64,000 nucleotides of DNA. Origin: a virus. The stretch covers positions 1-64,000 of the IMG/VR virus record IMGVR_UViG_3300050343_000255, one strand, 5' to 3'. Both the position numbers and the translations under genes were made by a program. The notes below the pieces were generated by a model. It searched no databases. It worked only from the letters and a program-made list of their open reading frames with translations, and was not told the origin of the DNA. The number at the start of each line of letters is the position of its first letter. The stretch's first letter is position 1. This document shows, one piece after another, positions 1 to 64,000 of the stretch.

Positions 1-1050
1 ATCAATGTCATCAACCCCACCAAGAGCAAGGCGAATTTCTGATCGGTACTGTTTGACGTATAAATTCTGGTCACCTGAAACACTATCAGGAGTCATATAT
101 CCAACACGGTCAGTTGGCTCTAGGTTTGCAATTACCCGTGGAACTTTGATTTGTCCATCAAGAGTTCCGGCACCAAACGGTTGACTTACACGTGTACTAG
201 CACGACCTGTGCCACCAATTGGAGCAAATCCTGCTTGTGAGCTAATCGTAGGTCGGAAACTATTGTCATCTCCACTATCAAGGATGTCGTGACGTGGACG
301 ACTTGAAATAAGTGTGGGATTTCCAAAGAACTTCATGTTCTTACGGATGTTTCTCACTAATTCATCGTGATACAGAATCTGGTGAGCCAACCAATCGAAT
401 TCTCCATTACCTGTAGCTTCACCTGTACAGTCCATGTGATTAAACACTTCAACTGCAGGAATAAACCCAAGACTGTTAGTCAATACTTCTGTCTGACCAG
501 GCATCTTGAAGGGCATTGCACCCATCTGATTTGAGAACTCAATCTTCTCGTCTGAGATCGTTTGCTCGATACGATCTTTGTAGACCTTGAGTTGAATCCA
601 CTTCTTTTTACCGTTCGATCCATTTGAACCTGGCAGATTGTCTGCTAGTCCAATGGTTTGCTGAACATTGAAGGAATAAACCAGGACTAATGACTCAAGA
701 TCTCCAGCTTGATCGCGATACGCTCTATAGCTGTCCTTAGGGAAGTAAAGAATCTGATAACTTTCACCTGCAGGACGAAAGTAAAAGAGGCCTTGTCCAT
801 CACATAGGAAGTAATCAACAATACTCTCGAACTTCATCTCTAGCATGTTCTCTTGAGCGAGCTTTGCTAGAAATTCACGTCGTTTGCCAAAGGAATCCTG
901 CTCTGAATAGAACTCAATACCTCTACGCAGCATAAATGTCCTCATCTGTGCAAGATGAGATGACACAATCATTGTGTCTACAGATAAATCCCCACGTCGT
1001 TCTTTTGCTGCAAGTAGTATTTGTTGAAATTCGCTATTGATTGAATTCAT
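1..1050 (-). CDS. Portal protein (N-terminal 350 residues, runs off window)
   Basis: An uninterrupted minus-strand frame begins with ATG at 1048-1050 and is still open at base 1, giving about 350 residues of a larger protein. It starts MNSINSEFQQILLAAKERRG and contains stretches such as VDYFLCDGQGLFYF and ILYFPKDSYRAYRDQAGDLE, which look like the mixed alpha/beta stem and wing regions of phage portals. It lies downstream of terL on the same strand, the usual packaging order. In the virion a portal forms the dodecameric ring through which terminase pumps DNA. The call rests on position, size and sequence style; no single diagnostic motif exists. Confidence 0.62.
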   Translation of the reverse strand, partial: MNSINSEFQQILLAAKERRGDLSVDTMIVSSHLAQMRTFMLRRGIEFYSEQDSFGKRREFLAKLAQENMLEMKFESIVDYFLCDGQGLFYFRPAGESYQILYFPKDSYRAYRDQAGDLESLVLVYSFNVQQTIGLADNLPGSNGSNGKKKWIQLKVYKDRIEQTISDEKIEFSNQMGAMPFKMPGQTEVLTNSLGFIPAVEVFNHMDCTGEATGNGEFDWLAHQILYHDELVRNIRKNMKFFGNPTLISSRPRHDILDSGDDNSFRPTISSQAGFAPIGGTGRASTRVSQPFGAGTLDGQIKVPRVIANLEPTDRVGYMTPDSVSGDQNLYVKQYRSEIRLALGGVDDID

Positions 1051-1082
1051 TTCAATATTTCATGCTGTTCATTAGTTTTATA

Positions 1083-1958
1083 CTACTTGATATCTTCCCT
1101 TGCTTGTTTGTAAATTTCTTCAGCATTGGATTTAATAGGATCAGGTGCTTCTGGATTTACATAAGTAAAGTCAAATGGACTTCTCCCACCAAATAAAGCT
1201 TGTTGAGATTTAGTTGCACGATCTCTTGTTTCTTTAATTGATTTATTCAATCCTTTCTCACGTTTTTGTGCACCAAAGCGATCGTTTGCACTGTAATCAT
1301 TATTACCATAGAATTCAAAGTCATTACGCATTGAACGCTGATTTAATTTGTTTGAATCAATGTACATATCCATGAATCGTGCAGCAGCCGCAGGGCTGTC
1401 ATCAGCACCACCATATTTACCGCCACCACCATCAGCACCGTAACTACGATAAGAGTTATCGTTCAAGACCTTACTGTTATCAACAGAGTAATCGTAGTTT
1501 TGCGTTTGCCTGATTGAGTTATCTTGATTTACTTGATTGCTATCACCATCGATACTGATTGGATTGGATTGTGAAATAGGAGAAGCAATAGAGTTATCAC
1601 CAGCGGTTGCATTTCCAGCACTAGATGATCCAGGACCAGGATTTGTTTCTGGAACAGTTTCAGCAGTATCAGGCTCATCTTCTTTTACATATCCACGAAG
1701 TTTATCTAAAGCAGCTTCTGTACCACCACCAGCTTTAGTTGTGTCTTTGATTTTATCGTAATAGCTCAATACGGCTTTTGCACCATCAGACTTAGATACA
1801 CCTTCTCCACGATTATCAAATACATGCCGTACATCTAAACCACTAAATCTAGACACAGGTCCTTTCTTTTTATCTGATCCAGCACCTCGCGCTTCAAGGT
1901 CATAATCAGCTAAGTAATCGTTAAAACCACGAAGAGCTTCCCCTGCTTTACGAGCCAT
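1083..1958 (-). CDS. Probable virion protein with Asn/Asp/Ser-rich repeat segment
   Basis: 291 residues between terL and the portal on the same strand. Residues about 110-175 hold a low-complexity Asn/Asp/Ser/Ile segment, including AGDNSIASPI and VNQDNSI, which reads like short beta-helix or filament repeats. The same segment recurs in the plus-strand protein at 21897-22511. The C-terminus is rich in Arg, Lys and Asn. No enzyme motif is visible. A TACAATAG late-type promoter element lies 28 bases upstream, inside the 3' end of terL. A structural or head-joining role is inferred from position; the exact function is unknown. Confidence 0.6.
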   Translation of the reverse strand: MARKAGEALRGFNDYLADYDLEARGAGSDKKKGPVSRFSGLDVRHVFDNRGEGVSKSDGAKAVLSYYDKIKDTTKAGGGTEAALDKLRGYVKEDEPDTAETVPETNPGPGSSSAGNATAGDNSIASPISQSNPISIDGDSNQVNQDNSIRQTQNYDYSVDNSKVLNDNSYRSYGADGGGGKYGGADDSPAAAARFMDMYIDSNKLNQRSMRNDFEFYGNNDYSANDRFGAQKREKGLNKSIKETRDRATKSQQALFGGRSPFDFTYVNPEAPDPIKSNAEEIYKQAREDIK

Positions 1959-1966
1959 CTTACTAT

Positions 1967-3505
1967 TTATAAATTAAAGCTGTCACTATTGTAGTCCATC
2001 TGCAAACTTCCTCTTCTTAGTAATCCACCCATAGTTAGTACCATTGAGTCTACAGCGTCGTCATGTGGTGAATGACCAAAGTTTAGTAGCTCTTCTTCAA
2101 GTACATCCCATTTACGCCACTTGTTCCAAACAACTTTTTTGTGTTCATATAAGCCAAGGACACCACGAAGCCTTGCAAGTTTGTCTCCTTTAAATCCTTT
2201 GACTGGTGATACAGATAAGTTATACAACGCACGCTGTTCGAGAATTATTCTTTTAAAGTCACCCTCAAATGAGTTTTGATAAGCAACGGCTTCAGGCCAT
2301 ATTATGCACGGCGACATTGTTGGAAAGAATTGACCTTCGTCATTCTCAAGAACAATATTCCAATCAGCAAGCATTTGGCAGAGCAGATCCATCTTATCGA
2401 GATTGCCCATCGTGCGAGCACGCCGTTGATCAATCATGTAAATTTTGCCTTCTTTGATTCCACCGAGAGTCATGACAGTCCAGTCATTCTTCTCTTTTAA
2501 TCCAGCACTAAGGTCAATTCCTACACCCAGACAGTCGTAATCCTCAGGTACTTCTCCTTTAATGATTAGCTCAGGAGAGATGCCTACATCAGTTGACTTG
2601 ACTGCAGTGTTTAGATACTGATATGCAAAGGCAACACGATCTTCCGTCTTACGTTCATTCAGGTATTTCATAGACCAGAACTCTGGCCAATATGATCTTT
2701 GCTTTCCGTCTGCGTCTGTTATGACTGCTCGCTGAACAATCTGTTTCCACTTGTTTTTTGGAACGAATAACGTGGCGTGAATATCGTCATAGTGGAAGCG
2801 GGTTCCCAAACAGATAGCCCGTGCACCTTGGAACATCGTTGGTGCGATAACGTTAGACCACGTCTGCTCCATCTCACGGCGAATGTCTGGGTTGTTGATC
2901 GAAGCGGCAGATTTGATAGGGTCATCAATAAGCACCAACTGCGATCGTTTAGAGGTGATTGCACCTTTGAGACCACCGCACGCAATTGTGAAAGCTTCTT
3001 CACCTGCTGTGTCAATTCCTGCAAACTCATAATCAATAGACCAATACTCATCCGAACGTTTTATTTTTGAGAGCCTTACCATCGGGAAGATCTCTCGATA
3101 TTTATTGCTTGTCAGTATTCCTTTAATCGTTGCTGACTTGGCACGACTGATGTCCACCATGTAAGCGATATATAGGATCCGTAGCATCTGCTTGGCAGCT
3201 GCATGTCGTCCAATCATCCAGGCTGCAAACAAACCAAGGACAGTACTTTTGGCAGAACCACGTGGTGCGAGGATCGAGGTGTTTGGACCTGCGATTCCAA
3301 TTAGGCATTCACTATCTTCTCCAGTACATAGCTCAGCATGCCACTCCAACATATGTTTTGCAGCAGGCTTTCCCATGAACTTACAAAAGTCTTGGAAGTT
3401 ATCTCTTGCTTTTAAAACATCTTCACTTGGTGGTTTGACAGTTACCTTTGTAGCTGTCATCAGTGCTATTCGTCTGTACGCTAATGACGCGCTAGGTATT
3501 GCCAT
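1967..3505 (-). CDS. terL: Terminase large subunit
   Basis: 512 residues. The ATPase half has a Walker A motif in ILAPRGSAKSTVLG and a Walker B in QLVLIDDP; IDD supplies the acidic residues. The C-terminal RNase H-fold nuclease shows its first acidic site in GVGIDLSAG and a late one in PHDDAVDSMV. The enzyme translocates DNA into the prohead and cuts the concatemer. Portal-like and candidate small-terminase genes lie either side. The first residues before MTATKVTV may be an over-long start; a shorter start at that Met is possible. Confidence 0.95.
   Translation of the reverse strand: MAIPSASLAYRRIALMTATKVTVKPPSEDVLKARDNFQDFCKFMGKPAAKHMLEWHAELCTGEDSECLIGIAGPNTSILAPRGSAKSTVLGLFAAWMIGRHAAAKQMLRILYIAYMVDISRAKSATIKGILTSNKYREIFPMVRLSKIKRSDEYWSIDYEFAGIDTAGEEAFTIACGGLKGAITSKRSQLVLIDDPIKSAASINNPDIRREMEQTWSNVIAPTMFQGARAICLGTRFHYDDIHATLFVPKNKWKQIVQRAVITDADGKQRSYWPEFWSMKYLNERKTEDRVAFAYQYLNTAVKSTDVGISPELIIKGEVPEDYDCLGVGIDLSAGLKEKNDWTVMTLGGIKEGKIYMIDQRRARTMGNLDKMDLLCQMLADWNIVLENDEGQFFPTMSPCIIWPEAVAYQNSFEGDFKRIILEQRALYNLSVSPVKGFKGDKLARLRGVLGLYEHKKVVWNKWRKWDVLEEELLNFGHSPHDDAVDSMVLTMGGLLRRGSLQMDYNSDSFNL
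1986..1993 (-). promoter_or_regulatory. TACAATAG late-type promoter element
   Basis: Exact TACAATAG on the minus strand, 28 bases upstream of the start codon of the 1083-1958 gene. One of nine exact copies in the window, nearly all upstream of virion-type genes. Confidence 0.5.
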
Positions 3506-3536
3506 AAGTTAGCCTTTCCTAAAGTCTAACTAATAA

Positions 3537-3824
3537 TTACCTTCGTGATAAACCGTATGCCTTTGCTTGTCTGTCAGCAGCTCTGTCTTTCATCCTACTA
3601 ATAGCTCTTCCTCTTGCTTCTCTTGCTTTACTTTCACCATACGAAATTCCCATATCACGGAGGAAGATTGCAGCCTCTTCAGCTCTTACACCTGAACCTG
3701 AACTACCATCAGGCATTTTAGGTAATGCTTTTGGTAGTGTCCCTTGTAACCTCAGACCAGAAGTCTGTGTATCTTCAATAGCTGGTAATTCTGCTAGTTC
3801 TGGAACAGGAGGTAAATAGCTCAT
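3537..3824 (-). CDS. Hypothetical protein between terS-like and terL
   Basis: 95 residues, proline- and leucine-rich at the N-terminus (VPELAELPAIEDTQTS) and basic with predicted helix at the C-terminus (RGRAISRMKDRAADRQAK). Its start codon overlaps the stop of the upstream gene at 3824, so the two are translationally coupled. No family recognised. Position suggests packaging or head assembly. Confidence 0.65.
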   Translation of the reverse strand: MSYLPPVPELAELPAIEDTQTSGLRLQGTLPKALPKMPDGSSGSGVRAEEAAIFLRDMGISYGESKAREARGRAISRMKDRAADRQAKAYGLSRR

Positions 3825-4363
3825 TAATTAAGCTCGCTGTAGATCTTTGCGAATACAGCATTAATCGCATTGTCGATAGGTTCAGCCAGATGTGGATCAT
3901 CTTTAAATATGGAGGCCATCTCACGCATCACACGATCAGCACCAGCAAGGATCAAGCCTCGTTTGTCTGTTGTACGGTTCATTCGATCAGACGTCTCAAT
4001 GTGCGAACGTAGTTCCTTCTCAAGCGAAGCAAGGCGTGCCGCACCATCCGAACCTTTGATCTCTCCCGAGGTAATGGCCATTCGTAGGTCTTGTATATCG
4101 GAGTGGAGAGCAGCAATTTCGCTATTGAGTATTTCACGGCGATTAAGCTTTTTAAATTTCATTTTGACCCAACGGGCCATATCATTAAATGTACCTGGAT
4201 AGCTCAGGATTCCTGCATATACCCAAATTTCAATGATTGATGGAGTGACCTCAGCAAATTCTTTGAACTCTTCTGATTCAGAAGCTGGGATCGTGTCAAG
4301 CCACTGATCTACATAACTGGTGTATACCTTTCCAGCTTTAGCGTTAGATGTACTTGTAGTCAT
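3824..4363 (-). CDS. Candidate terminase small subunit
   Basis: 179 residues. The N-terminal 75 residues are compact and helical (VTPSIIEIWVYAGIL). They are followed by a coiled-coil stretch with heptad spacing (ILNSEIAALHSDIQDL) and then a C-terminal helical domain. That order of DNA-binding-like head, coiled coil and tail is common in small terminase subunits, and the gene sits two genes upstream of terL on the same strand. No sequence motif proves it. Start and stop overlap with both neighbours by one base, as in a tight operon. Confidence 0.5.
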   Translation of the reverse strand: MTTSTSNAKAGKVYTSYVDQWLDTIPASESEEFKEFAEVTPSIIEIWVYAGILSYPGTFNDMARWVKMKFKKLNRREILNSEIAALHSDIQDLRMAITSGEIKGSDGAARLASLEKELRSHIETSDRMNRTTDKRGLILAGADRVMREMASIFKDDPHLAEPIDNAINAVFAKIYSELN

Positions 4364-4896
4364 CAGAAACTACGGGCAAGACGATTAGAACGACTACGAT
4401 CCCGTTCTTCACCCCGTGCATCGACGGTGTCTTGGAAGTCATAGGTTTCACGAGCTTGGGCACCTGTTTCTTTCAGATCCTTTCTACGCTGTTCGCCTTG
4501 TGCTTGTTCCATTCCAATGTTCCTACCGAACTGACGGTTCTGGAATTCATCTTGCAAGTTGAACTGTTTATCTAAACTCCTCATTCCATACCCAAACTCA
4601 TCTGCACGAGTCTTGGCATCAAAGTCATATTGAAGATCAGCACCAAACTTTGAATTATCTTTGTACAGACCAGATTGGAAGTTAGCCATCTCTTTTGAAA
4701 ATGCGTTATCCATGCTTTTGCCTATTGCATCAGCTGCTAGTCCCAGTTGTAATCCACCCCTGGCAGTGTCATCCTTGCTGGCCTCGCTGAAGAATTCATC
4801 CCTCATTGCACCAAAGTTGCTAACCCCTTTTTTTACTTGCTCTACATCTTGATTGTCATCAACACCATCTTTATCTACATCAACAAATTTACTCAT
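4363..4896 (-). CDS. Hypothetical virion-type protein with EF-hand-like N-terminus
   Basis: 177 residues. The N-terminus reads VDVDKDGVDDNQD, a dockerin/EF-hand-like calcium loop also seen in shortened form in the gene at 54991-55140. The rest is long charged helix rich in Phe, Gln, Arg and Asp (FNLQDEFQNRQFGRNIG). A TACAATAT element lies 26 bases upstream on the minus strand. No known family recognised; a structural or scaffolding role is a guess from position. Confidence 0.65.
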   Translation of the reverse strand: MSKFVDVDKDGVDDNQDVEQVKKGVSNFGAMRDEFFSEASKDDTARGGLQLGLAADAIGKSMDNAFSKEMANFQSGLYKDNSKFGADLQYDFDAKTRADEFGYGMRSLDKQFNLQDEFQNRQFGRNIGMEQAQGEQRRKDLKETGAQARETYDFQDTVDARGEERDRSRSNRLARSF

Positions 4897-4935
4897 CTTA
4901 CTTCTAAGGTATGTTGTTTTTATATTGTATCTAAC

Positions 4936-4943
4936 TACAATAG
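4936..4943 (+). promoter_or_regulatory. TACAATAG late-type promoter element
   Basis: Exact TACAATAG on the plus strand, 25 bases before the ATG at 4968. A near copy, TACAATAT, faces the other way at 4922-4929, serving the divergent minus-strand gene 26 bases away. The 71-base gap thus looks like a back-to-back promoter pair. Confidence 0.5.
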
Positions 4944-4967
4944 ATATATATCAGGCGTAGATGTGTC

Positions 4968-5981
4968 ATGCAATTCACTTATAGTAATTCCAATAATTAC
5001 TTGGCAGGTGCAAAAGAAGTAAATGATATTAGCACCAACATCTATAACGTCTCTAGGCAGACTGGTGTTGATACTAATAAACTTATTGAGACAGAGCGTA
5101 AGGCAAGAGCATCTAAGGCTGACGCGAAGAATGCAGCTGAAGGTACAATTGGTCGAACTTCAGTAAATCTTCTTGCTGGAATTAAGAAGGGTGATATAGA
5201 GCGTAAGTCTAAGAAGGATGTTGAGAAGATCATGAAGCCAGCCAAGCGTATGGCTGGTGTACTAGCACTGACTAACACAGGTTTAGCTGTTAAGAAGATG
5301 GGTCAAGACGCTGCTATTGATGCCCAAGAGCGGGCTGAAAGAAAAAGAATTAGAGATGAGAATGCATCTAAATATTCCAAAGAAATGGCTGAACTCAAGA
5401 AACTTCGTGAAGAACAGATTGCGGCATTAACTAAGACCGATGAGCCAGAATCAGCCCAACTAACTCCAGCATCCACAAGCACTTCTACATCTAGCATTCC
5501 TGTTGCAAGTGGCACGGCATTGACAGGATCATCTAAGAAAGTAGCAGATGCTATTGCTGGACCTGAATCAGGCTCCTTTGGATATGAAGCTTTTAATCAA
5601 GGTGGCGCTAAGGGAGGCACTAAAGTACTAGGAAAGTCTGGATCGCATAAAGAGGTATTTGGTACACCACTAACAAGCATGACCTTAGGACAAATATTTG
5701 ACAAACAAAATACTAAGCAACAAGGATTAAGTCTTGATGAGCACTTTAAGACCGGTGGCCTACATGCAGTTGGCAGATATCAATTCATTGGTCCGACATT
5801 ACAGGATGAAGTTAGTCGAATGGGTTTGTCAAAAGATACTAAGTTTACTCCTGAAGTGCAGGATCAAATATTCTTAAGTCATCTCAAACGAGTAGGTAAT
5901 ATTTCACCATGGGTTGGCCCTTCAACTCAATATTCACCTGAGAAAATATCTGAGCTTAATAACTTAATTGCAAGCCTCTAA
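4968..5981 (+). CDS. Virion-associated lysozyme-like (transglycosylase-fold) protein
   Basis: 337 residues. Residues about 1-190 are charged helix with one weakly hydrophobic stretch (RMAGVLALTNTGLAV) and a Thr/Ser linker. The C-terminal ~140 residues resemble phage-type lysozyme/transglycosylase domains: GPESGSFGYEAFN supplies a Glu in an ESG-like site and LHAVGRYQFIGPTL matches the GRYQ core. Such proteins open peptidoglycan during DNA entry. It is the only plus-strand gene in the first 13 kb, has its own TACAATAG element, and its stop abuts the stop of the convergent gene at 5982. Confidence 0.72.
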   Translation: MQFTYSNSNNYLAGAKEVNDISTNIYNVSRQTGVDTNKLIETERKARASKADAKNAAEGTIGRTSVNLLAGIKKGDIERKSKKDVEKIMKPAKRMAGVLALTNTGLAVKKMGQDAAIDAQERAERKRIRDENASKYSKEMAELKKLREEQIAALTKTDEPESAQLTPASTSTSTSSIPVASGTALTGSSKKVADAIAGPESGSFGYEAFNQGGAKGGTKVLGKSGSHKEVFGTPLTSMTLGQIFDKQNTKQQGLSLDEHFKTGGLHAVGRYQFIGPTLQDEVSRMGLSKDTKFTPEVQDQIFLSHLKRVGNISPWVGPSTQYSPEKISELNNLIASL

Positions 5982-6632
5982 TTATTGAAATCCTTGACCA
6001 AATGCATTTAGACCTTGGATGATCATCATAAGTTGCTTGTCTCTGGCATTACGAGATTCACGTGCATCTTTCATATCTAGAACACGATTATCGTAAGCCT
6101 GTTGTCTTTGATTCTGTGCATCCGTAATATCCATTCGTCGATTCTGTAATGCCAGTTGATTGGCAAGACGTGTGTCAGCTTTGGTTTCTGCCTTTGTTTC
6201 TTTTGCTCTTGCTTTGTCTCCTAAAAGTTGAGACAATGCATTAATATCTTTATCGCCTATTTCAGATCCATACCCAGCTTGTTGTACTTGCTGTACAAGA
6301 TTTTGTCTGCGAGTTGCATCTAGTTGAAGGTCCTTAATTGTTCTTTCAAGAACGCCTTCATCAGTATTTTCTGTAATATTTAAATTTCCGGTATTTGCAA
6401 GATTAGGTAACTCTTTTTTTAAACGTGAAATCGCAATACCATAGTCCCGTTCTAAATTTCTTTTATATGTATCTTTTACGCCTTGGTCGATCTTACTGCC
6501 TTGCCCAGTAAATAGATCGCCTAAAATATCCCCTAGATCTTTTTTACGTGTTCCGTCTATAGGATTATAATTTGCAACTTCTCTGTCAATATTTGCTTGA
6601 GAAGTATCGAAGAGAAAATCTGATAATGACAT
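5982..6632 (-). CDS. Hypothetical helical virion protein
   Basis: 216 residues, highly charged and predicted almost wholly helical. A repeated Asp/Arg/Asn/Gln heptad-like tail (DITDAQNQRQQAYDNRVLDM) ends in a short hydrophobic patch. The stop codon touches the convergent lysozyme-like gene. The start overlaps the stop of the next gene upstream by one base. No family recognised; an internal virion role fits its neighbours. Confidence 0.6.
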   Translation of the reverse strand: MSLSDFLFDTSQANIDREVANYNPIDGTRKKDLGDILGDLFTGQGSKIDQGVKDTYKRNLERDYGIAISRLKKELPNLANTGNLNITENTDEGVLERTIKDLQLDATRRQNLVQQVQQAGYGSEIGDKDINALSQLLGDKARAKETKAETKADTRLANQLALQNRRMDITDAQNQRQQAYDNRVLDMKDARESRNARDKQLMMIIQGLNAFGQGFQ

Positions 6633-7123
6633 TAAACCAACCCTCGCTGTTGTAACAACTTAACTGCTTCTTCTATCTTACGTTGTTCAGCAGACTTACC
6701 ACCGCCAAGTATGAATTGAGTTCCGTCACTCACCATCTTGCCTAGTCCTGCACCTGCGGCAATTCCCAAAGGACCACCAACAGCACCAAGCGTTCCACCG
6801 ATACCCATAGCTGCCGCATCCATGCCTCTATTAGCAAGACTGTCTTGACCGGCTATTACGTCTGCCACATCAAGTCCTACTAAAGCAGCACTCAGTCCTG
6901 GTACGAATCTAAGTGCCCTTCTTACTGCTGGACTATTAGCAAACCTTCCGACTTTGCCTCCGATTTTTGTAGCGCCACCTGTCTTTCCAATTAATCCCGT
7001 TAGATCATCTTGTGCAGTCTTTGCGAATCCTTGACCACTTAAAAAACGCATGACGTCATCAAGGTTAGTTTTACCTAACTGTGAAAGACCTTGTTGTGCA
7101 TTGTCAATTGAATGTCCGATCAT
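6632..7123 (-). CDS. Glycine-rich hydrophobic virion-type protein
   Basis: 163 residues. A long Gly/Ala/Leu-rich hydrophobic stretch (AAMGIGGTLGAVGGPLGIAA) could span or insert into a membrane. The segment GGKVGRFANSP is echoed at the N-terminus of the protein encoded at 9372-9767 (IGKVGRFAGS), so the two look like paralogues. It is one of a run of similar small proteins here. A role in crossing or perturbing the host membrane during infection is inferred, not shown. Confidence 0.6.
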   Translation of the reverse strand: MIGHSIDNAQQGLSQLGKTNLDDVMRFLSGQGFAKTAQDDLTGLIGKTGGATKIGGKVGRFANSPAVRRALRFVPGLSAALVGLDVADVIAGQDSLANRGMDAAAMGIGGTLGAVGGPLGIAAGAGLGKMVSDGTQFILGGGKSAEQRKIEEAVKLLQQRGLV

Positions 7124-7141
7124 GACTTTTTTAAATAATGT

Positions 7142-7573
7142 TTAACCGAGAGCAGTACCAATTGCTTTGCCGCCTTGTGCAGCAGCCAGTCCTACCATTG
7201 GTCCACCCAGCAATGTGCCACCGATGCCTGCAACGGCACCAAGCGCAGATCCAAAGATACCTTTACGTGCAGTTTTGTTAGCTGCATCTCTTGCTTCTTT
7301 GGCTCTTTTTTTGGCTTGGCTTACCACTGCTTGCGCACCTAAGCTTGTTGCGTATGCATTGGCATCTGCCTGCATCGCACTACTTTGTTCTAGTGCACTG
7401 GAAGCTGTATCCTGAGCAATAAAGCTTGAGGGATCAAATGCATTGGCCCTATTTGCTTTATAGATATTTCCTAAGTTCACTGCATTTCCATACGCAGCTG
7501 CGTTTGTCGTTCTACCTGAAGAGGTGAACGGATCTAAAACTAAACTACTTGGAGATGCTGAGAAACTAGCCAT
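7142..7573 (-). CDS. Glycine/alanine-rich virion-type protein
   Basis: 143 residues. The middle is Ala/Ser/Gln-rich and helical. The C-terminus is a Gly/Ala hydrophobic segment (IFGSALGAVAGIGGTLLGGP) preceded by a basic patch (AKKRAKEARDAANK). This basic-then-hydrophobic layout resembles neighbours at 6632 and 7717. Function unknown. Confidence 0.6.
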   Translation of the reverse strand: MASFSASPSSLVLDPFTSSGRTTNAAAYGNAVNLGNIYKANRANAFDPSSFIAQDTASSALEQSSAMQADANAYATSLGAQAVVSQAKKRAKEARDAANKTARKGIFGSALGAVAGIGGTLLGGPMVGLAAAQGGKAIGTALG

Positions 7574-7615
7574 ATCTTTTAATTAGCCTTTATTAAGTGT
7601 ATCAATATTCACTAT

Positions 7616-7998
7616 TATGTTGTAATCCTGGAACTGGAGTGGACCCAGTTACCTGGTGGCATTCCTCCACCTTTATCCACCAAGCTTGCAAATCCACCTA
7701 ATCAAATGCAGATCCATTAAAACCCACCAGCTGCTCCAAATGAGCCAATATTTCCGACAGCATCAAATATGCCACTTATGCCTGCCGCATTCTGAGTTGT
7801 TGCTTGTGCTGCTGCATTAGCCTTTGCCATAATATTTTCAGCTTTGTTTTTCCCATATATTCCGATAGCTGCCCCACCCAAATTAGAATCAGTCAAGAAT
7901 GCTTGAGACTTTAGTTTTGCCCGTTCCCGGTTATTTGTTCCTGCAACCTTATTGACATCAAATGGGTCGCTGAAGTTTGTTGGGTTAAATCCAAACAT
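7616..7998 (-). CDS. Small glycine-rich protein, probably longer than the intact frame (7717-7998)
   Basis: The intact frame 7717-7998 gives 93 residues ending FGAAGGF. Directly after that stop, two successive one-base shifts restore plausible protein: NGSAFD, then LGGFASLVDKGGGMPPGNW, with a stop at 7616-7618. I read this as one gene interrupted by two indels next to TTTT and GATT runs. Function unknown; it belongs to the glycine-rich virion set. Confidence 0.5.
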
Positions 7999-8003
7999 AA
8001 TCT

Positions 8004-9260
8004 TTACTGTAAGTATTGTTCAGCGCTACCGCCTTGCATTTGATTCTCTAAAGAATTCCTGCGACGTCGCTCTCCTTCAATTATATTACCTCCAACTTGT
8101 CCAGTAGCTAATCCAGCCATACCCCCAAGTAGTCCACCGATTGCAGCACGTTTACTCTTAAGTCCATACTTTGCTCCAGCTAGTCCACCAGCCAATGCTG
8201 CGGTGTAAGGAACAATACCTGTGGTTACTGGTAGACCTCTACCCAAGAACTGAACTTCAGGTCCGTGGATACCTTCATCGGTAAACTTCAGAGCTCCTGC
8301 ACCAATGGTTAGATCTCCATCTGTTGGGTTGTAGTCCTCACGCTTGTCATACTTGAAAGCTTGATAGCGTTTGTATTCATCACGGCTTACATCAGGTCTT
8401 ACTTTTTTGAACTCTTCATATGGAAGTAGTTGACCAGTACGACCCATCAAATACTTAAGACCAATCTCTCCTAGGACATTTGCACTTTTAGTTGGATCGT
8501 CTTCTGATGGTAGTGCTGCTTTATATCCCTCAGCCCCACCAAATGGGCTCATAAGACCTAGTCCAGTATTAATTGCAATACCTGTAGGAATTGCTAGGGA
8601 CTGCACCATGCCAGGGCTGTAATTGCGCTTTTGCAGATCACCTGAATCATCAAAGCTATAGCCACGTGCGGCTGTCAATTTATCATCTACATACTTTGCT
8701 TTTTTAGTATCCACCATTTCTTTGATGGAATCCTTATCTTGCATATTCAAATATCTTGGAGCCTTACCATCTGGTGTAGACCTAAATGGAATCTCAGAAC
8801 TCTGTACCCGAGATTTTTTATAAAGCTGGGGAACAACACGAGATAGTGCTTGCTCATTGATTACTTCACCTGTGGCCTGTAGTGCATTCAGGAGCCAATA
8901 AACACTACGGGTAGTGTCTTGGGTTAAGTCGTTAGCAATATCTCCTGTTAGCTGTCCACTCTTTCTTCCAGTACTGCCTTTTAGCTGCATATCAAACTCT
9001 TCAAGAGCTTGACGCTTCTCAGGTCTCAATGTGCCAGTAAGCTCTTGCAACCGAAATGCAGCAGGGTGGGTTCCCATAAGAGAATCTGCTTTGGTTGATT
9101 CTTCTGTTAGACCACTTAGTTTGCGATCACGAAGCATCACATTTCTACGATCCTCACGGCCTATCCCATAACTTTCGCTAAAGCCCTCACCAAAATCTTG
9201 TCCAAAGCCTTTAATGCTACTAAGTATATTCCTTACTTGCTGCATCCGATCTTTAGCCAT
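8004..9260 (-). CDS. Large virion-type protein with C-terminal hydrophobic hairpin
   Basis: 418 residues. The N-terminal ~290 are mixed and charged (DFGEGFSESYGIGREDRR near the start). Residues about 335-395 hold two Gly/Ala/Leu hydrophobic stretches (TGIVPYTAALAGGLAGAKYG and AAIGGLLGGMAGLATGQVGG) separated by a basic turn, a possible membrane hairpin. The tail is basic and Gln-rich. No known family. The start codon overlaps the stop of the small frame at 9260. Confidence 0.6.
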   Translation of the reverse strand: MAKDRMQQVRNILSSIKGFGQDFGEGFSESYGIGREDRRNVMLRDRKLSGLTEESTKADSLMGTHPAAFRLQELTGTLRPEKRQALEEFDMQLKGSTGRKSGQLTGDIANDLTQDTTRSVYWLLNALQATGEVINEQALSRVVPQLYKKSRVQSSEIPFRSTPDGKAPRYLNMQDKDSIKEMVDTKKAKYVDDKLTAARGYSFDDSGDLQKRNYSPGMVQSLAIPTGIAINTGLGLMSPFGGAEGYKAALPSEDDPTKSANVLGEIGLKYLMGRTGQLLPYEEFKKVRPDVSRDEYKRYQAFKYDKREDYNPTDGDLTIGAGALKFTDEGIHGPEVQFLGRGLPVTTGIVPYTAALAGGLAGAKYGLKSKRAAIGGLLGGMAGLATGQVGGNIIEGERRRRNSLENQMQGGSAEQYLQ

Positions 9261-9388
9261 TAACCAATACCTTGATTGTCGTATAGATAGCTTTGTGTGG
9301 ATCCCGGTAGTAGTCCTAATTCAGCTAACAGCTTTCCTGTTTGATCCTGTCGGATCATGTTCTCCAGTGCTTCACGATCCTTGTGCAC
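9260..9388 (-). CDS. Short frame, probably the C-terminus of the 9372-9767 protein
   Basis: A 42-codon frame from GTG at 9388 to TAA at 9260-9262 encodes a helical, protein-like peptide (DREALENMIRQDQTGKLLAE). It overlaps the end of the upstream frame, which stops early at YEKLSAQGS. A single base insertion near 9388 would fuse the two. It may instead be a separate tiny gene, coupled to the next gene by a one-base overlap. Confidence 0.4.
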   Translation of the reverse strand: MHKDREALENMIRQDQTGKLLAELGLLPGSTQSYLYDNQGIG

Positions 9389-9767
9389 TTAGCTTTTCAT
9401 AAGGTGTCTGACCTTTTCCACCCATAGCAAGGTCTTTTCCTTGTTGTAGTTTTTCAGAAACTACTCGACCACCCATATCTCCACCAATTGATCCAGCCAT
9501 ATCTAGCACCCTTGCTAGATTTACATTTGTACCACCAAGTCGTCCTAAGGCTAATCCACCTAAACCTCCACCCACTACTGTTGAACCACCAGCAATTAAT
9601 TTGTCTCCAATATCTCCAGGTGTCATTGCCATTTCCATGCCACCAAATAACACTTCTGGAAGAAGACGTTCTCCAAGAGCCATATTGCCCATATATTTAC
9701 CTGTAGCTGGATTACTGAATAAACCTTTGACAGCACTACCTGCAAATCTTCCTACTTTACCAATCAT
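9372..9767 (-). CDS. Glycine-rich hydrophobic virion-type protein (paralogue of 6632-7123)
   Basis: 131 residues. Begins MIGKVGRFAGSAVKGLF, matching GGKVGRFANS in the 6632-7123 protein. It then has a Gly-rich hydrophobic stretch (GGSTVVGGGLGGLALGRLGG). A TATAATAT element lies 29 bases upstream. Likely frameshifted near 9388 (see the entry at 9260). Membrane-active virion protein is an inference. Confidence 0.58.
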   Translation of the reverse strand: MIGKVGRFAGSAVKGLFSNPATGKYMGNMALGERLLPEVLFGGMEMAMTPGDIGDKLIAGGSTVVGGGLGGLALGRLGGTNVNLARVLDMAGSIGGDMGGRVVSEKLQQGKDLAMGGKGQTPYEKLSAQGS

Positions 9768-9809
9768 TATTACTTACACAGATTGACAGTTATCAATATT
9801 ATATCGATT

Positions 9810-10091
9810 CTACTCTTTGCCGAATTTAGGGTTGTTGAAGTACTCCATGAATTCGTCTGTTTGCTTTTTATTGTTTTTATCCTGCATGTATTGTTGAACT
9901 CTAAACTTTGATTCTGTCCTGGGATCAGCAGGTCGATGAAAGTTGTCTGGGTGTTTTACTTGTGATGCACCATCAACAGTTCCAAAAATACTTGGACTAA
10001 ACTTTGCATCTTCTTGGGTTTTATTGCCCTCAGCAATTTCAACTCGGTTGCGGAGATCTACTCGGGCTTTGTTCTTATTGTTAATACTCAT
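9810..10091 (-). CDS. Hypothetical protein
   Basis: 93 residues, hydrophilic, rich in Asn, Lys and Asp; ends DEFMEYFNNPKFGKE. It lies two bases downstream of the 673-residue gene on the same strand, so it is probably co-transcribed. No recognised family. Confidence 0.55.
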   Translation of the reverse strand: MSINNKNKARVDLRNRVEIAEGNKTQEDAKFSPSIFGTVDGASQVKHPDNFHRPADPRTESKFRVQQYMQDKNNKKQTDEFMEYFNNPKFGKE

Positions 10092-10093
10092 GA

Positions 10094-12115
10094 TCAGGCT
10101 CCTAAGTTACGACGACGGTTTGCTGGGATGTATCGCATGATTTCTCGCATTGCACCAAGACGTTGTTCTCGGGCTTCATTTGCTCGACGCTCTACAGCTT
10201 GAGCTCCAATAATGTTGGACTCGTTGCGCTTACGGCGAATAGCCGCATCTGCTCTGGATTCATTCTTTTTGGCACGCCCTTCGCTCAGCTGTTCAAGATT
10301 TGATCGAATCGCGGCAGGGTCTGATTCACCAGTCTTGTTATAGACCACTTGCTGACCAAACGAAGACAGTGGGCTTGTTGAGCGCTGCGCGGGCATCCCG
10401 ATATATGGCTTTTGCGCACCTGGTGTTTCTAGCTTGCCAAACCGTTTTGTAATGTCCTCTTCAGCTCCTCTCCCTGAACCTGGTTTACCGCGAGTACCTA
10501 TGGGTCCTCTAGTGCCTTTTTTCTGTTGAGCAATTTGAATACTACCGAATCCCTCTGAGGGTGAATCAAATTCAACGCCACCGCGCTTACGGCGTTCATT
10601 CTCTACTAATGCTTGAGCGGTACTACGACTGACACCTTTATAGCTATCAGGCGTTAATGAGATTTGCGGTTGTTGAACTGGAGTGTTTGTCCGGCCTAAG
10701 TATGTTCCTGTTGGGTTTTGATTAACTGATGAACGACGAGCTGCGTCTAGTTGGAACATTGAGTTAGCTAACCGTTGCTCATCTCCTCCGGTCATGCCTA
10801 TCTTGTTCATCAAACCACTGACAACCTGTGTGCCAGCTGGAATATTTTTGTCAAATTCATCTTTTACATATAACGTTTTACCTTTTGCTTGTAGTCGCTT
10901 TTGTACTTCATTCGCAACTATATCTATTTCATCTAGCAGTCTTACATTAGGTGCAGATTTTAAGCCAAGTCCTTTTAACATTGCATTCAATTTACCTGAA
11001 TACTCTGTTGTTTCCTTAGAGATATTTGCCTGTGGGTAGCGGGGAGGAGTACTTCCTGTGTCCTGAACCATGGCAGGGAGGTTGCTTGCAGTCCACTCAC
11101 GTGCAGTTTGTGGATTCTGTGGAGCATTCATCATCTGAGCAGTGTCAGGTGTATTAGCTCCTTGGGTTGAGAGGCTGATACCCAAAGCAGGGTCCAAAGC
11201 AATAGGAGCCTTGGTTACTGGATCTGCGTATCCAACGATGCGACCAGTGTTATCAACGATCTCTTCTGCATTAGGGAAGGTTCCCTGTGGACCTTGGCGA
11301 ATGACCTGTGTTTGCTCCATCTCTCCAAGGGAGCCTGCGGCTCCGAGGCGGCGAATTTCACCAATACGGCCAATAGCTTCATCAGCCATAGCACCTGGTC
11401 CGTTAACTGTGTAACCCAAACGAGCAATGGTGTCTGCTAGATGCCCAACAGCTTCATCATTCTCAGCTCTCATCCGTGGATTGTAGTTAGATCTATCTTG
11501 AATTAGTAAATCGCTAGTTAAACTGCGCTCAGCTTCAAGATTTGGACGAATATCGTCCTCTAATAGGCCAGCAACTGCTGCAGGTGTGCTTCCTGTGGTG
11601 CGTAATTGCGTAACTCCTCCAGGATATTGGTCATATCCGTAAGCTGAAGGGTTTTGTGCTGCATTAAGAGCGGCTAATGCGTCTACAAGTACCGATTTTG
11701 GAGCATTTGCACCTTCAAAGCCAATTGGCTCTTCAATAATTTCACTTACTGTGAAGCTTTTGCCATCTTTTTTGCGTTGCCTTCGACTAAATGACTCGAA
11801 TTCGCCCATTTCTACTGGCTTTTCATCCGTTAATCTTGCTCTTCGCAGCTCACCTGTCTCTTCATCCTCAATATAGCCACGGTCATCTTTGGAATACTTT
11901 TGCAAGTCATCTTGCATTTGTCCAAAACCTGCAACATTTTCATCATCGTCCAGGAATTTAAGACCATCTAACTCCTGACGTCCCACATTTGTAGTAGTTG
12001 TCTTCTCTGACTGTGCAATCTCACGCAGATACTGTTCTGGATCGAACTGTTGGTCAGCCCTAGCCTGGCGACGTCGCTTCCGAGACACAGCTTCAAGCAT
12101 CTGTTCTTGCGTCAA
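10094..12115 (-). CDS. Large hydrophilic virion-type protein
   Basis: 673 residues with a basic N-terminus (SRKRRRQARADQQ), a Gln/Asn/Gly-rich middle and a basic helical C-terminus (ERRANEAREQRLGAMREIM). No enzyme motif seen. The frame at 12115 starts with TTG. Protein-like sequence (FQAARQTLGLTQEQMLEAV) continues upstream in frame, and an ATG at 12163-12165 would join with a one-base shift, so the true start may be there. A TACAATAG element lies at 12220. Internal head or portal-associated protein is possible. Confidence 0.6.
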   Translation of the reverse strand: MTQEQMLEAVSRKRRRQARADQQFDPEQYLREIAQSEKTTTTNVGRQELDGLKFLDDDENVAGFGQMQDDLQKYSKDDRGYIEDEETGELRRARLTDEKPVEMGEFESFSRRQRKKDGKSFTVSEIIEEPIGFEGANAPKSVLVDALAALNAAQNPSAYGYDQYPGGVTQLRTTGSTPAAVAGLLEDDIRPNLEAERSLTSDLLIQDRSNYNPRMRAENDEAVGHLADTIARLGYTVNGPGAMADEAIGRIGEIRRLGAAGSLGEMEQTQVIRQGPQGTFPNAEEIVDNTGRIVGYADPVTKAPIALDPALGISLSTQGANTPDTAQMMNAPQNPQTAREWTASNLPAMVQDTGSTPPRYPQANISKETTEYSGKLNAMLKGLGLKSAPNVRLLDEIDIVANEVQKRLQAKGKTLYVKDEFDKNIPAGTQVVSGLMNKIGMTGGDEQRLANSMFQLDAARRSSVNQNPTGTYLGRTNTPVQQPQISLTPDSYKGVSRSTAQALVENERRKRGGVEFDSPSEGFGSIQIAQQKKGTRGPIGTRGKPGSGRGAEEDITKRFGKLETPGAQKPYIGMPAQRSTSPLSSFGQQVVYNKTGESDPAAIRSNLEQLSEGRAKKNESRADAAIRRKRNESNIIGAQAVERRANEAREQRLGAMREIMRYIPANRRRNLGA

Positions 12116-12219
12116 CCCAAGGGTTTGACGGGCGGCCTGAAATTGTGCACTTTCTATTAATGCATTGTTAAGGCTTGTTTAGCTTCTAGTGACACTATTT
12201 CTACTGCGTAAACCTACAA

Positions 12220-12227
12220 CTATTGTA
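12220..12227 (-). promoter_or_regulatory. TACAATAG late-type promoter element
   Basis: Exact TACAATAG on the minus strand, 55 bases upstream of the likely start at 12165 of the 673-residue gene, in the gap to the next upstream gene. Confidence 0.5.
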
Positions 12228-12244
12228 GATAATTTAAATAACTA

Positions 12245-13252
12245 TTATTTGCCAAACATTCTGTCAAAGTAATTACTAGTGTCATAACCTTTTGTAGATA
12301 ATCCAAGGTTCTCCGCTAGTTGTCCCATAGCAGCATTTTCCATCATTGTCTTATATTCAGGTGCGTCTGTCTGATTAAAAATTCCTGCATACTTAGACAT
12401 ATCAGGCAGCTCCATTCCTTTCACGATTGGAGTGATATTTTCGTTGTTGAGAGTGTTGATTAAAGCCATCTGAGCATTATCTTTAAATTCTTGTGCTTGG
12501 GGTTTGATACGGACATCCTGTACTCCTGATCCATCTATATCTACTTCTACACTTCCACCTTTGCCACCATAAATTGCATCAAACTCTGCTTTATTTAAAT
12601 CCTCTCCCTTGCTTACGTCTTGATTCATAACTCTATAGTCGCTCATTAGATCGCGTTGATCTTGAGCTTTCTCTTTTGCAACACCCTTCGTATATTCTTT
12701 ATATGCCAAGGCAGGGTTTGCTGCAGCCCACTTTGCTAGATTCTCTCCATTCTTCTGCCCTTTGAAATAATCTTGCATTGCATCTTTGTTTGCTTCACCC
12801 GCTTTAAAGTTAGATGCATATTGCTCAGTAGCATTAGGATCTAAACGTGGTCCTGTTGATGGAGCAGCTGTAGTTTCTGTAGTAGCCGTAGAAGTTGGTT
12901 TTATATCAGTCGTTTTCATCAACGGTGTTTCTGTAGCAGCTCTGTATAAAACATCATCTCCTTGTTTCAATCCGTACAAAGTAGTGCCAGCATATTGAAT
13001 ACTTTTAGGCAGTCCTCCTTTTGACACGCCCCTTCCCATTTGTTGAAAGCCTTTATTTTCTACTCGAATTACTGGAGCGCCATCTAATGTGTCTGTAATT
13101 CCGTCAAATGGTTTATTATTACTACCTACCAAACCAGACAAGGTTGTTCCAGGAGTAAGTAGGTTTGTTGTATTTACTTTTTGTTGAGCTACTCTTTGAG
13201 CCAACTTTTGTTGTGCCCTGGCCTGTGCACCGCTTCTACCTTGATTAGCCAT
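12245..13252 (-). CDS. Hypothetical virion-type protein
   Basis: 335 residues; first gene of the leftward block. The N-terminus is Gln/Ala-rich and basic (ARAQQKLAQRVAQQK), there is a Thr/Ser/Pro linker at about 118-140, and a charged C-terminus with VDIDGSGVQDVRI. No known family recognised. It sits next to the non-coding control region. Confidence 0.6.
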   Translation of the reverse strand: MANQGRSGAQARAQQKLAQRVAQQKVNTTNLLTPGTTLSGLVGSNNKPFDGITDTLDGAPVIRVENKGFQQMGRGVSKGGLPKSIQYAGTTLYGLKQGDDVLYRAATETPLMKTTDIKPTSTATTETTAAPSTGPRLDPNATEQYASNFKAGEANKDAMQDYFKGQKNGENLAKWAAANPALAYKEYTKGVAKEKAQDQRDLMSDYRVMNQDVSKGEDLNKAEFDAIYGGKGGSVEVDIDGSGVQDVRIKPQAQEFKDNAQMALINTLNNENITPIVKGMELPDMSKYAGIFNQTDAPEYKTMMENAAMGQLAENLGLSTKGYDTSNYFDRMFGK

Positions 13253-13291
13253 TATTTAAATTTTTAGTTATCTATTAATTTTATCTCACTT

Positions 13292-13414
13292 AAAAACTAC
13301 CCTTGCTACGCTGTTTCCCTATATTGTTTATTTAAAAAGGTAAGAGTAATAGGTGGCTAGGAATTAACAAGGGATATATACAAAACAAGCGTGGTTTGCG
13401 TAGTTCGTAGCAAG
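13292..13414 (+). repeat. Dispersed control element, copy R1
   Basis: About 120 bases with AAAAACTAC, then GCTACGCT, a TATAT/TTTAAAAA centre, GGAATTAACAAGG and ending TTTGCGTAGTTCGTAGC. The CTACGC and GCGTAG arms are inverted. The same order occurs at 22522-22668 (same orientation) and 52754-52890 (opposite orientation). Confidence 0.6.
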
Positions 13415-13624
13415 GATTCAAACAAAGCAGCGTTGCCTCGATATTCCCACGATTGTCAACGTCCGCTCACACAGCCATATATAGTATGTACCCTAAGTTA
13501 TAGAACATATACCCAAATACAAAAGTAGTGGAGTCGCTTGGATATAACATATGGCACAAAAGGTCGCTCTATAGGACCCTAAATTAGTTAGAAAATTTTC
13601 GACACGTCTAATCCCTTCTGTACC

Positions 13625-13671
13625 CCGGTAACCGGTGGAACAAAAAAAATATACTCACGTTTCACATGTGA
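13625..13671 (+). promoter_or_regulatory. Two short dyad-symmetric sites
   Basis: CCGGTAACCGG at 13625-13635 is a perfect inverted repeat around one base, and TCACATGTGA at 13662-13671 is a perfect 10-base palindrome. Both lie in the divergent non-coding region and could be operator sites; no protein can be assigned. Confidence 0.35.
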
Positions 13672-13917
13672 TTAACATTTGTTTTGAACACAAGTTTCAA
13701 CAGAAGGATTCAACTCAAGTTAACAACAGTAAAGTTTACACATAATGTTTCACATTTGTTTTACTTATGTTGTAACAGTTGAGTTCTTACACACGTCACG
13801 TTCGCTTTACAGAAGTATCACTTTCGTTTATACATCTGTCGTTGACGTATGTGTATACATTGATGACTCATGTCTCCCCTCGTAGAGATGTCATCATTCC
13901 CCCTCAATTCAATCACT

Positions 13918-13962
13918 GAACACACTTAACTCGCTGACTCGCGAGTCTATTCATTAGTGTTC
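13918..13962 (+). promoter_or_regulatory. Nested intergenic hairpin element 1
   Basis: An outer stem GAACAC with GTGTTC encloses the perfect palindrome GACTCGCGAGTC. The right arm is followed by TTTTT and the first tiny plus-strand gene. Same design as elements at 14132, 14361, 14600, 17104 and 17972. Confidence 0.6.
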
Positions 13963-13977
13963 TTTTTAATAACAGCC

Positions 13978-14115
13978 ATGTTCACGATTCAATATCGTCG
14001 CCCTTACTCTGGTGAGCTGACGATTCAATCATTCACATCATTCGATGCTGCAATTCGTATGATTAACTTCATCGAGTCCTGCGGTACTCGGGTAACGATG
14101 TTACCTGTTAGTTAA
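13978..14115 (+). CDS. Tiny early protein
   Basis: 45 codons from ATG to TAA encoding MFTIQYRRPYSGELTI at the start. It lies between two nested hairpin elements. No recognised family. It follows the GTGTTCTTT motif by about 20 bases, as do its neighbours, which is why this start is chosen. Confidence 0.55.
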   Translation: MFTIQYRRPYSGELTIQSFTSFDAAIRMINFIESCGTRVTMLPVS

Positions 14116-14131
14116 TTCATTCTCATTAACT

Positions 14132-14177
14132 GAACACACATGAGCCCGTCTATCGACGGGTCTATTTCACTGTGTTC
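14132..14177 (+). promoter_or_regulatory. Nested intergenic hairpin element 2
   Basis: Outer stem GAACACA with TGTGTTC (7 pairs) encloses inner stem CCCGTC-TATC-GACGGG. The right outer arm is followed by TTT and the ATG of the next gene 14 bases on. Confidence 0.65.
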
Positions 14178-14191
14178 TTTACATCAAACAG

Positions 14192-14362
14192 ATGTACACA
14201 GTCACTTACTTCGAAGTCAACTGTGAAGATAGGAATCCTGAAGTAACTCAAGAGTTCTTCACTACCTATCACGAAGCAAAGGCTTACGCTAAGTCCTTTG
14301 AAGAGTGGGACGATGTTCGTGTTGATTACCTCCAGGTAAACACTCAACTCGTCTCCTACTGA
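14192..14362 (+). CDS. Tiny early protein, acidic
   Basis: 56 residues, MYTVTYFEVNCEDRNPE at the start, ending QLVSY. Its TGA stop overlaps the left arm (GAACACA) of the next hairpin. No recognised family; the compact alpha/beta pattern suggests a small folded regulator-type protein. Confidence 0.6.
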   Translation: MYTVTYFEVNCEDRNPEVTQEFFTTYHEAKAYAKSFEEWDDVRVDYLQVNTQLVSY

Positions 14363-14405
14363 ACACACATGGCCCGTCTATCGACGGGTCTATTTCACTG
14401 TGTTC
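14361..14405 (+). promoter_or_regulatory. Nested intergenic hairpin element 3
   Basis: Outer stem GAACACA with TGTGTTC encloses inner stem CCCGTC-TATC-GACGGG, nearly identical to element 2. The left arm shares two bases with the preceding TGA stop codon. Confidence 0.65.
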
Positions 14406-14421
14406 TTTATTAAATCACTAT

Positions 14422-14601
14422 ATGATTAATCCTTATGTAGATCAAATCTGTCAACAGACTGGCGCTACTGAGCGCGAAGTCGTCCGTGACATGATGCCTA
14501 CATTTCGTCCTATGACTTTCCCCTGTGAAATTCATGGACGTCACTTCGAGTCACACGATGACTACATGAATGAGTTACACGAGTTCATAGCTGGTATGTA
14601 A
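14422..14601 (+). CDS. Tiny early protein
   Basis: 59 residues with a helix-rich N-terminus (VDQICQQTGATEREVVRDM) and a possible metal-binding CEIHGRHFESHDDYM segment holding Cys and several His. No known family assigned. Stop overlaps the next hairpin. Confidence 0.58.
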   Translation: MINPYVDQICQQTGATEREVVRDMMPTFRPMTFPCEIHGRHFESHDDYMNELHEFIAGM

Positions 14602-14639
14602 CACAATGGCGTCAATTGACGCCTCTATTTCATTGTGTT
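14600..14639 (+). promoter_or_regulatory. Nested intergenic hairpin element 4
   Basis: AACACAATG pairs perfectly with CATTGTGTT (9 pairs), enclosing GGCGTCAATTGACGCC, a perfect 16-base palindrome. This is the clearest member of the family and shows compensatory changes relative to elements 2 and 3. Confidence 0.7.
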
Positions 14640-14659
14640 CTTTCGATACTAAGTATCTC

Positions 14660-14990
14660 ATGCGTAAACTCGCTACCCTTACCAAGATGACTGCCAAAGG
14701 TCTGTCAACTTGGACATTCGCTCAATGTGATGGCATCTACGTTGCATTCGGTGGTACTACTAACCGATGCAAAGTACTCCGCTCCTATCAACAGCTTCAG
14801 GACTGCATGCTCAACTATGCTCCTATGGCTACAAGTAGAACGTCAACGACCAGCGTCATTGGGACGGAGTACTCCTAAGCCTATTAAGCGTGTACCACCA
14901 TCAATGCAGCAGGAGCTTGCACTACTTGAGACTATGACTCAAGAGACTGCTCCCCGTCCTGCAGAAGATGCCTTGGTGGCACTCTATTGA
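14660..14990 (+). CDS. Early protein, probably one gene with a one-base shift near 14.83 kb
   Basis: From ATG 14660 an intact frame gives MRKLATLTKMTAKG... and stops at 14876-14878. A second frame, open to 14990, supplies a protein-like tail (PKPIKRVPPSMQQELALLE) ending ALVALY. The same end, LVALY, closes the SSB-like protein at 18758-19243. Joining the frames near 14830 gives one protein of about 110 residues. Function unknown; the shared tail may be a docking peptide. Confidence 0.5.
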
Positions 14991-15004
14991 GCAACAAGAG
15001 TCTT

Positions 15005-15045
15005 GGCGTCTATCGACGCCTTTCTCTTTCTATGCCCTTTTGGGC
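15005..15045 (+). promoter_or_regulatory. Double hairpin intergenic element 5
   Basis: GGCGTC-TATC-GACGCC is followed at 15034-15045 by GCCC-TTTT-GGGC and then TCACTTA. The same second hairpin plus TCACTTA recurs at 30152-30163, so the pair forms a composite repeated leader. Confidence 0.55.
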
Positions 15046-15068
15046 TTATTCACTTATCCGTTACACGT

Positions 15069-15317
15069 ATGCTCATCAAAGTTCCTGGTCAAGATCTCAA
15101 TCTTCGTTTCTTCGAACGAGTTGAGACTGTTGACGACCAGTACAACATCTACGACATTGGCGTAGAACAACCTGGAGAAGATGGTAAGACCATCATCGAC
15201 AGCATCTGTGTCGGTGGATCTTTCTCCTATGCCAAGTCATTGGTGAAATCCATTGATGACAAAGCTGCGTCTAAGAAGTCTGACGCTGCCGACGCGCCCT
15301 CCGCCGCTGCGGCTTAG
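15069..15317 (+). CDS. Hypothetical early protein
   Basis: 82 residues beginning MLIKVPGQDLNLRFFERVE. Beta-rich body and an Ala/Asp/Lys-rich C-terminal tail (DAADAPSAAAA). The start is placed after the double hairpin, as for the similar leader at 30.15 kb. Followed by a strong terminator. No family recognised. Confidence 0.6.
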   Translation: MLIKVPGQDLNLRFFERVETVDDQYNIYDIGVEQPGEDGKTIIDSICVGGSFSYAKSLVKSIDDKAASKKSDAADAPSAAAA

Positions 15318-15329
15318 CTTGACGCCTGT

Positions 15330-15352
15330 CCCCGCTATTGCGGGGGCTTTTT
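15330..15352 (+). terminator. Rho-independent terminator
   Basis: CCCCGC-TATT-GCGGGG followed by GCTTTTTTA. It closes the run of tiny early genes just before a minus-strand gene. Confidence 0.8.
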
Positions 15353-15909
15353 TACATTCTGAACGGTCTAGTATCTACTTCCGTAATTCTATTCACTGGA
15401 ATACTGGACTCGTCCATCCTTCTACTTACCGAAGGTATAGCAAACGCTGCTCCTGTTAAGGCTGCTAAACCCACTGAACCAGGTGTTATGGACAACTGTC
15501 CAGGCTCCTGTTCATCTGCGGGTCCTCCGAATCCAGCAGCAAAGTCCATAACTCCACGACCTGCTAAGGCTACGCCTGCGGCTGGAATTATGTATTTGGG
15601 CACTGCATTAACTGCTGGCAAACCATACTCAACAAGTTGACGTTGCTTTTGCCCTATATACGTTTCAGGACCATATCTACCAACAGGTCTACCCATTTTA
15701 TCCCTAACTACAGGGTTATCTGTAAATGGTGAAAGCGTTGCCTTACGTAAGCTTGGGAGTCCACCTCCTATGCCTGTACCAAGAGTACGTACAACTGGAT
15801 TAGCATCCTTGTACATATCCCTAATACGTGCGCTGTATTTATCATCAGCGCCTTGAAGGCTCTCAACGATTTGCTTAAGCATATCTCCAGCCTTACGTCT
15901 TACTTCCAT
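15352..15909 (-). CDS. Virion-type hydrophobic protein in the early block
   Basis: 185 residues on the minus strand amid plus-strand genes. It has Gly/Ala hydrophobic stretches (AVPKYIIPAAGVALAGRGVM and GSVGLAALTGAAFAIP) and a basic N-terminal helix, much like the virion-type proteins at 6.6-9.8 kb. A TACAATGA element lies 22 bases upstream on the minus strand, close to the late-type octamer. Function unknown; a displaced late gene is the best reading. Confidence 0.55.
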   Translation of the reverse strand: MEVRRKAGDMLKQIVESLQGADDKYSARIRDMYKDANPVVRTLGTGIGGGLPSLRKATLSPFTDNPVVRDKMGRPVGRYGPETYIGQKQRQLVEYGLPAVNAVPKYIIPAAGVALAGRGVMDFAAGFGGPADEQEPGQLSITPGSVGLAALTGAAFAIPSVSRRMDESSIPVNRITEVDTRPFRM

Positions 15910-15989
15910 AACCTTATCCTGATTTATACCTCATTGTATCTACATGTGGGATAACTAACAGTTACTATTGAATTGAAATTATTAACATA

Positions 15990-16272
15990 ATGGCACCTAT
16001 ACTTATAACTATATTGATGACTACCTTAGTCAACAATGTTTCCCCGCTGATAAGTACTCCAACCCGTCCTTTGAACGTGTGTGAAGAGATCGGTATCGAA
16101 CTACAACTCGCTATCGATGCTTCCGTACTCACTCCCAAAGAAGCTCAAGGAATACTTAATCGCTGTTACGAACTACAAGAGTCACAAGAACCTGATGGTC
16201 TATACGTACGTCATTATCCTAGGTACATGGGGCATAGCCTCAATCGTACTGCTACTACTTAAGCTTCTATAG
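15990..16272 (+). CDS. Small membrane protein, probably frameshifted near 16.18 kb
   Basis: ATG 15990 gives an N-terminal hydrophobic stretch (MAPILITILMTTLVNN) and a helical CEEIGIELQLAIDASVLTPK body. Read on, the frame ends at 16262 in poor sequence. The overlapping frame instead ends with a clear membrane helix (VYTYVIILGTWGIASIVLLL) and stops at 16272. One indel would give one protein with membrane helices at both ends; otherwise a 25-residue membrane peptide starts at 16195. Confidence 0.45.
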
Positions 16273-16396
16273 CTTATTGAGAACTATTATCAACTATATA
16301 TAGAATGGGTATTCACTACTCCCATTACCGTATATACCGTTGTCTGTCCTATGAATTACATAGGTAAATTAGGGGAGCGGTATATATAAATAAGCA

Positions 16397-16636
16397 ATGT
16401 CCGTATTTGACCTTATGAGCCCATTCGAACCATGGCTGACTTCACGAAGTCCGTCCGTTTATGTTATATCTGATTCAGAAATGAAGGCATATAAACAGAA
16501 ACAAGCAGTCGCGGAGATCGCTGAACTGCAACGGCTAGTCGATGGTCACAAGAGTTCTATTGAACGCCTTGAGACTCACATCAGCCAACTCGAAACAGAG
16601 CTTCCAAAGCTCACCGAAACATCTAATGCCGCATAA
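16397..16636 (+). CDS. Small coiled-coil protein
   Basis: 79 residues. The second half is a heptad coiled coil (IERLETHISQLETELPKL). No membrane segment. The stop overlaps a GCCGC hairpin. Function unknown. Confidence 0.58.
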   Translation: MSVFDLMSPFEPWLTSRSPSVYVISDSEMKAYKQKQAVAEIAELQRLVDGHKSSIERLETHISQLETELPKLTETSNAA

Positions 16637-16643
16637 CTGCGGC
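16628..16643 (+). promoter_or_regulatory. Intergenic hairpin
   Basis: GCCGCATAACTGCGGC, six-pair stem, overlapping the end of the coiled-coil gene. Member of the intergenic hairpin family. Confidence 0.5.
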
Positions 16644-16678
16644 TGTAGATATAAATGTTCAATATATAGAAACAAGCA

Positions 16679-16789
16679 GTGATTGTCTTCGATCAAACTA
16701 CCATCATTCTCGCTGTAATCGGCATGGTTGGGCTCCTCTCCACAGGAGTTGTCCTAACCACAGCATTCAAGCGTAGACCTTTGAGTTAG
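16679..16789 (+). CDS. Single-span membrane peptide
   Basis: 36 residues from GTG 16679: one hydrophobic span (TIILAVIGMVGLLSTGVVLT) followed by a basic tail (FKRRPLS). Size and layout resemble small photosystem subunits or holin-like peptides, but no specific family can be assigned. Confidence 0.45.
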   Translation: MIVFDQTTIILAVIGMVGLLSTGVVLTTAFKRRPLS

Positions 16790-16822
16790 TAACACTGGCG
16801 CTTATCAGCGCCTGTAATTACT
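16788..16822 (+). promoter_or_regulatory. Nested intergenic hairpin
   Basis: GGCGC-TTATCA-GCGCC inner stem (16797-16812) inside short outer arms AGTAA/TTACT. The loop motif CTTAnCAG recurs in elements at 18707, 20601, 23643 and 30124 with different stem bases. Confidence 0.55.
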
Positions 16823-16844
16823 TATGTCCTTTGGATATTATTCC

Positions 16845-17042
16845 ATGACTACTATCACCAGCCACAAATCAGCTGAACTTAAATCCTTTCCTCCTATTAC
16901 AGACACCGTTGTCTGGATTAAACAGGTGGATTGGGCAGACGTTCGTCAACGCTGCCGTGGCGGAGTTAACAACGTCGGACTTGTCCTCGCTGTAACTGGT
17001 GAAAAGATCCATGACCTTGGCGCTTGGTTAGCTGAGGTCTGA
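16845..17042 (+). CDS. Hypothetical early protein
   Basis: 65 residues, MTTITSHKSAELKSFPP at the start, with WIKQVDWADVRQRCRGGVNN in the middle. The internal start at 16845 is preferred over ATG 16824 because ATGTCCTTT at 16824 matches the leader motif that precedes other genes here. No family recognised. Confidence 0.52.
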   Translation: MTTITSHKSAELKSFPPITDTVVWIKQVDWADVRQRCRGGVNNVGLVLAVTGEKIHDLGAWLAEV

Positions 17043-17046
17043 TCTA

Positions 17047-17105
17047 TCTGGGGATAACAGTGTGGGAGCTCTGCGTTTCGCATGACGAGGCATGACAACC
17101 CCAGA
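17047..17105 (+). ncRNA. Structured leader RNA candidate
   Basis: TCTGGGG (17047-17053) pairs with CCCCAGA (17099-17105), closing a 59-base region. Inside are TGCG-TTT-CGCA and two copies of GCATGAC four bases apart. It sits in the leader of the HAD phosphatase gene and its 3' arm overlaps the next nested hairpin by two bases, so the two folds may compete. No known riboswitch class matched. Confidence 0.45.
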
Positions 17106-17150
17106 GTGCACAAGATTGCCGCTTAATCGCGCCTTTCTTTTTGTGTACTC
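17104..17150 (+). promoter_or_regulatory. Nested intergenic hairpin
   Basis: Outer arms GAGTGCACAA and TTGTGTACTC form ten pairs with one G-U. The inner part GCCGCTTAATCGCGCC forms only a weak stem. It ends 14 bases before the ATG at 17164. Confidence 0.55.
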
Positions 17151-17163
17151 TTTGCAAGATTAC

Positions 17164-17682
17164 ATGAACGCTATTGCTTCAACTCACTACGTAGGTATAC
17201 ACCGTACGTCTCCATCTAAACAACGCATCGTGCATGCGTTTGACTTGGACGACACTATTACGATCAAACCTGATCACTTCAACAACATAGGCATGACCAA
17301 AGACGAGTTCTTTGATGCCTCCAGGTCATTCAAACCTGATGACCGTGTTGTTGATTTACTACGGATGATGCATCAGTGGGGCGATTCAATCGCTATCTGC
17401 ACTGCTCGTCCATCCGACAGGCTCACTGAATCCTATAACTGGCTTCGCAAGTGGTCTATTCCATTCGATTGCATACTTGTTTCCACTGGTGTGGACAACA
17501 GCGGTAATACCAAGCAGCACATGCTTCAGTATTTACGCAAGCAATACCGGATGGTTGGCACCCTTATCGATGACAGTCCATACAACATTGAAGGTGCACG
17601 CCTTCAGAGGATCAAGCGTATCCATGTACTCAAGAATTGTGAGTACTGGGCTGCCCATCCTGAGAGCGTGGTCAAGGTTTGA
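17164..17682 (+). CDS. HAD-superfamily phosphatase
   Basis: 172 residues. HAD motif I is AFDLDDTIT with nucleophile Asp27 and acid/base Asp29. Motif II lies in ICTARPSD (Thr), and motif IV in LIDDSPYN with paired Asp. There is almost no cap, as in small phosphatases such as deoxyribonucleotidases or the phosphatase domain of polynucleotide kinases. The substrate is probably a phosphorylated nucleotide or nucleic-acid end, but the sequence alone does not fix it. The start at 17164 follows the leader hairpin. Confidence 0.8.
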   Translation: MNAIASTHYVGIHRTSPSKQRIVHAFDLDDTITIKPDHFNNIGMTKDEFFDASRSFKPDDRVVDLLRMMHQWGDSIAICTARPSDRLTESYNWLRKWSIPFDCILVSTGVDNSGNTKQHMLQYLRKQYRMVGTLIDDSPYNIEGARLQRIKRIHVLKNCEYWAAHPESVVKV

Positions 17683-17802
17683 AGTTAGTTCTCTATTTCC
17701 TTCTAGCCTTCTACTTCAATGCAGAAGCTACATCCATAGGTCTATGCCTACTACCTCCTCTTAGTGGGACGGTTAAGCATGACATTTGTTCCGATGAACA
17801 AT

Positions 17803-17820
17803 AGCCGCTAACTCGCGGCT
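17803..17820 (+). promoter_or_regulatory. Intergenic hairpin
   Basis: AGCCGC-TAACTC-GCGGCT followed by TTCTTTTC, six-pair stem with partial T-run; terminator-like and upstream of the tiny gene at 17851. Confidence 0.5.
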
Positions 17821-17850
17821 TTCTTTTCTCGTGTCCAATGAATTGTCACT

Positions 17851-17973
17851 ATGACTGATGTACAACTACGTGCTGCTGCTCGCCTTAAAGCTGAACTCCT
17901 ACGTCAGACTAAAGAGCGAGTACGTGACGCCTATTACCTGCGTAAAGCAGGGGTCATGACAGCCATCGTGTGA
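17851..17973 (+). CDS. Tiny basic helical protein
   Basis: 40 residues, strongly helical and basic (RAAARLKAELLRQTKERVRD). Its TGA stop overlaps the left arm of the next nested hairpin. Could bind nucleic acid; unknown. Confidence 0.5.
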   Translation: MTDVQLRAAARLKAELLRQTKERVRDAYYLRKAGVMTAIV

Positions 17974-18016
17974 ACACTTGAGGGTCGCTGACTCGCGACT
18001 CTCTTTTTTAGTGTTC
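17972..18016 (+). promoter_or_regulatory. Nested intergenic hairpin with covarying outer stem
   Basis: Outer arms GAACACT/AGTGTTC (7 perfect pairs) enclose GAGGGTCGC...GCGACTCTC. Compared with GAACACA/TGTGTTC at 14132 and 14361, the last pair changed from A-T to T-A, a compensatory swap. Confidence 0.7.
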
Positions 18017-18033
18017 TTCAAATCGAATGCTTA

Positions 18034-18243
18034 ATGGCAATCACCTACGACTTCACCATTGTTGCTACCAACATTACTGGTTTGTCTAAGGTGGTTCCTC
18101 AGAACGAAGCTGCGTTCTGCTATCTCGTAGATGAAACCGATTACACCGTCTTTGCTGACGGTTCCACCGCTCTATTCCAAGAGCGTGTCGGTGACTTTAT
18201 CTCCGATGCAGGCCACGCACACATGTGCTGCGATATCGCTTGA
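18034..18243 (+). CDS. Hypothetical early protein
   Basis: 69 residues, MAITYDFTIVATNITGLSKV at the start, then CYLVDETDYTVFADGSTALF. Looks like a small beta-rich fold. Flanked by hairpins on both sides. No family recognised. Confidence 0.62.
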   Translation: MAITYDFTIVATNITGLSKVVPQNEAAFCYLVDETDYTVFADGSTALFQERVGDFISDAGHAHMCCDIA

Positions 18244-18256
18244 GTTGACCACCACT

Positions 18257-18272
18257 GGCGCAAATTTGCGCC
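18257..18272 (+). promoter_or_regulatory. Intergenic palindrome
   Basis: GGCGCAAATTTGCGCC, a perfect 16-base palindrome followed by TTTCTCATTTTTTG; terminator-like. Confidence 0.55.
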
Positions 18273-18303
18273 TTTCTCATTTTTTGTAATTTAAGAGGTT
18301 TAT

Positions 18304-18696
18304 TTGACCCAATCTTTCAACGTCCCTGATGGCATCTCTATGGATGAGCTTACGTCTCATCTTAAGGATGCGCCAAATGAATCAGATATTCACGATGAGT
18401 GCACCTGTGAACATGCAGAAAATACAGAAGAGTTAATGGAGCTTGCTTCAGAGCAGATCGCATTAACTGGACGTATGACAGATGATCCTGTTACATTCCA
18501 CAAAATCATGATGGTCATGATCATTTCTAACATGATCGACTTTCACATGAATGTTGCAACTAACGCAACTGGAATGGATGAAGATACATCTCATGCATGG
18601 ATTCGTGATGCTGGCAAATTACAAGCAGTCATGAACATCCTTACGACTATCTCATGTGGTCCTGATGACCCGTATGTAACTGCAACTTGCAACTGA
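18304..18696 (+). CDS. Hypothetical acidic early protein
   Basis: 130 residues starting at TTG. Acidic, with a Cys/His patch (HDECTCEHAENTEELM) and a Met/His-rich helix (FHKIMMVMIISNMIDFHMNV). No family recognised. The start is the first plausible codon after the palindrome. Confidence 0.58.
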   Translation: MTQSFNVPDGISMDELTSHLKDAPNESDIHDECTCEHAENTEELMELASEQIALTGRMTDDPVTFHKIMMVMIISNMIDFHMNVATNATGMDEDTSHAWIRDAGKLQAVMNILTTISCGPDDPYVTATCN

Positions 18697-18706
18697 TTGC
18701 CTCAAT

Positions 18707-18724
18707 AGCCGCTTAACAGCGGCT
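18707..18724 (+). promoter_or_regulatory. Intergenic hairpin
   Basis: AGCCGC-TTAACA-GCGGCT followed by TTCTTTTTACATGTTCTTT, leading into the SSB-like gene. Loop motif CTTAnCAG. Confidence 0.55.
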
Positions 18725-18757
18725 TTCTTTTTACATGTTCTTTATCAAAGGTTCCCT

Positions 18758-19243
18758 TTGAACAACACTTCACCTCGCTACGCTCAGTTCAACGCTCTCA
18801 CCGTCACCGGTCGCATCTTCAATGCTGAGATCGTGGACAACAAAGGCAACAAGTTCTTGAGTGTATCCGTAATCAGCACTGCCTCCAAGGATGGCGCTGA
18901 CTTGGTCTACACCTTCAACAACTCCAATGGCTTGATGAGCCTCTTTGAGAAGGGTTACTTCTGCAAAGGCCGTCAAGTCACTATCACTGGACACCTTCAC
19001 AACGTCTCTGAGGTTTACACCACACAGACTGGTGAAGTTCGCATGCGTAAGCGCCCTGAGATCCACCTCACAGGCGTAAACGTGCTTGATGGTGGCCTTG
19101 GTCCTATGCCTAACGCAGAAGGACAAGCACAGCGTCTCTCAGCTGGCACTGTCATCACTCAAGTGGGAACACCTGAGGTTGACGAAACTCCATCTATGGA
19201 GCCTGTTGAAGAAGCAGAAGAAGAGCTTGTAGCTCTTTATTGA
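18758..19243 (+). CDS. Single-stranded DNA-binding protein-like (OB fold)
   Basis: 161 residues starting at TTG. The pattern ALTVTGRIFNAEIVDNKGNK followed by FLSVSVIST and CKGRQVTITGHLH fits an OB-fold SSB. The C-terminus is acidic and ends VEEAEEELVALY, like the acidic aromatic-ended tails that dock partner proteins in SSBs and T7 gp2.5. It would coat ssDNA in replication. A second OB-fold protein is encoded at 37139. Expression leader and terminator flank it as a single-gene unit. Confidence 0.7.
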   Translation: MNNTSPRYAQFNALTVTGRIFNAEIVDNKGNKFLSVSVISTASKDGADLVYTFNNSNGLMSLFEKGYFCKGRQVTITGHLHNVSEVYTTQTGEVRMRKRPEIHLTGVNVLDGGLGPMPNAEGQAQRLSAGTVITQVGTPEVDETPSMEPVEEAEEELVALY

Positions 19244-19251
19244 TAACAACT

Positions 19252-19285
19252 CCCGGCCGTGTATCCCACGGCTGGGTTTTTTCTT
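19252..19285 (+). terminator. Rho-independent terminator
   Basis: CCCGGCCGTG-TATCC-CACGGCTGGG followed by TTTTTTCTTTTTTT. Strong terminator after the SSB-like gene. Confidence 0.8.
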
Positions 19286-19295
19286 TTTTTAAACT

Positions 19296-19376
19296 ATGGA
19301 CATCGCAATCTATCTAACTATCTATGCCACGTTCGCAATCTACTGCTACGTCCTCACCAAAGTCCAAGAGGACTGA
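19296..19376 (+). CDS. Single-span membrane peptide
   Basis: 26 residues, IAIYLTIYATFAIYCYVLT as one membrane helix with a charged end (KVQED). Overlaps the next gene out of frame. Short, so coding status is uncertain. Confidence 0.4.
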   Translation: MDIAIYLTIYATFAIYCYVLTKVQED

Positions 19377-19572
19377 TTGGACATACACCCTAAGTAAAAG
19401 CAGGTATGGGTTATACACATCTATTCTTACTGACGGCACCCGAATGGTCACTGGAATGACAGAAGAAGGTGTTCGTGTAGTTACGGACACTATTCACATC
19501 CCTGTCATGAAAGGTGAGTTCGATGGGTACACGTCAATACCACGTAAGGGTGTAGTGGACGGGAAGCTTTAG
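19324..19572 (+). CDS. Hypothetical early protein
   Basis: 82 residues, beta-rich body (GLYTSILTDGTRMVTGMTEE). It starts inside the preceding membrane peptide in another frame and its stop overlaps the convergent minus-strand gene by four bases. No family recognised. Confidence 0.52.
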   Translation: MPRSQSTATSSPKSKRTDWTYTLSKSRYGLYTSILTDGTRMVTGMTEEGVRVVTDTIHIPVMKGEFDGYTSIPRKGVVDGKL

Positions 19573-20507
19573 TGCTTGCCGTTCTTACCGTTCTTGCCGT
19601 TTGAACGGAGCACGCCTTCTTCAATGGTTACATCACCCCCACCACTATCAATGACAAGTGAACGTTCACGGTTTGCACCTGGACTATCTGCACGAGTGCT
19701 TCCGCTTACCGCTTGACGATAAGCATCTAACACTGAACTGTCTGCAAATCGTTTGTCATTAAATCCATAATTCATTGCACGACCTTCCTGTTTGCCAACC
19801 ATATTTTGAAAATCTTTGTACTTTAATAAACGTTGAATATCAACGTCATCTAATACTTCACTATTGTATAACCCAGCAGCATTAATACGACGACGTGCAC
19901 CATCAATTAACTCAAGTCGCTTTGGACCTTCAGAATCTCCAAGCATTTGATTAATCAATGATAGTTCTGGACGCAACCTAGTACCACCTTGACTATTGGA
20001 TTCTAAATGTCCTTGATCTTGTGATCTACCAATGATTGGTGCATCTGTATAAAGATCTCTTCCATATGAGCCTTTGTATAGCAACTCTTTTACAGCATCA
20101 ATCTTTGAATCACGATTGCCTGCAGCTTTGCCATGCAATCCTCGTGTTGCAAGCATTTCAAGAGATTGTCCGTCTAATAAATTAGCCAGTATCTCTGCAC
20201 GTTCATAATCTAAATCATTTGCACTTGGATTTTCTCCTGCAGATAACTCTCTTTTGCCTGTTTTTATAAAGTCTTTTTCAACTCGCTCTGCAGCATCAAG
20301 AGCTTGCATGAGTAATGAAGGTGTATAAGCTTCTGCTTCAACAGCTTCAACTCCTAATGAACCCTCGTTACCAGCCCGAGTTGATGATAAATCAGCAATG
20401 TTTCCTGAATCATCACGTACAAATTTTAAATTAGACGGTGCCAGTAGATCACGTTCAATTGCTTTTAACGAATAATCATTATTACTGTTTAAATTCCTTG
20501 CACGCAC
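19569..20507 (-). CDS. Virion-type or nuclease-like protein on the minus strand
   Basis: 312 residues. The central IIGRSQDQGHLESNSQGGTR with a following LSLINQMLG resembles the Gly-His ... Asn arrangement of HNH-like nucleases, but no zinc cysteines are present and the match is weak. The C-terminus repeats NGKNGKNGKH. A TACAATGA element lies 53 bases upstream. It may be a displaced virion gene or a mobile nuclease; I cannot decide. Confidence 0.5.
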   Translation of the reverse strand: MRARNLNSNNDYSLKAIERDLLAPSNLKFVRDDSGNIADLSSTRAGNEGSLGVEAVEAEAYTPSLLMQALDAAERVEKDFIKTGKRELSAGENPSANDLDYERAEILANLLDGQSLEMLATRGLHGKAAGNRDSKIDAVKELLYKGSYGRDLYTDAPIIGRSQDQGHLESNSQGGTRLRPELSLINQMLGDSEGPKRLELIDGARRRINAAGLYNSEVLDDVDIQRLLKYKDFQNMVGKQEGRAMNYGFNDKRFADSSVLDAYRQAVSGSTRADSPGANRERSLVIDSGGGDVTIEEGVLRSNGKNGKNGKH

Positions 20508-20600
20508 TCATACACATACCTATGATTATTAATTCACATAGATATCACTTACTTCTTCTTCATTGTATTTAATTTAGATAACTAACTTGGACTGCTAATT

Positions 20601-20616
20601 GACGCTTACCAGCGTC
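20601..20616 (+). promoter_or_regulatory. Intergenic hairpin
   Basis: GACGCTTACCAGCGTC with outer arms GGAC (20589) and GTCC (20629); followed by TTT and the start codon at 20650. Confidence 0.55.
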
Positions 20617-20649
20617 TCTATGTTTTAGTGTCCTTTGACATCTAGATCT

Positions 20650-20871
20650 ATGGAACAACAAATGATCCTGATCTCTAAACCAGAAGTTGAAAGGTTGCTA
20701 GGCAAACTTCAACGAGCAGAAGGCTATTGCCGTAATGCACGTTCGTCTATTCCTTTCAACCCTGAAACGGACATCCACGCAGAACCTGAAGAGTTCTTTG
20801 TCGGATCCTCAGGATTCGCAGGACTTGTCATGCGTGATGCAATCCAATCACTCGAATCACATCTGAACTAA
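20650..20871 (+). CDS. Hypothetical early protein
   Basis: 73 residues from ATG 20650 (MEQQMILISKPEVERLLGKL). Helical. The start is chosen after the GTGTCCTTT leader motif. Its TAA overlaps the next ATG. No family recognised. Confidence 0.6.
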   Translation: MEQQMILISKPEVERLLGKLQRAEGYCRNARSSIPFNPETDIHAEPEEFFVGSSGFAGLVMRDAIQSLESHLN

Positions 20872-21257
20872 TGGGAACTCGATCTGCTATTGGCTATCTT
20901 CAACCGTCCGGTAGGGTCCGTGCGGTTTATTGCCATTGGGATGGTTATCCTGAACACCAACTCCCAATACTTAAGTCGAAGTACAACACCTTCGCCAAAG
21001 TAAGAGCTCTGATTAAACCTGGCTCTATGTCATCCTTAGAGTCCAGTCGTACTTGGGATTCAGAATTTTGTGACCCACAGCCTCTGTATCACGCAGAGCG
21101 TGGGCACGGTGATAAACCCAAAACCAGTAGCAAACCATTTGATTACTGGCGTGACATGGACTGTGAGTACTTGTATGTCTTCAATGGCTCTTGGTGGATT
21201 ACATATTCACTAACTGATAAGCCATTTACAGGTATGCATATCCATAATGAAACCTAA
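20871..21257 (+). CDS. Conserved-type phage protein of unknown function
   Basis: 128 residues starting MGTRSAIGYLQPSGRVRAVY with CHWDGYPEHQLPIL, a compact well-formed domain rich in Trp and Tyr. I regard it as typical of conserved cyanophage hypothetical proteins, but no function is known to me. Start overlaps the previous stop (TAATG), so the two genes are coupled. Confidence 0.7.
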   Translation: MGTRSAIGYLQPSGRVRAVYCHWDGYPEHQLPILKSKYNTFAKVRALIKPGSMSSLESSRTWDSEFCDPQPLYHAERGHGDKPKTSSKPFDYWRDMDCEYLYVFNGSWWITYSLTDKPFTGMHIHNET

Positions 21258-21291
21258 CCCATCTAAGTATATTTTTACCTAGTATGGATTG

Positions 21292-21396
21292 GTGTTCCCG
21301 TAGAAGAACAGCGGCAGGGACACTCAATTAGGTTTCAGACATTTTTGCTGTTTCTGTCTGAGTAATTAACCGGGTCGCCCCTTTTGGTGGCTCGGT
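21292..21396 (+). ncRNA. Structured leader upstream of ferredoxin
   Basis: Three successive hairpins fill the ferredoxin leader: GTGTTCCC with GGGACAC (21292-21323), TCAGAC with GTCTGA (21335-21361) and ACCGGGTCGCC with GGTGGCTCGGT (21369-21396). The last ends about 40 bases before the ferredoxin ATG. It may be a terminator plus regulatory leader; no known class matched. Confidence 0.45.
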
Positions 21397-21436
21397 CCCT
21401 TACTCGATCACATATATACACTCAAAAAGATTCACC

Positions 21437-21730
21437 ATGGCTAATTACACAATCGAAGTCACTACTGAAGATGGTGGCAACTTTACTTTCCCTTGTGAAA
21501 GTGACCAGTACATCATTGAAGCTGCTGAAGAAGCAGGCGTTGAACTCAACTATTCATGCCGTGCTGGTGCATGCTCAACCTGTGTAAGCAAGCTTGTGTC
21601 TGGCACTGTTGATCAATCAGATCAAAGCTATTTGGACGATGACCAACAAGCAGAGGGCTTCTTTATGTCCTGTGTTGCTTATCCAACCTCTGACGTAAAA
21701 ATGATCTCTGATGTTGAAGACCAACTCTGA
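21437..21730 (+). CDS. petF: Plant-type 2Fe-2S ferredoxin
   Basis: 97 residues, full length for cyanobacterial PetF-type ferredoxins. The cluster ligands are Cys41, Cys46, Cys49 and Cys79 (CRAGACSTC ... FMSC). It carries electrons from photosystem I to reductive enzymes; in a phage it could feed ribonucleotide reductase through thioredoxin or divert electrons during infection. A long structured leader precedes it and a tiny acidic gene follows. Confidence 0.96.
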   Translation: MANYTIEVTTEDGGNFTFPCESDQYIIEAAEEAGVELNYSCRAGACSTCVSKLVSGTVDQSDQSYLDDDQQAEGFFMSCVAYPTSDVKMISDVEDQL

Positions 21731-21740
21731 CCTAACATTT

Positions 21741-21863
21741 ATGACTGAACAACCTGACAAGTTCCCCTTCGACGATATCGAAGAACTGGAACGTGAAGAA
21801 GATGAGCTGCCTGCTATCCCTGCATGGCCCTCTATCTTTGAATCAAGCACACCTAAGAATTAA
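21741..21863 (+). CDS. Tiny acidic protein
   Basis: 40 residues, DDIEELEREEDELPAIPAW in the middle. Lies ten bases after ferredoxin and is probably co-transcribed. Too short to classify; its acidity could suit docking to a partner. Confidence 0.5.
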   Translation: MTEQPDKFPFDDIEELEREEDELPAIPAWPSIFESSTPKN

Positions 21864-21896
21864 GTAAAATATCCATAGCATATAAATTTATTAGCT

Positions 21897-22511
21897 ATGG
21901 GTAAAAAGAAGAAGCCTTTTGAAGTTGATAGATACTTTTCTGGTGGCGGTAGACAAGCAACCGCAGGCAAAGACAGTACTGCAGAATTAAGTATCGACGG
22001 TAAGTCCTTTCATTACCGTGATCCAAGAAATCCCGAATCTAACGAAGCGGTTCAAGCTAATTATCGCGGAGATTCCGGCAGTGCTGAAGATAATATGAGT
22101 AAAAATGCGTATGCATATACGAATCCTCTATATGATTATTCATATGGGCAAGTACGAGATGCTGCAAAAGATTTAGATATTGGCAACGTTAATAGTAAAG
22201 GAGAAGTTAAACAAATACTCAATCGTATTCGAAGTGGCAGTCAATCAAAAGCTGAAGACTTTAAAGATGACTTCATTGAGAAGAAAGTTGCACCAAGAGT
22301 GAACTCTAATACTGAAGTAGAAATCCCCAGCGCTTCTGCTGGTGATAACAGTATTGCATCTCCGATTGATCAAACAAACGGAATTGACATTGCTGGTAGT
22401 CGTAATGATGCTGATCAGAATAATTCTATTGATCAAGAACAAGCAGGGAGCTTTCTTGACAAATACAAACTATCTCTCAAAAGCAACGAAGGTTTGAACC
22501 TAACGCGCTGA
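21897..22511 (+). CDS. Virion-type protein sharing a repeat motif with the 1083-1958 protein
   Basis: 204 residues. Residues about 145-180 read ASAGDNSIASPIDQTNGIDI and ADQNNSIDQ, matching the Asn/Asp-rich segment of the 1083-1958 protein. The N-terminus is basic. A TAAAATAT element lies 25 bases upstream. It appears to be a displaced late gene within the early block. Function unknown. Confidence 0.6.
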   Translation: MGKKKKPFEVDRYFSGGGRQATAGKDSTAELSIDGKSFHYRDPRNPESNEAVQANYRGDSGSAEDNMSKNAYAYTNPLYDYSYGQVRDAAKDLDIGNVNSKGEVKQILNRIRSGSQSKAEDFKDDFIEKKVAPRVNSNTEVEIPSASAGDNSIASPIDQTNGIDIAGSRNDADQNNSIDQEQAGSFLDKYKLSLKSNEGLNLTR

Positions 22512-22521
22512 TTCTTCTGCG

Positions 22522-22668
22522 CAAAAACTACAAAGCTACACTTGCTACGCTACTTTCCTATATGTGCATTTTTAAAAAGATAGTAATAAGAGAGGAGACT
22601 GCGTAATAAAAAAAGATATATATAGGGAACTTGTGCGTTTTGCGTAGTTTACGTAGTTCGCCTAGTAC
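22522..22668 (+). repeat. Dispersed control element, copy R2
   Basis: AAAAACTAC, then TTGCTACGCTAC, CCTATAT, TTTTTAAAAAG, AGATATATATAGGG and TTTGCGTAGTTTACGTAGTTCG in that order, matching R1. The gene-free stretch 22512-22855 (344 bases) holds only this element and unstructured sequence before the next start codon. Confidence 0.6.
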
Positions 22669-22855
22669 CCCAAAAAAGGCATTTTTAATTGCGGCGCAAG
22701 CACATTCACGCAAAAAAACGCTTTTTAAAAACCGCTACAAAACCTATCTGCGGCTCTTGTTGCGACAGTTACAAATCGTAACCGAGCCCAGAATTGGCAA
22801 CAATGCTCTATTTGGACCGATTTTTCGTTATTTTATGCCCATTCAAGTCGCTTTT

Positions 22856-23203
22856 ATGCAGCGCATCGACGTTCCTTGTGACGAAAAATTCGCTGCTGTT
22901 CTCAAAGAGTACTGCGCCTACTGGGGCATGACTATGGGAGAGCTCATGTACGAAGCAGCGAAGCAGCACATCCACTCATCTGCACAAGTGTGTGATCTTG
23001 CAGATGGCCTTTTGCGTAAGCAGGGGATGATCCCTGATAAACGCTCAGCAAAACACTGTTATGGCTTTTTATGCCGGTGCTGCAAACATCAGCTTGCTTG
23101 CAGAACTGGTCTTTATAAAAACGAATGGGAGATTGCTGAACAACACCAGCATTTGTTAAAAGAACAACCTGAAGCATGTTCATGTGACAGGTGTATTTCA
23201 TGA
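22856..23203 (+). CDS. RHH-like plus cysteine-cluster protein, copy A
   Basis: 115 residues from ATG 22856 (MQRIDVPCDEKFAAVLKEY). The first 45 residues look like a ribbon-helix-helix DNA-binding fold: one strand, then two helices with WGMTMGELMYEAA. The C-terminal half holds closely spaced cysteines (CYGFLCRCCKHQLAC) that could bind zinc or an Fe-S cluster. An adjoining gene encodes a clear paralogue. The start is placed by comparison with it; the frame is open further upstream into repeat R2. Probable transcription regulator. Confidence 0.62.
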   Translation: MQRIDVPCDEKFAAVLKEYCAYWGMTMGELMYEAAKQHIHSSAQVCDLADGLLRKQGMIPDKRSAKHCYGFLCRCCKHQLACRTGLYKNEWEIAEQHQHLLKEQPEACSCDRCIS

Positions 23204-23517
23204 AAAAACTTCAAGTGCAAATGCCTGACCCATGTCATGCGGTATTAAAGGACTATGCCAATGCTTGGGGCATGACAATGTCTGAAGTGATGTATGAAGC
23301 CACTCGTTGCTTTATGCACAAACATTCAGAGAATTGTGGATACATCAATTCATTATTTACATTTAGACGTATCAAAGCTGACAAACGACTTACCAAAGAA
23401 TGTTATGGACATCCTTGTTTTGCCTGTGAGCACCTAGTTGCCTGTAAAACAGGACAATACAAAGGTGGCTGGGAAATGTCTGAAAAAGTATCTGAGTATA
23501 TTAATCTGCAAGCTTAA
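23200..23517 (+). CDS. RHH-like plus cysteine-cluster protein, copy B
   Basis: 105 residues from ATG 23200, overlapping the stop of copy A (ATGA). It shares with copy A AVLKDYANAWGMTMSEVMYE and CYGHPCFACEHLVACKTG, i.e. the same two-helix region and C-x4-C-x2-C-x5-C pattern. Tandem duplicates with coupled translation suggest a heteromeric regulator. No named family assigned. Confidence 0.62.
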   Translation: MKKLQVQMPDPCHAVLKDYANAWGMTMSEVMYEATRCFMHKHSENCGYINSLFTFRRIKADKRLTKECYGHPCFACEHLVACKTGQYKGGWEMSEKVSEYINLQA

Positions 23518-23642
23518 TTTTTTTTGCCTGAAAGCTTAACAATAAGTTAGACGATTGATATCTGTATGTCTTGATATATTTAATCCAATAAATGTATCAA
23601 CGCAAACGTTGCTCTTGTGGTGTGAATAATCATACTTTCATT

Positions 23643-23658
23643 GTCGCTTAGCAGCGAC
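23643..23658 (+). promoter_or_regulatory. Intergenic hairpin
   Basis: GTCGC-TTAGCA-GCGAC, loop motif CTTAnCAG, upstream of the DUF932 gene. Confidence 0.5.
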
Positions 23659-23694
23659 TTTCACAACTGGTGTCCAATACATGGCTACAACCAA

Positions 23695-24651
23695 ATGCCC
23701 TCAAATTTCACATCTGGCTGGCTCGGCAATGGAGAACGTGCATGGCACGGGCAAGGGGTTGTCACCCCTGGCACACTCCCAGCGCGAGAAGCGTTTGAAA
23801 CAGCAGACGCACTATTTTCTGTCGAGAAGCGCGAGCTCTTCTTCCCCAACAGCAACGCACTTCCAACCAATGATGAGTCCTTGTGGCTCCCATCAAACTC
23901 CTACGGAGTTGTGCGAACTGACACCCAAGCCTTGCTCGGAGTTGTCACCAAGCAATACGAGATCGTCCAAAACGAATCGCTCCTACGCATGGCGGAGTTC
24001 ATCCGTGAAGAGGCAGACATGGACTGCGTCATCGTTCTATCGGACGGAGCCAAAGTCTGTTTTACCGCCACACTCCGTGGTGCGGAGACGGACATCGTCC
24101 CTGGAGACACCGTCAAACGACGAATTGTTGGTTACTTGGGCCACGACGGTAAAACCGGCTGTGGAGCAAAGTTCACAAACATCCGTGTGGTTTGCCAAAA
24201 CACTTTGACTGCAGCCCTATCTGGGACTGGTGCTTCTTCAAGCATCACTCACAAGGGAACTGCTAACGCTAACTTCGATGCTCTTATCAATAGCATTGAC
24301 GTATCCCGTCAGGATTTTGTAACTGAGTGCGAGCTTATGCGTGAGTTCTCACGTACCGCTATGAGCATGAGTGCTTTCAACGACTATGTCGATGAAGTGT
24401 ATAACGTAAATGAAGGTGACATCCTTCGTAAACGACAGAAGCTTGAGCAAGCATTCCGTGTTGGATACGGTTCTGAATATGCCTCTTTCAGTCTTTGGAA
24501 TGGCTTCAATGCCATCACACAGCTAGAAACAAGCACACGCGGTCAGACTGCTGCTAAGTCTCGTGCACAGTTTGCACGCGGTACTTTCGGTCTGGGTGCA
24601 CAGATAAGCAAGAAAGCTTTCTCTATTGCACAAGAACTAGTTACAGCCTGA
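23695..24651 (+). CDS. DUF932 / phage-plasmid-like protein
   Basis: 318 residues from ATG 23695. MPSNFTSGWLGNGERAWHGQ at the start and VVTKQYEIVQNESLLRMAEF, then FTNIRVVCQNTLTAAL, are the hallmarks of the DUF932 family found on phages and plasmids. The molecular role is unknown; some members sit with replication or SSB genes. Longer in-frame extensions upstream run through the hairpin and are unlikely. Confidence 0.85.
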   Translation: MPSNFTSGWLGNGERAWHGQGVVTPGTLPAREAFETADALFSVEKRELFFPNSNALPTNDESLWLPSNSYGVVRTDTQALLGVVTKQYEIVQNESLLRMAEFIREEADMDCVIVLSDGAKVCFTATLRGAETDIVPGDTVKRRIVGYLGHDGKTGCGAKFTNIRVVCQNTLTAALSGTGASSSITHKGTANANFDALINSIDVSRQDFVTECELMREFSRTAMSMSAFNDYVDEVYNVNEGDILRKRQKLEQAFRVGYGSEYASFSLWNGFNAITQLETSTRGQTAAKSRAQFARGTFGLGAQISKKAFSIAQELVTA

Positions 24652-24662
24652 TCGTTAACATT

Positions 24663-24684
24663 GAGGGTACGCATGAGTGCCCTC
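24663..24684 (+). terminator. Intergenic hairpin, weak terminator
   Basis: GAGGGTAC-GCATGA-GTGCCCTC stem after the DUF932 gene, followed by TAATTGTTACTTT; only a weak T-run. Confidence 0.45.
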
Positions 24685-24728
24685 TAATTGTTACTTTATA
24701 TCTTCATGCAAGCTAAGAATAACCTTAT

Positions 24729-25073
24729 ATGTTTATTAAATCAATCAGCACTATTGCTGCTGCTGTCCTCCTCAGTGTCAGCACATCAGCTAGTGCCACA
24801 AACTCAATGTTATCTTCCTGGTACGGTGGATATTTCCACGGCAGGACTACAGCGAACGGTGAAACTTACGATATGTACGGACTTACCGCCGCACATAAAA
24901 CGCTACCTTTCGGTACAAAGCTACGTGTCTGCTATCAAGGATGCGTGGACGTACGTATTAACGATCGTGGTCCTTACATTGGCAGTCGTGAGCTTGATCT
25001 CTCTTTCGGAGCAGCATCAGCAATCGGACTGATCAAACCAGGAGTTGACTATGTTTCTGTCAGCCATATCTGA
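24729..25073 (+). CDS. RlpA-like double-psi beta-barrel protein, secreted
   Basis: 114 residues. A signal peptide (SISTIAAAVLLSVSTSASA) precedes the RlpA-type domain: SWYGGYFHGRTTANGE, HKTLPFGTKLRV and RINDRGPYIGSRELDLS. RlpA proteins cleave or bind peptidoglycan, so this could act in the periplasm during lysis or host-wall remodelling. Single-domain length, no SPOR domain. Confidence 0.85.
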   Translation: MFIKSISTIAAAVLLSVSTSASATNSMLSSWYGGYFHGRTTANGETYDMYGLTAAHKTLPFGTKLRVCYQGCVDVRINDRGPYIGSRELDLSFGAASAIGLIKPGVDYVSVSHI

Positions 25074-25155
25074 CACAAATTTGTTGATTTCAATATATAG
25101 TAAATGCAAGCCTACTTACATTTTTGTAGAAGGCTTTATGTCAATAGGAGAATTT

Positions 25156-25314
25156 ATGTCTAGATCTGTCAAGCATGAAAAGACTCAAGGATTTCTTGAT
25201 CAAGTCAGCAAACTTCGAAAGATTCGTAGAGAAGCTAGAGAAGGTAAAGCACAAATGTTGACCGACGTTGAAACTTTGACTGGACTTGCATTTATTCCCG
25301 CTCAAGAATATTGA
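25156..25314 (+). CDS. Small basic protein
   Basis: 52 residues, with an AGGAG ribosome-binding site seven bases before ATG 25156, which decides the start. Charged helix (VSKLRKIRREAREGKAQM). Unknown function. Confidence 0.6.
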   Translation: MSRSVKHEKTQGFLDQVSKLRKIRREAREGKAQMLTDVETLTGLAFIPAQEY

Positions 25315-25316
25315 GC

Positions 25317-25337
25317 ACATATGCCTACGGTATATGT
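25317..25337 (+). promoter_or_regulatory. Hairpin upstream of psbA
   Basis: ACATATGCC-TAC-GGTATATGT forms nine pairs with one G-U just after the preceding stop codon. TATACT at 25356-25361 could be a -10 box for psbA, but no -35 is evident. Confidence 0.4.
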
Positions 25338-25415
25338 TTGTTTCATAACTTAATATATACTAGTAGGCTTTTTAAAGCTGAGTAATACCCACAAATACAC
25401 CGCACTATTAATCAA

Positions 25416-26495
25416 ATGGCTTCAACTGTTATGCAGCGCTCCGGCGCTAAGAGTAACTGGGAAGAGTTTTGTAAGTGGGTTACGAGTACCAACAACCGTC
25501 TGTATGTCGGTTGGTTTGGCATCCTCATGATCCCTACGCTCCTCGCAGCGACTATTTGTTTTGTTATCGCCTTCGTTGGCGCACCACCTGTAGATATTGA
25601 TGGCATTCGTGAACCAGTTGCTGGATCGCTCCTATATGGAAACAACATTGTATCGGGAGCAGTCGTCCCGTCTAGCAACGCAATCGGACTCCACTTCTAC
25701 CCAATCTGGGAAGCAGCAACCCTCGACGAATGGCTCTACAACGGAGGACCATTCCAACTCGTTGTCTTCCACTTCCTTATCGGTATCTACGCTTACATGG
25801 GACGAGAATGGGAACTTAGCTACCGGCTAGGTATGCGCCCATGGATTTTCGTAGCATATAGCGCACCTGTAGCAGCAGCGTCTGCCGTGTTTCTTGTCTA
25901 TCCCTTTGGACAAGGATCCTTCTCTGACGCAATGCCTTTGGGCATCTCCGGTACATTCAACTATATGTTGGTGTTCCAGGCAGAGCATAATATCCTCATG
26001 CATCCGTTCCACATGCTTGGTGTGGCTGGTGTCTTCGGCGGAAGTTTATTTTCTGCTATGCACGGTTCTCTTGTTACATCATCTCTCGTGCGTGAAACCA
26101 CGGAGCAAGTGTCACAGAACTATGGCTACAAGTTTGGTCAAGAAGAAGAGACCTACAACATCGTGGCAGCACATGGCTACTTCGGTCGCTTGATCTTCCA
26201 ATATGCTTCCTTCAACAATTCCCGTTCACTGCACTTCTTTTTAGCTGCGTGGCCGGTAGTTGGTATTTGGTTCACCGCTCTTGGCGTGTCAACCATGGCC
26301 TTCAACCTCAATGGCTTCAACTTCAACCAGTCAATTGTTCACGGCGGTCACGTCGTTAACACCTGGGCAGACATTCTGAACCGTGCAGGTCTTGGTCTTG
26401 AAGTAATGCATGAAAGGAACGCACACAATTTCCCATTGGATCTTGCGTCCGCTTCTACATCCCAAGTGGCTTTGACCGCTCCAAGTATCGGTTGA
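25416..26495 (+). CDS. psbA: Photosystem II D1 protein
   Basis: 359 residues, full length. The redox tyrosine lies in LVYPFGQG (Tyr162, equal to Tyr161 in standard numbering because of one extra N-terminal residue). [12 protein letters not shown] puts Glu at the position equal to 130, the high-light D1 form. HPFHMLGV supplies a chlorophyll His. The C-terminal [14 protein letters not shown] carries the processing site. D1 turns over fastest in light, and phage copies keep photosynthesis going during infection. No intron interrupts it. Its 3' end overlaps an antisense nuclease gene. Confidence 0.99.
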
Positions 26496-26838
26496 GGTTA
26501 ATTAACCTTTGACCGTCATCATCTAACAAACCTAGGGCAGTGTTGCACTTATGACACAGTAAACCCCTAGGTTTTTCAGTATCGTGACAGTGGTCAATGC
26601 ATAAGCGTTCTTTAGAACCACAGACTTCACAAGCACCAGGTGCCAGTATTCTGTCAACCTCATCTTGTGTAAGCTTTAGCTTAAGTCTGATGCCACTATG
26701 TGGTCTCCAATTCTTCTTACGAACTTTAGTTGTGCATTTTTTGCACGCAGATTGCAGACCAACATTACCGGTTTTATAAGTTCTCTTATAGAAATTATCA
26801 TCTGATAATGATTGCCTGCATTCACAGCAGGTTTTCAC
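26455..26838 (-). CDS. HNH / endonuclease VII-type nuclease, antisense to psbA end
   Basis: 127 residues. Two cysteine pairs (CCECRQSL and CKKCTTK) near the N-terminus, then [17 protein letters not shown] and [17 protein letters not shown], the zinc-bound HNH core of the recombination endonuclease VII family. The last 41 bases of the gene lie inside the 3' end of psbA on the other strand. Free-standing nucleases of this type often home next to conserved genes. Resolution of DNA junctions is an alternative role. Confidence 0.88.
26496..26507 (+). promoter_or_regulatory. Palindrome after psbA stop
   Basis: GGTTAATTAACC, a perfect 12-base palindrome one base after the psbA TGA, followed by TTTG; possibly a weak terminator, lying inside the antisense nuclease gene. 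Confidence 0.35.
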
Positions 26839-26883
26839 TTTAAATTATAGGTATCACTTACTCGCTAACTTTAACTCTTATAA

Positions 26884-27102
26884 ATGGCACATAGTGACTT
26901 TTTAAATCAATTAGCACTGGCTATGGAACAATTAGGTTTTACAAATGATGTTCCATTAGATATTGCTATTGCCGGATCTCAAACTTATGAGATTGAGGGA
27001 GCTGGCACAAAATGGGCTCCAACAAAAGGGACTCGTAAATACAACAAGGATGCATTTATTGTAATCCGCAAAGTAACTCCTGTTATATCATCAAATGCTT
27101 GA
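26884..27102 (+). CDS. Hypothetical protein
   Basis: 72 residues, helical N-terminus (FLNQLALAMEQLGFTNDVPL). First of a run of overlapping small genes before talC; stop overlaps the next start. No family recognised. Confidence 0.6.
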   Translation: MAHSDFLNQLALAMEQLGFTNDVPLDIAIAGSQTYEIEGAGTKWAPTKGTRKYNKDAFIVIRKVTPVISSNA

Positions 27103-27307
27103 ACTTCTTACCTACTACGTCATTGGCGGCGGACTACTTATTGGTGCCCCTGCTGTATTTTTCCTAATCGCTTTTATGCCTGCACTGCAGAATACAAAAG
27201 GTAGGATGGTTGGATACAAAGATCACAAACAATATGGCGATATCTCTTCCTATGAGAACTCACCATCTGATCAAACGAAGTTTTATCTAGTGTTATCCAA
27301 TGATTAA
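27095..27307 (+). CDS. Small membrane protein
   Basis: 70 residues with one N-terminal membrane helix (GGGLLIGAPAVFFLIAFMPA) and a hydrophilic tail. Overlaps both neighbours by eight bases. Could be holin-like or a photosynthesis-related membrane peptide; undecided. Confidence 0.6.
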   Translation: MLELLTYYVIGGGLLIGAPAVFFLIAFMPALQNTKGRMVGYKDHKQYGDISSYENSPSDQTKFYLVLSND

Positions 27308-27551
27308 AGCACTCTTCAGTCTTATGTTCTCTGCACTCATGTGGGTGCAAGTCCCACAGTGGAGTGATGACTGGAGTAAATGTGCTGTTGATGTACCTGA
27401 CGTTGCTTGTCATTGGTATATCACTGCACCGGATAGCACTATGGGTGAAGGCTTTAGCTGGGCTAATGCACCCTGGTTCTCTGTAGAAGGAATGAGAGAC
27501 ATTAGTAAATTAACAAGCACCGTTGAATCTCTTCAGCAAACACACTCGTGA
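27300..27551 (+). CDS. Small exported protein
   Basis: 83 residues. The N-terminus looks like a signal peptide (MIKALFSLMFSALMWVQ); the rest is Trp-rich with two Cys (CAVDVPDVACHWY) that could form a disulfide. Function unknown. Confidence 0.6.
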   Translation: MIKALFSLMFSALMWVQVPQWSDDWSKCAVDVPDVACHWYITAPDSTMGEGFSWANAPWFSVEGMRDISKLTSTVESLQQTHS

Positions 27552-27562
27552 TTATCTAATTA

Positions 27563-27736
27563 ATGACAGAAGTTAAATGCCTTGCAATGTCACTAGGCAT
27601 GTGGAAGATGCGACCAATCCGTATGCGTGTTCGCCCATTAACCAAAGATCCATCTGTAATTGCATCAAAGCTTTTGCTAAAGTTGCAACATAAAAATATG
27701 CATCAGCAGGATCTAGATAATGGAATTGTCAGTTGA
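27563..27736 (+). CDS. Tiny basic protein
   Basis: 57 residues, Met/Arg-rich (MSLGMWKMRPIRMRVRP). Overlaps the next gene out of frame. Unknown function. Confidence 0.5.
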   Translation: MTEVKCLAMSLGMWKMRPIRMRVRPLTKDPSVIASKLLLKLQHKNMHQQDLDNGIVS

Positions 27737-27872
27737 ACAACTGCAAGATGTGATGCATGCAATTAGGTATTATCAATATCATCATGTCAGCATCAATAAT
27801 CCTCGTTATGAGGAATATTCAAATATATTAAAGCTACTAGCAAAAGAAAAACATAATGCGAATCTTTCTTGA
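27720..27872 (+). CDS. Tiny protein overlapping talC start
   Basis: 50 residues, Tyr/His-rich (HAIRYYQYHHVSINNPRYEE). The stop lies 17 bases inside talC, suggesting coupled translation. Unknown function. Confidence 0.5.
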   Translation: MELSVEQLQDVMHAIRYYQYHHVSINNPRYEEYSNILKLLAKEKHNANLS

Positions 27873-28530
27873 TACCGCAAACGTTGAAGATGTAGCAAAG
27901 CACTTTCTCACTGGACTAATTGATGGTGTCACTACTAACCCAACACTAATTAGAAAGTCAGGCAAAGAGCCTACTGATGTCTACAAGGAACTATCTCAAA
28001 TAGGTGTTCGTGATATCAGCATGGAAGTGTATGGGAGTGCAAAAGAAATGTATGAGACAGGCAAACAGCTTGCTCATGATTTCAATGGCGTTGCCACAAT
28101 CAAACTACCGATGACTAGATGTGGATTGCTTGCTTGTAAAGAGCTATCAAAAGATCACATCCGAACTAATGTCACGTTAGTATTCACAATTCCTCAAGCA
28201 ATTCTTGCAGCAAAAGCTGGTGCAACTTACGTTTCACCTTTTGTTGGACGACTAGATGATCAACAAGTGTCTGGTCTTGAAGTTGTCAGAGGAATTAAAG
28301 GATTGTATGCAGCAAAACATGTGGACACACAAGTTCTAGCTGCTTCAATTCGTAGTGTGCATAGAGCAGTCAGATCTTTCTATAACGGAGCTGATGTTGT
28401 GACTATGCCCCCTTCAGTGTTTGAGGATATGTATAAGCATATTCTTACTGATGCTGGATTAGAAATCTTTGAACAAGATATCGCACAAATCAAGTGCAAT
28501 AGTGTAAACTTTATTAAGGAATATAAATAA
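27856..28530 (+). CDS. talC: Transaldolase (TalC type)
   Basis: 224 residues, the short TalC/fructose-6-phosphate-aldolase length. MRIFLDTANVEDV opens the barrel, GVTTNPTLIRKSG is the next family block, and the Schiff-base Lys lies in VATIKLPMT. YVSPFVGRLDD follows. Phage TalC drives the pentose phosphate pathway to make NADPH and ribose for nucleotide synthesis, matching nrdAB and thyX downstream. It is followed by hli two bases on. Confidence 0.98.
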   Translation: MRIFLDTANVEDVAKHFLTGLIDGVTTNPTLIRKSGKEPTDVYKELSQIGVRDISMEVYGSAKEMYETGKQLAHDFNGVATIKLPMTRCGLLACKELSKDHIRTNVTLVFTIPQAILAAKAGATYVSPFVGRLDDQQVSGLEVVRGIKGLYAAKHVDTQVLAASIRSVHRAVRSFYNGADVVTMPPSVFEDMYKHILTDAGLEIFEQDIAQIKCNSVNFIKEYK

Positions 28531-28531
28531 A

Positions 28532-28723
28532 ATGACCGTAACTAATGAAGATCAAGGACGCCAAAACGTCTTTGCAAAAGAACCACAAATGCAAGTAATG
28601 GAGGTTACTGTGACTCACAACGAAAAAGCTGAAATGATGAATGGACGATTTGCAATGATTGGTGTCATTGCTGCTCTTGGTGCATACGCATTGACAGGAC
28701 AAATCATTCCTGGCATCTGGTAA
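28532..28723 (+). CDS. hli: High-light-inducible protein
   Basis: 63 residues. The chlorophyll-binding helix motif is EKAEMMNGRFAMIG, followed by VIAALGAYALTG. Hli proteins bind chlorophyll and protect photosystems. Directly follows talC and is probably co-transcribed; psbA lies 2 kb upstream. Confidence 0.97.
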   Translation: MTVTNEDQGRQNVFAKEPQMQVMEVTVTHNEKAEMMNGRFAMIGVIAALGAYALTGQIIPGIW

Positions 28724-28771
28724 TTCATATTATTAGATAGCATTTACACAAATAACTTATAGGACAAGATC

Positions 28772-28903
28772 ATGACACTAGGTGACGAAGCAGCTCAACG
28801 AAATACAAGAACTGATCAACGGTCAGTACAACCAGTTACACCTCCTACTGCACCAGCAAAAGTAGAAGAACCGGATTCAGCTCCATCTTCTAAAGAAGAA
28901 TAG
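28772..28903 (+). CDS. Tiny Pro/Glu-rich protein
   Basis: 43 residues, RSVQPVTPPTAPAKVEEP in the middle; likely disordered. Unknown function. Confidence 0.42.
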   Translation: MTLGDEAAQRNTRTDQRSVQPVTPPTAPAKVEEPDSAPSSKEE

Positions 28904-28943
28904 ATTTACATTGTTAAACTAAATGTAGTATTCAATTTAAATT

Positions 28944-29681
28944 ATGTCTGCTGCAGAGGAAAATACTCGACGAATGCGAATGACCGCCAAAACTGGTACT
29001 CGCAATGTTAATAAGGTTACTATCAGTAACGTAGGTAATTCCTCGTCGTCTTCGACTAGCAACTCTAGTTCTAGTTCTAGTACTAAGCCTGAATCAAAAT
29101 CTAGTCCTAAGACTGAATCAAAAGCTAGTCCTAAGACTGAATCAAAAGCTAGTCCAAAGACTGAATCAAAACCTGAAACTAAATCAGAAGCTAAGTCTGA
29201 TAATAAGTCCCAAGGGAAATCAGATAGCACTAGGCAAAAAAAACTAGCTGAAGAAGCTAAAGCAAGGAAGGATTCTAAAGGTCCTAATAAGCCTGCAGTT
29301 GAGAAACCTTCAGGAATGGCAGTCAAAGAAGGTCGGCCATCATCTAAACGTTCAAGGCGTGTAAAGAAACTTACAAGAAAGCTTTCGATGGCGATGAAAA
29401 AGCGTCGCAAGCGTATTAAACGTAAGCTCAAAAAACTTGGAGCTAAAACATCTACAAGGCAGGCTAAAAAATCTGTCAGACAGAAAAGACGCACTAAGCG
29501 TATGGCTAGACGAGCAGCAATGCGAACACGGCAAATGCGTGCAAAACGTGCTCCAATGAAGTCACGTCCAAGGCGCTCACGTCCTATGAGGTCACGTCCT
29601 ATGAGGTCACGTCCTATGAGGTCACGTCCAATGCGTTCACGTCGTATGTCACGTAGAGGTGGACGTCGGATGAGGCGTTGA
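28944..29681 (+). CDS. Protamine/histone H1-like highly basic protein
   Basis: 245 residues. Residues 30-60 are Ser-rich, then three tandem SPKTESKA-type repeats, then a long Lys/Arg-rich second half (MKKRRKRIKRKLKKLGAK). The C-terminus is a tandem array of RPMRS-type pentapeptides. There is little hydrophobic core. Proteins like this condense DNA; it might pack phage DNA in the head or coat host DNA. I know of no family name. Confidence 0.7.
   Translation: MSAAEENTRRMRMTAKTGTRNVNKVTISNVGNSSSSSTSNSSSSSSTKPESKSSPKTESKASPKTESKASPKTESKPETKSEAKSDNKSQGKSDSTRQKKLAEEAKARKDSKGPNKPAVEKPSGMAVKEGRPSSKRSRRVKKLTRKLSMAMKKRRKRIKRKLKKLGAKTSTRQAKKSVRQKRRTKRMARRAAMRTRQMRAKRAPMKSRPRRSRPMRSRPMRSRPMRSRPMRSRRMSRRGGRRMRR
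29102..29172 (+). repeat. 24-base coding tandem repeat
   Basis: About three copies of a 24-base unit (AGTCCTAAGACTGAATCAAA core), encoding the SPKTESKA repeats of the basic protein. Confidence 0.75.
29566..29640 (+). repeat. 15-base coding tandem repeat
   Basis: Five units close to GTCCTATGAGGTCAC encode the RPMRS repeats. The three central units are identical in DNA, so recent slippage or recombination is likely. Confidence 0.8.
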
Positions 29682-29717
29682 TTATCTTTAATTAGTTAAG
29701 TAAATCTAATAGAGCAA

Positions 29718-29749
29718 CCATAGCCGCCGATTGGCGGCTATATTTATGG
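29718..29749 (+). terminator. Nested hairpin after the basic-protein gene
   Basis: TAGCCGCC-GATT-GGCGGCTA inside CCATA/TATGG arms. No long T-run. Confidence 0.5.
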
Positions 29750-29784
29750 AGTGGAGCAGAGCTCCGTAGTTTATATATCTATCA

Positions 29785-29952
29785 ATGGAAATATCCAGAG
29801 AACTGTCTACAGAGATCAAGGAAGTCATCGAAGATACTGTCCAGTACTTCTGTGACCAAAACACTGTTTCCGGTGAACTCACTTGGATTCTTGTCGAATG
29901 TCTAGCTACAGCAAAGCTTGCTGAGCTAAGAGGTGAGCTCGCCCCTGTTTAA
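29785..29952 (+). CDS. Tiny acidic helical protein
   Basis: 55 residues (ELSTEIKEVIEDTVQYFCDQ), helical. Its TAA shares a base with the next ATG. Unknown function. Confidence 0.55.
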   Translation: MEISRELSTEIKEVIEDTVQYFCDQNTVSGELTWILVECLATAKLAELRGELAPV

Positions 29953-30116
29953 TGAGCGATACAAAAGAGCTTTCAAGGTTGTTCTTACACTTTCTTGAAC
30001 AGTTGATACTCCAGCATGAAGCTGAGGATCCACAAGCTGTCTATCAAACTTGTGCTGACTTATGTCAACGTAATGCAAATAGACTGACTTCTTTAGATCC
30101 AGAACGAAACAAATAA
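29952..30116 (+). CDS. Tiny helical protein
   Basis: 54 residues (LSRLFLHFLEQLILQHEAED), helical. Coupled to the previous gene by TAATG. Unknown function. Confidence 0.55.
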   Translation: MSDTKELSRLFLHFLEQLILQHEAEDPQAVYQTCADLCQRNANRLTSLDPERNK

Positions 30117-30123
30117 CCATACT

Positions 30124-30163
30124 GCCGCTTATCAGCGGCTGTATTTTCTAATGCCCTTTTGGG
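30124..30163 (+). promoter_or_regulatory. Double hairpin intergenic element
   Basis: GCCGC-TTATCA-GCGGC followed by GCCC-TTTT-GGGC and TTTGTCACTTA, the same composite as at 15005-15045. Confidence 0.55.
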
Positions 30164-30188
30164 CTTTGTCACTTACTAACAAACTCAC

Positions 30189-30830
30189 ATGACCATGCTC
30201 GTAGATAGTTCTGCAATTGTTGCTGACCTCGTATCAGGTGGAGAAGCACCTGAAATCAATATGATGATCGGCATCGGTGTAGTCAAAGAAAGCGAAGCTG
30301 TACTATTTCACTACATCGGCAACGATGAAAAGCCTGCTGCCTTGATGACAAAAGCTGGAAAGCCTTTGACTCGTCTTGGGAGTGTCAGGCTTGTCGATAT
30401 TGATATTGTCACTGGTATTGGCACAGAAAATGCCACCAAACTCAATGTCATTCTTGAATCAAATCATGGCAACAGAATCCTAGTCACTTCAGGTATTCAA
30501 ACCTGGTGGACAACGTGTGTCATTGCAGGGCTTTTTGGACTACTCCAAAACGGTTTGATTGATACACCATTCAACCTTGATTCGTATCGTGGGAATCTTG
30601 GTCGTAAGCCTATCTTTGCTTCGATTCGTTCAGGTCAGGTCTACTCTGATCAAGATCTTTATGCACTCCTCAAGCAAGATCGCACCGGAAAATACTGGGA
30701 TTCATATGAATTAAATGTGTCTGCTGTTGTTAAAACACTGAAGGAGGCATTGAACACAACGGTTGATTCTGACACTTCTGTTGAAGCCGTTGATGTTCAA
30801 GTCGAAGAGACTGTTGGAGCTGACTTCTGA
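30189..30830 (+). CDS. Hypothetical protein with acidic C-terminus
   Basis: 213 residues. Beta-rich body (GIGVVKESEAVLFHYIG) with a conserved-looking LESNHGNRILVTSGIQTWW, and an acidic tail (VEAVDVQVEETVGADF) like those of SSB-type replication proteins. No family recognised. Follows the double-hairpin leader and overlaps the next start (TGATG). Confidence 0.62.
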   Translation: MTMLVDSSAIVADLVSGGEAPEINMMIGIGVVKESEAVLFHYIGNDEKPAALMTKAGKPLTRLGSVRLVDIDIVTGIGTENATKLNVILESNHGNRILVTSGIQTWWTTCVIAGLFGLLQNGLIDTPFNLDSYRGNLGRKPIFASIRSGQVYSDQDLYALLKQDRTGKYWDSYELNVSAVVKTLKEALNTTVDSDTSVEAVDVQVEETVGADF

Positions 30831-31336
30831 TGGGAGCTGCATCTGAGCGTCGTGCATTGCTGTTGGAAGCGGATGATTCATATGATCCGTTTCTAACTGT
30901 TGATGTCAACGAATATCTAATTGATGAGTTCAAGACACTGACAGCCAAGCAGAGGCAATCTGTTTGGCACTTGTGTCAGAACGATGAAAACTTCAGCTAC
31001 GATGCCATCCATGATCAAATCGATGATTGGGTGTATGAATATGCTGAATCTAATCCTGATGTTGTATTAGAATCTTCAACTGATGATTCTGAACTAACTG
31101 AAGAAGAAGAAGAGGAGGAAGAAGAAGAATACGATCAAATTATTTACGATCTTATGAGTACACATTTGGAAAACGAATGGCCAGATCTTTCAGAGGAACA
31201 AGTAGATGCTATTAGCAATTCACTTGTTGACAAACAAGATGAGCTAAAAGATTTCTTTGATACTTTTGTCTATGACTATGCAAAAGAATCGGACTCTACT
31301 ATCGATGTTTCTGAAATGGAAGAAACTTCTGAATGA
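30830..31336 (+). CDS. Highly acidic protein with poly-Glu tract
   Basis: 168 residues. A run of ten Glu lies near the middle (about residues 90-99), and Asp/Glu dominate throughout (DDWVYEYAESNPDVVLE). Two similar segments flank the tract (YDAIHDQIDDWVYEYA and LKDFFDTFVYDYAK), hinting at an internal duplication. Acidic proteins can mimic DNA and block DNA-binding proteins, but nothing here proves that. Confidence 0.62.
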   Translation: MGAASERRALLLEADDSYDPFLTVDVNEYLIDEFKTLTAKQRQSVWHLCQNDENFSYDAIHDQIDDWVYEYAESNPDVVLESSTDDSELTEEEEEEEEEEYDQIIYDLMSTHLENEWPDLSEEQVDAISNSLVDKQDELKDFFDTFVYDYAKESDSTIDVSEMEETSE

Positions 31337-31527
31337 CAATGGATTCGATTGCTCACTTACGAGCAACACGTAGGTACATCACTTCAATGATGCTCAACCT
31401 GCCTATTCAACCAACTGAGACAAGCGTTGCAACATTACTTGTAATGCTTGATCATTTTTCTGCTTACCCTGATGAATACTTAGAGCTTCTCAATGACAAC
31501 CAATTCTCAACTAGAAAAAGTTCCTGA
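31333..31527 (+). CDS. Small hypothetical protein
   Basis: 64 residues, helical with TSVATLLVMLDHFSAYPDEY. Overlaps both neighbours. Unknown function. Confidence 0.52.
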   Translation: MTMDSIAHLRATRRYITSMMLNLPIQPTETSVATLLVMLDHFSAYPDEYLELLNDNQFSTRKSS

Positions 31528-31723
31528 TTATGACGTCCTCGATGTCGTATTGCTGTGTCACGCAGCATTGGCCCAAGACTCACCAGAGTTTCCTACGGTC
31601 TATCTCAACCAGATACTCAACATCATGTTTGGTTATCTCACTAGCGATCAGCGCAAGGAAGTCGAAGTGTACCTTGCTGAAAAGAAGTATCTGCCACCTT
31701 TGAAATTACATCTACCTAACTGA
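31493..31723 (+). CDS. Small hypothetical protein
   Basis: 76 residues, helical (VVLLCHAALAQDSPEFPTVY). Starts inside the previous gene in another frame; stop shares a base with the next ATG. Unknown function. Confidence 0.55.
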   Translation: MTTNSQLEKVPDYDVLDVVLLCHAALAQDSPEFPTVYLNQILNIMFGYLTSDQRKEVEVYLAEKKYLPPLKLHLPN

Positions 31724-31905
31724 TGAAAGACTACGACGTAGTTTATATCGATAAAAATGGGAACAAACAAACATTTGTTGTTACCTCAATAGATACAAAT
31801 ACAGCGATTGCAAACACACTAGAACTTTGTTCTGACTGTCGTCGTGTAATTCGTTGTAAGCCGATCACCTATAAAGATAATGAAGCTAACAAAACAGAAT
31901 CTTGA
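31723..31905 (+). CDS. Small hypothetical protein
   Basis: 60 residues, beta-alpha-beta like (YDVVYIDKNGNKQTFVVTSI) with a CSDC motif in the second half. Unknown function. Confidence 0.55.
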   Translation: MKDYDVVYIDKNGNKQTFVVTSIDTNTAIANTLELCSDCRRVIRCKPITYKDNEANKTES

Positions 31906-32047
31906 TTTCCTTGATGACTTGTTTGACAAGTTACTCAAGAATACTGATAAAGAGATGATTGATCTACATGAGGATGATGCTTGTGTAGATCACATCGAAT
32001 TTGAAAAACTTTCTAACACTGATTCTACTGATGCGACTTCAAACTGA
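31880..32047 (+). CDS. Tiny acidic protein
   Basis: 55 residues, Asp/Glu/Leu-rich helix (LDFLDDLFDKLLKNTDKEM). Overlaps neighbours at both ends. Unknown function. Confidence 0.5.
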   Translation: MKLTKQNLDFLDDLFDKLLKNTDKEMIDLHEDDACVDHIEFEKLSNTDSTDATSN

Positions 32048-32336
32048 AATGGAAGCAGTGCCTGTAACTCAACCTGAGCTGCGCACTGTTTTCGATCCTG
32101 CAACATCTACTCCTGTTGATCACCTTGCTTATGACGCTGAGATTCAGTACAAACGCAAGCCACCAGCTGTACGGATGATTATGTGCAGTCGTCTCGACAG
32201 AGTGAATGTTGGTGAGCCTGTCATGATTTCCTATCACATGGGCATGCGTTGCTATCAGCACTCTCGACATTTAGTAATATCGAATGAAGAGAATTGTATC
32301 GGTGGGTTTTATTTCACTGATGGTACAGAAGCATGA
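32031..32336 (+). CDS. Hypothetical protein
   Basis: 101 residues from ATG 32031; ATG 32049 is also possible. Beta-rich (AEIQYKRKPPAVRMIM, HLVISNEENCIGGFYF). Unknown function. Confidence 0.55.
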   Translation: MRLQTEMEAVPVTQPELRTVFDPATSTPVDHLAYDAEIQYKRKPPAVRMIMCSRLDRVNVGEPVMISYHMGMRCYQHSRHLVISNEENCIGGFYFTDGTEA

Positions 32337-32503
32337 AAACTTTCATAGAAAGTTTCTTACTTGACTACATAGCAGACAATCCAGAATGTCCATTATCTGC
32401 TGACGACATACCTGTTGTCACTGAATACATGTGGATGAATTTTGATTGTAGTGATATGTACTATCAGTTTGAACGCTTACTTTCTGCTTACTTTGCTAAA
32501 TAA
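32333..32503 (+). CDS. Tiny acidic aromatic protein
   Basis: 56 residues (DYIADNPECPLSADDIPVV), helical with many aromatics. ATGA overlap upstream, TAATG overlap downstream: a tightly coupled operon. Unknown function. Confidence 0.55.
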   Translation: MKTFIESFLLDYIADNPECPLSADDIPVVTEYMWMNFDCSDMYYQFERLLSAYFAK

Positions 32504-32850
32504 TGATGAAACAGTATCACCTCTATGTTTTTACCCAAGACGGGTGTGCTCCTTGCAATCGTCTCAAAGAGCACGTCAAAACTCTCACGAAAGACGAAGC
32601 AGCTGAGCTTGACTTTGTGCCTCTTAAAGCACCCTCAGGCAGCCGTACGGCGCTGGCGGAGGAGTTATCGGTGGAACTGTCACCAACGCTCGTTGTCGTC
32701 CACGAAGAGCTCTCGTGTCAGCTAGATGCTGATGGTGATGAAGACTGTGATTATGTCGAACAATCTGTTGAACGTTTTGTGGGTGCAAACTCAATTATTG
32801 AGCACCTTCAAGCAACACTTGATGCATACACTTACGCACATCCTGAATGA
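32503..32850 (+). CDS. Thioredoxin-fold protein with CAPC active site
   Basis: 115 residues. YHLYVFTQDGCAPCNRLKEH gives the N-terminal strand and CxxC redox site; LSPTLVVVHEE carries the cis-proline. A later CQLDADGDEDCDY insert adds two Cys. It probably reduces the C-terminal CVGC pair of NrdA encoded 2.4 kb downstream, or acts as a glutaredoxin-like enzyme. ATG at 32503 or 32506. Confidence 0.8.
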   Translation: MMKQYHLYVFTQDGCAPCNRLKEHVKTLTKDEAAELDFVPLKAPSGSRTALAEELSVELSPTLVVVHEELSCQLDADGDEDCDYVEQSVERFVGANSIIEHLQATLDAYTYAHPE

Positions 32851-33047
32851 CACAAGACGAACGAGAAGAGTTTATATTTGATCTAGCCCATCATCACTTG
32901 TCAAAAACATCTGATGCAGGCGTTCATGCTATGGCTGTTGACTATCTTTGTCAGACATTTTCAAAGCAGACGGATGAGCAGTTATATGAGATGGCACCAT
33001 CGAAATTACTAAAGAAAAATAAGTTACAGAAACCTAAGGGGTTTTGA
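32847..33047 (+). CDS. Small hypothetical protein
   Basis: 66 residues, helical (EREEFIFDLAHHHLSKTSDA), basic C-terminus. ATGA overlap with the thioredoxin-like gene. Unknown function. Confidence 0.55.
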   Translation: MTQDEREEFIFDLAHHHLSKTSDAGVHAMAVDYLCQTFSKQTDEQLYEMAPSKLLKKNKLQKPKGF

Positions 33048-33226
33048 TGCCACCAGAATCATATTTACTTTTAATTAGTGAGCTCAATGGATGTTCACAA
33101 CATTTACAAGAGCTAGGTCAGTCTGCTGACCGTGAAATTATTCAGTCAATGATCATTAAGTACAACAAACAATATTTCAAGGTTAAAAAAGCATATGAGC
33201 AAGAAAGCGAATGTAATCGAAGCTAA
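33047..33226 (+). CDS. Small hypothetical protein
   Basis: 59 residues from ATG 33047 (MPPESYLLLISELNGCSQHL), helical. Its end overlaps the IF-1-like gene by 32 bases. Unknown function. Confidence 0.52.
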   Translation: MPPESYLLLISELNGCSQHLQELGQSADREIIQSMIIKYNKQYFKVKKAYEQESECNRS

Positions 33227-33422
33227 AGGCACTATCTTCAAAGAAAGTGGCAATGGTTATTTCAATGTTGAACTAGATGAACCAGAAGATCATAAATGTC
33301 TTTGCCGTGCATCAGGTCGGTTAATCACACGTAAAATTCAATTGCTTGTAGGAGATAGAGTCACCGTTGAGTTGTCACCTTTTGATCTCTCACGTGGACG
33401 TATTACCCTACGAGAAAAGTAG
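33195..33422 (+). CDS. infA: Translation initiation factor IF-1-like protein
   Basis: 75 residues, about the length of bacterial IF-1. It begins MSKKANVIEAKGTIFKESGN, then has the S1/OB-fold core ending in LLVGDRVTVELSPFDLSRG and RITLRE, which matches the IF-1 signature GDKVTVELTPYDLSKGRI closely. IF-1 sits in the ribosomal A site during initiation. A phage copy might steer host ribosomes to phage messages, or serve as an RNA chaperone. The middle (DEPEDHKCLCRASGRL) differs from typical IF-1 and has two Cys. Confidence 0.82.
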   Translation: MSKKANVIEAKGTIFKESGNGYFNVELDEPEDHKCLCRASGRLITRKIQLLVGDRVTVELSPFDLSRGRITLREK

Positions 33423-33461
33423 ATTCACTATCTCAGTACAGTTAATAAACACTAGAATTAC

Positions 33462-33881
33462 ATGACACTAGGCGAACAAGCACGGTTATTCCGTGAAAAG
33501 TTTAATCAAGAATTGCTTGCTAATTTCTCAAGGTTTGGTTTTATTAAAAAACAACTTTGGGATATGCAAGTCGGTTTGATTAAAGAAGAAGCATCTGAAT
33601 TTCTTGTGGCAGCAAATGAATTGTTTGCTTCTCCACAAGAGAATGAACTAAGACAAGAAGTAGTTAAAGAACTATCTGACCTTGTATTTGTTTGTTATCA
33701 ATTTGCAGCTACTTACGATATTGATCTAGATGAAGCTATGGCTCGCGTCTTTGAATCAAATATGAGTAAGTTAGATGATACTGGTAATCCAATCTATCGA
33801 GAAGATGGCAAGGTCTTAAAAGGTCCTAACTACACCCCACCAGATCTTTCAACCTGCTTCCGACACTCCAAATCAAAATAA
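33462..33881 (+). CDS. mazG: MazG-like nucleotide pyrophosphohydrolase
   Basis: 139 residues. The metal-binding helices are LIKEEASEFLVAANE (EExxE-like) and VVKELSDLVFVCYQFA (ExxD). It ends with YREDGKVLKGPNYTPPDL, a tail often seen in cyanophage MazG. Hydrolyses NTPs or dNTPs to monophosphates; it has been linked to nucleotide-pool or (p)ppGpp control, though that is debated. Sits just before nrdAB. Confidence 0.88.
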   Translation: MTLGEQARLFREKFNQELLANFSRFGFIKKQLWDMQVGLIKEEASEFLVAANELFASPQENELRQEVVKELSDLVFVCYQFAATYDIDLDEAMARVFESNMSKLDDTGNPIYREDGKVLKGPNYTPPDLSTCFRHSKSK

Positions 33882-33886
33882 GAATC

Positions 33887-35308
33887 ATGGAAAAAAATCA
33901 AGTCATTGCTCGCACTGGTCGAGTACAAAATTGGATTGACGATCCTACAAGTCGCCTGCCCGTCAGCTGCACAGTTTTTGTGGTGGATGACAGCATGGAG
34001 GGACCTAACGGAATCGAGGCTAGCTGGCGCTACGTGAGTCACGGTTACGTTTTGGAGCAGGGGTTGCTGTACACCTATCCAATCTCCGTCCTGCAGGACA
34101 TGACAATGGCAAAGGACTAGTAAGTTCCGGGCCATGTTCGTTTGGCAAAATTTATAGTTGTCTGAACGAGCAGTTACGTAGAGGTGGTGTATACAAAAAC
34201 GGTGCCGTAGTGCTGCACCTCGATTTAAACCACAAGGATATTCTTGAGTTTGTCAATATGCCTAGGCATGAAATTCCTTGGGCAAAACGTTGCGTCAACT
34301 TGTCCAACGTAATGTGGGATATGGCAATCCCTGCAGTCAAGGATGCAATCATCAAAGGTATTGCTCGTGGTGACATTTGGCTAGCCAAGATTAGGCATGA
34401 TCAACACGGTGAAAGAATTTTCGCGAACGTTTGCCTTGAAGTCTTCCTGCGTAGCAGGGGTACTTGTCTCTTGGAGCACATAAATTTGGGTGCTTGTCGT
34501 GCTGAAGATTTACCTGCTGCATTTATTTGCGGCATGGAAGAACTAATTGATTTACATGGTAAAACTGGTGTTGAGAAAACTGGCGAGTATCTTTCTCAAG
34601 AAGAAGATCGCCAAGTCGGTTTGGGAATGCTTGGTCTCGCCAATTTGCTTGCGCTGGAAGGAGTTACGTATGCTCAATTCGGAGAAGCTTTAAACGAGCA
34701 TCTGTATCCCTTTAGGTGATTACATCGTGACTCCTGAAGCACGTAATATAGTTAAAGCACTTCAATTAGGAATTGATTCCGCTGCTGCTATTGCAAGTCG
34801 AGCCAATATGGATCGTTGCTTTGCTATTGCACCTACGGCGTCTTGTTCCTATCGCTACAAAGACAGAGCAGGCTATACAACTACCCCCGAACTTGCACCG
34901 CCAATCGGGCGTACAGTTGATAGGGACAGCTCTACATTCGGTGTCGAGACATTTGACTACGGTGATGTTGAAACAGCTGAATCTGTTGGGTGGGACACTT
35001 ACTACCGCGTAGTAAATGGCATCATGACAATGCTGTCAAACACTGGCCTCAACCATGGATATAGTTTCAACAGTTGGTCAGATGTAGTTCAATACGACGA
35101 TGCCTTCATTGAATCCTGGCTAAGTTCTCCGCAAACCTCTATGTATTATTCATTGCAGGTTATGCAGAACACTCAAGCAAAAGACGATGCTCTTGCTGCT
35201 TTAGATGGAAACTTCGGTGAGATGTTTGGATTCAATGATGATGATGCCGACGATGACATTTTAGATGTCTTTAACGACCCCGCATCCTGCGTAGGGTGCG
35301 CCGAGTAA
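33887..35308 (+). CDS. nrdA: Ribonucleotide reductase large subunit, two frameshifts in this sequence
   Basis: The three frame pieces read as one NrdA: 33887-~34043, ~34043-~34705, ~34705-35308. Near 34043 the frame should pass from WRYVSHG to RFGAGVAVHL; near 34705 from NEHLY to PLGDYIVTPEAR (an extra C in CCC). Active-site residues are visible: Asn-x-Cys-x-Glu in ANVCLEVFL, a second Cys in GTCLLEHINLG, PTASCSYRY, and the C-terminal CVGC pair. No N-terminal ATP-cone is present, as in short cyanophage class I enzymes. It makes dNTPs with NrdB. Breaks are likely sequence errors. Confidence 0.88.
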
Positions 35309-35326
35309 ACCTAATTATTTATACAA

Positions 35327-36058
35327 ATGAAAGCAGAAACTCCTTACATTCATCTTCATCAGCGCAAGCGTACCTGGACTCCAGTTCAAGTATCTGCTGG
35401 TCAACTATTGACTGGTGGTGAAGATGTAATTCAACGTGCACTTGCACTCCGTTGTCTTGAGATTCCAGTAGGTGACTTCATTAGCGATGCTATGAAAGGT
35501 GATCTTCCAGACGTCAAAGGCTGTAAGGAGCTACTTGCTTCTAACGTTGTCGATGAAGAAAATCATGATATTGCACTCAATTTCGCAGCTGCTGCGCATG
35601 GAGTCTCCCCTAAGTTTGAGAAAGAAGCTGCGCACATCTGTAAAACTTGGCTTGAATTGGATAGGCACCCTGTCCTTAAAGCCGTTGTATTGGAGAGATC
35701 CGTCTTCTTCGTTCTGCTACCGATCTTCCGATTCCTGGGAGATACAGGATTACGCACCACAAGCGCCGATATCTCACGGGACGAACAGACCCACGTCGCG
35801 GCTAACACACTCGTCTGTGAAGCGCTTGGACTTAAATCTGACAAGACCCTCAACAATCTCCGCCGCGCTACGGTCGCATGGTGCCTTCAGTCCCTCCAAG
35901 GGGAAGCTGATCACAAGCATCTCTCCAGCAACTTCTGGCTTGCGAGTTCAGATTCTCTATACACAAGAGGCAAAGCTGAAGGGTTAGCTGAGACACGAGC
36001 TAGCAGAATGCCAGCTTTCTTCGAGACTGCTAATCAAAACCTGCCTCAATACGCTTGA
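35327..36058 (+). CDS. nrdB: Ribonucleotide reductase small subunit
   Basis: 243 residues, short for NrdB. Ferritin-like metal site: DEENHDIAL gives ExxH and SRDEQTHVAAN gives the second ExxH; RSVFFVLLPIFRFLG holds another Glu nearby. I cannot place the usual radical tyrosine with certainty, and Phe dominates the region, so the radical chemistry may differ from class Ia. Follows nrdA by 18 bases. Confidence 0.9.
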   Translation: MKAETPYIHLHQRKRTWTPVQVSAGQLLTGGEDVIQRALALRCLEIPVGDFISDAMKGDLPDVKGCKELLASNVVDEENHDIALNFAAAAHGVSPKFEKEAAHICKTWLELDRHPVLKAVVLERSVFFVLLPIFRFLGDTGLRTTSADISRDEQTHVAANTLVCEALGLKSDKTLNNLRRATVAWCLQSLQGEADHKHLSSNFWLASSDSLYTRGKAEGLAETRASRMPAFFETANQNLPQYA

Positions 36059-36073
36059 TCTTCAAGCAATACT

Positions 36074-36358
36074 ATGGATACACAAATAACTTTTCTACCT
36101 ACAGATAAACTTAAAGTTCAAATACTAGAACAAGAAATTTGTCCAGCTACATTTAATGATAATGAACTTCCTACGGATGTGCATATTGTTACTTACACTG
36201 TTGCCGGAGAAACGTATTACGATGCTGTACGAGCTTATACAAAAGTAGATATCTTTGATGCTTACTACGATAAACTTAAGAGTATTGGAACCATAAAAGA
36301 CATTAAGTCTGGACTTGGTAAAATTAGACCTAACTTATATGGCAAAATCAAAAGCTAA
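36074..36358 (+). CDS. Hypothetical protein
   Basis: 94 residues, beta-rich N-terminus and basic C-terminus (DIKSGLGKIRPNLYGKIKS). Its end overlaps the next tiny gene. Unknown function. Confidence 0.6.
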   Translation: MDTQITFLPTDKLKVQILEQEICPATFNDNELPTDVHIVTYTVAGETYYDAVRAYTKVDIFDAYYDKLKSIGTIKDIKSGLGKIRPNLYGKIKS

Positions 36359-36467
36359 AACTAAAAGTGAACATATTGAAGAGCTGATCGCTCGTATTGA
36401 GGCCAAGGTTAATAAGCTTACTATTAAACAATTAAAACTACTTCACGCAAAACACTTTCCTAATTAA
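36339..36467 (+). CDS. Tiny basic coiled-coil protein
   Basis: 42 residues, helical and basic (KSEHIEELIARIEAKVNKL). Ends three bases before thyX. Unknown function. Confidence 0.52.
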   Translation: MAKSKAKTKSEHIEELIARIEAKVNKLTIKQLKLLHAKHFPN

Positions 36468-36469
36468 AA

Positions 36470-37102
36470 ATGCATTCAGCAAAACTCGTTTGGATTACAC
36501 CAAATGCAGAAGCTTTAATCGGTAAAATTGCTCGTGTATCTAATCCAAGCAACGAAGAGAACCCTGAGGTTGCCAAACTAATCAAGTACCTCATCAAGCA
36601 CAAACATTGGAGTCCATTTGAAATGGCTTCTATGTGTGTTCAAATTGATACTACAAGGGCTATCTCTCCTCAAATTCTGCGTCATCGGTCATTTACATTC
36701 CAAGAATTTAGTCAACGGTACGCAATTCCTACAGATACTTTTGCAACAGTGTTGCCAGAACTAAGGCGACAAGATTTTGATAATCGTCAAAACTCTATTG
36801 ATGACCTTGAAGGGGAAACACAAGAGTATTACCAGCAACGGATTGATGATCATTTCAGAGAGTCAGTCCGTTTGTATGAATCATTGCTGCATTCTGGTGT
36901 AGCTAAAGAATGTGCTCGCTCTGTACTACCAATCAATACTGTTACCAGGTTATATATGTCAGGCACTATTCGTAGCTGGCTTCATTACGTTGCTCTGCGT
37001 GGTGAAAACGGTACACAAAAAGAGCACATGTCAATTGCTCGCTCAGTTGGTGAAATACTAGATACTGAAGTTCCACAAATATCTCGCGCAATGTGGGGAT
37101 GA
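36470..37102 (+). CDS. thyX: FAD-dependent thymidylate synthase
   Basis: 210 residues, full length. The signature RHRxxSxxxxSxR appears as RHRSFTFQEFSQRY. The N-terminal IARVSNPSNEENPE and HWSPFEMASM blocks also match. ThyX methylates dUMP to dTMP using FAD and NADPH, the step after ribonucleotide reduction. Confidence 0.97.
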   Translation: MHSAKLVWITPNAEALIGKIARVSNPSNEENPEVAKLIKYLIKHKHWSPFEMASMCVQIDTTRAISPQILRHRSFTFQEFSQRYAIPTDTFATVLPELRRQDFDNRQNSIDDLEGETQEYYQQRIDDHFRESVRLYESLLHSGVAKECARSVLPINTVTRLYMSGTIRSWLHYVALRGENGTQKEHMSIARSVGEILDTEVPQISRAMWG

Positions 37103-37138
37103 AGTCTAAGATGAAGACTGGAAAAACATACAGTCATA

Positions 37139-37798
37139 ATGAACTTTATCGCTGCAACGATTGAATTACGATCCTTCATTTCAGATCCAATCAATGCTTA
37201 TGGGCTTGACTATTGCGGGGCTAACGCTGTTGTGCCCGCTGGTAGTGGTGCTTCAGAGGTCCAGCTTCGAATTCTCTGCTACAACCGAGAAGGAGCCAAG
37301 CTATCTCTCTTCAAAGAATGGAAAGAAGGTACACGTGCATTGATCACAGGCAACATTGTCTTCTCAGATGATGTGACCAAACCTCTTGATCTCATCGTCA
37401 CAACGATTGAACCGTCAATCCCAGACAATGTGTATTGCAATCAAGTTGTACTTGGTAATGCATTCTTTGGATCAAATGAAATCAAAGATCGTAAGAACGA
37501 TCAAGTTGCTGTCAAAATTGGTACAACACTAGATAACTCAGAAATTGTTACATGGCTATTTCTTGAAACACATGAATCACGTCGCAAAAAACTTACAGAT
37601 CGAATCCGTAGCGGACGCCCTATCTGCGTTCAAGGCTATCTCCGCGAATATCGCAAAGACGGGAGTGACAGTCCTTATCGAGCTATCGTCGCTTCTGACT
37701 TCACTACTCGTAAGGATAAGGAGCGAACTCAACGGAATCCACAAACGAACGGTTCAGCGGCGGGTTACTCAGAGGTGGATCCGACGCCGGACTATTGA
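37139..37798 (+). CDS. OB-fold ssDNA-binding-like protein
   Basis: 219 residues with two OB-like halves: EVQLRILCYN ... EGTRALITGNIV, and NQVVLGNAFFGSNE ... SGRPICVQGYLREY. The C-terminal tail is hydrophilic and ends DPTPDY. Likely a second SSB-type protein for replication or recombination. Confidence 0.62.
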   Translation: MNFIAATIELRSFISDPINAYGLDYCGANAVVPAGSGASEVQLRILCYNREGAKLSLFKEWKEGTRALITGNIVFSDDVTKPLDLIVTTIEPSIPDNVYCNQVVLGNAFFGSNEIKDRKNDQVAVKIGTTLDNSEIVTWLFLETHESRRKKLTDRIRSGRPICVQGYLREYRKDGSDSPYRAIVASDFTTRKDKERTQRNPQTNGSAAGYSEVDPTPDY

Positions 37799-37859
37799 TC
37801 GAAGCAAGCATCTCAAGTCAGGAAAACTTGGCTGGGATGCACCAGTTTATAAATAGCGT

Positions 37860-38129
37860 TTAGGCGTTTGGAGTGGGTCCACCCATCATTCCAAAATGCC
37901 CGAACGCTTTTTGAGCACCAAAAGCTTTTTCTAGCTCAGGAGACAAACCAAAATTATATGCCATTCCCTGGACTTTTCCTAATGATGGATAGTTATCTCC
38001 CACAACCATACCTGCAATACCACCTGACATATCTTTGCCTAACAAGCCAGGAATAACTCCTTGCGACATGTCTTTGCCAGTAATTGCACCAAGCAATCCA
38101 CCACTTAAAGCATCTGCAAATCGCATCAT
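37860..38129 (-). CDS. Glycine-rich virion-type protein in the early block
   Basis: 89 residues on the minus strand. Repeated GLLGAITGKDMSQG / GLLGKDMSGGIAG units give an internal duplication, and the C-terminus is Phe/Gly-rich. An exact TACAATAG lies 19 bases upstream. It resembles the glycine-rich set at 6.6-9.8 kb. Displaced late gene, function unknown. Confidence 0.58.
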   Translation of the reverse strand: MMRFADALSGGLLGAITGKDMSQGVIPGLLGKDMSGGIAGMVVGDNYPSLGKVQGMAYNFGLSPELEKAFGAQKAFGHFGMMGGPTPNA

Positions 38130-38147
38130 TAATTATCTCACATTTAA

Positions 38148-38155
38148 CTATTGTA
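38148..38155 (-). promoter_or_regulatory. TACAATAG late-type promoter element
   Basis: Exact TACAATAG on the minus strand, 19 bases from the start of the isolated glycine-rich gene. Confidence 0.52.
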
Positions 38156-38189
38156 GTAACTATATTTGAAAGGTCGATATTAACTACAT

Positions 38190-38921
38190 ATGACCCTACA
38201 AGTATTGCCTCCTGAACTTCTAGAGGCACCTAAAGACAGAATTGAAACTAAAGAACCCCAACCATACTGGAAACCTAGCTCACTCAAAGATGGAGAAAGT
38301 GAAGAGTTCCGATTGCTCGGATGCTACGAAACAGGGCACGCCATCATGGGATGGCAATATGCATCCGAAGCACGAGGCAATGACGGTGAACTTAAGTTCA
38401 ACGGTTACGTTGTCACTCGTACTCACCCTGGTAGCCCTGACGACATTGCTCGTGAAACCGACTGGTCTAAGCCCGACCGACCAAAAATTGATGGCTCCTA
38501 CGTCAAGCCACGTCGGTTTTTAGCTTGGGTTGGTACTTCTGCTGCCCGCAGTCGTATGGAAGTTCTGTTCATCGAACAGAAATCCTTGCGTGACCAACTA
38601 ACTGAAATCTTGCAAGAGATTGAAGACTATACCTGGACTGATGAAGGCTTAGCTAATTTCTCAATCAAGATCACTCGCAAAGGTGCAGGTCTTGAAACCT
38701 CTTACAGCATTCTTCCTAAGGTTCGCAAAGTCCCTGAAAAGATTGCAAAAGAATGGGAAACAACACGAGATAGTATCTGGCTACCAAATTTCTTTGAAGG
38801 GAAAGATCCTTTTGAAGGAAAGCAAACTGATGAAAAAGGTATTCCAGCTGGTGGAGTAGATAAACGTGGAAGTACTGTGCTTCCAACAAAAGCAAAAACT
38901 AAAAAACAAGAAGAAATCTGA
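38190..38921 (+). CDS. Candidate replication protein, ssDNA-binding-like
   Basis: 243 residues. ANFSIKITRKGAGLETSYSI followed by LPKVRKVPEK resembles a segment found in gp32-like phage ssDNA-binding proteins. The tail is basic. It sits between thyX/SSB and the exonuclease. Family assignment is tentative. Confidence 0.5.
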   Translation: MTLQVLPPELLEAPKDRIETKEPQPYWKPSSLKDGESEEFRLLGCYETGHAIMGWQYASEARGNDGELKFNGYVVTRTHPGSPDDIARETDWSKPDRPKIDGSYVKPRRFLAWVGTSAARSRMEVLFIEQKSLRDQLTEILQEIEDYTWTDEGLANFSIKITRKGAGLETSYSILPKVRKVPEKIAKEWETTRDSIWLPNFFEGKDPFEGKQTDEKGIPAGGVDKRGSTVLPTKAKTKKQEEI

Positions 38922-38927
38922 ATTCTA

Positions 38928-39113
38928 ATGATCGAACTTAAAGTAGCTAAAAATGAATTGGGACTGTTTCAAGCTGATGCAGTTCTTACCTTGCCACCAT
39001 TGTGCATCTCATGCCAAAAAGCTGATCGAGATGATTTGGAGTATCAAATCCGAAATGATTTTCGTGAGCTAGTAGAAGAAATTGTACAAAAACAAATCAA
39101 AGACGAATTCTAA
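38928..39113 (+). CDS. Small hypothetical protein with CxxC
   Basis: 61 residues, LCISCQKADRDDLEYQIRND with CxxC, then an acidic helix. Coupled to the next gene by TAATG. Unknown function. Confidence 0.55.
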   Translation: MIELKVAKNELGLFQADAVLTLPPLCISCQKADRDDLEYQIRNDFRELVEEIVQKQIKDEF

Positions 39114-39460
39114 TGACAAATTCAAATCTACAAAACCTGCCTCCTGAAATGCAGGCACGGTTAGCCGATATCCTTACACAAGCAAATGCTCTTGCTCCAA
39201 GCACTGCAGATAATACTGCTGTTAATAGTGTCGTACAAGCTAATCAAGTTCCTGCACGGGCTCCTTCCCTAATGGATCACACGATTGCTTTGCGCCAAGA
39301 AGTATCACAGCTGTCCCAACAAGTTTATGCAACTGGTCAAGTTGTAGAAGCAGTGGGTCAAGCTGTAGGAGAGTTATATCAACTCTTTCAAGCACAAACC
39401 GAAACTACAGATTACAGCTCAAATTATCAAACGCAACAAGGTGTAGATGGTGACTTCTGA
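39113..39460 (+). CDS. Hypothetical coiled-coil protein
   Basis: 115 residues, helical (IALRQEVSQLSQQVYATGQV), Gln-rich. Overlaps the exonuclease gene start. Unknown function; perhaps an adaptor for the exonuclease. Confidence 0.58.
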   Translation: MTNSNLQNLPPEMQARLADILTQANALAPSTADNTAVNSVVQANQVPARAPSLMDHTIALRQEVSQLSQQVYATGQVVEAVGQAVGELYQLFQAQTETTDYSSNYQTQQGVDGDF

Positions 39461-40220
39461 TCTTCCATACAGAATACAAACTTCCGCCGGACATAGAAAG
39501 TATCTATGCTCCGGCATTTATATGCCGAGTGTAACTACGGTTCTCTCGGCTACTGAAAGCGAAAAGTCCAAAGCTGGTCTTCGCAACTGGCAAAAGAATA
39601 ATCCGGGTGCGCTAGAGGCAGCATCAACTCGCGGCTCGGCTATTCACTTAGGTTGTGAAAATTATCTCCGTGGTTTAGACCCAGGTGTTCCTGAAGATTA
39701 TCTAGATTTCTGGAATGGTATGTCTTCTTACCTTGATTGGTTTGATACAATTCATTGGTCGGAGCGTCCTTTACGTCCCGATTGGAACCATCTAAGAAGT
39801 GATGATAGAGAAGTCGCATTTGTTTGGAGTACGGAGCATAAATATGCTGGATGTCCTGACCTTATTGGTGAAATCGGTGGAGTACGAGTTATTGCTGACT
39901 TTAAAACTAGCAATGCTCCTTACTGCGCTTCTTTTCCTGATCGTGGAGATCGAATTGGATTCGGTGGTTACCGAAAATATACGAAGTGTGCGCAGCAAAT
40001 GGCTGCATACAGATATGCACTAAACGAAAGAACAGGTTTCCTTTGTGATGTTGCCCTAATTATTGTCTCAACACCTGAGACAACCCAAGGCATCTTCATT
40101 GATGGCGATCAACTTGCGTTGCACGAATCACGTTTCCTGAAACGTTGTCAACAATTCCATGAAATAGATAATGAAACTACGGATTGCAGTACACAAAAGT
40201 TGCAAGAACAAGCAGAGTAA
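39447..40220 (+). CDS. PD-(D/E)XK exonuclease
   Basis: 257 residues. The nuclease core is YAGCPDLIGEIGGVRVIADF followed by KT, giving PD ... xDFK with metal ligands; an upstream His/Glu stretch (STRGSAIHLGCENYL) fits motif I of Cas4/RecB-like exonucleases. It probably does the job of the T7 gp6 exonuclease: end processing and recycling of host DNA. The 3' end overlaps the primase-helicase gene by 50 bases. Confidence 0.85.
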   Translation: MVTSDLPYRIQTSAGHRKYLCSGIYMPSVTTVLSATESEKSKAGLRNWQKNNPGALEAASTRGSAIHLGCENYLRGLDPGVPEDYLDFWNGMSSYLDWFDTIHWSERPLRPDWNHLRSDDREVAFVWSTEHKYAGCPDLIGEIGGVRVIADFKTSNAPYCASFPDRGDRIGFGGYRKYTKCAQQMAAYRYALNERTGFLCDVALIIVSTPETTQGIFIDGDQLALHESRFLKRCQQFHEIDNETTDCSTQKLQEQAE

Positions 40221-42417
40221 ACCTGCACGCGATTGGCAAAATATATTAGAAGATATTGATTGGTTACTAGGTTGGGTTCAAAACGGCTATGGATGGTGTG
40301 CCACACACTTCAAAGCTCGTCATCGCAAGGCTGATAACTCAGCTGGCTCCAACATGGTCGTCATTGACTTTGACGGAGACACAACCCTTGCCAGATTTTG
40401 GTCAAGTGATACTGCTCGTCAATGGTGTGTAGCGACTTATACATCAGCTAGTCATACAGAAAGTGAGCACAGGTTTAGAGCCTTGTTCCCGCTTGGCAAA
40501 GAGCTTCTATCTACTGCTGAGCACAAGGGTGCTTATTGGTTAATCGTCAATCGTTTACTTGCAGAGCTAGAGCTCACTGAGCTTGCTGATAACTGTGGGC
40601 AAAAACCTGAACGACTGTGGTTTGGTAATACCAATGCAGATATTCACAAGAATGCTGAGTATGAGCCTGTCCCAGAATTTCTCCTCAATGACATCGCATA
40701 TGACGAGTCTTCTAACTTTGTATCCTCGGATGTAACTGATATAGACATACAGCGTTGCCAATGGTTGCTAGAAAGCTTTCTGACACCGTCTGATGATGGT
40801 CAGTATGAAACTTACTATGTACCAGTCATGGCAGCTTGTGCAGGCATTGGTGAGCCTGTATTTGATGCTTGGGTTAACTGGGTATTAAAAGGCCATCACG
40901 GTGAAAAACCTGAAAATATACAACCATTTAAATGGCGAGGTCTCGGAAACTTTTCAGGTCCAACTACACTATATTCACTTGCTAAAAAGCAAGATGCAGA
41001 CTGGGCACACAAGCTGCCATCACATCTTAGGTTTGGTGCAGTAGGTGCAGCTGCGGGATATACAGAGTTTGATCCAGTACAAGATATTGATCAGATAGTC
41101 CAAGATCATTTACAAACAAGGAGTAGTAGCAAATCAATGAATAATTCAGATGAATCCATTGTTCCAGAACCTTTACCTGATTCAAACCAAGTCAAAAAGC
41201 GTGGTCGTCCCAAAAAGAATGACGATGACTTAGCCAAGCAACGTGAATCAGATGTTCAAAAGGTTAAAGAGATTCTTCTCAACCTACGAAAGAATGAACT
41301 CACAGGAGCGATTGAGTACACACAGCCAGGTGGTGAAGCTGTCTTTCTTCAAGGTCAAGACCTAGACCTTATGACTACCAAGCTTGCTTGTGAAAACGGT
41401 GTATTCATTCCTGAGCAGCGGATCAAGTCTGCAATTCAATATGCAGCAAATCAAAATAGGTATTGCCCGATCCGTACCTACTTAGATAAATGTGCTGATA
41501 CCGCTGAACCTCACCCTGACTGGGACAACATTGGTGAAATTTTCCTAGGCAACAAACACAACATCTCTACTACAGCAATGCAGCGCATGATGATTGGTGC
41601 TGTAGCTAGGGCATATGACCCAGGCTGCACCATGTCTTGGCTGCCAATCCTGGTAGGCCCTCAAGGTGCTGGTAAATCAATGTTCTCCAGAAGCCTTGTA
41701 CCTCCTGCACTGTTTTCTGAGATCACAACACCTTTAGATACGCTCATGCGTGAGCAATATCGATTGCACGTGGCATGGCTGCTAGAGCTACCAGAGATTG
41801 ATAACTACTTCAATACAAGAAACATTGAGAACTTCAAAAACCTTGTTACTACACGAGTAGATGAAGTGCGTTATCCATACGCATCTCTACCTAGCAAACT
41901 ACCTAGGCGCTTCGTATTTATTGGTACTACCAACCGAAATCAATTCTTGGTTGACAGCACAGGTAACCGTAGATTTGTTCCACTCGAACTTGGGGCTGGT
42001 TTCCAAATTCCATGGAAAGAGCTGTGCAATGTACGAGATAGTCTGTGGGCTGCTGCAGTAGCTGCATATCGCAATAATGAAGGCTATGAGTTTACAAGTG
42101 GTGAGATCGCTGCTATATATGAATACATCCAAGAGTTTGGTGATCCAGACCCTTGGTTAGATAAGATCGCATCCTATGTAGCTATCCGAGAGGAAGTAAC
42201 TGCAGCAGATGTTCTTACAAATGCTCTCGAATTAGATCCTCGTAATCAAGGTCGTAGAGAAGGCAGACGTGTAGCTGATGTTCTTCAATCAATGGGTTGG
42301 AGAAGACTAGTAACAAGCAGGAAAGATCCGGCAACGGGTAAGTCCAAGTCTGTACGTGTGTGGCAACGTCCTAAGAATGATCCTCTATTAGAAGATCACA
42401 TTCTTAATGACTTCTAA
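40171..42417 (+). CDS. Primase-helicase (AEP-like primase plus P-loop ATPase)
   Basis: 748 residues. N-terminal prim-pol-like part: NMVVIDFDGD carries the acidic DxD and SHTESEHRFRALFPLG the sxH motif. A charged linker with KKRGRPKKNDDD (AT-hook-like) follows at about 345. C-terminal VirE/D5-like ATPase: Walker A in LVGPQGAGKSMFSRSL, Walker B in WLLELPEIDNY, then IGTTNRNQFLVDSTGNRRF. Makes primers and unwinds DNA for the PolA enzyme. Confidence 0.9.
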   Translation: MKLRIAVHKSCKNKQSKPARDWQNILEDIDWLLGWVQNGYGWCATHFKARHRKADNSAGSNMVVIDFDGDTTLARFWSSDTARQWCVATYTSASHTESEHRFRALFPLGKELLSTAEHKGAYWLIVNRLLAELELTELADNCGQKPERLWFGNTNADIHKNAEYEPVPEFLLNDIAYDESSNFVSSDVTDIDIQRCQWLLESFLTPSDDGQYETYYVPVMAACAGIGEPVFDAWVNWVLKGHHGEKPENIQPFKWRGLGNFSGPTTLYSLAKKQDADWAHKLPSHLRFGAVGAAAGYTEFDPVQDIDQIVQDHLQTRSSSKSMNNSDESIVPEPLPDSNQVKKRGRPKKNDDDLAKQRESDVQKVKEILLNLRKNELTGAIEYTQPGGEAVFLQGQDLDLMTTKLACENGVFIPEQRIKSAIQYAANQNRYCPIRTYLDKCADTAEPHPDWDNIGEIFLGNKHNISTTAMQRMMIGAVARAYDPGCTMSWLPILVGPQGAGKSMFSRSLVPPALFSEITTPLDTLMREQYRLHVAWLLELPEIDNYFNTRNIENFKNLVTTRVDEVRYPYASLPSKLPRRFVFIGTTNRNQFLVDSTGNRRFVPLELGAGFQIPWKELCNVRDSLWAAAVAAYRNNEGYEFTSGEIAAIYEYIQEFGDPDPWLDKIASYVAIREEVTAADVLTNALELDPRNQGRREGRRVADVLQSMGWRRLVTSRKDPATGKSKSVRVWQRPKNDPLLEDHILNDF

Positions 42418-42455
42418 CTACACTTTAATTAAGTAAATACATATTTTTAAGTTAA

Positions 42456-42692
42456 ATGAAATCCACAGATATCAAGATTGGTCAACGAGTATTTGTTGCG
42501 CCACATAATCGAATTGCATTAGTCGTAGGAAAGCCAGAGTATTACACTCCTCGTGCTCGTCTCGTTCGGATCAAGTTTGAAAATAGTACTAGGTTTGAAT
42601 ACAAACTCAACCACCAACTAGACCTACTGCCTACTGAGTACCAATACAAAGCACATGGTGGTAGTCACGTAAAGCCTGCTGGTGATTTTTGA
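42456..42692 (+). CDS. Small hypothetical protein
   Basis: 78 residues, beta-rich SH3-like pattern (IKIGQRVFVAPHNRIALVVG). TGATG overlap with the HNH gene. Unknown function. Confidence 0.6.
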   Translation: MKSTDIKIGQRVFVAPHNRIALVVGKPEYYTPRARLVRIKFENSTRFEYKLNHQLDLLPTEYQYKAHGGSHVKPAGDF

Positions 42693-43492
42693 TGCCTGAA
42701 TCACAGCCCAGTAAAAAAGTAGGTGGGCACACTTACGGTCGAAGAAATTTAAACATGTCTAATACCGCAGAAGAGGGAGCTCTCTGTCTCTATAGCGGTC
42801 ACTCCATAGGCAGGTTTAGCTCTTCTTCTATGCGCTATGACAGTCACCAAGCTTGTGTGCGCTGTGTAGCTGCTGCAAGAGAAGGGCGCATGTCTTTCAA
42901 TATTGATCGGCTTCTCAAAAAAGAACGTAAGCGTGCACTGAAATTCTGGTCAAAAGTTGATATTGGTCAACCTGATGACTGCTGGGAATGGCTTGGCTAT
43001 AGGTGCAAAACAAATGGCATGCCTCAATTTCCATGGAGGCGTCCAGGAATTAGTACCAGTACACAGCACCACCCACAAAGAGTTGCTATGTGGTTTACCT
43101 GGGGAGACCTTGGCTATACCGGAGTCAAGTCAACGTGTGGGAACAAGTACTGCTGTAACCCATTTCATCTTATACCCCAAAAGATTGGGGTTTTTGTTGA
43201 CTGCGATTCCTATCTAGAAAGTTTTGAGTTGGCTTGTGAACTTCACACCTTAAAGCAGCAAATTGCGGAATACAATTTAGAAGAAGCAATGAAAGAACAA
43301 GAGAAACTAATTAGTCAACAAGAACTTGAAGACCGATCAAATCTATTGTTCGAACCTGATTCAAATTTCTCAGACAGGTTCCAAGCTGTTGTGGAAGATA
43401 TGTTGAGTGGGAGACACCCAAGTCAACAAATCAAAATCCTAATAGTCTTTTTCAAGATGACGAGGAAAATACCACAGAAAACTTTTAATTAA
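42692..43492 (+). CDS. HNH homing-type endonuclease
   Basis: 266 residues. An N-terminal Cys pair (CLYSGHSIGRFS ... CVRC) may bind zinc. The HNH core is FWSKVDIGQPDDCWEWLGYR ... HPQRVAMWF ... CGNKYCCNPFHLIP, a common phage arrangement. The C-terminus is a charged helix. Likely a free-standing homing endonuclease between replication genes. Confidence 0.88.
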   Translation: MPESQPSKKVGGHTYGRRNLNMSNTAEEGALCLYSGHSIGRFSSSSMRYDSHQACVRCVAAAREGRMSFNIDRLLKKERKRALKFWSKVDIGQPDDCWEWLGYRCKTNGMPQFPWRRPGISTSTQHHPQRVAMWFTWGDLGYTGVKSTCGNKYCCNPFHLIPQKIGVFVDCDSYLESFELACELHTLKQQIAEYNLEEAMKEQEKLISQQELEDRSNLLFEPDSNFSDRFQAVVEDMLSGRHPSQQIKILIVFFKMTRKIPQKTFN

Positions 43493-43520
43493 TCTATCCT
43501 TAGTAAAGAGTCATAAGAAT

Positions 43521-43943
43521 ATGTCAAGACGAAGCGATCTTATTCAACAACTAATTTCATCCAAGAAATTTGGTCCTGAAAAGAAACAAGAGCAGGAGTT
43601 CCTCATGGCTACTGCAGAGTTGATTCTTTCTGACCTGATTAATATTGCACTTACTGGTGTTGAAAAAAGGGGAACTGGCTCATTAGTCATCAACCTTATG
43701 AATGACTCTACGACGTTCATGTGGCCTGAATCAATTGAGTTTGATTTGAAAACAGCTGAGCGAGAAGAAGACGAGGATATCGTTGACTTTCTACGTGATC
43801 TGCTTGAAGAAATCGAAACCAATGACTGGTCAAAAAATGTATTAATAACATTAATTAGCGATGCTGGAACAAGAACATTTGCAGTCGAAGCAGGTCGGTG
43901 CCAAGAGGGCCTTAGAGCGCTCGCAGAAGAATTTATCGGATAA
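43521..43943 (+). CDS. Hypothetical protein
   Basis: 140 residues, mixed alpha/beta with an acidic patch (KTAEREEDEDIVDFLRDLLE). The 3' end overlaps the next gene by 83 bases in another frame. Unknown function. Confidence 0.6.
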   Translation: MSRRSDLIQQLISSKKFGPEKKQEQEFLMATAELILSDLINIALTGVEKRGTGSLVINLMNDSTTFMWPESIEFDLKTAEREEDEDIVDFLRDLLEEIETNDWSKNVLITLISDAGTRTFAVEAGRCQEGLRALAEEFIG

Positions 43944-44529
43944 GCTTGCCGCCAAAGGTCTAAAGCTACCGTTATATCCGACACCTCAGATCATTGATCG
44001 AGCTCGTGCTGTCATGGGCAGTATCGACTTTGATCCAACTTCAGATCCTGTTCAACAGGTTCTTGTTGATGCAACATCCGTACCAAGCATTGAAGTCAAT
44101 CCTTTGCAGGAGCATTGGCACGGAAACGTATGGGTAGCACCTAAAGGAGCTGTACGTGATTGCCGGATTTGGCTTAATAAAACACTGAGTGAATATCGCA
44201 ATGGATATATTAATAGTTTTGTTTTATTCAGCAGTGCTTCAGAATTACTACGGGCTGCACCTGTTGTATGGGATTATCCAATCTGTATTCCGTTTAAACG
44301 GGTAAAGCAACTGCGTGCCACAGCTACTGGCTTTGAGCCAGTTTCTCCTTCTACTTGGAACCTAATCATATATGGTCCACCAATTAATCAAGCGCTAACT
44401 GATATTGACAAAGTCTCTCTGTTTTACGACAGCTTTAGAGACCTTGGTCGTGTCATCTATAGTGAATATGCAGGAGATGGTTGGAATAAAGATCTTGAGT
44501 ACTACGAAGAAAACAAAGGTAGTATTTGA
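43861..44529 (+). CDS. DNA N6-adenine methyltransferase-like, atypical catalytic motif
   Basis: 222 residues. PLYPTPQIIDRARAVMGSID and FDPTSDPVQQ match the phage Dam-like adenine methyltransferase family, with HWHGNVWVAP where the catalytic NPPY normally stands. Here that site reads APKG, so activity may be altered or lost. Alternatively the family placement is wrong. Coupled to its neighbours by overlaps. Confidence 0.52.
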   Translation: MLEQEHLQSKQVGAKRALERSQKNLSDKLAAKGLKLPLYPTPQIIDRARAVMGSIDFDPTSDPVQQVLVDATSVPSIEVNPLQEHWHGNVWVAPKGAVRDCRIWLNKTLSEYRNGYINSFVLFSSASELLRAAPVVWDYPICIPFKRVKQLRATATGFEPVSPSTWNLIIYGPPINQALTDIDKVSLFYDSFRDLGRVIYSEYAGDGWNKDLEYYEENKGSI

Positions 44530-44942
44530 TGTCAAAACATATTGCACCGGACTGTCTGTTAACTCTTCCTTCTAACGATCGGGTTCATCCTTGTCGTTTG
44601 ATTTTAAAAGATGGCACACTAATGTGGAAACATGCACTCTTCTATGAAGATAGTCTTGCATGTATCCCAAAATCCGTTGCACATGAGAGGCACATAATAA
44701 AAACTGCTCAGCGCCTAGAGGAACTGAACAGTTGGATATCACAAGGATTAGAGCCTTGGAACTCTTTAACTATCAAAGGGTGGTATCAGCCTTTCAATCC
44801 TGAACTAAGTGAAGGTATATCTGTATGCTTTACACACAGTTCACATGAGCTTGATTTTACGTTTGAGAATTTATTGCCACACATCCAAGATCATGAGAAG
44901 CTTGAACTAAGAAAAAATTATCTATTCTTTCAACGCTGCTGA
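44529..44942 (+). CDS. Hypothetical protein
   Basis: 137 residues from ATG 44529, with CLLTLPSNDRVHPCRLILKD near the start and Trp-rich middle. Its stop lies just before a bidirectional hairpin. Unknown function. Confidence 0.62.
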   Translation: MSKHIAPDCLLTLPSNDRVHPCRLILKDGTLMWKHALFYEDSLACIPKSVAHERHIIKTAQRLEELNSWISQGLEPWNSLTIKGWYQPFNPELSEGISVCFTHSSHELDFTFENLLPHIQDHEKLELRKNYLFFQRC

Positions 44943-44947
44943 CAACA

Positions 44948-44968
44948 AGGCCGCATATCTGCGGCTTT
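44948..44968. terminator. Bidirectional terminator-like hairpin
   Basis: AAGGCCGC-ATATCT-GCGGCTTT lies between convergent genes, ending with T-rich sequence on the plus strand and A-rich sequence on the left. Confidence 0.6.
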
Positions 44969-45284
44969 AATAGTTTAACGAATCAATCAACCTAGTAAGA
45001 TACCATTGTGCTTTTTCAGCATCTTCTTTACTGTTTGACTTATGCCACATACGCAATAAATACTTCAAGACTTGCGCTTGCAAAAATCCTTGCTTACAGC
45101 TCGGAGCTTTATCAATTGCATCTTCAATTACTTCAATTGCTTCATGGCGTCCTGCCGTGTAATGAGCAGGGCTATTTACCATGTCAGTTGTAACGGGCTC
45201 TGTATATTCCCAAGTACTGAACTTGCTATTACTAAACCCAGAAACATAATCACCGTTGCTAAAAAAGCTATTCTTTTCGTTCAT
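44967..45284 (-). CDS. DUF3310 protein
   Basis: 105 residues. MVNSPAHYTAGRHEAIEVIE and FLQAQVLKYLLRMWHK, then EDAEKAQWYLTRLI, are the DUF3310 hallmarks found in many phages. Function is not known with certainty; it is linked to nucleotide metabolism genes in other phages. Stands alone on the minus strand. Confidence 0.88.
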   Translation of the reverse strand: MNEKNSFFSNGDYVSGFSNSKFSTWEYTEPVTTDMVNSPAHYTAGRHEAIEVIEDAIDKAPSCKQGFLQAQVLKYLLRMWHKSNSKEDAEKAQWYLTRLIDSLNY

Positions 45285-45342
45285 GAGTTTGTCTCGCGTA
45301 TTGATTACTCCTTACTTAATATAGGAACTGGAATCATATATT

Positions 45343-45909
45343 GTGGATATGCCGAGCCCTAAAGGTGACCCGACTTACATCAAAAATAAAGAACGATTCT
45401 ACATGAACGTTGCAAAGGCAATTAGCCAAGCATCAACACATCCAAAATGTCCAGGTGGATGTATTATTGTTCGTGATAGAGAGATTATTGGAGATGGTAG
45501 AAGCATACTGACGGATAGCATGGTTGAAATCGATTGCATTTCATATGCAGTCGCAGCTGCAGCCAAGGCAGGAACTCCTGCCATTGGTGGTGTGATCTAT
45601 ACAACAAGATATCCATTTTCAACTTCTGTGTTTCAAGCACACATGATGGGTATCAAAAAGATTGTTCTACTTGCCCATGACTGGGAACCGTATTACAAAG
45701 AAGAGTTCAGACGTTCTGCACGTCTAGCTCGTGAATTGAACATTGCTATTGAGCCAATGTTTGAAGACGAAGACCCAAGATTTACTAAGAATTCAAATGA
45801 CAGAGATATTGACGAAACTCTCTTCCCGGAAGCAAACCCGTTTGCGCCAGATGAATATGATCCAAACAATGCAACACATACCTTCGATGAAAACACAACT
45901 CCTATTTGA
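45343..45909 (+). CDS. Deaminase-fold protein lacking zinc ligands
   Basis: 188 residues. The fold follows dCMP/cytidine deaminases: CPGGCIIVRDREIIGDGRS, then VEIDCISYAVAAAAKAG and GGVIYTTRYPFSTS, then GIKKIVLL. In active enzymes these sites read HAE and PCxxC. Here they read IDC and PFSTS, so the zinc site is gone. It may be a structural or allosteric relative, or have changed chemistry. The C-terminus is acidic and disordered. The 3' end overlaps the exonuclease gene. Confidence 0.7.
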   Translation: MDMPSPKGDPTYIKNKERFYMNVAKAISQASTHPKCPGGCIIVRDREIIGDGRSILTDSMVEIDCISYAVAAAAKAGTPAIGGVIYTTRYPFSTSVFQAHMMGIKKIVLLAHDWEPYYKEEFRRSARLARELNIAIEPMFEDEDPRFTKNSNDRDIDETLFPEANPFAPDEYDPNNATHTFDENTTPI

Positions 45910-46411
45910 CCTTGAATCCACAGGCTTACTTCGACGTGGCTCCACAATTCACTGCATGGTTATGCGTGATGCTGTTGATAGCAGCACTCATGTCTTTGAT
46001 CACAAGCCTGAACGTGCATTGATTCAAGGCATCAAACAACTAGAAGATGCAGATGTAATCATCGGGCACAACATTATTGGATACGATATCCCATTGCTCA
46101 AAGAGCAGTATCCAGACTTTGAACCTAAGGGTCAAGCAATGGATACCCTTGTGCTTAGTCGTTTGTTCTATCCACACATCATGGATAGAGATCACGAACG
46201 TCGTCCACTTGGCATGCCTCAACGTTTGTATGGCAGGCACTCACTGGAAGCGTGGGGTTACAGGTTGAAGTGCTTCAAAGGTGACTTTGGTAAGCATGAT
46301 GGCAACTGGGCTGTCTATACACCTGAAATGCTGGATTACTGCATCCAAGACACCGAGGTCACCCTCAAACTATGGCAACTTATGCAACGGAGAATGAACG
46401 ACTATGCCTGA
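45887..46411 (+). CDS. DNA polymerase 3'-5' exonuclease, separate subunit
   Basis: 174 residues from ATG 45887. DEDD exonuclease motifs: FDLESTGLL (Exo I), IIGHNIIGYDIPLL (Exo II) and LDYCIQDTEVT (Exo III). It corresponds to the N-terminal domain of T7-type PolA and ends before the polymerase, which starts 237 bases on. One 85-residue gene lies between. Confidence 0.92.
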   Translation: MKTQLLFDLESTGLLRRGSTIHCMVMRDAVDSSTHVFDHKPERALIQGIKQLEDADVIIGHNIIGYDIPLLKEQYPDFEPKGQAMDTLVLSRLFYPHIMDRDHERRPLGMPQRLYGRHSLEAWGYRLKCFKGDFGKHDGNWAVYTPEMLDYCIQDTEVTLKLWQLMQRRMNDYA

Positions 46412-46661
46412 TAAAAATGCACCACTAACTTCTGAAGAAATTACAGAAGCAGCAGATATCTTTTTTCCGCTCTTTAATATTGTCGATGAGCGTATGCCTG
46501 AAACAGCATCTACAGAAGATACGTTGAAAGTTATGGAAAACATTGCTAAGTTGGCACAGAAGGAACGAATTAAAAAACGAGAAGAAGCTGTAAAGCTTAA
46601 GTTCGGATTTAATAAAACTACTGATTCAGATGAGGATACTGTCAAAGATGAAAGTGATTGA
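46404..46661 (+). CDS. Small acidic protein between the two polymerase parts
   Basis: 85 residues, charged helix (SEEITEAADIFFPLFNIV ... AQKERIKKREEAVKLK). Overlaps both the exonuclease and polymerase genes. It could bridge the two polymerase parts or be unrelated; unknown. Confidence 0.6.
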   Translation: MPDKNAPLTSEEITEAADIFFPLFNIVDERMPETASTEDTLKVMENIAKLAQKERIKKREEAVKLKFGFNKTTDSDEDTVKDESD

Positions 46662-47955
46662 TTCTGTCAAACTTGAAATGCGTATGGCCAGCATTATGGC
46701 CCAACAGGAAGCAAGCGGATTCCGTTTCGATCTAACCGCAGCTGAGCGAGTTCGTGGTGAGTTTGAACAAGAGATGTCTGATCTACAAGGTCAAATTTCT
46801 AAACGTTTTATTTATGTTCCTGGCAAGGTCTACACACCTAAGCGTTCAAATAAAACCAAGGGTTTTTTCGCTGGTGCTCCGATGACAAAGCTGCTCGACT
46901 TCAATGCAACGAGCCGTCAGCATATTGCGTGGGCTCTACAGAACTTCAGCAAAGCCAGGTTTATCAAGGTTACTGAGACCGGTAAGCCTAAAGTTGATGA
47001 AGCAACTCTGTCTGAGCTGCGAGATACCGCACTGCAGCAAGGGAATACCAAGCTGCATGAGGAGTGTGAGATGTTTATCCGCCTGCTGACTTTGCAGAAG
47101 TGGATGGGACAGTTGTCGGAAGGATCTAACTCATGGTTCAACACCATTGAGGATGACGGATGCATCCACCACAGCTGTTCACTGGCAACGATCAGCGGTA
47201 GAAATGCGCATCGGGGTCCCAACTTGGGGCAGGTCGTAAGTGCACCATGGGCACGTCAGCTATTCATTCCACACCCTGGCATGGTCATGGTGGGGGCTGA
47301 CTTAGAAGGACTCGAACTTCGGGCGCTTGGGCACTACCTAGCCGTCTTCGATGAGGGCGCTTTTGCTGATGTTGTGGTCAACGGTGACATTCATACGCAG
47401 AATGCAGAGCGAGTTGGATGTACCAGATCTGAGGTCAAGTCGCTGGTCTATGGGTTCATTTATGGGGCTGGCGATGTGAAGCTGGGTCATATTTTGCATC
47501 CCGAACTTAGTGACGCTCAGAAGAAATCTCTTGGCACAGAACTACGACGTAAGTTTCTTGATGCGATCCCTGGTCTAGAACCCCTGGTTGATGCAGTCAA
47601 AGCAAAAGTTCGTAGTGCTGGTCAGCTCAAAGCACTAGATGGTCGTCCAATCTTCTGCCGAGCAGAACACAGTTCACTCAACTTCCTGCTTCAGTCATGT
47701 GGTGCGATTTTGAGTAAGCGGTGGTGTGTCATCGGTCAAGACTTACTTGATCAAGCAGGGCTTGCCTATGACAACGACTACACCCGTTGTGCCTACGTCC
47801 ATGATGAAGTTCAACTGTCTGTTGTACCAGCAGAGGTAGACCGTGTCAAAGAGCTCCTAGTGGCTGCTGCTCCTCAAGCAGGGCGTTACTACAACTTCCG
47901 TGTTCCGATTACAGCTGCCGCTGATCACGGAGACAACTGGGCAGCTACCCACTAA
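46648..47955 (+). CDS. polA: DNA polymerase A, polymerase domain
   Basis: 435 residues from ATG 46648. Motif A is VGADLEGLELRALGHYL (catalytic Asp). Motif B is RSEVKSLVYGFIYGAG: the residue equal to E. coli Phe762 is Tyr. Motif C is AYVHDEVQLSV (His-Asp-Glu). Together with the separate exonuclease gene it forms a split T7-like replicative polymerase. The N-terminal frame overlaps the 85-residue gene. Confidence 0.96.
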   Translation: MKVIDSVKLEMRMASIMAQQEASGFRFDLTAAERVRGEFEQEMSDLQGQISKRFIYVPGKVYTPKRSNKTKGFFAGAPMTKLLDFNATSRQHIAWALQNFSKARFIKVTETGKPKVDEATLSELRDTALQQGNTKLHEECEMFIRLLTLQKWMGQLSEGSNSWFNTIEDDGCIHHSCSLATISGRNAHRGPNLGQVVSAPWARQLFIPHPGMVMVGADLEGLELRALGHYLAVFDEGAFADVVVNGDIHTQNAERVGCTRSEVKSLVYGFIYGAGDVKLGHILHPELSDAQKKSLGTELRRKFLDAIPGLEPLVDAVKAKVRSAGQLKALDGRPIFCRAEHSSLNFLLQSCGAILSKRWCVIGQDLLDQAGLAYDNDYTRCAYVHDEVQLSVVPAEVDRVKELLVAAAPQAGRYYNFRVPITAAADHGDNWAATH

Positions 47956-47963
47956 TAAATACC

Positions 47964-48152
47964 ATGGATATATCTACACAACGTTGTATTGTCGCTCAAA
48001 ACATTTCTAATCTACTGGAATGGACTAAAGGCTCTGTTCGAATTAAACAATTGGTTTATAGCGATGGTAAGTCGCACACTGAACTTATATTTGATATGGA
48101 CTCTGATATGTATGATTTCTTTAAGGATCGAGTTGATGTAATAACATCTTGA
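47964..48152 (+). CDS. Small hypothetical protein
   Basis: 62 residues, mixed (ISNLLEWTKGSVRIKQLVYS). Unknown function. Confidence 0.55.
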   Translation: MDISTQRCIVAQNISNLLEWTKGSVRIKQLVYSDGKSHTELIFDMDSDMYDFFKDRVDVITS

Positions 48153-48156
48153 TTGA

Positions 48157-48164
48157 TACAATAG
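48157..48164 (+). promoter_or_regulatory. TACAATAG element, unusual spacing
   Basis: Exact TACAATAG on the plus strand only six bases before ATG 48170, so it may be chance or serve the gene at 48377; a TAAAATAG at 48348-48355 is 22 bases before that start. Confidence 0.3.
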
Positions 48165-48169
48165 TCTCT

Positions 48170-48355
48170 ATGGAAGACTTACATATTGCTGTTGAGTTTA
48201 ATGAGCGTACAGTACGTGCGCTTCATTCTGCTGTGTCTATGACACTAGAGAAATGGACAGGGCAAGGAGAAGTAGATCAAGAAGAGCTATTTAAGTTAAA
48301 ACATTTCTTACAAGGAGCTATATTTGAATTTGATCTAGGTCGTTCGTTAAAATAG
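48170..48355 (+). CDS. Small hypothetical protein
   Basis: 61 residues from ATG 48170 (MEDLHIAVEFNERTVRALHS), helical. A TTG at 48149 is an alternative start. Unknown function. Confidence 0.52.
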   Translation: MEDLHIAVEFNERTVRALHSAVSMTLEKWTGQGEVDQEELFKLKHFLQGAIFEFDLGRSLK

Positions 48356-48376
48356 TAGTATTTCAAAGAGTGTAAT

Positions 48377-49030
48377 ATGGCTGCTCCTTTGCTAAGTATA
48401 TTTCGTCCGGCAGGACAACGTTTATTAGATAATCTTTCTAATAATACTTTTATTGGAGGAACAATATTGGCTGCACAAGAAGCTATTCCTGCAGTCTTTG
48501 GGACCAAACGCACGGATACAAATATTGATCCAAAGATGACAACAGCTATTATTGAAGCTAAAAAATTAGCAGAAAAAAGTGGCAGAAAAAATGTAAAGTA
48601 TGAAGACTACAATAACTCAACTCCCGGAGGATTTGCCGCTGCCAGGACATTTGGTCAAATTGCAGACAATGAATTCAAACGAGACGACAAAGGAAATATT
48701 ACTGGAGTAGTTCAACGCTACGATACAAATAAATCACCTACACAAGCTTTGTCTGAATTTAATATTTCTAATCCAAGTACTTATTACAAACCTGTTGAAG
48801 CATTTCTATCTTCTAATCAAAATAAAGGTGTTACAACCCACGATATCAATTTTTCTTCACCTGTCACGATTGAATCTAATAAGCCACCCAAACCAGTATC
48901 ATACAAAGTTCAACAAGGAGATACACTTACTTCTATTGCAAATAGCATGGGTGTAAACGTAAGTGAGCTTGCTAAAAGAAACAATATTGCTAATGCAAAT
49001 TTAATTAATATTGGTCAAACAATTGTCTAA
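48377..49030 (+). CDS. LysM-domain virion-type protein
   Basis: 217 residues. The C-terminal 45 residues are a LysM domain: YKVQQGDTLTSIANSMGVNV and LAKRNNIANANLINIGQ. LysM binds peptidoglycan. The N-terminus (LSIFRPAGQRLLDNLSN) is of the virion type seen in the left block. Likely a wall-binding virion or lysis protein. Confidence 0.8.
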   Translation: MAAPLLSIFRPAGQRLLDNLSNNTFIGGTILAAQEAIPAVFGTKRTDTNIDPKMTTAIIEAKKLAEKSGRKNVKYEDYNNSTPGGFAAARTFGQIADNEFKRDDKGNITGVVQRYDTNKSPTQALSEFNISNPSTYYKPVEAFLSSNQNKGVTTHDINFSSPVTIESNKPPKPVSYKVQQGDTLTSIANSMGVNVSELAKRNNIANANLINIGQTIV

Positions 49031-49065
49031 TACGTTATTGCCAATAAACAGCTAGAATATAAATA

Positions 49066-49121
49066 CGTTCATCCCCTAACATAAGGGGACGCAAGTACCT
49101 CAGGAATGGAGGGAAGGAACG
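49066..49121 (+). ncRNA. Glutamine riboswitch (glnA/Downstream-peptide type)
   Basis: P1 CGTTC pairs with GAACG at the ends. P2 is CCCC-TAACATAA-GGGG. The conserved joining core GACGCAAGTA follows P2, then P3 CCTC-AGGAATG-GAGG, then GGAAGGAACG closes P1. This matches the Downstream-peptide/glnA RNA family that binds L-glutamine in cyanobacteria and cyanophages. One core base differs from the usual GACGGAAGTA. It precedes a short gene of the typical downstream-peptide kind. Confidence 0.88.
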
Positions 49122-49149
49122 GGAAACTACACCTCACTATGGAGTTTCC
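49122..49149 (+). promoter_or_regulatory. Expression-platform hairpin
   Basis: GGAAACT (49122-49128) pairs with AGTTTCC (49143-49149), ending one base before the ATG at 49151, so the start could be masked or exposed depending on ligand binding. Confidence 0.6.
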
Positions 49150-49150
49150 A

Positions 49151-49336
49151 ATGACCCAATTACAAGCTCGTGCTATCGAAAATGCACGTCGTGATTTTAA
49201 TCGCGCACGCAATGAACTGCGTACCCATCGTCTTTCTGAGACTGCTTACCGTGGAGTTCCCACTATCACTGAGCGTAAGCAAGCATCTGAAGTCCATGGT
49301 AATTTTGTTTATCGCGGACGAACCTACACTAAATAA
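49151..49336 (+). CDS. Downstream-peptide-type protein
   Basis: 61 residues from ATG 49151. ARRDFNRARNELRTHRLSET is helical and basic; the end repeats YRG motifs (AYRGVPTITERK and FVYRGRTY), as in short cyanobacterial proteins of the YRG/DUF4278 kind that follow this riboswitch. Function is unclear; the riboswitch suggests a link to nitrogen status. A terminator follows at once, so this is a single-gene unit. Confidence 0.75.
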   Translation: MTQLQARAIENARRDFNRARNELRTHRLSETAYRGVPTITERKQASEVHGNFVYRGRTYTK

Positions 49337-49358
49337 TTACTATCTAATTAAACATTAG

Positions 49359-49383
49359 CCCCCTTAACAGGGGGTCTTTTTTT
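49359..49383 (+). terminator. Rho-independent terminator
   Basis: CCCCC-TTAACA-GGGGG followed by TCTTTTTTT, ending the riboswitch-peptide unit. Confidence 0.85.
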
Positions 49384-49398
49384 GTGTTTTTATATTTA

Positions 49399-49406
49399 TA
49401 CAATAG
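49399..49406 (+). promoter_or_regulatory. TACAATAG late-type promoter element
   Basis: Exact TACAATAG, 23 bases before the start of the kinase-like gene and just after the terminator. Confidence 0.52.
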
Positions 49407-49428
49407 ATAAAGACTATGTAATAGATAG

Positions 49429-50097
49429 ATGCGTAAAGCGGGTGATCTAATTAATGAATTTTTGCGTGAAGGTAAGCTAAAAGATAATCGCTCAGATCCT
49501 ATTGGGAGTGGCGCTTATGGTGTTGTATATGAATCCGATACACCTGGTAATGTAATGAAGCAAGGTGTTACTGGTGGATTTGATAATGACTTTGTTCAAG
49601 AAGCTAACCTGCAGTCAATAGCAGCTGATATGGGCTTTGCACCACGTGTTGCAGGCGTTGAGCGCTTTACTGGTGGCATTGGTGATCGAATCGAAATGGA
49701 AGATGTACGTAGGAATTTTGAACCTGTCCAAGCTATCCAAGGCTTGTATCCAGCAGATCCAATGTTTAATGTACGTTCATCACAACAGATAGGTCAACTA
49801 GCACTAAAAGGTGTGCGTTTAGATGATCGCAAAGCAGATAATATGATGCAAAATAAAATGACAGGCAGACCAATGCAACTAGACTTTGGTATTGCTGATC
49901 GTGTAACAGCAGAAGATCAAGTAATGGCCTTAGCGGATGCTACAGAAGATGGCTTCCGTGCAGCAGGTATTGGTGATATAGGTGATATTTTTAGAGATAC
50001 TGTTTATGATTTGATTAATGGTGGTCAAATTGATGAAGCTATGGATATAGCCAAGCAAGGCTTTAGTCGTTTGCAAAAGATCAAGCAAGTAGCTTAA
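49429..50097 (+). CDS. Protein kinase-like protein
   Basis: 222 residues. The glycine-rich loop is IGSGAYGVVYES (Gly26, Gly28, Gly31), with Lys44 in VMKQG as the ATP-binding Lys and Glu58 in VQEANLQSIA as its helix-C partner. The catalytic loop is LDDRKADNMM (Asp133, Lys135, Asn138, HRD-type) and the metal-binding DFG is LDFGIADR (Asp152). So all core catalytic residues of a minimal Ser/Thr-type kinase are present, though the fold is short. A TACAATAG element suggests late expression, perhaps in the virion. Confidence 0.78.
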   Translation: MRKAGDLINEFLREGKLKDNRSDPIGSGAYGVVYESDTPGNVMKQGVTGGFDNDFVQEANLQSIAADMGFAPRVAGVERFTGGIGDRIEMEDVRRNFEPVQAIQGLYPADPMFNVRSSQQIGQLALKGVRLDDRKADNMMQNKMTGRPMQLDFGIADRVTAEDQVMALADATEDGFRAAGIGDIGDIFRDTVYDLINGGQIDEAMDIAKQGFSRLQKIKQVA

Positions 50098-50405
50098 GCC
50101 GTAAATTCTTTGTATAGGTTTTCTTTCACCTGAGTTTCAGGTCGATAAGACTCCGCTCTTGCTTTGTCGTATGACGCCATTTGATTACGCATTTGTTGCG
50201 TAAATAATCCCCCTTTGAAGTCACCAAAACCACCACCAGCAGGTCCTCCATAAGGAACTCCCTGCGTTCCTGGTGTTTGCTCAGTTCTGAATGGCTTACG
50301 ACTTTGATTAAATCTATATGCTGCTGCACGTTGTTTTGCCAATGCAGGTCCACGCCTGCTTGGAGTGTAAGAATCACCTTGGCGTAAACGTCTTCGATCA
50401 ACCAC
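50094..50405 (-). CDS. Hypothetical virion-type protein
   Basis: 103 residues, basic, Arg/Gly/Gln-rich (RRRLRQGDSYTPSRRGPALA), with a Gly/Phe patch in the middle. TATAATAG lies 24 bases upstream. Stop overlaps the kinase-like gene by four bases. Unknown function. Confidence 0.55.
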   Translation of the reverse strand: MVDRRRLRQGDSYTPSRRGPALAKQRAAAYRFNQSRKPFRTEQTPGTQGVPYGGPAGGGFGDFKGGLFTQQMRNQMASYDKARAESYRPETQVKENLYKEFTA

Positions 50406-50424
50406 TATAGATTCCTACTAATAC

Positions 50425-50607
50425 TTATCTATTATACTTTGGAAACCCTGGCTTACATTCATCTTCAGCTTGAAAGCAAGTAACCCATTCTGCATCTGTA
50501 CTCAATAGATGATCAGGCATTTGATCTTGAAGCATTGATATAGCAGCAAGATGGTGTGGATTCTCTGTAAACGCTTTGAAGTATTGCTGAAGCTTTATCT
50601 TTCTCAC
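50425..50607 (-). CDS. Small hypothetical protein
   Basis: 60 residues (QQYFKAFTENPHHLAAISML ... CFQAEDECKPGF), helical with two Cys at the end. Start overlaps the next gene's stop. Unknown function. Confidence 0.52.
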   Translation of the reverse strand: MRKIKLQQYFKAFTENPHHLAAISMLQDQMPDHLLSTDAEWVTCFQAEDECKPGFPKYNR

Positions 50608-50831
50608 TGAATGCCTACTTGTTGGTTCAATACCTTTACAGCTTTTGCTAGAGGAACCATTGTTGCAACAAGCTTTTTAGGAAGTTCAGTCTCACGCTGA
50701 TCCATTGTCTTTTCTACAAGAGCCATTTGCTCTTGCACTGCGGTAACTTTACTTTCAATATTTTTCTGTTTATAGTCAGTAAATTTCATTGCAAGCAGCA
50801 ATGTCAATACTGGTCCAATAATATATTCCAT
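50604..50831 (-). CDS. Membrane-anchored coiled-coil protein
   Basis: 75 residues. An N-terminal membrane helix (EYIIGPVLTLLLAMKF) is followed by a coiled coil (VTAVQEQMALVEKTMDQ). Similar in design to the protein at 51609. Candidate spanin/holin-type lysis protein; not proven. Confidence 0.6.
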   Translation of the reverse strand: MEYIIGPVLTLLLAMKFTDYKQKNIESKVTAVQEQMALVEKTMDQRETELPKKLVATMVPLAKAVKVLNQQVGIQ

Positions 50832-50864
50832 TGATATTAATTAACTGAGTAAAGTCTAGCTCAA

Positions 50865-51200
50865 TTAAACAAATTGTAAGCCATCATCTTCTAGATCATC
50901 ATCTTCCCAACCTTCATCCATAATATCTGTTGGCATCTCTTCTGAGTTATCAACTGATAATTCCAACAAATCACAGAAGGTTTCTTCTGAGATGATTTCA
51001 GGTAACCCTGCCTGTTGCTCGTCAATTTTAAAAACAATGCCACTAGCCATTAGTGTTTGTTGAACTCCATTCTTTTGCTCCATCCGTGACTTAAGCAGGC
51101 GCAAGGCCGTTTTTTCCAGAGCAGGTCTGCTCATTCGAGTTACTTCGTATCTTGCTCGTGTGAGAGCAAACCGTTGTTCGATGGTAAGTTGGTTGTTCAT
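50865..51200 (-). CDS. NblA-like phycobilisome-degradation protein
   Basis: 111 residues. LTIEQRFALTRARYEVTRMS followed by RPALEKTALRLLKSRMEQ resembles the two-helix NblA core (EQ-F-L ... MSR ... L). NblA guides phycobilisomes to Clp protease. The C-terminal half is an acidic extension (DEGWEDDDLEDDGLQFV) not found in classic NblA. Overlaps the HNH gene by 110 bases in another frame. Similarity is moderate; other roles are possible. Confidence 0.5.
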   Translation of the reverse strand: MNNQLTIEQRFALTRARYEVTRMSRPALEKTALRLLKSRMEQKNGVQQTLMASGIVFKIDEQQAGLPEIISEETFCDLLELSVDNSEEMPTDIMDEGWEDDDLEDDGLQFV

Positions 51201-51543
51201 CTAGTTCTTCCTCAATAAATCTCTTGTTTGTAATCCATTCTTCAATTAATTCTTGTGCAACTTCGTTATAGAAGGTTTGTCTTTTAAACCATACTAACCA
51301 AGGTTCTGTACCTTTTGAGTGATTACACTCAAGACATGCAGGAAGAAGATTACTGCGTAAACTTGAACCTCCATTGGCTCGTGGTTTGATGTGATCTAAC
51401 GTTGTTGCTCGTTTAGATCTGCAGTAGCCACAAAGGCCACCCCAACCATATTTAATTGATTTTTTAAATCTGCGCTTGGCACTTTGTTTTGATAAACAAG
51501 TGAGGTCAAACAGTAGGTCCGACCAGTCTTCAGCAATACCCAT
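51091..51543 (-). CDS. HNH endonuclease
   Basis: 150 residues. The HNH core is CGYCRSKRATTLDHIKPRAN ... LLPACLECNHSKG with paired CxxC zinc sites. The tail (EQPTYHRTTVCSHTSKIRSN) runs antisense-free but out of frame over the NblA-like start. A probable homing endonuclease. Confidence 0.88.
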   Translation of the reverse strand: MGIAEDWSDLLFDLTCLSKQSAKRRFKKSIKYGWGGLCGYCRSKRATTLDHIKPRANGGSSLRSNLLPACLECNHSKGTEPWLVWFKRQTFYNEVAQELIEEWITNKRFIEEELDEQPTYHRTTVCSHTSKIRSNSNEQTCSGKNGLAPA

Positions 51544-51608
51544 TCGTTCTTATTTAAGGAACTTACTACGAATGTAACGGAACTGCGTTCTTTATGTGTA
51601 TTTAAGTA

Positions 51609-51866
51609 TCAACGATTGCGTGTTTGAGTTAATACAAGTTCATCTAACTTATCTTCTATGCGAATCATGTGAGCTTCAACTCTTTCCAAAGTAGTAGCAA
51701 AATCAGCTTTTGATATATACGAGCGAGCCATGCACAGCTCAACTTCATCAATACGTTTATCAACGCTATCAATTTTACTATTGATTCTTGAAGTCAAGAT
51801 AAAGCCACCAGTTACAACCGCTAGTCCTGCACTGACAATTGACTCAATCATTTCAAGTATATGCAC
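51609..51866 (-). CDS. Membrane-anchored coiled-coil protein
   Basis: 85 residues. Membrane helix near residues 10-27 (SIVSAGLAVVTGGFILTS), then coiled coil (RINSKIDSVDKRIDEVEL ... MIRIEDKLDELVL). Candidate holin/spanin-type lysis protein. TACAATAG lies 13 bases upstream. Confidence 0.6.
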   Translation of the reverse strand: MHILEMIESIVSAGLAVVTGGFILTSRINSKIDSVDKRIDEVELCMARSYISKADFATTLERVEAHMIRIEDKLDELVLTQTRNR

Positions 51867-51878
51867 TTGGCTTTTTAT

Positions 51879-51886
51879 CTATTGTA
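51879..51886 (-). promoter_or_regulatory. TACAATAG late-type promoter element
   Basis: Exact TACAATAG on the minus strand, 13 bases upstream of the membrane/coiled-coil gene start. Confidence 0.45.
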
Positions 51887-51940
51887 TCTCACAATTGCTT
51901 TTAATAAACTGTAGACTTTTACTAGAATTATTTAAAATAT

Positions 51941-52339
51941 GAATCTAGAATTATCCGAACTATATCTAAATCCAATATTGTTATAGCTAGTTCCAAGGTC
52001 CATCGCTGGGGCGTTTTTGCTCATAAAGATATTGCCAAGCACGATGTATTGCAAGAGTCTCCCTATTGTACTTTCTCTACAAAAGAGCTTAAGAAAAAAT
52101 CTGATGTAGTTGTTCGCTATACCTATGACTCATATGACAATCCAGGAGCAGATGACGTTGTACTTGGATTTGGGTTTGCAGCTTTGTATAACCACTCATC
52201 CAGTAACAATGCAGCTTATGAGCTAGATACTGTTAATGAGGTCATGCGCCATTACGCAGTAGAAGATATTCCTGCCGGTTCAGAAATCTTCATTGACTAT
52301 GGATATGAAGATGATGATTGTAATTTTGGAGATTACTAA
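51941..52339 (+). CDS. SET-domain protein (probable lysine methyltransferase), frameshifted near start
   Basis: From ATG 51941 (MNLELSELYLNP) the frame stops early. One extra base near 51980 joins it to IVIASSKVHRWGVFAHKDIA, the start of a SET fold. The core follows: FGFAALYNHSSSNNAAYE (NHS-x3-N) and IPAGSEIFIDYGYE. SET enzymes methylate lysines using S-adenosylmethionine. The intact frame alone begins at 52049. Substrate unknown. Confidence 0.75.
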   Translation, partial: ESRIIRTISKSNIVIASSKVHRWGVFAHKDIAKHDVLQESPYCTFSTKELKKKSDVVVRYTYDSYDNPGADDVVLGFGFAALYNHSSSNNAAYELDTVNEVMRHYAVEDIPAGSEIFIDYGYEDDDCNFGDY

Positions 52340-52533
52340 TCTTTCTTTGCTTTATGACTGTACGAAATTGTCCAGCCATCTTGGCCAAACTCTCCAACCT
52401 CTTCAAATTTCCAATCCAACTCAGGATCAGGCTCTGGTGTTGAACGCTTGAAATCCTCCACCGCAGTATCTATCTTGTGCGGCAGAGTTGTATAAAATTT
52501 TCTTTCTTGTATCTTCCGTCGGACAGTTTCCAA
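52336..52533 (-). CDS. Small hypothetical protein
   Basis: 65 residues (METVRRKIQERKFYTTLPHK ... WTISYSHKAKKD). Overlaps the convergent SET gene by four bases. Unknown function. Confidence 0.6.
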   Translation of the reverse strand: METVRRKIQERKFYTTLPHKIDTAVEDFKRSTPEPDPELDWKFEEVGEFGQDGWTISYSHKAKKD

Positions 52534-52586
52534 TGGACTGCGACTATTGAATTGATATATCCATTTCCCGTCTGACGGTATGTTGC

Positions 52587-52730
52587 CTAAGCCTTTTTTC
52601 CAGGCTTAATTGCATTGACTGCAGAAAGCACAAGCTGTACAACAGAGTTGGACTTCAGTGGAGTCAGTGCAATAATTTCACTTGCAGCAGCAATAATAAT
52701 CCAAAAAATTGGAGACTCAATGATACCCAT
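52587..52730 (-). CDS. Small membrane protein, holin-like
   Basis: 47 residues, IESPIFWIIIAAASEIIALT as a membrane helix and VVQLVLSAVNAIKPGKKA as a second, amphipathic helix with basic end. Small two-helix proteins like this often act as holins. A hairpin, AGCCT...AGGCT, lies over its stop. Confidence 0.58.
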   Translation of the reverse strand: MGIIESPIFWIIIAAASEIIALTPLKSNSVVQLVLSAVNAIKPGKKA

Positions 52731-52753
52731 GATTATATATGTAAGTTGATTTT

Positions 52754-52890
52754 ATTCTAACTACTTTGCTACGCAAACTACGAGGTTTTCTATATACCTA
52801 TCTTGTTAATCCTGGCTACGTAGCATCTATAGCCTATTTAAAAAAACAGTATATAAGCAGTAGCGTAGTCAGCGTAGTTTTTGCAGCTTT
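52754..52890 (-). repeat. Dispersed control element, copy R3 (inverted)
   Basis: On the minus strand the order is AAAAACTACGCTGACTACGC, TATATAC, TTTTTTTAAATAGG, GCCAGGATTAACAAG, TATATAG and GTAGTTTGCGTAGCAAAG, matching R1. Lies just upstream of the excisionase-like gene. Confidence 0.6.
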
Positions 52891-52936
52891 TATCTATTAG
52901 CTCTATGCTGAGTAAGCGTAGATGCATATATAGATT

Positions 52937-53215
52937 ATGGAATTCTCGACAGAGCAGCAATTGTTCCTGGCGATTCGCAGCCTCGACACCAAGCTCGACA
53001 GCGTGCTTCGTCGTCTCAACTCAGAAGAACAAGCAGAGTGGCTCGACACTAAAGACACTTGCTCGATGCTTGGTTGCACCGACCGTCACCTCCGCAACTT
53101 GATGGCAGAGGGCACCATCGCTGGTGACTGCATCCGTAATGTCGGCACCATCAAACGTGCTCGTTACAAGTTTCACCGCAGCAAGGTTATGAGTCAGTAC
53201 CTCAAGCGCGTTTGA
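52937..53215 (+). CDS. Excisionase-like / HTH DNA-binding protein
   Basis: 92 residues. WLDTKDTCSMLGCTDRHLRN followed by LMAEGTI is a MerR/excisionase-type helix-turn-helix, followed by a basic end (RARYKFHRSKVMSQYLKR). It lies convergent to the integrase, overlapping its end by 14 bases, and has repeat R3 upstream, which may be its target. Could direct excision or repress lysogeny genes. Confidence 0.75.
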   Translation: MEFSTEQQLFLAIRSLDTKLDSVLRRLNSEEQAEWLDTKDTCSMLGCTDRHLRNLMAEGTIAGDCIRNVGTIKRARYKFHRSKVMSQYLKRV

Positions 53216-54307
53216 ACTTGTCGCGCTGCTTTTCCCTCAGTGCACGCATGTTTTTCTTGTTGATCCACAGGTGGTAGTGCTTTCTATGTGTCGTTTCTGA
53301 GTGACCCATCAGCCTTGCAGCAGTGCTGATCTCTATCCCCTGCACTAGCGATCGAATCGCATAGGCGTGACGCAGGTTGTACAGCGGCCTGTGCTTGAGA
53401 TTGTTACGTTCCATGTAATCGGAGTACTGCCTGGCGACGTTCAAGCGGTGGCAGGTGGGCTTGTGTATCTCACACAGGTTCAGCTCCTTGATCCATTCTT
53501 CTGGCAACGCCCAAGCTTCACGCGAGTAAGGCTTGCCCTTGGTTTTGTAAGTCATCAGATTGATTACGTCATCCTCGAACTCGACGCTCAGTAATTCGCT
53601 GGGCCTGGTGCCAAAGGCCATGCTCATGCCATGCACCCATTTCCAGCGTGGATCTTCGATGCTGCTCCAGATCGACAGCAGTTCCTCATCACTAGGAATG
53701 TCCCGCTCAGTGAGCTGAGAAATTGTGTAGCCCTTCTCGCCTCGAACAGTGGCTGCTTATCCCACTTCAGTCCCATGTGATCAAGGGTGACTGAGACGAT
53801 CGAGCCGAAGTTTTCCCGACTGCTCGGTGACTCGATGTCCTTAATCACCTGGCAGATCGCCTCTAGATCAGCAGCTCCATAGAACTTGCTGAACAGGCTG
53901 ATCGTCGGTTTGTACTTAGCGGTGTAGATGCCCGCGCCTGTCTTGGGCTTGTCTGGGTAATAGGCATCGAAGCGTGCCTCGATCGCCTGGCACAGCTCTG
54001 TGAACAGGATCGAATCACGTGGAGCACTGCTTTTCTTTGCAGTGATCTTGTCTTTGCTCCAGTTGCTCCAGCTGAAAGTGCCCATCGAAAGCTCCTCGTC
54101 CAAGCGGAACGCCAGCTCTTTGGCCTTATCAGGTGTACTTAAATCGCTGGCCCTTCAGCCTGTCGGAATTTGCTGCTGCTTACGCTTGCTCGGCTCCGTT
54201 TTGCAGGGCAGTGTGGCGACTAAGTACACAGCCTGTCGATCTGGCAGGGTTTTGATAGCGCAACGGTCCAGCTTCTTATTGAGGAACGTGACCCAATTTC
54301 TGTCCAT
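53202..54307 (-). CDS. int: Tyrosine integrase, frame broken in this sequence
   Basis: Joined pieces give a full phage integrase. The N-terminal part from ATG 54305-54307 reads MDRNWVTFLNKKLDRC ... KQQQIPTG, then an in-frame TGA near 54160 where two indels cancel, then ASDLSTPDKAKELAFRLDEE. Near 53740 a second shift passes from FEARRATQF into GYTISQLTERDIPSDEELL. The catalytic domain shows FGTRPSELLS (Arg), YNLRHAYAIRS (HxxR-like) and MGHSETTHRKHYH. The Tyr nucleophile is probably in KHYHLW. It would recombine at the tRNA-Pro-like attP. Real decay or sequence error cannot be told apart here. Confidence 0.85.
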
Positions 54308-54423
54308 CACTGACTTCTCGGCTCCCCCGAGTATGCCCCAAACTCACTGATCCTGTGTACTTAAAAACCGTCTTAAATCCCTGGTTTTGGTGCCGGAACA
54401 GACCGGAACACAGGTGAACCAAT

Positions 54424-54447
54424 AAAAAAGGGACCCTTGCGGATCCC
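54424..54447 (-). terminator. Rho-independent terminator (leftward)
   Basis: GGGATCC-GCAA-GGGTCCC followed by TTTTTT on the minus strand, between the tRNA piece and the integrase. Confidence 0.8.
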
Positions 54448-54480
54448 CTGGTATGACTGGTGTTTAAGTCGGTGACTCAA

Positions 54481-54529
54481 TCGGAGCGGCGGGATTTGAA
54501 CCCACGACCCCTACTACCCCAAGGTAGTG
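54481..54529 (-). other. attP-like 3' portion of tRNA-Pro(GGG)
   Basis: 49 bases matching the anticodon loop (TTGGGGT), variable and T arms (GTGGGTTCAAATCCC) and 3' acceptor strand (GCTCCGA) of a tRNA-Pro. No D-arm or 5' acceptor strand precedes it, so it is not a complete tRNA gene. One anticodon-stem pair is mismatched. Its place beside the integrase is typical of an attP core that restores the host tRNA on insertion. Confidence 0.78.
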
Positions 54530-54613
54530 ACAATTCTTTATAAACCCGCTTCGTAACTGGCTTTTGATTCGTCAATTTTGTAAATGTACTTAATTTTGTA
54601 CTTAAGTTCAGAA

Positions 54614-54991
54614 TTAGCTGACGGCTGTAATTGCCGCTCCACGCAGGGGTACTCGGTAATCAGTGCCGACTTTCAAGGCAGCATCTGATGTAACGAAAAT
54701 ACGAGTGACGTATTTACGCTTGTCATCTCCGTCAAAGACATAGGCAGAGCCGTTCCACTCCACTTTCAAATGTGGGTTGGAGTCAGAAACTGCGATGTAA
54801 ACAGACTGGCTGTTGTCACTGTTGTCAACACGCACGCAGCCTTCGTAGATCGTGTTATCCCCATTCCACCACCAACGTGGGACATTCCAATAATTGCGAG
54901 GGCGATCAGTAGTCCTTGGACTGACGAAAGTTAAGTCGCCTGATTGGTCCTCAAAGGAATGCAATCCTGTAATAGTAATTGCACCAGCCAT
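54614..54991 (-). CDS. Hypothetical beta-rich virion or tail-associated protein
   Basis: 125 residues, beta-rich (AGAITITGLHSFEDQSGDLT) with a Trp patch (YWNVPRWWWNGDNTIYEG). First gene right of the attP. No recognised family; tail-associated by company. Confidence 0.58.
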   Translation of the reverse strand: MAGAITITGLHSFEDQSGDLTFVSPRTTDRPRNYWNVPRWWWNGDNTIYEGCVRVDNSDNSQSVYIAVSDSNPHLKVEWNGSAYVFDGDDKRKYVTRIFVTSDAALKVGTDYRVPLRGAAITAVS

Positions 54992-55140
54992 TAACCTTTG
55001 CCTCGCTGCATTACTTTACGCATTTTCTTATCCTTGAAATCTTGAGCATCAGGTTCTTTAGATGCTTCTTTCATAGGTTCTTGTTTGTCCCCATCTCCAT
55101 CAATATCAAGGAAATCAGGTTTCATGCTTTGTCCTGGCAT
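54991..55140 (-). CDS. Tiny protein with Asp-rich calcium-loop-like motif
   Basis: 49 residues. PDFLDIDGDGDKQEPMKEA is a dockerin-like loop, echoing DVDKDGVDDNQD in the 4363-4896 protein. Lys-rich tail. Stop and start overlap with neighbours. Unknown function. Confidence 0.55.
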   Translation of the reverse strand: MPGQSMKPDFLDIDGDGDKQEPMKEASKEPDAQDFKDKKMRKVMQRGKG

Positions 55141-55376
55141 CAGTCTTTACTAATAATGTTTTTATAGAAGTTAGCCTTCTTCTTCATTTTAGATGATGCA
55201 TCTGAATCATTTAAAACTTCATTAGCAAAAGCCTTACGTCCTTCTGGTGTATCTGGATGTCCAGCTTTTGTTGCTGCAGCAGTGAAGGTTCCTTTAGTTC
55301 CACCTTTCTTGCCATGCGACATTTTCTTGAATGCTTTGGCTAAGCCTTTTGCCTGCTTGCGGGGTTCCTTTGACAT
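55140..55376 (-). CDS. Small basic protein
   Basis: 78 residues (QAKGLAKAFKKMSHGKKGG ... KAFANEVLND), Lys/Gly-rich. May bind DNA or be structural. One of a run of small basic genes that are common near cyanophage tail genes. Confidence 0.58.
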   Translation of the reverse strand: MSKEPRKQAKGLAKAFKKMSHGKKGGTKGTFTAAATKAGHPDTPEGRKAFANEVLNDSDASSKMKKKANFYKNIISKD

Positions 55377-55631
55377 TACGAACGATGCTTAGAAGTTTTC
55401 TTGGCAACATCTTTAGGCTGCTTACTGAACTGCTGACCTTTACGAGCAGCAGCGCGTTTTTTAGCAGTACTTCTTGCATACTCTTCATCAGTCAAAGCTT
55501 CCCTAGCTTTCTTAGGCAGGTAGCGTTCACCAGTTGCTTTCTTGCCTTGAGTACTGTTTTTACCCTGACTTAGTACCCCAATCTTCTTTAGTCCAACTAT
55601 CTAGAGAATTTTGTGATTTTGCTTTAGCCAT
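55376..55631 (-). CDS. Small basic protein, frameshifted
   Basis: ATG 55629-55631 gives NSLDSWTKEDWGTKSG then stops. One base shift at GGGTAAAAAC restores KNSTQGKKATGERYLPKKA ... AARKGQQFSKQPKDVAKK to the stop at 55376-55378. Basic, helical; unknown function. Confidence 0.5.
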
Positions 55632-55814
55632 TAGTCTTTATACCCGCCACCTTTGGCTTTATATTGCTTGGCTAACATCTGTGCTTTACGAGCAGACCAC
55701 TGACCAGGCTTTCCACCTTTACCACTAGCTTTAATTTGAGAGAATAGTTTCTTACGCATACCTGGCATTGTGTAATTGCCAGCTTCGTTGACTTTATGAT
55801 TTCTTGTCAGCCAT
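55631..55814 (-). CDS. Small basic protein, frameshifted
   Basis: ATG 55812-55814 gives MADKKS then stops. A shift at AAATCATAAA restores HKVNEAGNYTMPGMRKKLF ... GGKPGQWSARKAQMLAKQY to the stop at 55631. The joined protein is of a kind common in cyanophages. Unknown function. Confidence 0.55.
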
Positions 55815-56256
55815 CAGTCTGCTCCATCATGTATTCATCTGACCCTTCTTGATTATATTCATTTTTTGGCATGCATTCATCGGTAATTGGTCCTCCATGC
55901 ACCCAAGCATCACATGTACGATCGCCTGCACATTTAAATTTAAATAGCTGACAATAACCAATGTTGGCATTCATGATGACCTTACGTGGATCAACGTATG
56001 GCTCTTCATCTGTACCAATGCCTTTGCCAATGCAGCACATGACTTTCCATGTCTGATCGAACGCGGCACAGTTACCACAGCGGGTAGACTTTGCCTCTTC
56101 AACTGATGTATGAAAGATGTCTGCCTTTTGTTCCCAGAACTCATCGTTAGGGAAGGACCATCGAAGGATTGTCCAATTTCATTCTTTGGAACATCTTGAT
56201 AACCTGAAACGTGTCCTAAGTTCGCCTTGCGTCCTTGATAATTAAAATTCGAACAT
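55807..56256 (-). CDS. Cysteine-rich protein, frameshifted
   Basis: Intact frame 55807-56040 continues upstream in the same frame (CGNCAAFDQTWKVMCCIG) and, by two one-base shifts (TTCGATGG and a TTTT run), to an ATG at 56254-56256 (FNYQGRKANLGHVSGYQDV). The body has many Cys (CGNC, MCC, YCQLFKFKCAGDRTCDAW) suited to a metal or Fe-S cluster. Function unknown. Confidence 0.5.
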
Positions 56257-56436
56257 TTAATATTCAATTTAGTATTCAACAATAATAAGGCCGTGAACAT
56301 CAGTACAAACGGCTGAGTTAGCGTAAAGAATTGCATTAATGAAAGAGTTCCCAGCCACGCACTAATGACTTCACTACTTAGATGATATTAGCTGTAACCT
56401 CGTGACGTCTCTGATGAAATAACAACAATTACTTAC

Positions 56437-56535
56437 TTAAGCTTCTGCAATTGCTTCTGCTTCTTCTAGCTGTGAGCTTCGCGCAATGAAGCAGCACCCA
56501 TCATTAGGCAAACCTTGATAATCCTTTGTCCACAA
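56437..56535 (-). CDS. Possible tiny protein
   Basis: 32-codon frame from TTG 56535 (DYQGLPNDGCCFIARSSQLE) to TAA 56437-56439. Reads like protein, but the start is doubtful and an upstream shift may join it to more sequence. Confidence 0.3.
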   Translation of the reverse strand: MWTKDYQGLPNDGCCFIARSSQLEEAEAIAEA

Positions 56536-56571
56536 TCATTAGTCACCATTTTATGTGACCAGTAACGTGCA

Positions 56572-56847
56572 CTAAAAATGATCTGGCTTACTATCCTGTG
56601 CATTATGCCTAGCGTAGTAAGACTTCTTACGTGCTTTGTCTTTTGCAGACTTAGGATTTTTACCAGCACCTTTTACGCCTTGCTGACCAAAACGGATGAT
56701 CTTTTCTTTACCGTTTTTACAGGCTTTTACAACGTGTGATTTTGTTGCGTGACCTTTAGTACGCATTGGTTTATTGCACTTAAGTTTATCTTTGTCTAAG
56801 TGAGACTTAGCTTTTGATTTAGCTTTAGCGCGAGCAGATGCTGCCAT
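56572..56847 (-). CDS. Basic Lys-rich protein
   Basis: 91 residues: basic N-terminus (ARAKAKSKAKSHLDKDKL), then KCNKPMRTKGHATKSHVVKA and IIRFGQQGVKGAGKNPKSA. Resembles a small basic protein type shared by cyanophages and large DNA viruses; function unknown. AATAATAG lies 19 bases upstream. Confidence 0.62.
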   Translation of the reverse strand: MAASARAKAKSKAKSHLDKDKLKCNKPMRTKGHATKSHVVKACKNGKEKIIRFGQQGVKGAGKNPKSAKDKARKKSYYARHNAQDSKPDHF

Positions 56848-56868
56848 GTTATCTACACAATCCTTCTA

Positions 56869-57006
56869 TTATTTTAACGGTTCTAAAGGATCAGATTTAC
56901 CATCTACGATTGCACAAGCACGTTTATAAAAGAAATTATCTGTAGTACCTTTCTCCTCCATAACTTCTTTAATCTTTAGCCAATTAGCTTTTTCTTCGTC
57001 ACTCAT
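56869..57006 (-). CDS. Tiny acidic helical protein
   Basis: 45 residues (DEEKANWLKIKEVMEEKGTT). ATG overlaps the stop of the gene upstream. Unknown function. Confidence 0.52.
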   Translation of the reverse strand: MSDEEKANWLKIKEVMEEKGTTDNFFYKRACAIVDGKSDPLEPLK

Positions 57007-57275
57007 TGGTTAGCTGCAATGTGATCCATCTCTGCATGCATGAGGTCACTAAGGTTTGACACCTGAGCACAGCAGCTCATAATCAATCCGCGTTGATTAG
57101 GGGTGAGATTGTCTGCATCAATAGCATCTTCTGATAGCACTACTGCTACGTCACCTAGTGCCATGATGATTGCAGGCATTCCCCACTTTTCAACCAATCC
57201 AGACATTACAGATAGAAGTGGATTGTCACCACTTTCTACTGATTGCCAGAATTGTTTGCGTTCTTCCGCAGTCAT
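57003..57275 (-). CDS. Small hypothetical protein
   Basis: 90 residues, helical and fairly hydrophobic (KWGMPAIIMALGDVAVVLSE). Exact TACAATAG 21 bases upstream. Unknown function; perhaps virion or lysis timing. Confidence 0.58.
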   Translation of the reverse strand: MTAEERKQFWQSVESGDNPLLSVMSGLVEKWGMPAIIMALGDVAVVLSEDAIDADNLTPNQRGLIMSCCAQVSNLSDLMHAEMDHIAANQ

Positions 57276-57295
57276 AATTAGAGCCCTAAGTATTA

Positions 57296-57303
57296 CTATT
57301 GTA
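57296..57303 (-). promoter_or_regulatory. TACAATAG late-type promoter element
   Basis: Exact TACAATAG on the minus strand, 21 bases from the gene start at 57275. It also lies between divergent genes, 32 bases before the endolysin ATG. Confidence 0.52.
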
Positions 57304-57334
57304 GATAGAATACCTGTAGAGATATGTAGACATT

Positions 57335-58083
57335 ATGGCACAGATATCCGTAGAGAGTTTCAAGAACTTTTTTAAATTTTACGAAGGTGAAGCACATCAA
57401 CAACTTGCTGTTGAAAAGCTATATAAGTTAATTCCGTTAGATGCATTAGAAAATAATTGTGAATGGATTCTTCAGTATCGTGATCAACTGAAAGATCAAA
57501 CGGTAGAAACAAAGCAGTGGCCCATCACTAAAGTGCAAATGGGACTAATCATGAACTGTAGTACTGAAAGTCTTCCTGACTCACTGATGGATGACTTTGC
57601 TAGATGCGTAGATCTATATCAAATGGATCGTTTGAGCATTGCATATTTCTTAGGTCAATGCGGTCATGAGTCAGCAGGACTCAGATATCCAGTAGAAATT
57701 GCATCAGGTAAAATTACGAGGGAAGAGATGATTTAAATAATATTTATCGAGGTGATGGCGTCAAGTTTGCTGGAACTGGTTGGATTGCAAGTTACTGGCA
57801 GATATTGGCATCAGCAGTACAGTCAGACTATCTTCAGAAGAGTGAATTTGACGATAAAATTATGGAAGTTGGAAAGACATATACAAGTGAAAAATATCCG
57901 TGGTCAATTAGTGGATACTGGTGGCATGAAATAATATGAATGATTTTTGCAAAATAAAACCACCCGTTGATCAAGTAGGTCAACGAGTGAATGGTAAGTA
58001 TTTACCTAACGGATATGAAGACAGACGTCGTATATTCTAAAAAAGCTTTTGAAGTATTAGGTTTACCATATCCTGGTAATTAG
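57335..58083 (+). CDS. GH19-like endolysin, frameshifted
   Basis: Joined frames give one lysozyme-like glycoside hydrolase family 19 protein. The first frame holds LSIAYFLGQCGHESAGLRYP with the catalytic Glu. A shift near 57720 leads into YEGRDDLNNIYRGDGVKFAG, typical of the family. Two later shifts (near 57935 and 58040) lead to VDQVGQRVNGKYLPNGYED and finally AFEVLGLPYPGN. Stop at 58081-58083. It would cut peptidoglycan at lysis. The four pieces line up in order, so the breaks are probably errors. Confidence 0.78.
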
Positions 58084-58151
58084 TCAAAAGTTACTTCGTC
58101 GCCTCTATCTAAATACCGGCACCACTGCCACAACAATGATTATCTTCAATC

Positions 58152-58624
58152 TCAGGAGTCTTCTGATTTCTCTGGAGCTTCTAGGTGTAACGGTGGCTCC
58201 CACTCTGAATAAGAAGCTGATGTAATATATGCAGCTAATTCTTCAGTCGTTGTTGTTGCACTGATGGCTTCACGTTTGGTGTCACAGTAAGTACGAATCT
58301 CACCACGACGATCAAGAACATCTTGAGGAACTGCTACTTCTGTTTCTTGCTTACGAATGACATACCAATCGCTAGGAGCAAGCAATGTATATGCAGTTTG
58401 ATTGGTGTTATTAATCCAAAGAGTAACTAGATCTTCGTGATCTTTCGGAAGCTCTGGACCCCAGTAGAAGCGTTGGTCATACCAAGGAGCATCAGCAACT
58501 TCTGTAATTCCAATGGCTGTTTTTTCTTCAAGTGAAGCCAATCGTAGCCAATTAGCTGGATACTGAATTCATTATGTGTGAATGCACGATCGTAAGATAG
58601 TGGACGTCCGTCTAAGATAAGCAT
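58152..58624 (-). CDS. Tail-fibre-associated protein, frameshifted
   Basis: The upstream frame MLILDGRPLSYDRAFTHNE and the downstream frame from ANWLRLASLEEKTAIGITEV join by one base near 58560. The joined N-terminus resembles phage tail-fibre assembly or DUF4376-type proteins. About 157 residues. Role in fibre assembly is inferred from position beside the fibre gene. Confidence 0.6.
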
Positions 58625-58669
58625 GACAATTTCTCTGATGTTACTATTTTAGCTATTTAAATTGATTAA

Positions 58670-61600
58670 TTAGTTACGTGCACGTGCAGTTTTGAAGGGG
58701 TTAGAAGCAAAAGCGATATATATGTAAGTATTTCCACTGCCATTGTTTCGGCTTGTAGAGCTACGTAACTTAAATCCATTGCTTAAAATATCATACACTA
58801 TTAATTGGTGACACTATCAAACTCAGCGTCACTGGTATGTGGCTGAAGAAGTTTAGAAACACGTTGTCAGGATCACGAATCATTCACTGTCGTGAAGCAT
58901 CCACATCTCAGTCGTATTGGTGCATCTCAAAAGCAAGAATGCAACTTTAAACCCGGTATACACAAACGGACCATCAGTAGGATCCATTTCCAACGTACGA
59001 ACCCATTGCGCTATAGCCTTCGACAGGTGAGAAGCAGTAGGCGATGTTAAATCACCTATGTATCCGTTACTACTTGGAGTCCATGCAGAATCGGTACCAT
59101 TTAACTTAACGTTTGTGGTTGAAGCTAAAGAACTATGTTTAACCATCCATCCTGTGAGTGACACAGCACTTCTGCTTTTTGTAATAACCATTCCAGGTGT
59201 AGCATTCAATCCGTGCGCAACTGTTGCCGTTGTATTTGTACCGGTATAAGTGCAAATACTGAACCCAGCACTTGGGTTGGCACGTACTGTTGATGCGATG
59301 CTTGGGACGTTGGGTACTGATACGCCGGAGTCAACTAAAGTTTTTCCTGCTACTCTAATTCCATAAATTAAAATTCCAGCCGAACCTAAGCCCGCCGAAC
59401 TATCGTGTGAAGATCCACCAAATTGAATTTCATTTATATCAGCAAATGATCCACAATTTATCCAACCACGAGATGATGGTGTATCCGATGCTTTTGTTCC
59501 GTTTACATAAACATCATAAACACCACTAGAACTCCAACAATTTATTTCAAGAGTTCCGGAAAGTGTATAGCTTGTTGTATCCCAGGTGACGTACTGACCA
59601 CCTGCATTATTATTAATATTGTTATCAAAATTGGCATCAAAGCCATAGGATGGAGGTTGAGCCCCGAAGCCGTTTCCAGAAGCAGTCCAGTTATTACTCC
59701 ACGTCTGACTCTGGTCATACAACGAGCTATTTAAACTACCAGCAGCAATCGTTGTGTTGGAAGATCCGGCGTCCCACGCCCATGCTACGTGAGCTTCTCC
59801 AGAAGGATAGTTTGTGCTATTTTGCCCTATATCATCGCCTAATGTAAATCCGTTCGAGTCAAAAGAATTAAATGTACCTGTACCATAACCAGAACCTGAT
59901 GTTGTGTGCTCAGCGTTTGTTCTGTTAGAGGATAGAAATTGATTTGCTCCCCGAACAACATCAAACAATCCGTGCATTTGTGCAGACGACCGATTCTTAA
60001 TCCATACAAACGATGGAGAAAACTTGTAACCTGTTACTGACAAGCTTGATGAGTTACTTGTATATAACTTCGTATCAAAATACTGACTGCCATCCGCAAT
60101 CGTTGGCTCAGGTAAGTTCGCTGTGCAAAGTGACTTGAATCCTGAAATGTTGTTGCTATAGGCAAACGGTCTTTGTCCCCAATTTGAATGTATTTTTTCG
60201 GCGGCCGAAATTCCAACTGCAAAAACGTACGTCCCGGTCAATCCTGTAAAGGCCGCATTGCTTCCCGAATCAGGGTCGCCTGAAGCAAACCATGTTCCAT
60301 TCTTGCCCCACCAGATCTTGCCGTTATCTAAATCAACAGCCATCATTATTTTGTCGTTTAGCGACATCCCAGACCCGTAGCTAGCGTCACTGCTATTCGT
60401 CCGTTTTGCCCCGCTAAAGCAATTTAAAGCATAACTATTAGCAGTCATGCCGACAAAATTATTACTAAAACTTGCAGGATTAAATTGATCGTTGTCTTCC
60501 GGCACCTTTTGGATGCCGATCATCAAACCACCGTTTTGGCTACCAACTGTGTCAAATTCTGCGTACCATTTACCTGAAAACACTGCCATGGTTGATGCAA
60601 TGTTTCTCCAGCCACTTGACCCAGAGCCACTATGAGTGACAGTTAAATTTGCTTGTGAAAAAGTCGGACCTGTAGTTGATAATGGATTCCAAGTGCAGTA
60701 GTTACCAACAACCTCACCGCCCGCTCCAGTGTCTGTCTGCGTGCCATTGGTTGGGGAGTCAACTAGGGAGTCAATTTCTGCGGGATCAGCAACACCATAA
60801 GACGCAATAGTCACTGCGCTTGACATCTGGGTGTATTGAATGAAGCCAAAATAAAGATCACCCGTAGAAGGTAGGGAAAAGGAAGGAGTAGAACTTGTGT
60901 TAGTTGGGTTTCCACCTCCTACCCAAGAGCTTCCATTATGAGTAACCCATGCCTTATGATTCTTTCTATCAATAACCCAGGTAAGGGTGTCAGTTCCTTC
61001 GGGGTTTGTATCACTAAAACCAGTAATACTTCCGCTGCCGTCTGCAACACCATTAGCAGTCGAAAAAGAGCCAATAGTGCCTAAGCTAGCTGTCCCTCCT
61101 CGCTGTCCGATACTATTTGTGCCGCGCCCTTCATTTGGGTGACTACCACTAAGACTAGTGCTGTTGGAGTCGCAAATAAACCAACCACCATTAGTGTCGC
61201 CGCCAGTCCAATATGTCGTAAAGCCATAAACTTTGTTGGTCTGCAGAAGACCACTAAATACGTCGGCATAACCAGCTGCACTCATGGAGGCTGAACCACC
61301 TCCACTGGCTATCGTCCATTCTGAATCGCCTGAAGTCCAAACTGTGCTGCTGTCAGCAATGCCTGCACCAACAGAAAGATTATTAACAGTCCACGTATTG
61401 CTGTTGCCACTTGTGTCCGTACCAAGCGCAGCGTTTGAACTGTTGTCCGCAAAGTCGAGGTGAAAACCGTTTACGCCTGGAGCGAATACAGCTGGTGTGC
61501 CAGTTGGGCTTGCAAACGTACTTCCGTTAGTAGAAAACTGTAAATTTCCGAGAGCCCAACCATCACTCGCAGATACAATCTCAAATGATGTGATATTTGT

Positions 61601-62572
61601 AGAACTGATTGTTTCAGTTCTTACTGCATAACTACTGTTTGTAGTTAAACCAGAATGAGTGACAGTACCATTAACTTTAATATCAAAAACTGCATTTACG
61701 CTATATCCACCACCATTGAACTTTATGTGAGTTACGTTGCTAATAGCCGGTGAAAACTCTACTTTAATTGAACCCGACCCAGTGTTGCTAGTAGAACTAA
61801 ATACGCCAGAGCTACTGTTTATGCCAGCAACAGTTCCGTATACTCCTGTTGAGCTTGTATATACAGCTGGGTATGTAATAGTTGGAGTATAGTTATAGCT
61901 ACCATTAAACTTCTTCGGCTGCCACACACCGTTGTCATCAGTCTCACCAAAATCTGTTGCTGCTAATGCTTGACCATCGATGAAATGTACGTCAGCTAGA
62001 TAAGCATCAAGATATTCAGAATAAGTTGGAATACGCCCAATACTATTTACGACTCCAGACAAATTTACAAGAGTGTCAGTATTTTGTGCTGCTATCGTTG
62101 CACTGCCAGTTCCACCAGCATCGACTTGATTTGTCAATTCACTATTAACATATATCTTGACGCGTTCGGCTGCTGCTGACTTCGTAAAATCTACAGAGAG
62201 TACTAAATGGTACCAAGCTGCGGGATCTCTTATAAATCTTTCGGTGTAAATATCAGTAATTGTACCGCCGTCATACATCTGAAAACAAAGTTTATAGGAT
62301 CTTGATGCTGTGGGATCATCACCCATAAATCTAAATTCTGCATACTTAGACCCATCATCAGCGGAAAAAAGAGCTTGGTCGTTTTTGTCAATATTTGCAA
62401 ATTTTACCCATCCACTCCAAGTCCACGTCTTGCGATTACCTGTAGAACTTGGGGTTCTATTTAAGTACGCAGAATCACCTGAGTTAAACCTAAGACTACG
62501 TTCGATCTCGTAGCCACCTGCGCCTCCTTGTCCAGAGGCACCAGCGAGTATATTGCTTCCTACGAAACTCAT
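58670..62572 (-). CDS. Large tail-fibre / host-recognition protein with LamG- and SPRY-like domains
   Basis: The intact frame 58880-62572 encodes 1230 residues. About residues 25-230 form a LamG/concanavalin-like lectin domain (KTWTWSGWVKFANIDKNDQA). Two later SPRY-like repeats carry DRKNHKAWVTHNGSSWVGGG and DLDNGKIWWGKNGTWFASGD. After the stop at 58880, three small shifts restore RDPDNV, then LLQPHTSDAEFDSVTN, then VYDILSNGFKLRSSTS and ASNPFKTARARN, a typical fibre end at 58670. It probably binds host surface sugars. Confidence 0.82.
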
Positions 62573-63288
62573 GAGTAATTAAGGGTAGCGACGGCTTGAA
62601 TAGAGGTAGAGCTACGTACGATGTAATCGATACGATCTACCTGACTAGCTCCGGTTGAAAGTGTGGGTGCAGTTCCGCCTGCCCAATCCCAATAGGAGCC
62701 CCAACTTGCTGTACGACTTCCTGTTCCATCCTGTGTAATAAAGATTGAACCTGATTGTCCAGCTGTGATATTTGTTGGGTTAGCAATCGTCCGATTGCCT
62801 GCCAGAACTACAACGTAGTTATTTGAATCATTTAGATCTGGGGTAATTGTTGCTCCGTCTGTAAGAGTTGTAATCTCTGCACGTTGTCCTGCAGTCCAAG
62901 TATTTGCAACTGATAGGGATACACCACCAGCAGGGCTACTCCAGGAGAGTACGCCACTACCATTAGTAGTTAGGAACTGACTATTAGTACCTGTGTTATT
63001 CGGGAGAGTTAGTGTATAACTTGCCGCCGCACTATGTGGGGGACCTTTAATCTTTACACCGTGTGAGTTGTTTTCACAATTTAGTGTAATTTGACCGGAG
63101 CCATTTGTTGCATCGCCTTTCGCTACAATCTCTCCATCAAAGTTGACGTCTCCAGTAAATGTAGCTCCTGCAAGCAGTGCGTAGTTACTCAAGCTTCCAC
63201 CTGCTGTAATAGCAGATACCGTCAGTTCTACATCACTTCCACTGTTGTCATAAACTAAGGTATCAACTTTAATTTTCCCGTAAGCCAT
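62569..63288 (-). CDS. Tail-fibre-like protein
   Basis: 239 residues, Ser/Thr/Gly-rich and beta-structured: ATFTGDVNFDGEIVAKGD resembles the fibre repeat found in many phage fibres, and YTLTLPNNTGTNSQFLTTNG is another common fibre segment. Stop overlaps the large fibre start by four bases. TACAATAG 31 bases upstream. Confidence 0.78.
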   Translation of the reverse strand: MAYGKIKVDTLVYDNSGSDVELTVSAITAGGSLSNYALLAGATFTGDVNFDGEIVAKGDATNGSGQITLNCENNSHGVKIKGPPHSAAASYTLTLPNNTGTNSQFLTTNGSGVLSWSSPAGGVSLSVANTWTAGQRAEITTLTDGATITPDLNDSNNYVVVLAGNRTIANPTNITAGQSGSIFITQDGTGSRTASWGSYWDWAGGTAPTLSTGASQVDRIDYIVRSSTSIQAVATLNYS

Positions 63289-63318
63289 AATTAAATACTA
63301 GGCATCAATTCTCTAAAC

Positions 63319-63326
63319 CTATTGTA
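63319..63326 (-). promoter_or_regulatory. TACAATAG late-type promoter element
   Basis: Exact TACAATAG on the minus strand, 31 bases from the fibre gene start at 63288; a probable late promoter for the fibre operon. Confidence 0.52.
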
Positions 63327-63356
63327 GTAGATATTGGTCCTTACTCTACTTATTAA

Positions 63357-63862
63357 CTAAGAAGGATTAGTAGGCCAAGTAATAGTGTGTGGAAAACCTT
63401 CTGCAGTGGGTACGTCACGTAATGCCTGGCGATATGTAACCCAAGTTGCCTTAACAGAATCAGACAGTGGGCAATCAGCTAATTGTGTCCAATCAGATTC
63501 AGCAATGAGCCTGTCTCGTTGAGCACGTACAGACGTTGCAGCTTCTGCATCAATACGTGCTTTGTATGCAACTTCGTTAGCTGCTGCTGTGGTTACAGCA
63601 CCTTCGTCATCTGTAGTGTCGGTAAAAACTGGACCAGCGATGAACTTGGTAAACCACTTGCCATCAACCTCTTCAATACCGTCACGAATACTGACGCCAT
63701 AAGGGCCGTGACAGTTGCTGCTGGACCGTTTAGTACAGCGTCATAGCCAAAGCTATTTAAGACTTCTATCGTGATCTGTTTCGGAAAGCTGGTAGTGGGG
63801 TGTTCAGACTTGAACTGGCTGACAGTAGTGACAGCGCCTGTGGAGCGGTTGCGGATTTCCAT
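63357..63862 (-). CDS. Tail assembly chaperone-like protein, frameshifted
   Basis: ATG 63862 gives EIRNRSTGAVTTVSQFKSEH. A one-base shift near 63704 joins GPAATVTA to YGVSIRDGIEEVDGKWFTKF. The C-terminus (ATSVRAQRDRLIAESDWTQL, then KATWVTYRQALRDVPTAEGF) is the conserved end of XkdW-like phage tail-fibre chaperone proteins. About 168 residues, stop at 63357-63359. Confidence 0.78.
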
Positions 63863-63868
63863 GATTAA

Positions 63869-64000
63869 TTAAGCGATTGCGAGGAATAAGTAGGTGCCGC
63901 CACTAGCGTTAATGTCGGCAGAATTGCTGTTAGCAATAAAACCTGAGGAAAGTGGATCAATATAATCAGTGTTTGTTACTTGTGATTCAGCATGGTTTAC
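63869..64000 (-). CDS. Tail-fibre protein C-terminus (runs off window)
   Basis: The last 43 codons of a minus-strand gene continuing beyond base 64000: NTDYIDPLSSGFIANSNSAD and GGTYLFLAIA at the end, a common phage-fibre C-terminus. Confidence 0.7.
   Translation of the reverse strand, partial: VNHAESQVTNTDYIDPLSSGFIANSNSADINASGGTYLFLAIA

Follow-up and report, generated by a model that had tools for sequence, protein, structure and literature searches.

Background

The internal proteins IPI, IPII and IPIII of bacteriophage T4 consist of a short conserved N-terminus followed by a highly diverse remainder (PMC3012670, PMC7697877). DNA-binding phage proteins of the host-takeover type are also known, for example T4 MotB, for which KOW and OB-fold domains are predicted and which is highly conserved in T-even phages (PMC7827196). 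Cations and polyamines are generally held to neutralise phage DNA, and there is no evidence of a sizeable contribution from basic proteins (PMC3281028). In a T4-like cyanophage that infects Prochlorococcus, transcription of the metabolic genes psbA, talC, hli and nrd is confined to the middle cluster, and breakdown of the host genome sets in at 1.5 h in the light (PMC5082946).

The phage and the locus

The DNA analysed, a stretch of 64,000 nucleotides referred to as the window, is part of a 106,357-base virus record. Its TerL is 54.8% identical to that of Synechococcus phage S-EIV1 over 97% of the length, and its virion protein 46.6% identical over 67%, S-EIV1 being the sole phage match for the latter. 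On these sequence matches, the window is assigned to the lineage of S-EIV1 as an uncultured relative; at least 227 stretches of viral contigs code for a related terminase. The record repeats itself at its two ends (window 1-25000 and contig 81.9-106.4 kb) with 72-99% DNA identity, mostly 85-95%, hence it represents roughly a single genome of 82 kb together with an overlap contributed by a sister strain. Among near-full relatives, the closest comprises 82,299 bases. The features of the locus are as follows.

25416-26495, plus strand: psbA (photosystem II D1)
27856-28530, plus strand: talC (transaldolase)
28532-28723, plus strand: hli (high-light-inducible protein), the left border of the slot
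28772-28903, plus strand: 43-aa ORF with an acidic tail and N-terminal LGDEAAxxNTR, between hli and the basic gene
28944-29681, plus strand: basic repeat protein, 245 aa, net charge +70, with orthologues at the same place in loci L002, L003, L005, L114 and L126
28944-29042, plus strand: conserved N-terminal leader (MSAAEENTRRMRMTAKTGTRNVNKVTISNVGNS), MSAAEENTR being invariant in 6/6
29077-29171, plus strand: 24-bp tandem array encoding SPKTESKA, 4.0 copies (TRF)
29346-29549, plus strand: predicted basic alpha-helical segment, residues 135-202, most pLDDT > 90
29552-29648, plus strand: 15-bp tandem array encoding RPMRS, with identical units at 29580, 29595 and 29610
29721-29740, plus strand: G+C-rich, terminator-like hairpin TAGCCGCC-GATT-GGCGGCTA, read from the sequence directly 3' of the basic gene; a second terminator-like match lies at 29744-29769
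29785-29952, plus strand: g55, a conserved 55-aa acidic ORF, the right border of the slot

The genes around the basic gene serve photosynthesis and metabolism, and those for head, tail and packaging are encoded on the opposite strand. A sequence-only reading had placed it directly after psbA, talC and hli and away from the head genes. The latter statement is correct, as the major head protein (contig 75351-76256, minus strand), the terminase (1967-3505, minus strand) and the tail genes are all on the other strand. The former holds for talC and hli, apart from the 43-aa ORF, which that reading had overlooked; psbA is 2.4 kb further upstream, separated from the basic gene by talC, hli and small ORFs.

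Several other features were observed along the window. An HNH-type endonuclease-like ORF (window 26455-26838, minus strand) overlaps the end of psbA, and a LAGLIDADG-like ORF occupies the same place in a relative (L005:2904-3233), both recognised by motifs only; different homing-endonuclease-like genes may sit beside psbA in different relatives. The large subunit of ribonucleotide reductase (window 33887-35308) is broken up into several frames, through frameshifts or assembly errors in this contig; most relatives encode it as one ORF of about 470-513 aa. Close to the tail genes (window 55140-56847, minus strand) are small basic proteins rich in Lys and Gly that are kept across the lineage, one of them matching phrog_7595 (unknown function).

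Composition and tandem arrays

The basic gene is an intact ORF, from ATG to TGA, whose product contains 40 Lys, 45 Arg, 42 Ser and 16 Met, no Cys or aromatic residues, and has a pI of 12. Its best 60-residue stretch carries a charge of +32, the highest among the ORFs of the 106-kb contig, against +18 for the next. This charge is unevenly spread, residues 1-120 contributing +12 and residues 121-245 contributing +58. From one end to the other, the protein consists of the conserved leader, a spacer that is rich in Ser and Lys and largely disordered, a basic segment predicted to be helical, and a C-terminal array rich in Arg and Met.

The TRF scores of the 24-bp array (162, with a 94% match between copies) and of the 15-bp array (124, with 6.5 copies) exclude a chance origin for both. 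In the latter, the unit CGTCCTATGAGGTCA is present in three exact consecutive copies, with diverged units on both sides. The tandem arrays are particular to each orthologue; their principal periods are multiples of three, the lineage-specific in-frame periods being 15, 18, 21, 24, 42 and 132 bp. The RPMRS array of 15-base units, three of them identical, described in the earlier reading is therefore borne out by TRF and the exact unit positions; the recent expansion that it proposed agrees with the three identical units and with the different arrays in each relative; and the comparison of repeats among relatives that it suggested reveals arrays differing from lineage to lineage, the principal ones being in-frame.

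The SPKTESKA repeats had also been likened to the tails of histone H1. Four units are indeed present, but the likeness is weak, because the block is almost charge-neutral (+2 per 30 residues) and the charge resides in residues 121-245. In common with linker histone H1 and with chlamydial and bacterial H1-like proteins, the basic protein has Lys/Ser/Pro/Ala-rich repeats and a basic tail. Unlike H1, it has no winged-helix globular domain (Pfam Linker_histone), its model consisting of helices and disorder only, and its repeat is SPKTESKA rather than the S/TPKK type of H1 tails, residues 31-90 having a net charge of +4. An Arg-rich low-complexity array is shared with protamines and with protamine-like viral proteins (baculovirus P6.9, adenovirus VII and mu), but the basic protein is longer and is not a short, Arg-dominated protein, its conserved leader is not Arg-rich, it uses both Lys and Arg (together 35% of the 245 residues), and it matches neither their sequences nor the protamine family. 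Membership of the H1 or protamine family thus finds no credible profile match in Pfam, NCBIfam or PDB, and these names describe a resemblance of composition, not membership.

Database searches and predicted structure

Searches of phages by tblastn with the full protein, or with the N-terminus alone, returned nothing credible, as did searches of Pfam, PHROGs, PDB, NCBIfam and PADLOC. The sole Pfam match at E<=1 was Trypan_PARP (E 0.93), and an NCBIfam match to SdrC (3.5e-4) was rejected as Ser-rich low complexity far below the family cut-off. No relative was found in prokaryote genomes, and neither the basic protein nor its slot neighbour g213 has a match in annotated phages.

The window protein, modelled without templates from six sequences only, is predicted to comprise a short N-terminal helix (residues 3-14), a disordered half and the long helix 135-202. 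When the L114 protein was folded alone, about 77 disordered residues were predicted, followed by helices with most pLDDT above 90. These correspond to a repeated basic hairpin, MMRIKSLRNQRKAAKQSGN-KLAKKLSMRIMRIRRK, and this helical-hairpin module is recognisable in the C-terminal part of L003, L005, L114 and L126. High pLDDT in such isolated predicted helices does not prove a fold, and a fold search of the L114 model in PDB identified nothing significant. The module has one weak further match, to an ORF just after the terminase gene in genomes G024 and G026 (E 2e-4), and homology between the two was rejected because the similarity was too weak to rely on.

Disordered proteins that are rich in Arg and form helices bind RNA no less readily than DNA, which would suit a polycation acting on RNA or ribosomes, either to alter translation or to protect the mRNA of the phage. 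As no significant match to an RNA-binding domain or ribosomal protein was found, this explanation is judged improbable. The Met, Ile and Leu in the basic helical hairpins of L114 could similarly be taken as signs of a cationic membrane-active protein, involved in lysis or envelope disruption. This seems very unlikely, given that the hydrophobic content of the slot proteins is just 1-14% and that the gene is placed with middle-class genes.

Orthologues and the conserved leader

The window protein and its five orthologues make up six MSAAEENTR-type loci, in all of which the gene order is psbA…talC-hli-43-aa acidic ORF-basic ORF. The 43-aa ORF, with an N-terminal EAAxxxTR, precedes the basic gene in 6/6 of these loci, and is absent from all other surveyed loci, in which no MSAAEENTR-type protein is encoded.

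The N-terminal 33-44 residues are conserved in all six proteins. Between L003, L114 and L126, the leader has 98% amino acid identity with pS of 0.45-0.68, giving a dN/dS of about 0.03 (three pairs), and the full-length proteins are 40-46% identical; for talC in the same genomes dN/dS is about 0.03-0.15 where computable. The leader dN/dS of the window-L005 pair is higher, at 0.50 (34 codons), which means that the constraint varies between pairs; this pair retains both termini of the protein (MSAAEENTR at the start and SRRMSRRGGRRMRR at the end). The N-terminus is under strong purifying selection in the three pairs, and the remainder drifts in sequence while retaining its composition. Lysine numbers run from 40 in the window protein to none in the first ORF of L002, which has 54 Arg instead, and the second slot protein of L002 has one lysine. 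This implies that charge is kept, but the particular residue is not. In L114, two basic ORFs with repeats occupy different frames, and the first of them has ten consecutive A close to its end (L114:4030-4090), which could reflect slippage, an error or frameshifting.

A conserved N-terminus with a diverse remainder is also the design of the T4 internal proteins (PMC7697877), and by analogy the strongest rival explanation is a virion protein of this kind, in which the leader would be a head-targeting signal and the basic remainder would be packaged and injected, shielding DNA or blocking host defence. The weak match of the hairpin module in the post-terminase ORF would also favour such a protein. 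On the other side, a leader-like N-terminus is found on no head protein, the AAxxNTR motif is present in the window genome only in the two neighbouring slot ORFs, and the gene is in the metabolic block on the opposite strand. No head-maturation protease was recognised when 35 structural-strand ORFs were searched against Pfam and the listed PHROGs (25/30 families). Furthermore, no sequence in common with the T4 internal proteins was found for the basic protein, and IPI* has a compact fold whereas the basic protein is mostly disordered. This main rival is accordingly considered rather unlikely.

The hli-g55 slot across related lineages

With a conserved downstream ORF as an anchor, 29 loci were gathered, and the slot was surveyed in those 21 sequence clusters that show hli as well as g55, which are related phages rather than independent draws. 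L117/L003 was tallied by hand, the automated g55 pattern having missed g55 there. A strongly basic ORF is present between hli and g55 in 13/21 clusters and in none of the other 8/21. Outside the slot, just 10 of 1059 ORFs of >=80 aa (about 1%) meet the basic criterion, all ten being small basic proteins on the other strand near the tail genes.

When slot types were separated by block-shuffle alignment scores, at least six without detectable similarity were distinguished: MSAAEENTR, L107/L109, L111, L120 (perhaps with L121), L123 and L129. Homology between types was rejected by these scores, with weak signals only for L120-L121 and L114b-L129. With so many unrelated types, the simplest reading is repeated replacement by proteins of like composition. 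That relatives carry unrelated, equally charged proteins at the same spot suggests that charge rather than sequence is under selection at the slot. Met-rich proteins with MPMPKPM and MNMPMNMP repeats were also observed in the slot, just upstream of g55 (L109:4051-4692 and L112:3-395).

The protein might instead be a low-complexity by-product of repeat slippage with little function, since no two lineages have the same arrays, L114 has a broken reading frame and L002 contains a further basic ORF in a different frame. Such a by-product would hardly be expected to show the N-terminal dN/dS described above, nor would the slot proteins be expected to maintain open frames of 113-310 aa with charge retained across unrelated replacements; this explanation appears quite improbable. 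The basic protein is real, fast-evolving and lineage-specific, and sits at a locus that has repeatedly held such proteins.

The 8/21 lineages that lack a basic slot protein include the near-complete genomes G023, G002 and G030, and near-complete G003 also has none. The isolate S-EIV1 has no comparable basic ORF anywhere in its genome, and no hli or psbA by simple motif search. These absences imply that the polycation function is dispensable or met otherwise.

SET and RimK-like enzymes

A SET-domain ORF in the window (51926-52336, plus strand) has as its best PDB match the PBCV-1 histone H3K27 methyltransferase vSET (E 1.2e-7), an enzyme which PBCV-1 packages (PMC7019647). SET-domain ORFs with NHx...YG motifs were also seen in L109:3476-3856 and L165-L167, and the window copy lacks the start found in relatives. 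In L109, the SET gene is directly 3' of the slot protein. Annotated phages seldom have SET (two near-duplicate records), and it occurs also in contigs for which the terminase search returned nothing related to this terminase. It is present in G000, G017, G019, G001, G026 and fragment G031, and absent from G024, G023, G002, G030, G003 and S-EIV1. Among near-complete genomes, SET is found in 5/6 with a basic slot protein and 0/5 without one, the lineages not being independent. An obligate pairing of SET enzyme and slot protein substrate was rejected, as G017 (L002) has SET and its first slot protein is lysine-free; even a simple pairing is disfavoured, because of this absence of lysine and because most carriers share ancestry.

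In L111, a RimK-like ATP-grasp gene (L111:2101-2961) lies directly upstream of the slot protein, which is rich in Gly, Arg, Lys and Pro with repeated GEGG-like motifs; from their sequences, the two could form a peptide-modification pair. A phage 'chromatin' system, in which the binding of a fast-evolving H1/protamine-like protein would be tuned by a vSET-like methyltransferase and, in the L111 lineage, by a RimK-like ligase, is extremely improbable.

Proposed function

The composition of the protein, its position and the in-frame expansion of repeats within individual lineages agree with a polycation that condenses nucleic acids. As far as its sequence indicates, the basic protein is a candidate variety of viral basic nucleic-acid-binding protein; the likeliest, if tentative, explanation is that it is a polycation which condenses or coats DNA within infected cells. 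It may condense phage DNA or displace host nucleoid proteins, as the sequence-only reading had suggested, or act in some other way. Counting against this are that polycations also bind RNA, ribosomes and membranes, and that no database names the protein.

The basic protein would be made with the middle (metabolic) genes, an expression class borrowed from another phage type; if it holds here, the protein would appear while host DNA is dismantled and phage DNA replicated. Its Arg/Lys region would bind DNA phosphates without sequence specificity, compacting or coating the DNA, the main target being perhaps the host nucleoid or replicating phage DNA. The leader may bind a particular partner, perhaps together with the neighbouring 43-aa ORF, and the repeats would tune length and charge via slippage or recombination. 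By analogy, such a protein would resemble T4 MotB in being a non-specific DNA binder of the early/middle host-takeover phase, but it differs in having no KOW or OB-fold domains (Pfam and PDB gave no match, and the model lacks beta structure) and in not being highly conserved.

No earlier naming of such a polycation function was found for these phages, and the conserved leader provides a concrete handle for finding the protein's partner. The repeated arrival of unrelated, strongly basic proteins at one locus next to the photosynthesis genes, in a lineage of marine cyanophages that is widespread, points to such a function.

Follow-up and report, generated by a model that had tools for sequence, protein, structure and literature searches.

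A marine cyanophage carries a glutamine-class riboswitch directly upstream of the gene for a 61-amino-acid (aa) protein with YRG motifs. Its aptamer stems and a hairpin over the Shine-Dalgarno sequence (SD) covary strongly among relatives, and the ORF is a real coding sequence under purifying selection. The proposal of a preliminary description, that a phage riboswitch of this class drives a YRG peptide, is therefore well supported by the Rfam match (RF01739), the covariation, and the coding selection. The window analyzed is the whole stretch of 64,000 nucleotides, taken from an IMG/VR record of 106,357 bases, and its features are as follows.

25416–26495, plus strand: psbA (photosystem II D1, phrog_182; E 3e-195).
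49053–49058, plus strand: −10 promoter box TAGAAT, with a predicted transcription start at about 49065, the 5' edge of the aptamer.
49064–49125, plus strand: type-1 glutamine riboswitch aptamer with stems P1, P2, and P3 (RF01739, covariation).
49122–49149, plus strand: hairpin over the SD GGAG (49141–49144), abutting P1 (covariation).
49151–49336, plus strand: 61-aa small protein, DUF4278-like, phrog_545 (dN/dS, profile match, AlphaFold).
49358–49382, plus strand: intrinsic terminator, a 7-bp stem (49358–49375) with five GC pairs, then a T-run.

The virus is a marine, psbA-carrying, S-EIV1-related cyanophage, as assigned from psbA and from a terminase whose nearest relative is that of Synechococcus phage S-EIV1 (55%); the nearest relatives of its polymerase are cyanopodoviruses. 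The S-EIV1 genome gave no match to the type-1 or type-2 riboswitch class. In 18 related loci, the riboswitch unit lies between the polymerase and an HNH cluster, as far as the contigs reach, and its direct neighbors vary. In the window, the T7-type DNA polymerase (45743–47955, plus strand) seems to be divided among three ORFs, an exonuclease-like one, a small one, and one of 441 aa for the polymerase, a layout also present in several relatives. At 49429–50097 (plus strand), a 222-aa protein displays kinase-like motifs by eye, GSGAYGVVYE close to the N-terminus and DDRKADNMMQN...DFGIAD further on; Pfam and PHROGs gave no match to it. The only four contigs from one scan of genome contigs, binned as Blastopirellula, Rhodobacteraceae, Euryarchaeota, and TMED88 metagenome-assembled genomes (MAGs), resemble cyanophage contigs of the lineage of the window virus, and their MAG assignment is probably binning contamination.

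A covariance scan for a glutamine riboswitch, proposed earlier as a check, matched RF01739 at 49064–49125 with 45.9 bits (cut-off 35, E 7.7e-07, model positions 1–53 of 53), and this was the sole match in the 64-kb window when all Rfam families were scanned. All of the elements named in the preliminary description are present at 49066–49121: P1 (CGTTC 49066–49070/GAACG 49117–49121), P2 (TCCCCT 49072–49077/AGGGGA 49084–49089, which includes the CCCC/GGGG stem), the core GACGCAAGTA (49088–49097), P3 (CCTC 49098–49101/GAGG 49109–49112), and GGAAGGAACG, whose 3' end is 49121. The class assignment has to be corrected, as the Downstream-peptide class (RF01704, type 2) gave no match at the gathering cut-off in the window; the Rfam class is type 1 (RF01739), which the three-stem layout fits. 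One relative (L006) reached 24.3 bits against RF01704 (cut-off 33). The window and each of the 14 relatives read have the core CGCAAGTA, which differs from the type-1 consensus CGGAAGUA at one position, a C for G (CGCA versus CGGA of type 1). The earlier naming is understandable, because this core letter and the GGAACGGG run resemble type 2. Of 200 dinucleotide shuffles, 198 fold less well than the 92-nt leader (z = −2.49). A second R1 match in the window (62690–62751, minus strand; 16.5 bits, E 0.46) was treated as noise.

The peptide has relatives on 14 IMG/VR contigs (62–100% identity), and RF01739 was found upstream of the gene in all 14. In the aligned clade (11 sequences), 98.3% of the cells pair and 9 of the 22 pairs show two-sided changes, a level reached by none of 500 shuffles, and the pairing signal was lost when the partner was slid by one base. 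Among 61 distinct sequences, two-sided changes were seen in 16 of the 22 pairs, with a score of 0.402 versus 0.130 after shuffling (0/500 shuffles as high), although this alignment was fitted to the covariance model and so favors it. Furthermore, relatives L012 and L013 encode an identical peptide behind rewritten aptamers; in L013, P1 is changed to CGTTG/CAACG, P2 and P3 are also changed, and the stems still pair. The single departure from the Rfam consensus in the core is the sole support found for regarding the match as a degenerate or chance relic without function. We assign next to no probability to such a relic: it is refuted by the covariation, in which two-sided changes keep every stem while the letters change, and it fits poorly with the same peptide being preceded by rewritten aptamers.

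IMG/VR was scanned for aptamers with the core CGCAAGTA (C type) or CGGAAGTA (G type), and the counts given for the two types are among the matches listed. A TAnnnT sequence ends 4–11 nt 5' of the aptamer in 56 of the 63 C-type viral leaders, against a shuffle expectation of 17 and at most 28; with this spacing, the transcription start would fall at the aptamer edge. G-type aptamers showed no −10 enrichment, and the promoter claim is therefore limited to the C type. No match to a −35 box was found upstream of TAGAAT. The strong terminator expected to close the unit was located at 49358–49375 with its T-run. The idea of a closed single-gene unit held for the window and for relatives L001–L003 and L009–L014 and failed in L004 and L006–L008, where the stop codon apparently overlaps the ATG of another small ORF (TAATG); in other words, the unit is not always single-gene.

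The hairpin described as ending one base before the start codon was confirmed at 49122–49149, with the ATG at 49151. Its arms are GGAAACT (49122–49128) and AGTTTCC (49143–49149), and the 3' arm lies over the bases that separate GGAG from the start codon. Among the 61 distinct sequences, both sides change in six of its seven pairs, and a stem of at least 6 bp is present in 35 of 43 C-type leaders among the matches listed. The arms vary between viruses with complementarity kept (GGAAAC/GTTTCC, GGATTAT/GTAATCC, and GGAATATTC/GAGTATTCC); in G-type leaders, the corresponding arms are CACCT/GGGTG. Because the SD hairpin is conserved and covarying, control very probably acts at the translation level. 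In ViennaRNA, P1 and the SD hairpin form together with near-certainty and with no mutually exclusive alternative, and the direction of the switch is therefore not readable from folding. An ON direction is preferred, because the tested cellular switches of both classes, type 1 (gifB) and type 2 (Prochlorococcus), are activated by glutamine (PMC6316151). In the opposite arrangement, glutamine would stabilize P1, which would stack on the SD hairpin and shut translation, so that the peptide would be made at low glutamine. The two helices do abut without a linker (bases 49121 and 49122 are adjacent) and fold together, and the hairpin itself is conserved and covarying, which speaks for such an OFF switch. 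Nevertheless, both tested cellular classes work the other way (PMC6316151), and in T4-like relatives GAACG-GAG-CGTTC could form a hairpin that is exclusive with P1, which would imply ON, so that we consider the OFF arrangement unlikely.

The 61-aa ORF shows dN/dS values mostly of 0.06–0.18, and third-position changes dominate. Its product consists of a basic helix (residues 3–29) followed by two YRG motifs, and the YRG part (residues 27–61) matched the phrog_545 profile at positions 21–55 of 55 (E 9.4e-11). With a loose limit, tblastn returned 375 phage records, mostly Synechococcus phages. AlphaFold (35 sequences; pLDDT 83.6, pTM 0.41) placed the helix at residues 3–29 and a strand pair at 51–60 around the second YRG. 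DUF4278 (PF14105) scored 15.5 bits, under the Pfam cut-off of 25.3; this domain was matched weakly by 35 of 41 family members (best E 1.1e-4), and the best viral fold match was a phage DUF4278 protein (prob 0.99, E 0.055). The peptide is thus a weak but consistent DUF4278 relative. Sequence searches of the PDB gave nothing usable (FtsB, E 0.056; a stopper protein, 0.3), and a search of solved folds gave no match below E 6. Translation is not taken to begin at the in-frame ATG further upstream, at 49139 (MEFPMTQ...), because this codon lacks an SD of its own, is absent from L008, and owes its conservation to the hairpin.

Among the matches listed, a YRG protein is encoded downstream of 52 of the 53 C-type aptamers that have an SD and ATG. 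For the G-type aptamers listed, an ORF of 28–100 aa follows in 88 of 97 cases, and YRG is present in 24 of the 97; shuffled downstream sequences contained almost no such ORFs. The aptamer-plus-YRG cassette also occurs in T4-like cyanophages and on many marine viral contigs. Since related pairs of switch and peptide are frequent among marine cyanophages, it is probable that these viruses sense the nitrogen status of their host. These results indicate that glutamine-class riboswitches are widespread in marine cyanophages and are coupled there to a dedicated family of small proteins; the domain that follows the same kind of switch in cyanobacteria is a relative of this family. As a separate observation, viral CGGAAGTA aptamers at loci L156–L275, sometimes in tandem, stand before diverse short basic peptides of 30–65 aa, and the G-type downstream peptides share no common family (e.g., MTYRPFSWKRF... 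and MKTKNNWQLVLIKQQ...).

In cyanobacteria, the genes found behind type-1 and type-2 glutamine riboswitches mostly encode DUF4278, a domain that also makes up the N-terminal part of the glutamine synthetase (GS) inactivating factor IF17 (PMC6316151). Judged from its sequence context, the phage peptide would stand in the same regulatory position as these host DUF4278 proteins. In our model, the phage type-1 riboswitch, transcribed from its own promoter, would bind L-glutamine, as its family membership suggests, and glutamine would raise translation of the 61-aa peptide through the SD hairpin (ON, by analogy with the cellular classes); the peptide would then bind a host nitrogen-assimilation protein, and the virus would adjust host nitrogen flow when glutamine is plentiful. 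We regard this model as a whole, with glutamine as the ligand, as reasonably probable. That the target is a host nitrogen-assimilation protein, most likely GS or a PII-type regulator, is a tentative proposal by analogy; an effect on GS is indirectly suggested by the DUF4278-like C-terminus together with the published riboswitch–DUF4278–IF17 link (PMC6316151). Whether viruses sense and steer the nitrogen status of the host thereby becomes a question that one RNA and one 61-aa peptide suffice to test directly.

The peptide could alternatively have no role in nitrogen metabolism, with the riboswitch timing a general phage takeover protein according to the metabolic state of the host. Timing roles for such riboswitches were proposed in the Melnitz phage study (PMC9004378), and viral G-type glutamine aptamers precede many unrelated basic peptides of 30–65 aa. 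On the other hand, C-type aptamers occur almost exclusively with the YRG family (52/53 among the matches listed), and DUF4278 is the main partner in host genomes too (PMC6316151). We therefore argue for a dedicated role of the peptide, and the purely temporal role is a possibility to which we give the lesser weight of a serious alternative.

The claim of a shared regulatory position stops short of calling the peptide a GS inactivating factor, because its likeness to IF7 failed statistics. The size and basic character are similar, and MTQLQARA looks like MSTQQQARA of IF7 by eye, which speaks for a true inactivating factor of the IF7 type. However, 93 of 2000 shuffles scored as high with the long-form profile and 461 of 2000 with all, hhalign gave a probability of 0.6% with IF7, the IF7 model NF052599 had no match in six phage records, and R20, the would-be partner of an IF7 arginine, is not conserved. 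The sole check on the IF7 query sequence was that it matched NF052599 strongly, and IF7 itself had no solved relative in the PDB copy searched. Homology of the phage helix to IF7 was rejected on the shuffles and hhalign, and a true IF7-type factor is highly improbable.

Many T4-like cyanophages, as well as S-TIM5, have a nested form of the cassette. The leader reads CGTTCA-P2-CGCAAGTAAGTCGCGGAACGGAG-CGTTCATCCC-ATG...gp197...GGGACGCAAACGACTGAAGGAACGG, then gp198 (the YRG gene); that is, the second aptamer of a tandem is split by gp197, a complete gene of 50–65 aa lying in the P2 loop. Isolates with this arrangement (L018–L034) include NC_020486.1 (154290–154620) and NC_008296.2 (gp197–gp198), and 180 distinct nested units were found among viral contigs. 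The ATG lies at nt 4–6 of the insert, inside the P2 5' arm, in 177 of the 180 units, and the inner reading frame ends on a stop codon within the aptamer core in 161. The C-terminus of the inner gene is usually DAND or DAHD (GAC GCA AAC GAC TGA encodes DAND and the stop), and the YRG gene follows the nested aptamer in every unit with enough sequence. The P2 arms on either side of the gene covary; they had a mean pairing of 5.96, compared with at most 4.58 in 2000 permutations of the arms, and where the 5' arm is not TCCC (69 units), a complementary 3' arm was present in 67; related phages share ancestry, so that the permutation figures do not represent independent events. Where no gene is inserted, P2 is a short hairpin (e.g., TCCCTTCGGGGA), and GGAT takes the place of the SD GGAG of most gene-bearing units; this link is not strict, because 18 gene-bearing units also have GGAT. 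The slot is occupied by two families that are separate in PHROGs, phrog_504 and phrog_13397.

From its letters, GAACG-GAG-CGTTC could form a hairpin over that SD that is exclusive with P1, from which a simple ON logic would follow. We consider it likely that the window unit is the simple form and that the T4-like cassette became a nested switch, with tandem aptamers of which the second is split by a gene, and with aptamer folding and inner-gene translation mutually exclusive; this exclusion would follow from the position of the start codon in the P2 stem and the stop codon in the core. Such a form, with a gene as the loop of a ligand-binding fold, would be an unusual riboswitch build, and no description of it was found in the papers searched. 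At L455, L459, and L460, the first tandem aptamer also seems to be split by a coding sequence, so that these loci may have a gene threaded through each of the two aptamers.

Riboswitch–DUF4278 units are already known in cyanobacteria (PMC6316151), and phage glutamine riboswitches are already described in three reports (PMC9004378, PMC9964418, and PMC9602691). The type-1 riboswitch (RF01739, glnA leader; Synechocystis gifB, PMC6316151) has the same three-stem aptamer, precedes a DUF4278-type small protein, and likely shares translation-level control with the window unit. The latter differs in being phage-borne, in having C rather than G in the CGGAAGTA core, in a GGAACGGG run as in type 2, and, compared with gifB, in a gene without the IF7-like part of IF17. 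With the type-2 riboswitch of marine picocyanobacteria (RF01704), it shares the CGCA core letters, the GGAACGGG run, and a short downstream DUF4278 peptide, whereas it has no RF01704 match and has the three-stem layout of type 1. A phage-encoded glutamine aptamer is common to the Melnitz and Mosig phages (PMC9004378) and the S-CREM1 glnA RNA (PMC9964418); unlike the window aptamer, that of Melnitz is linked to a tmRNA gene region, and the available text of these two reports contains no YRG peptide. The gp198 family of T4-like cyanophages (phrog_545) has the same YRG C-terminal half and glutamine-type aptamers upstream, but is shorter than the window peptide, has another N-terminal helix (MNTLxxIKKQI), and often has a leader nested with gp197. 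The likeness to IF7 and IF17 lies in small size, basic character, and nitrogen-linked regulation; DUF4278 is N-terminal in IF17, whereas the YRG part is C-terminal in the phage peptide, so that the domain order differs. As far as the literature shows, the new points are the lineage related to S-EIV1, the link of the C-type core to the YRG family, the covarying SD hairpin of such leaders, and the gene-in-aptamer form, and Klahn 2018 may state part of this.
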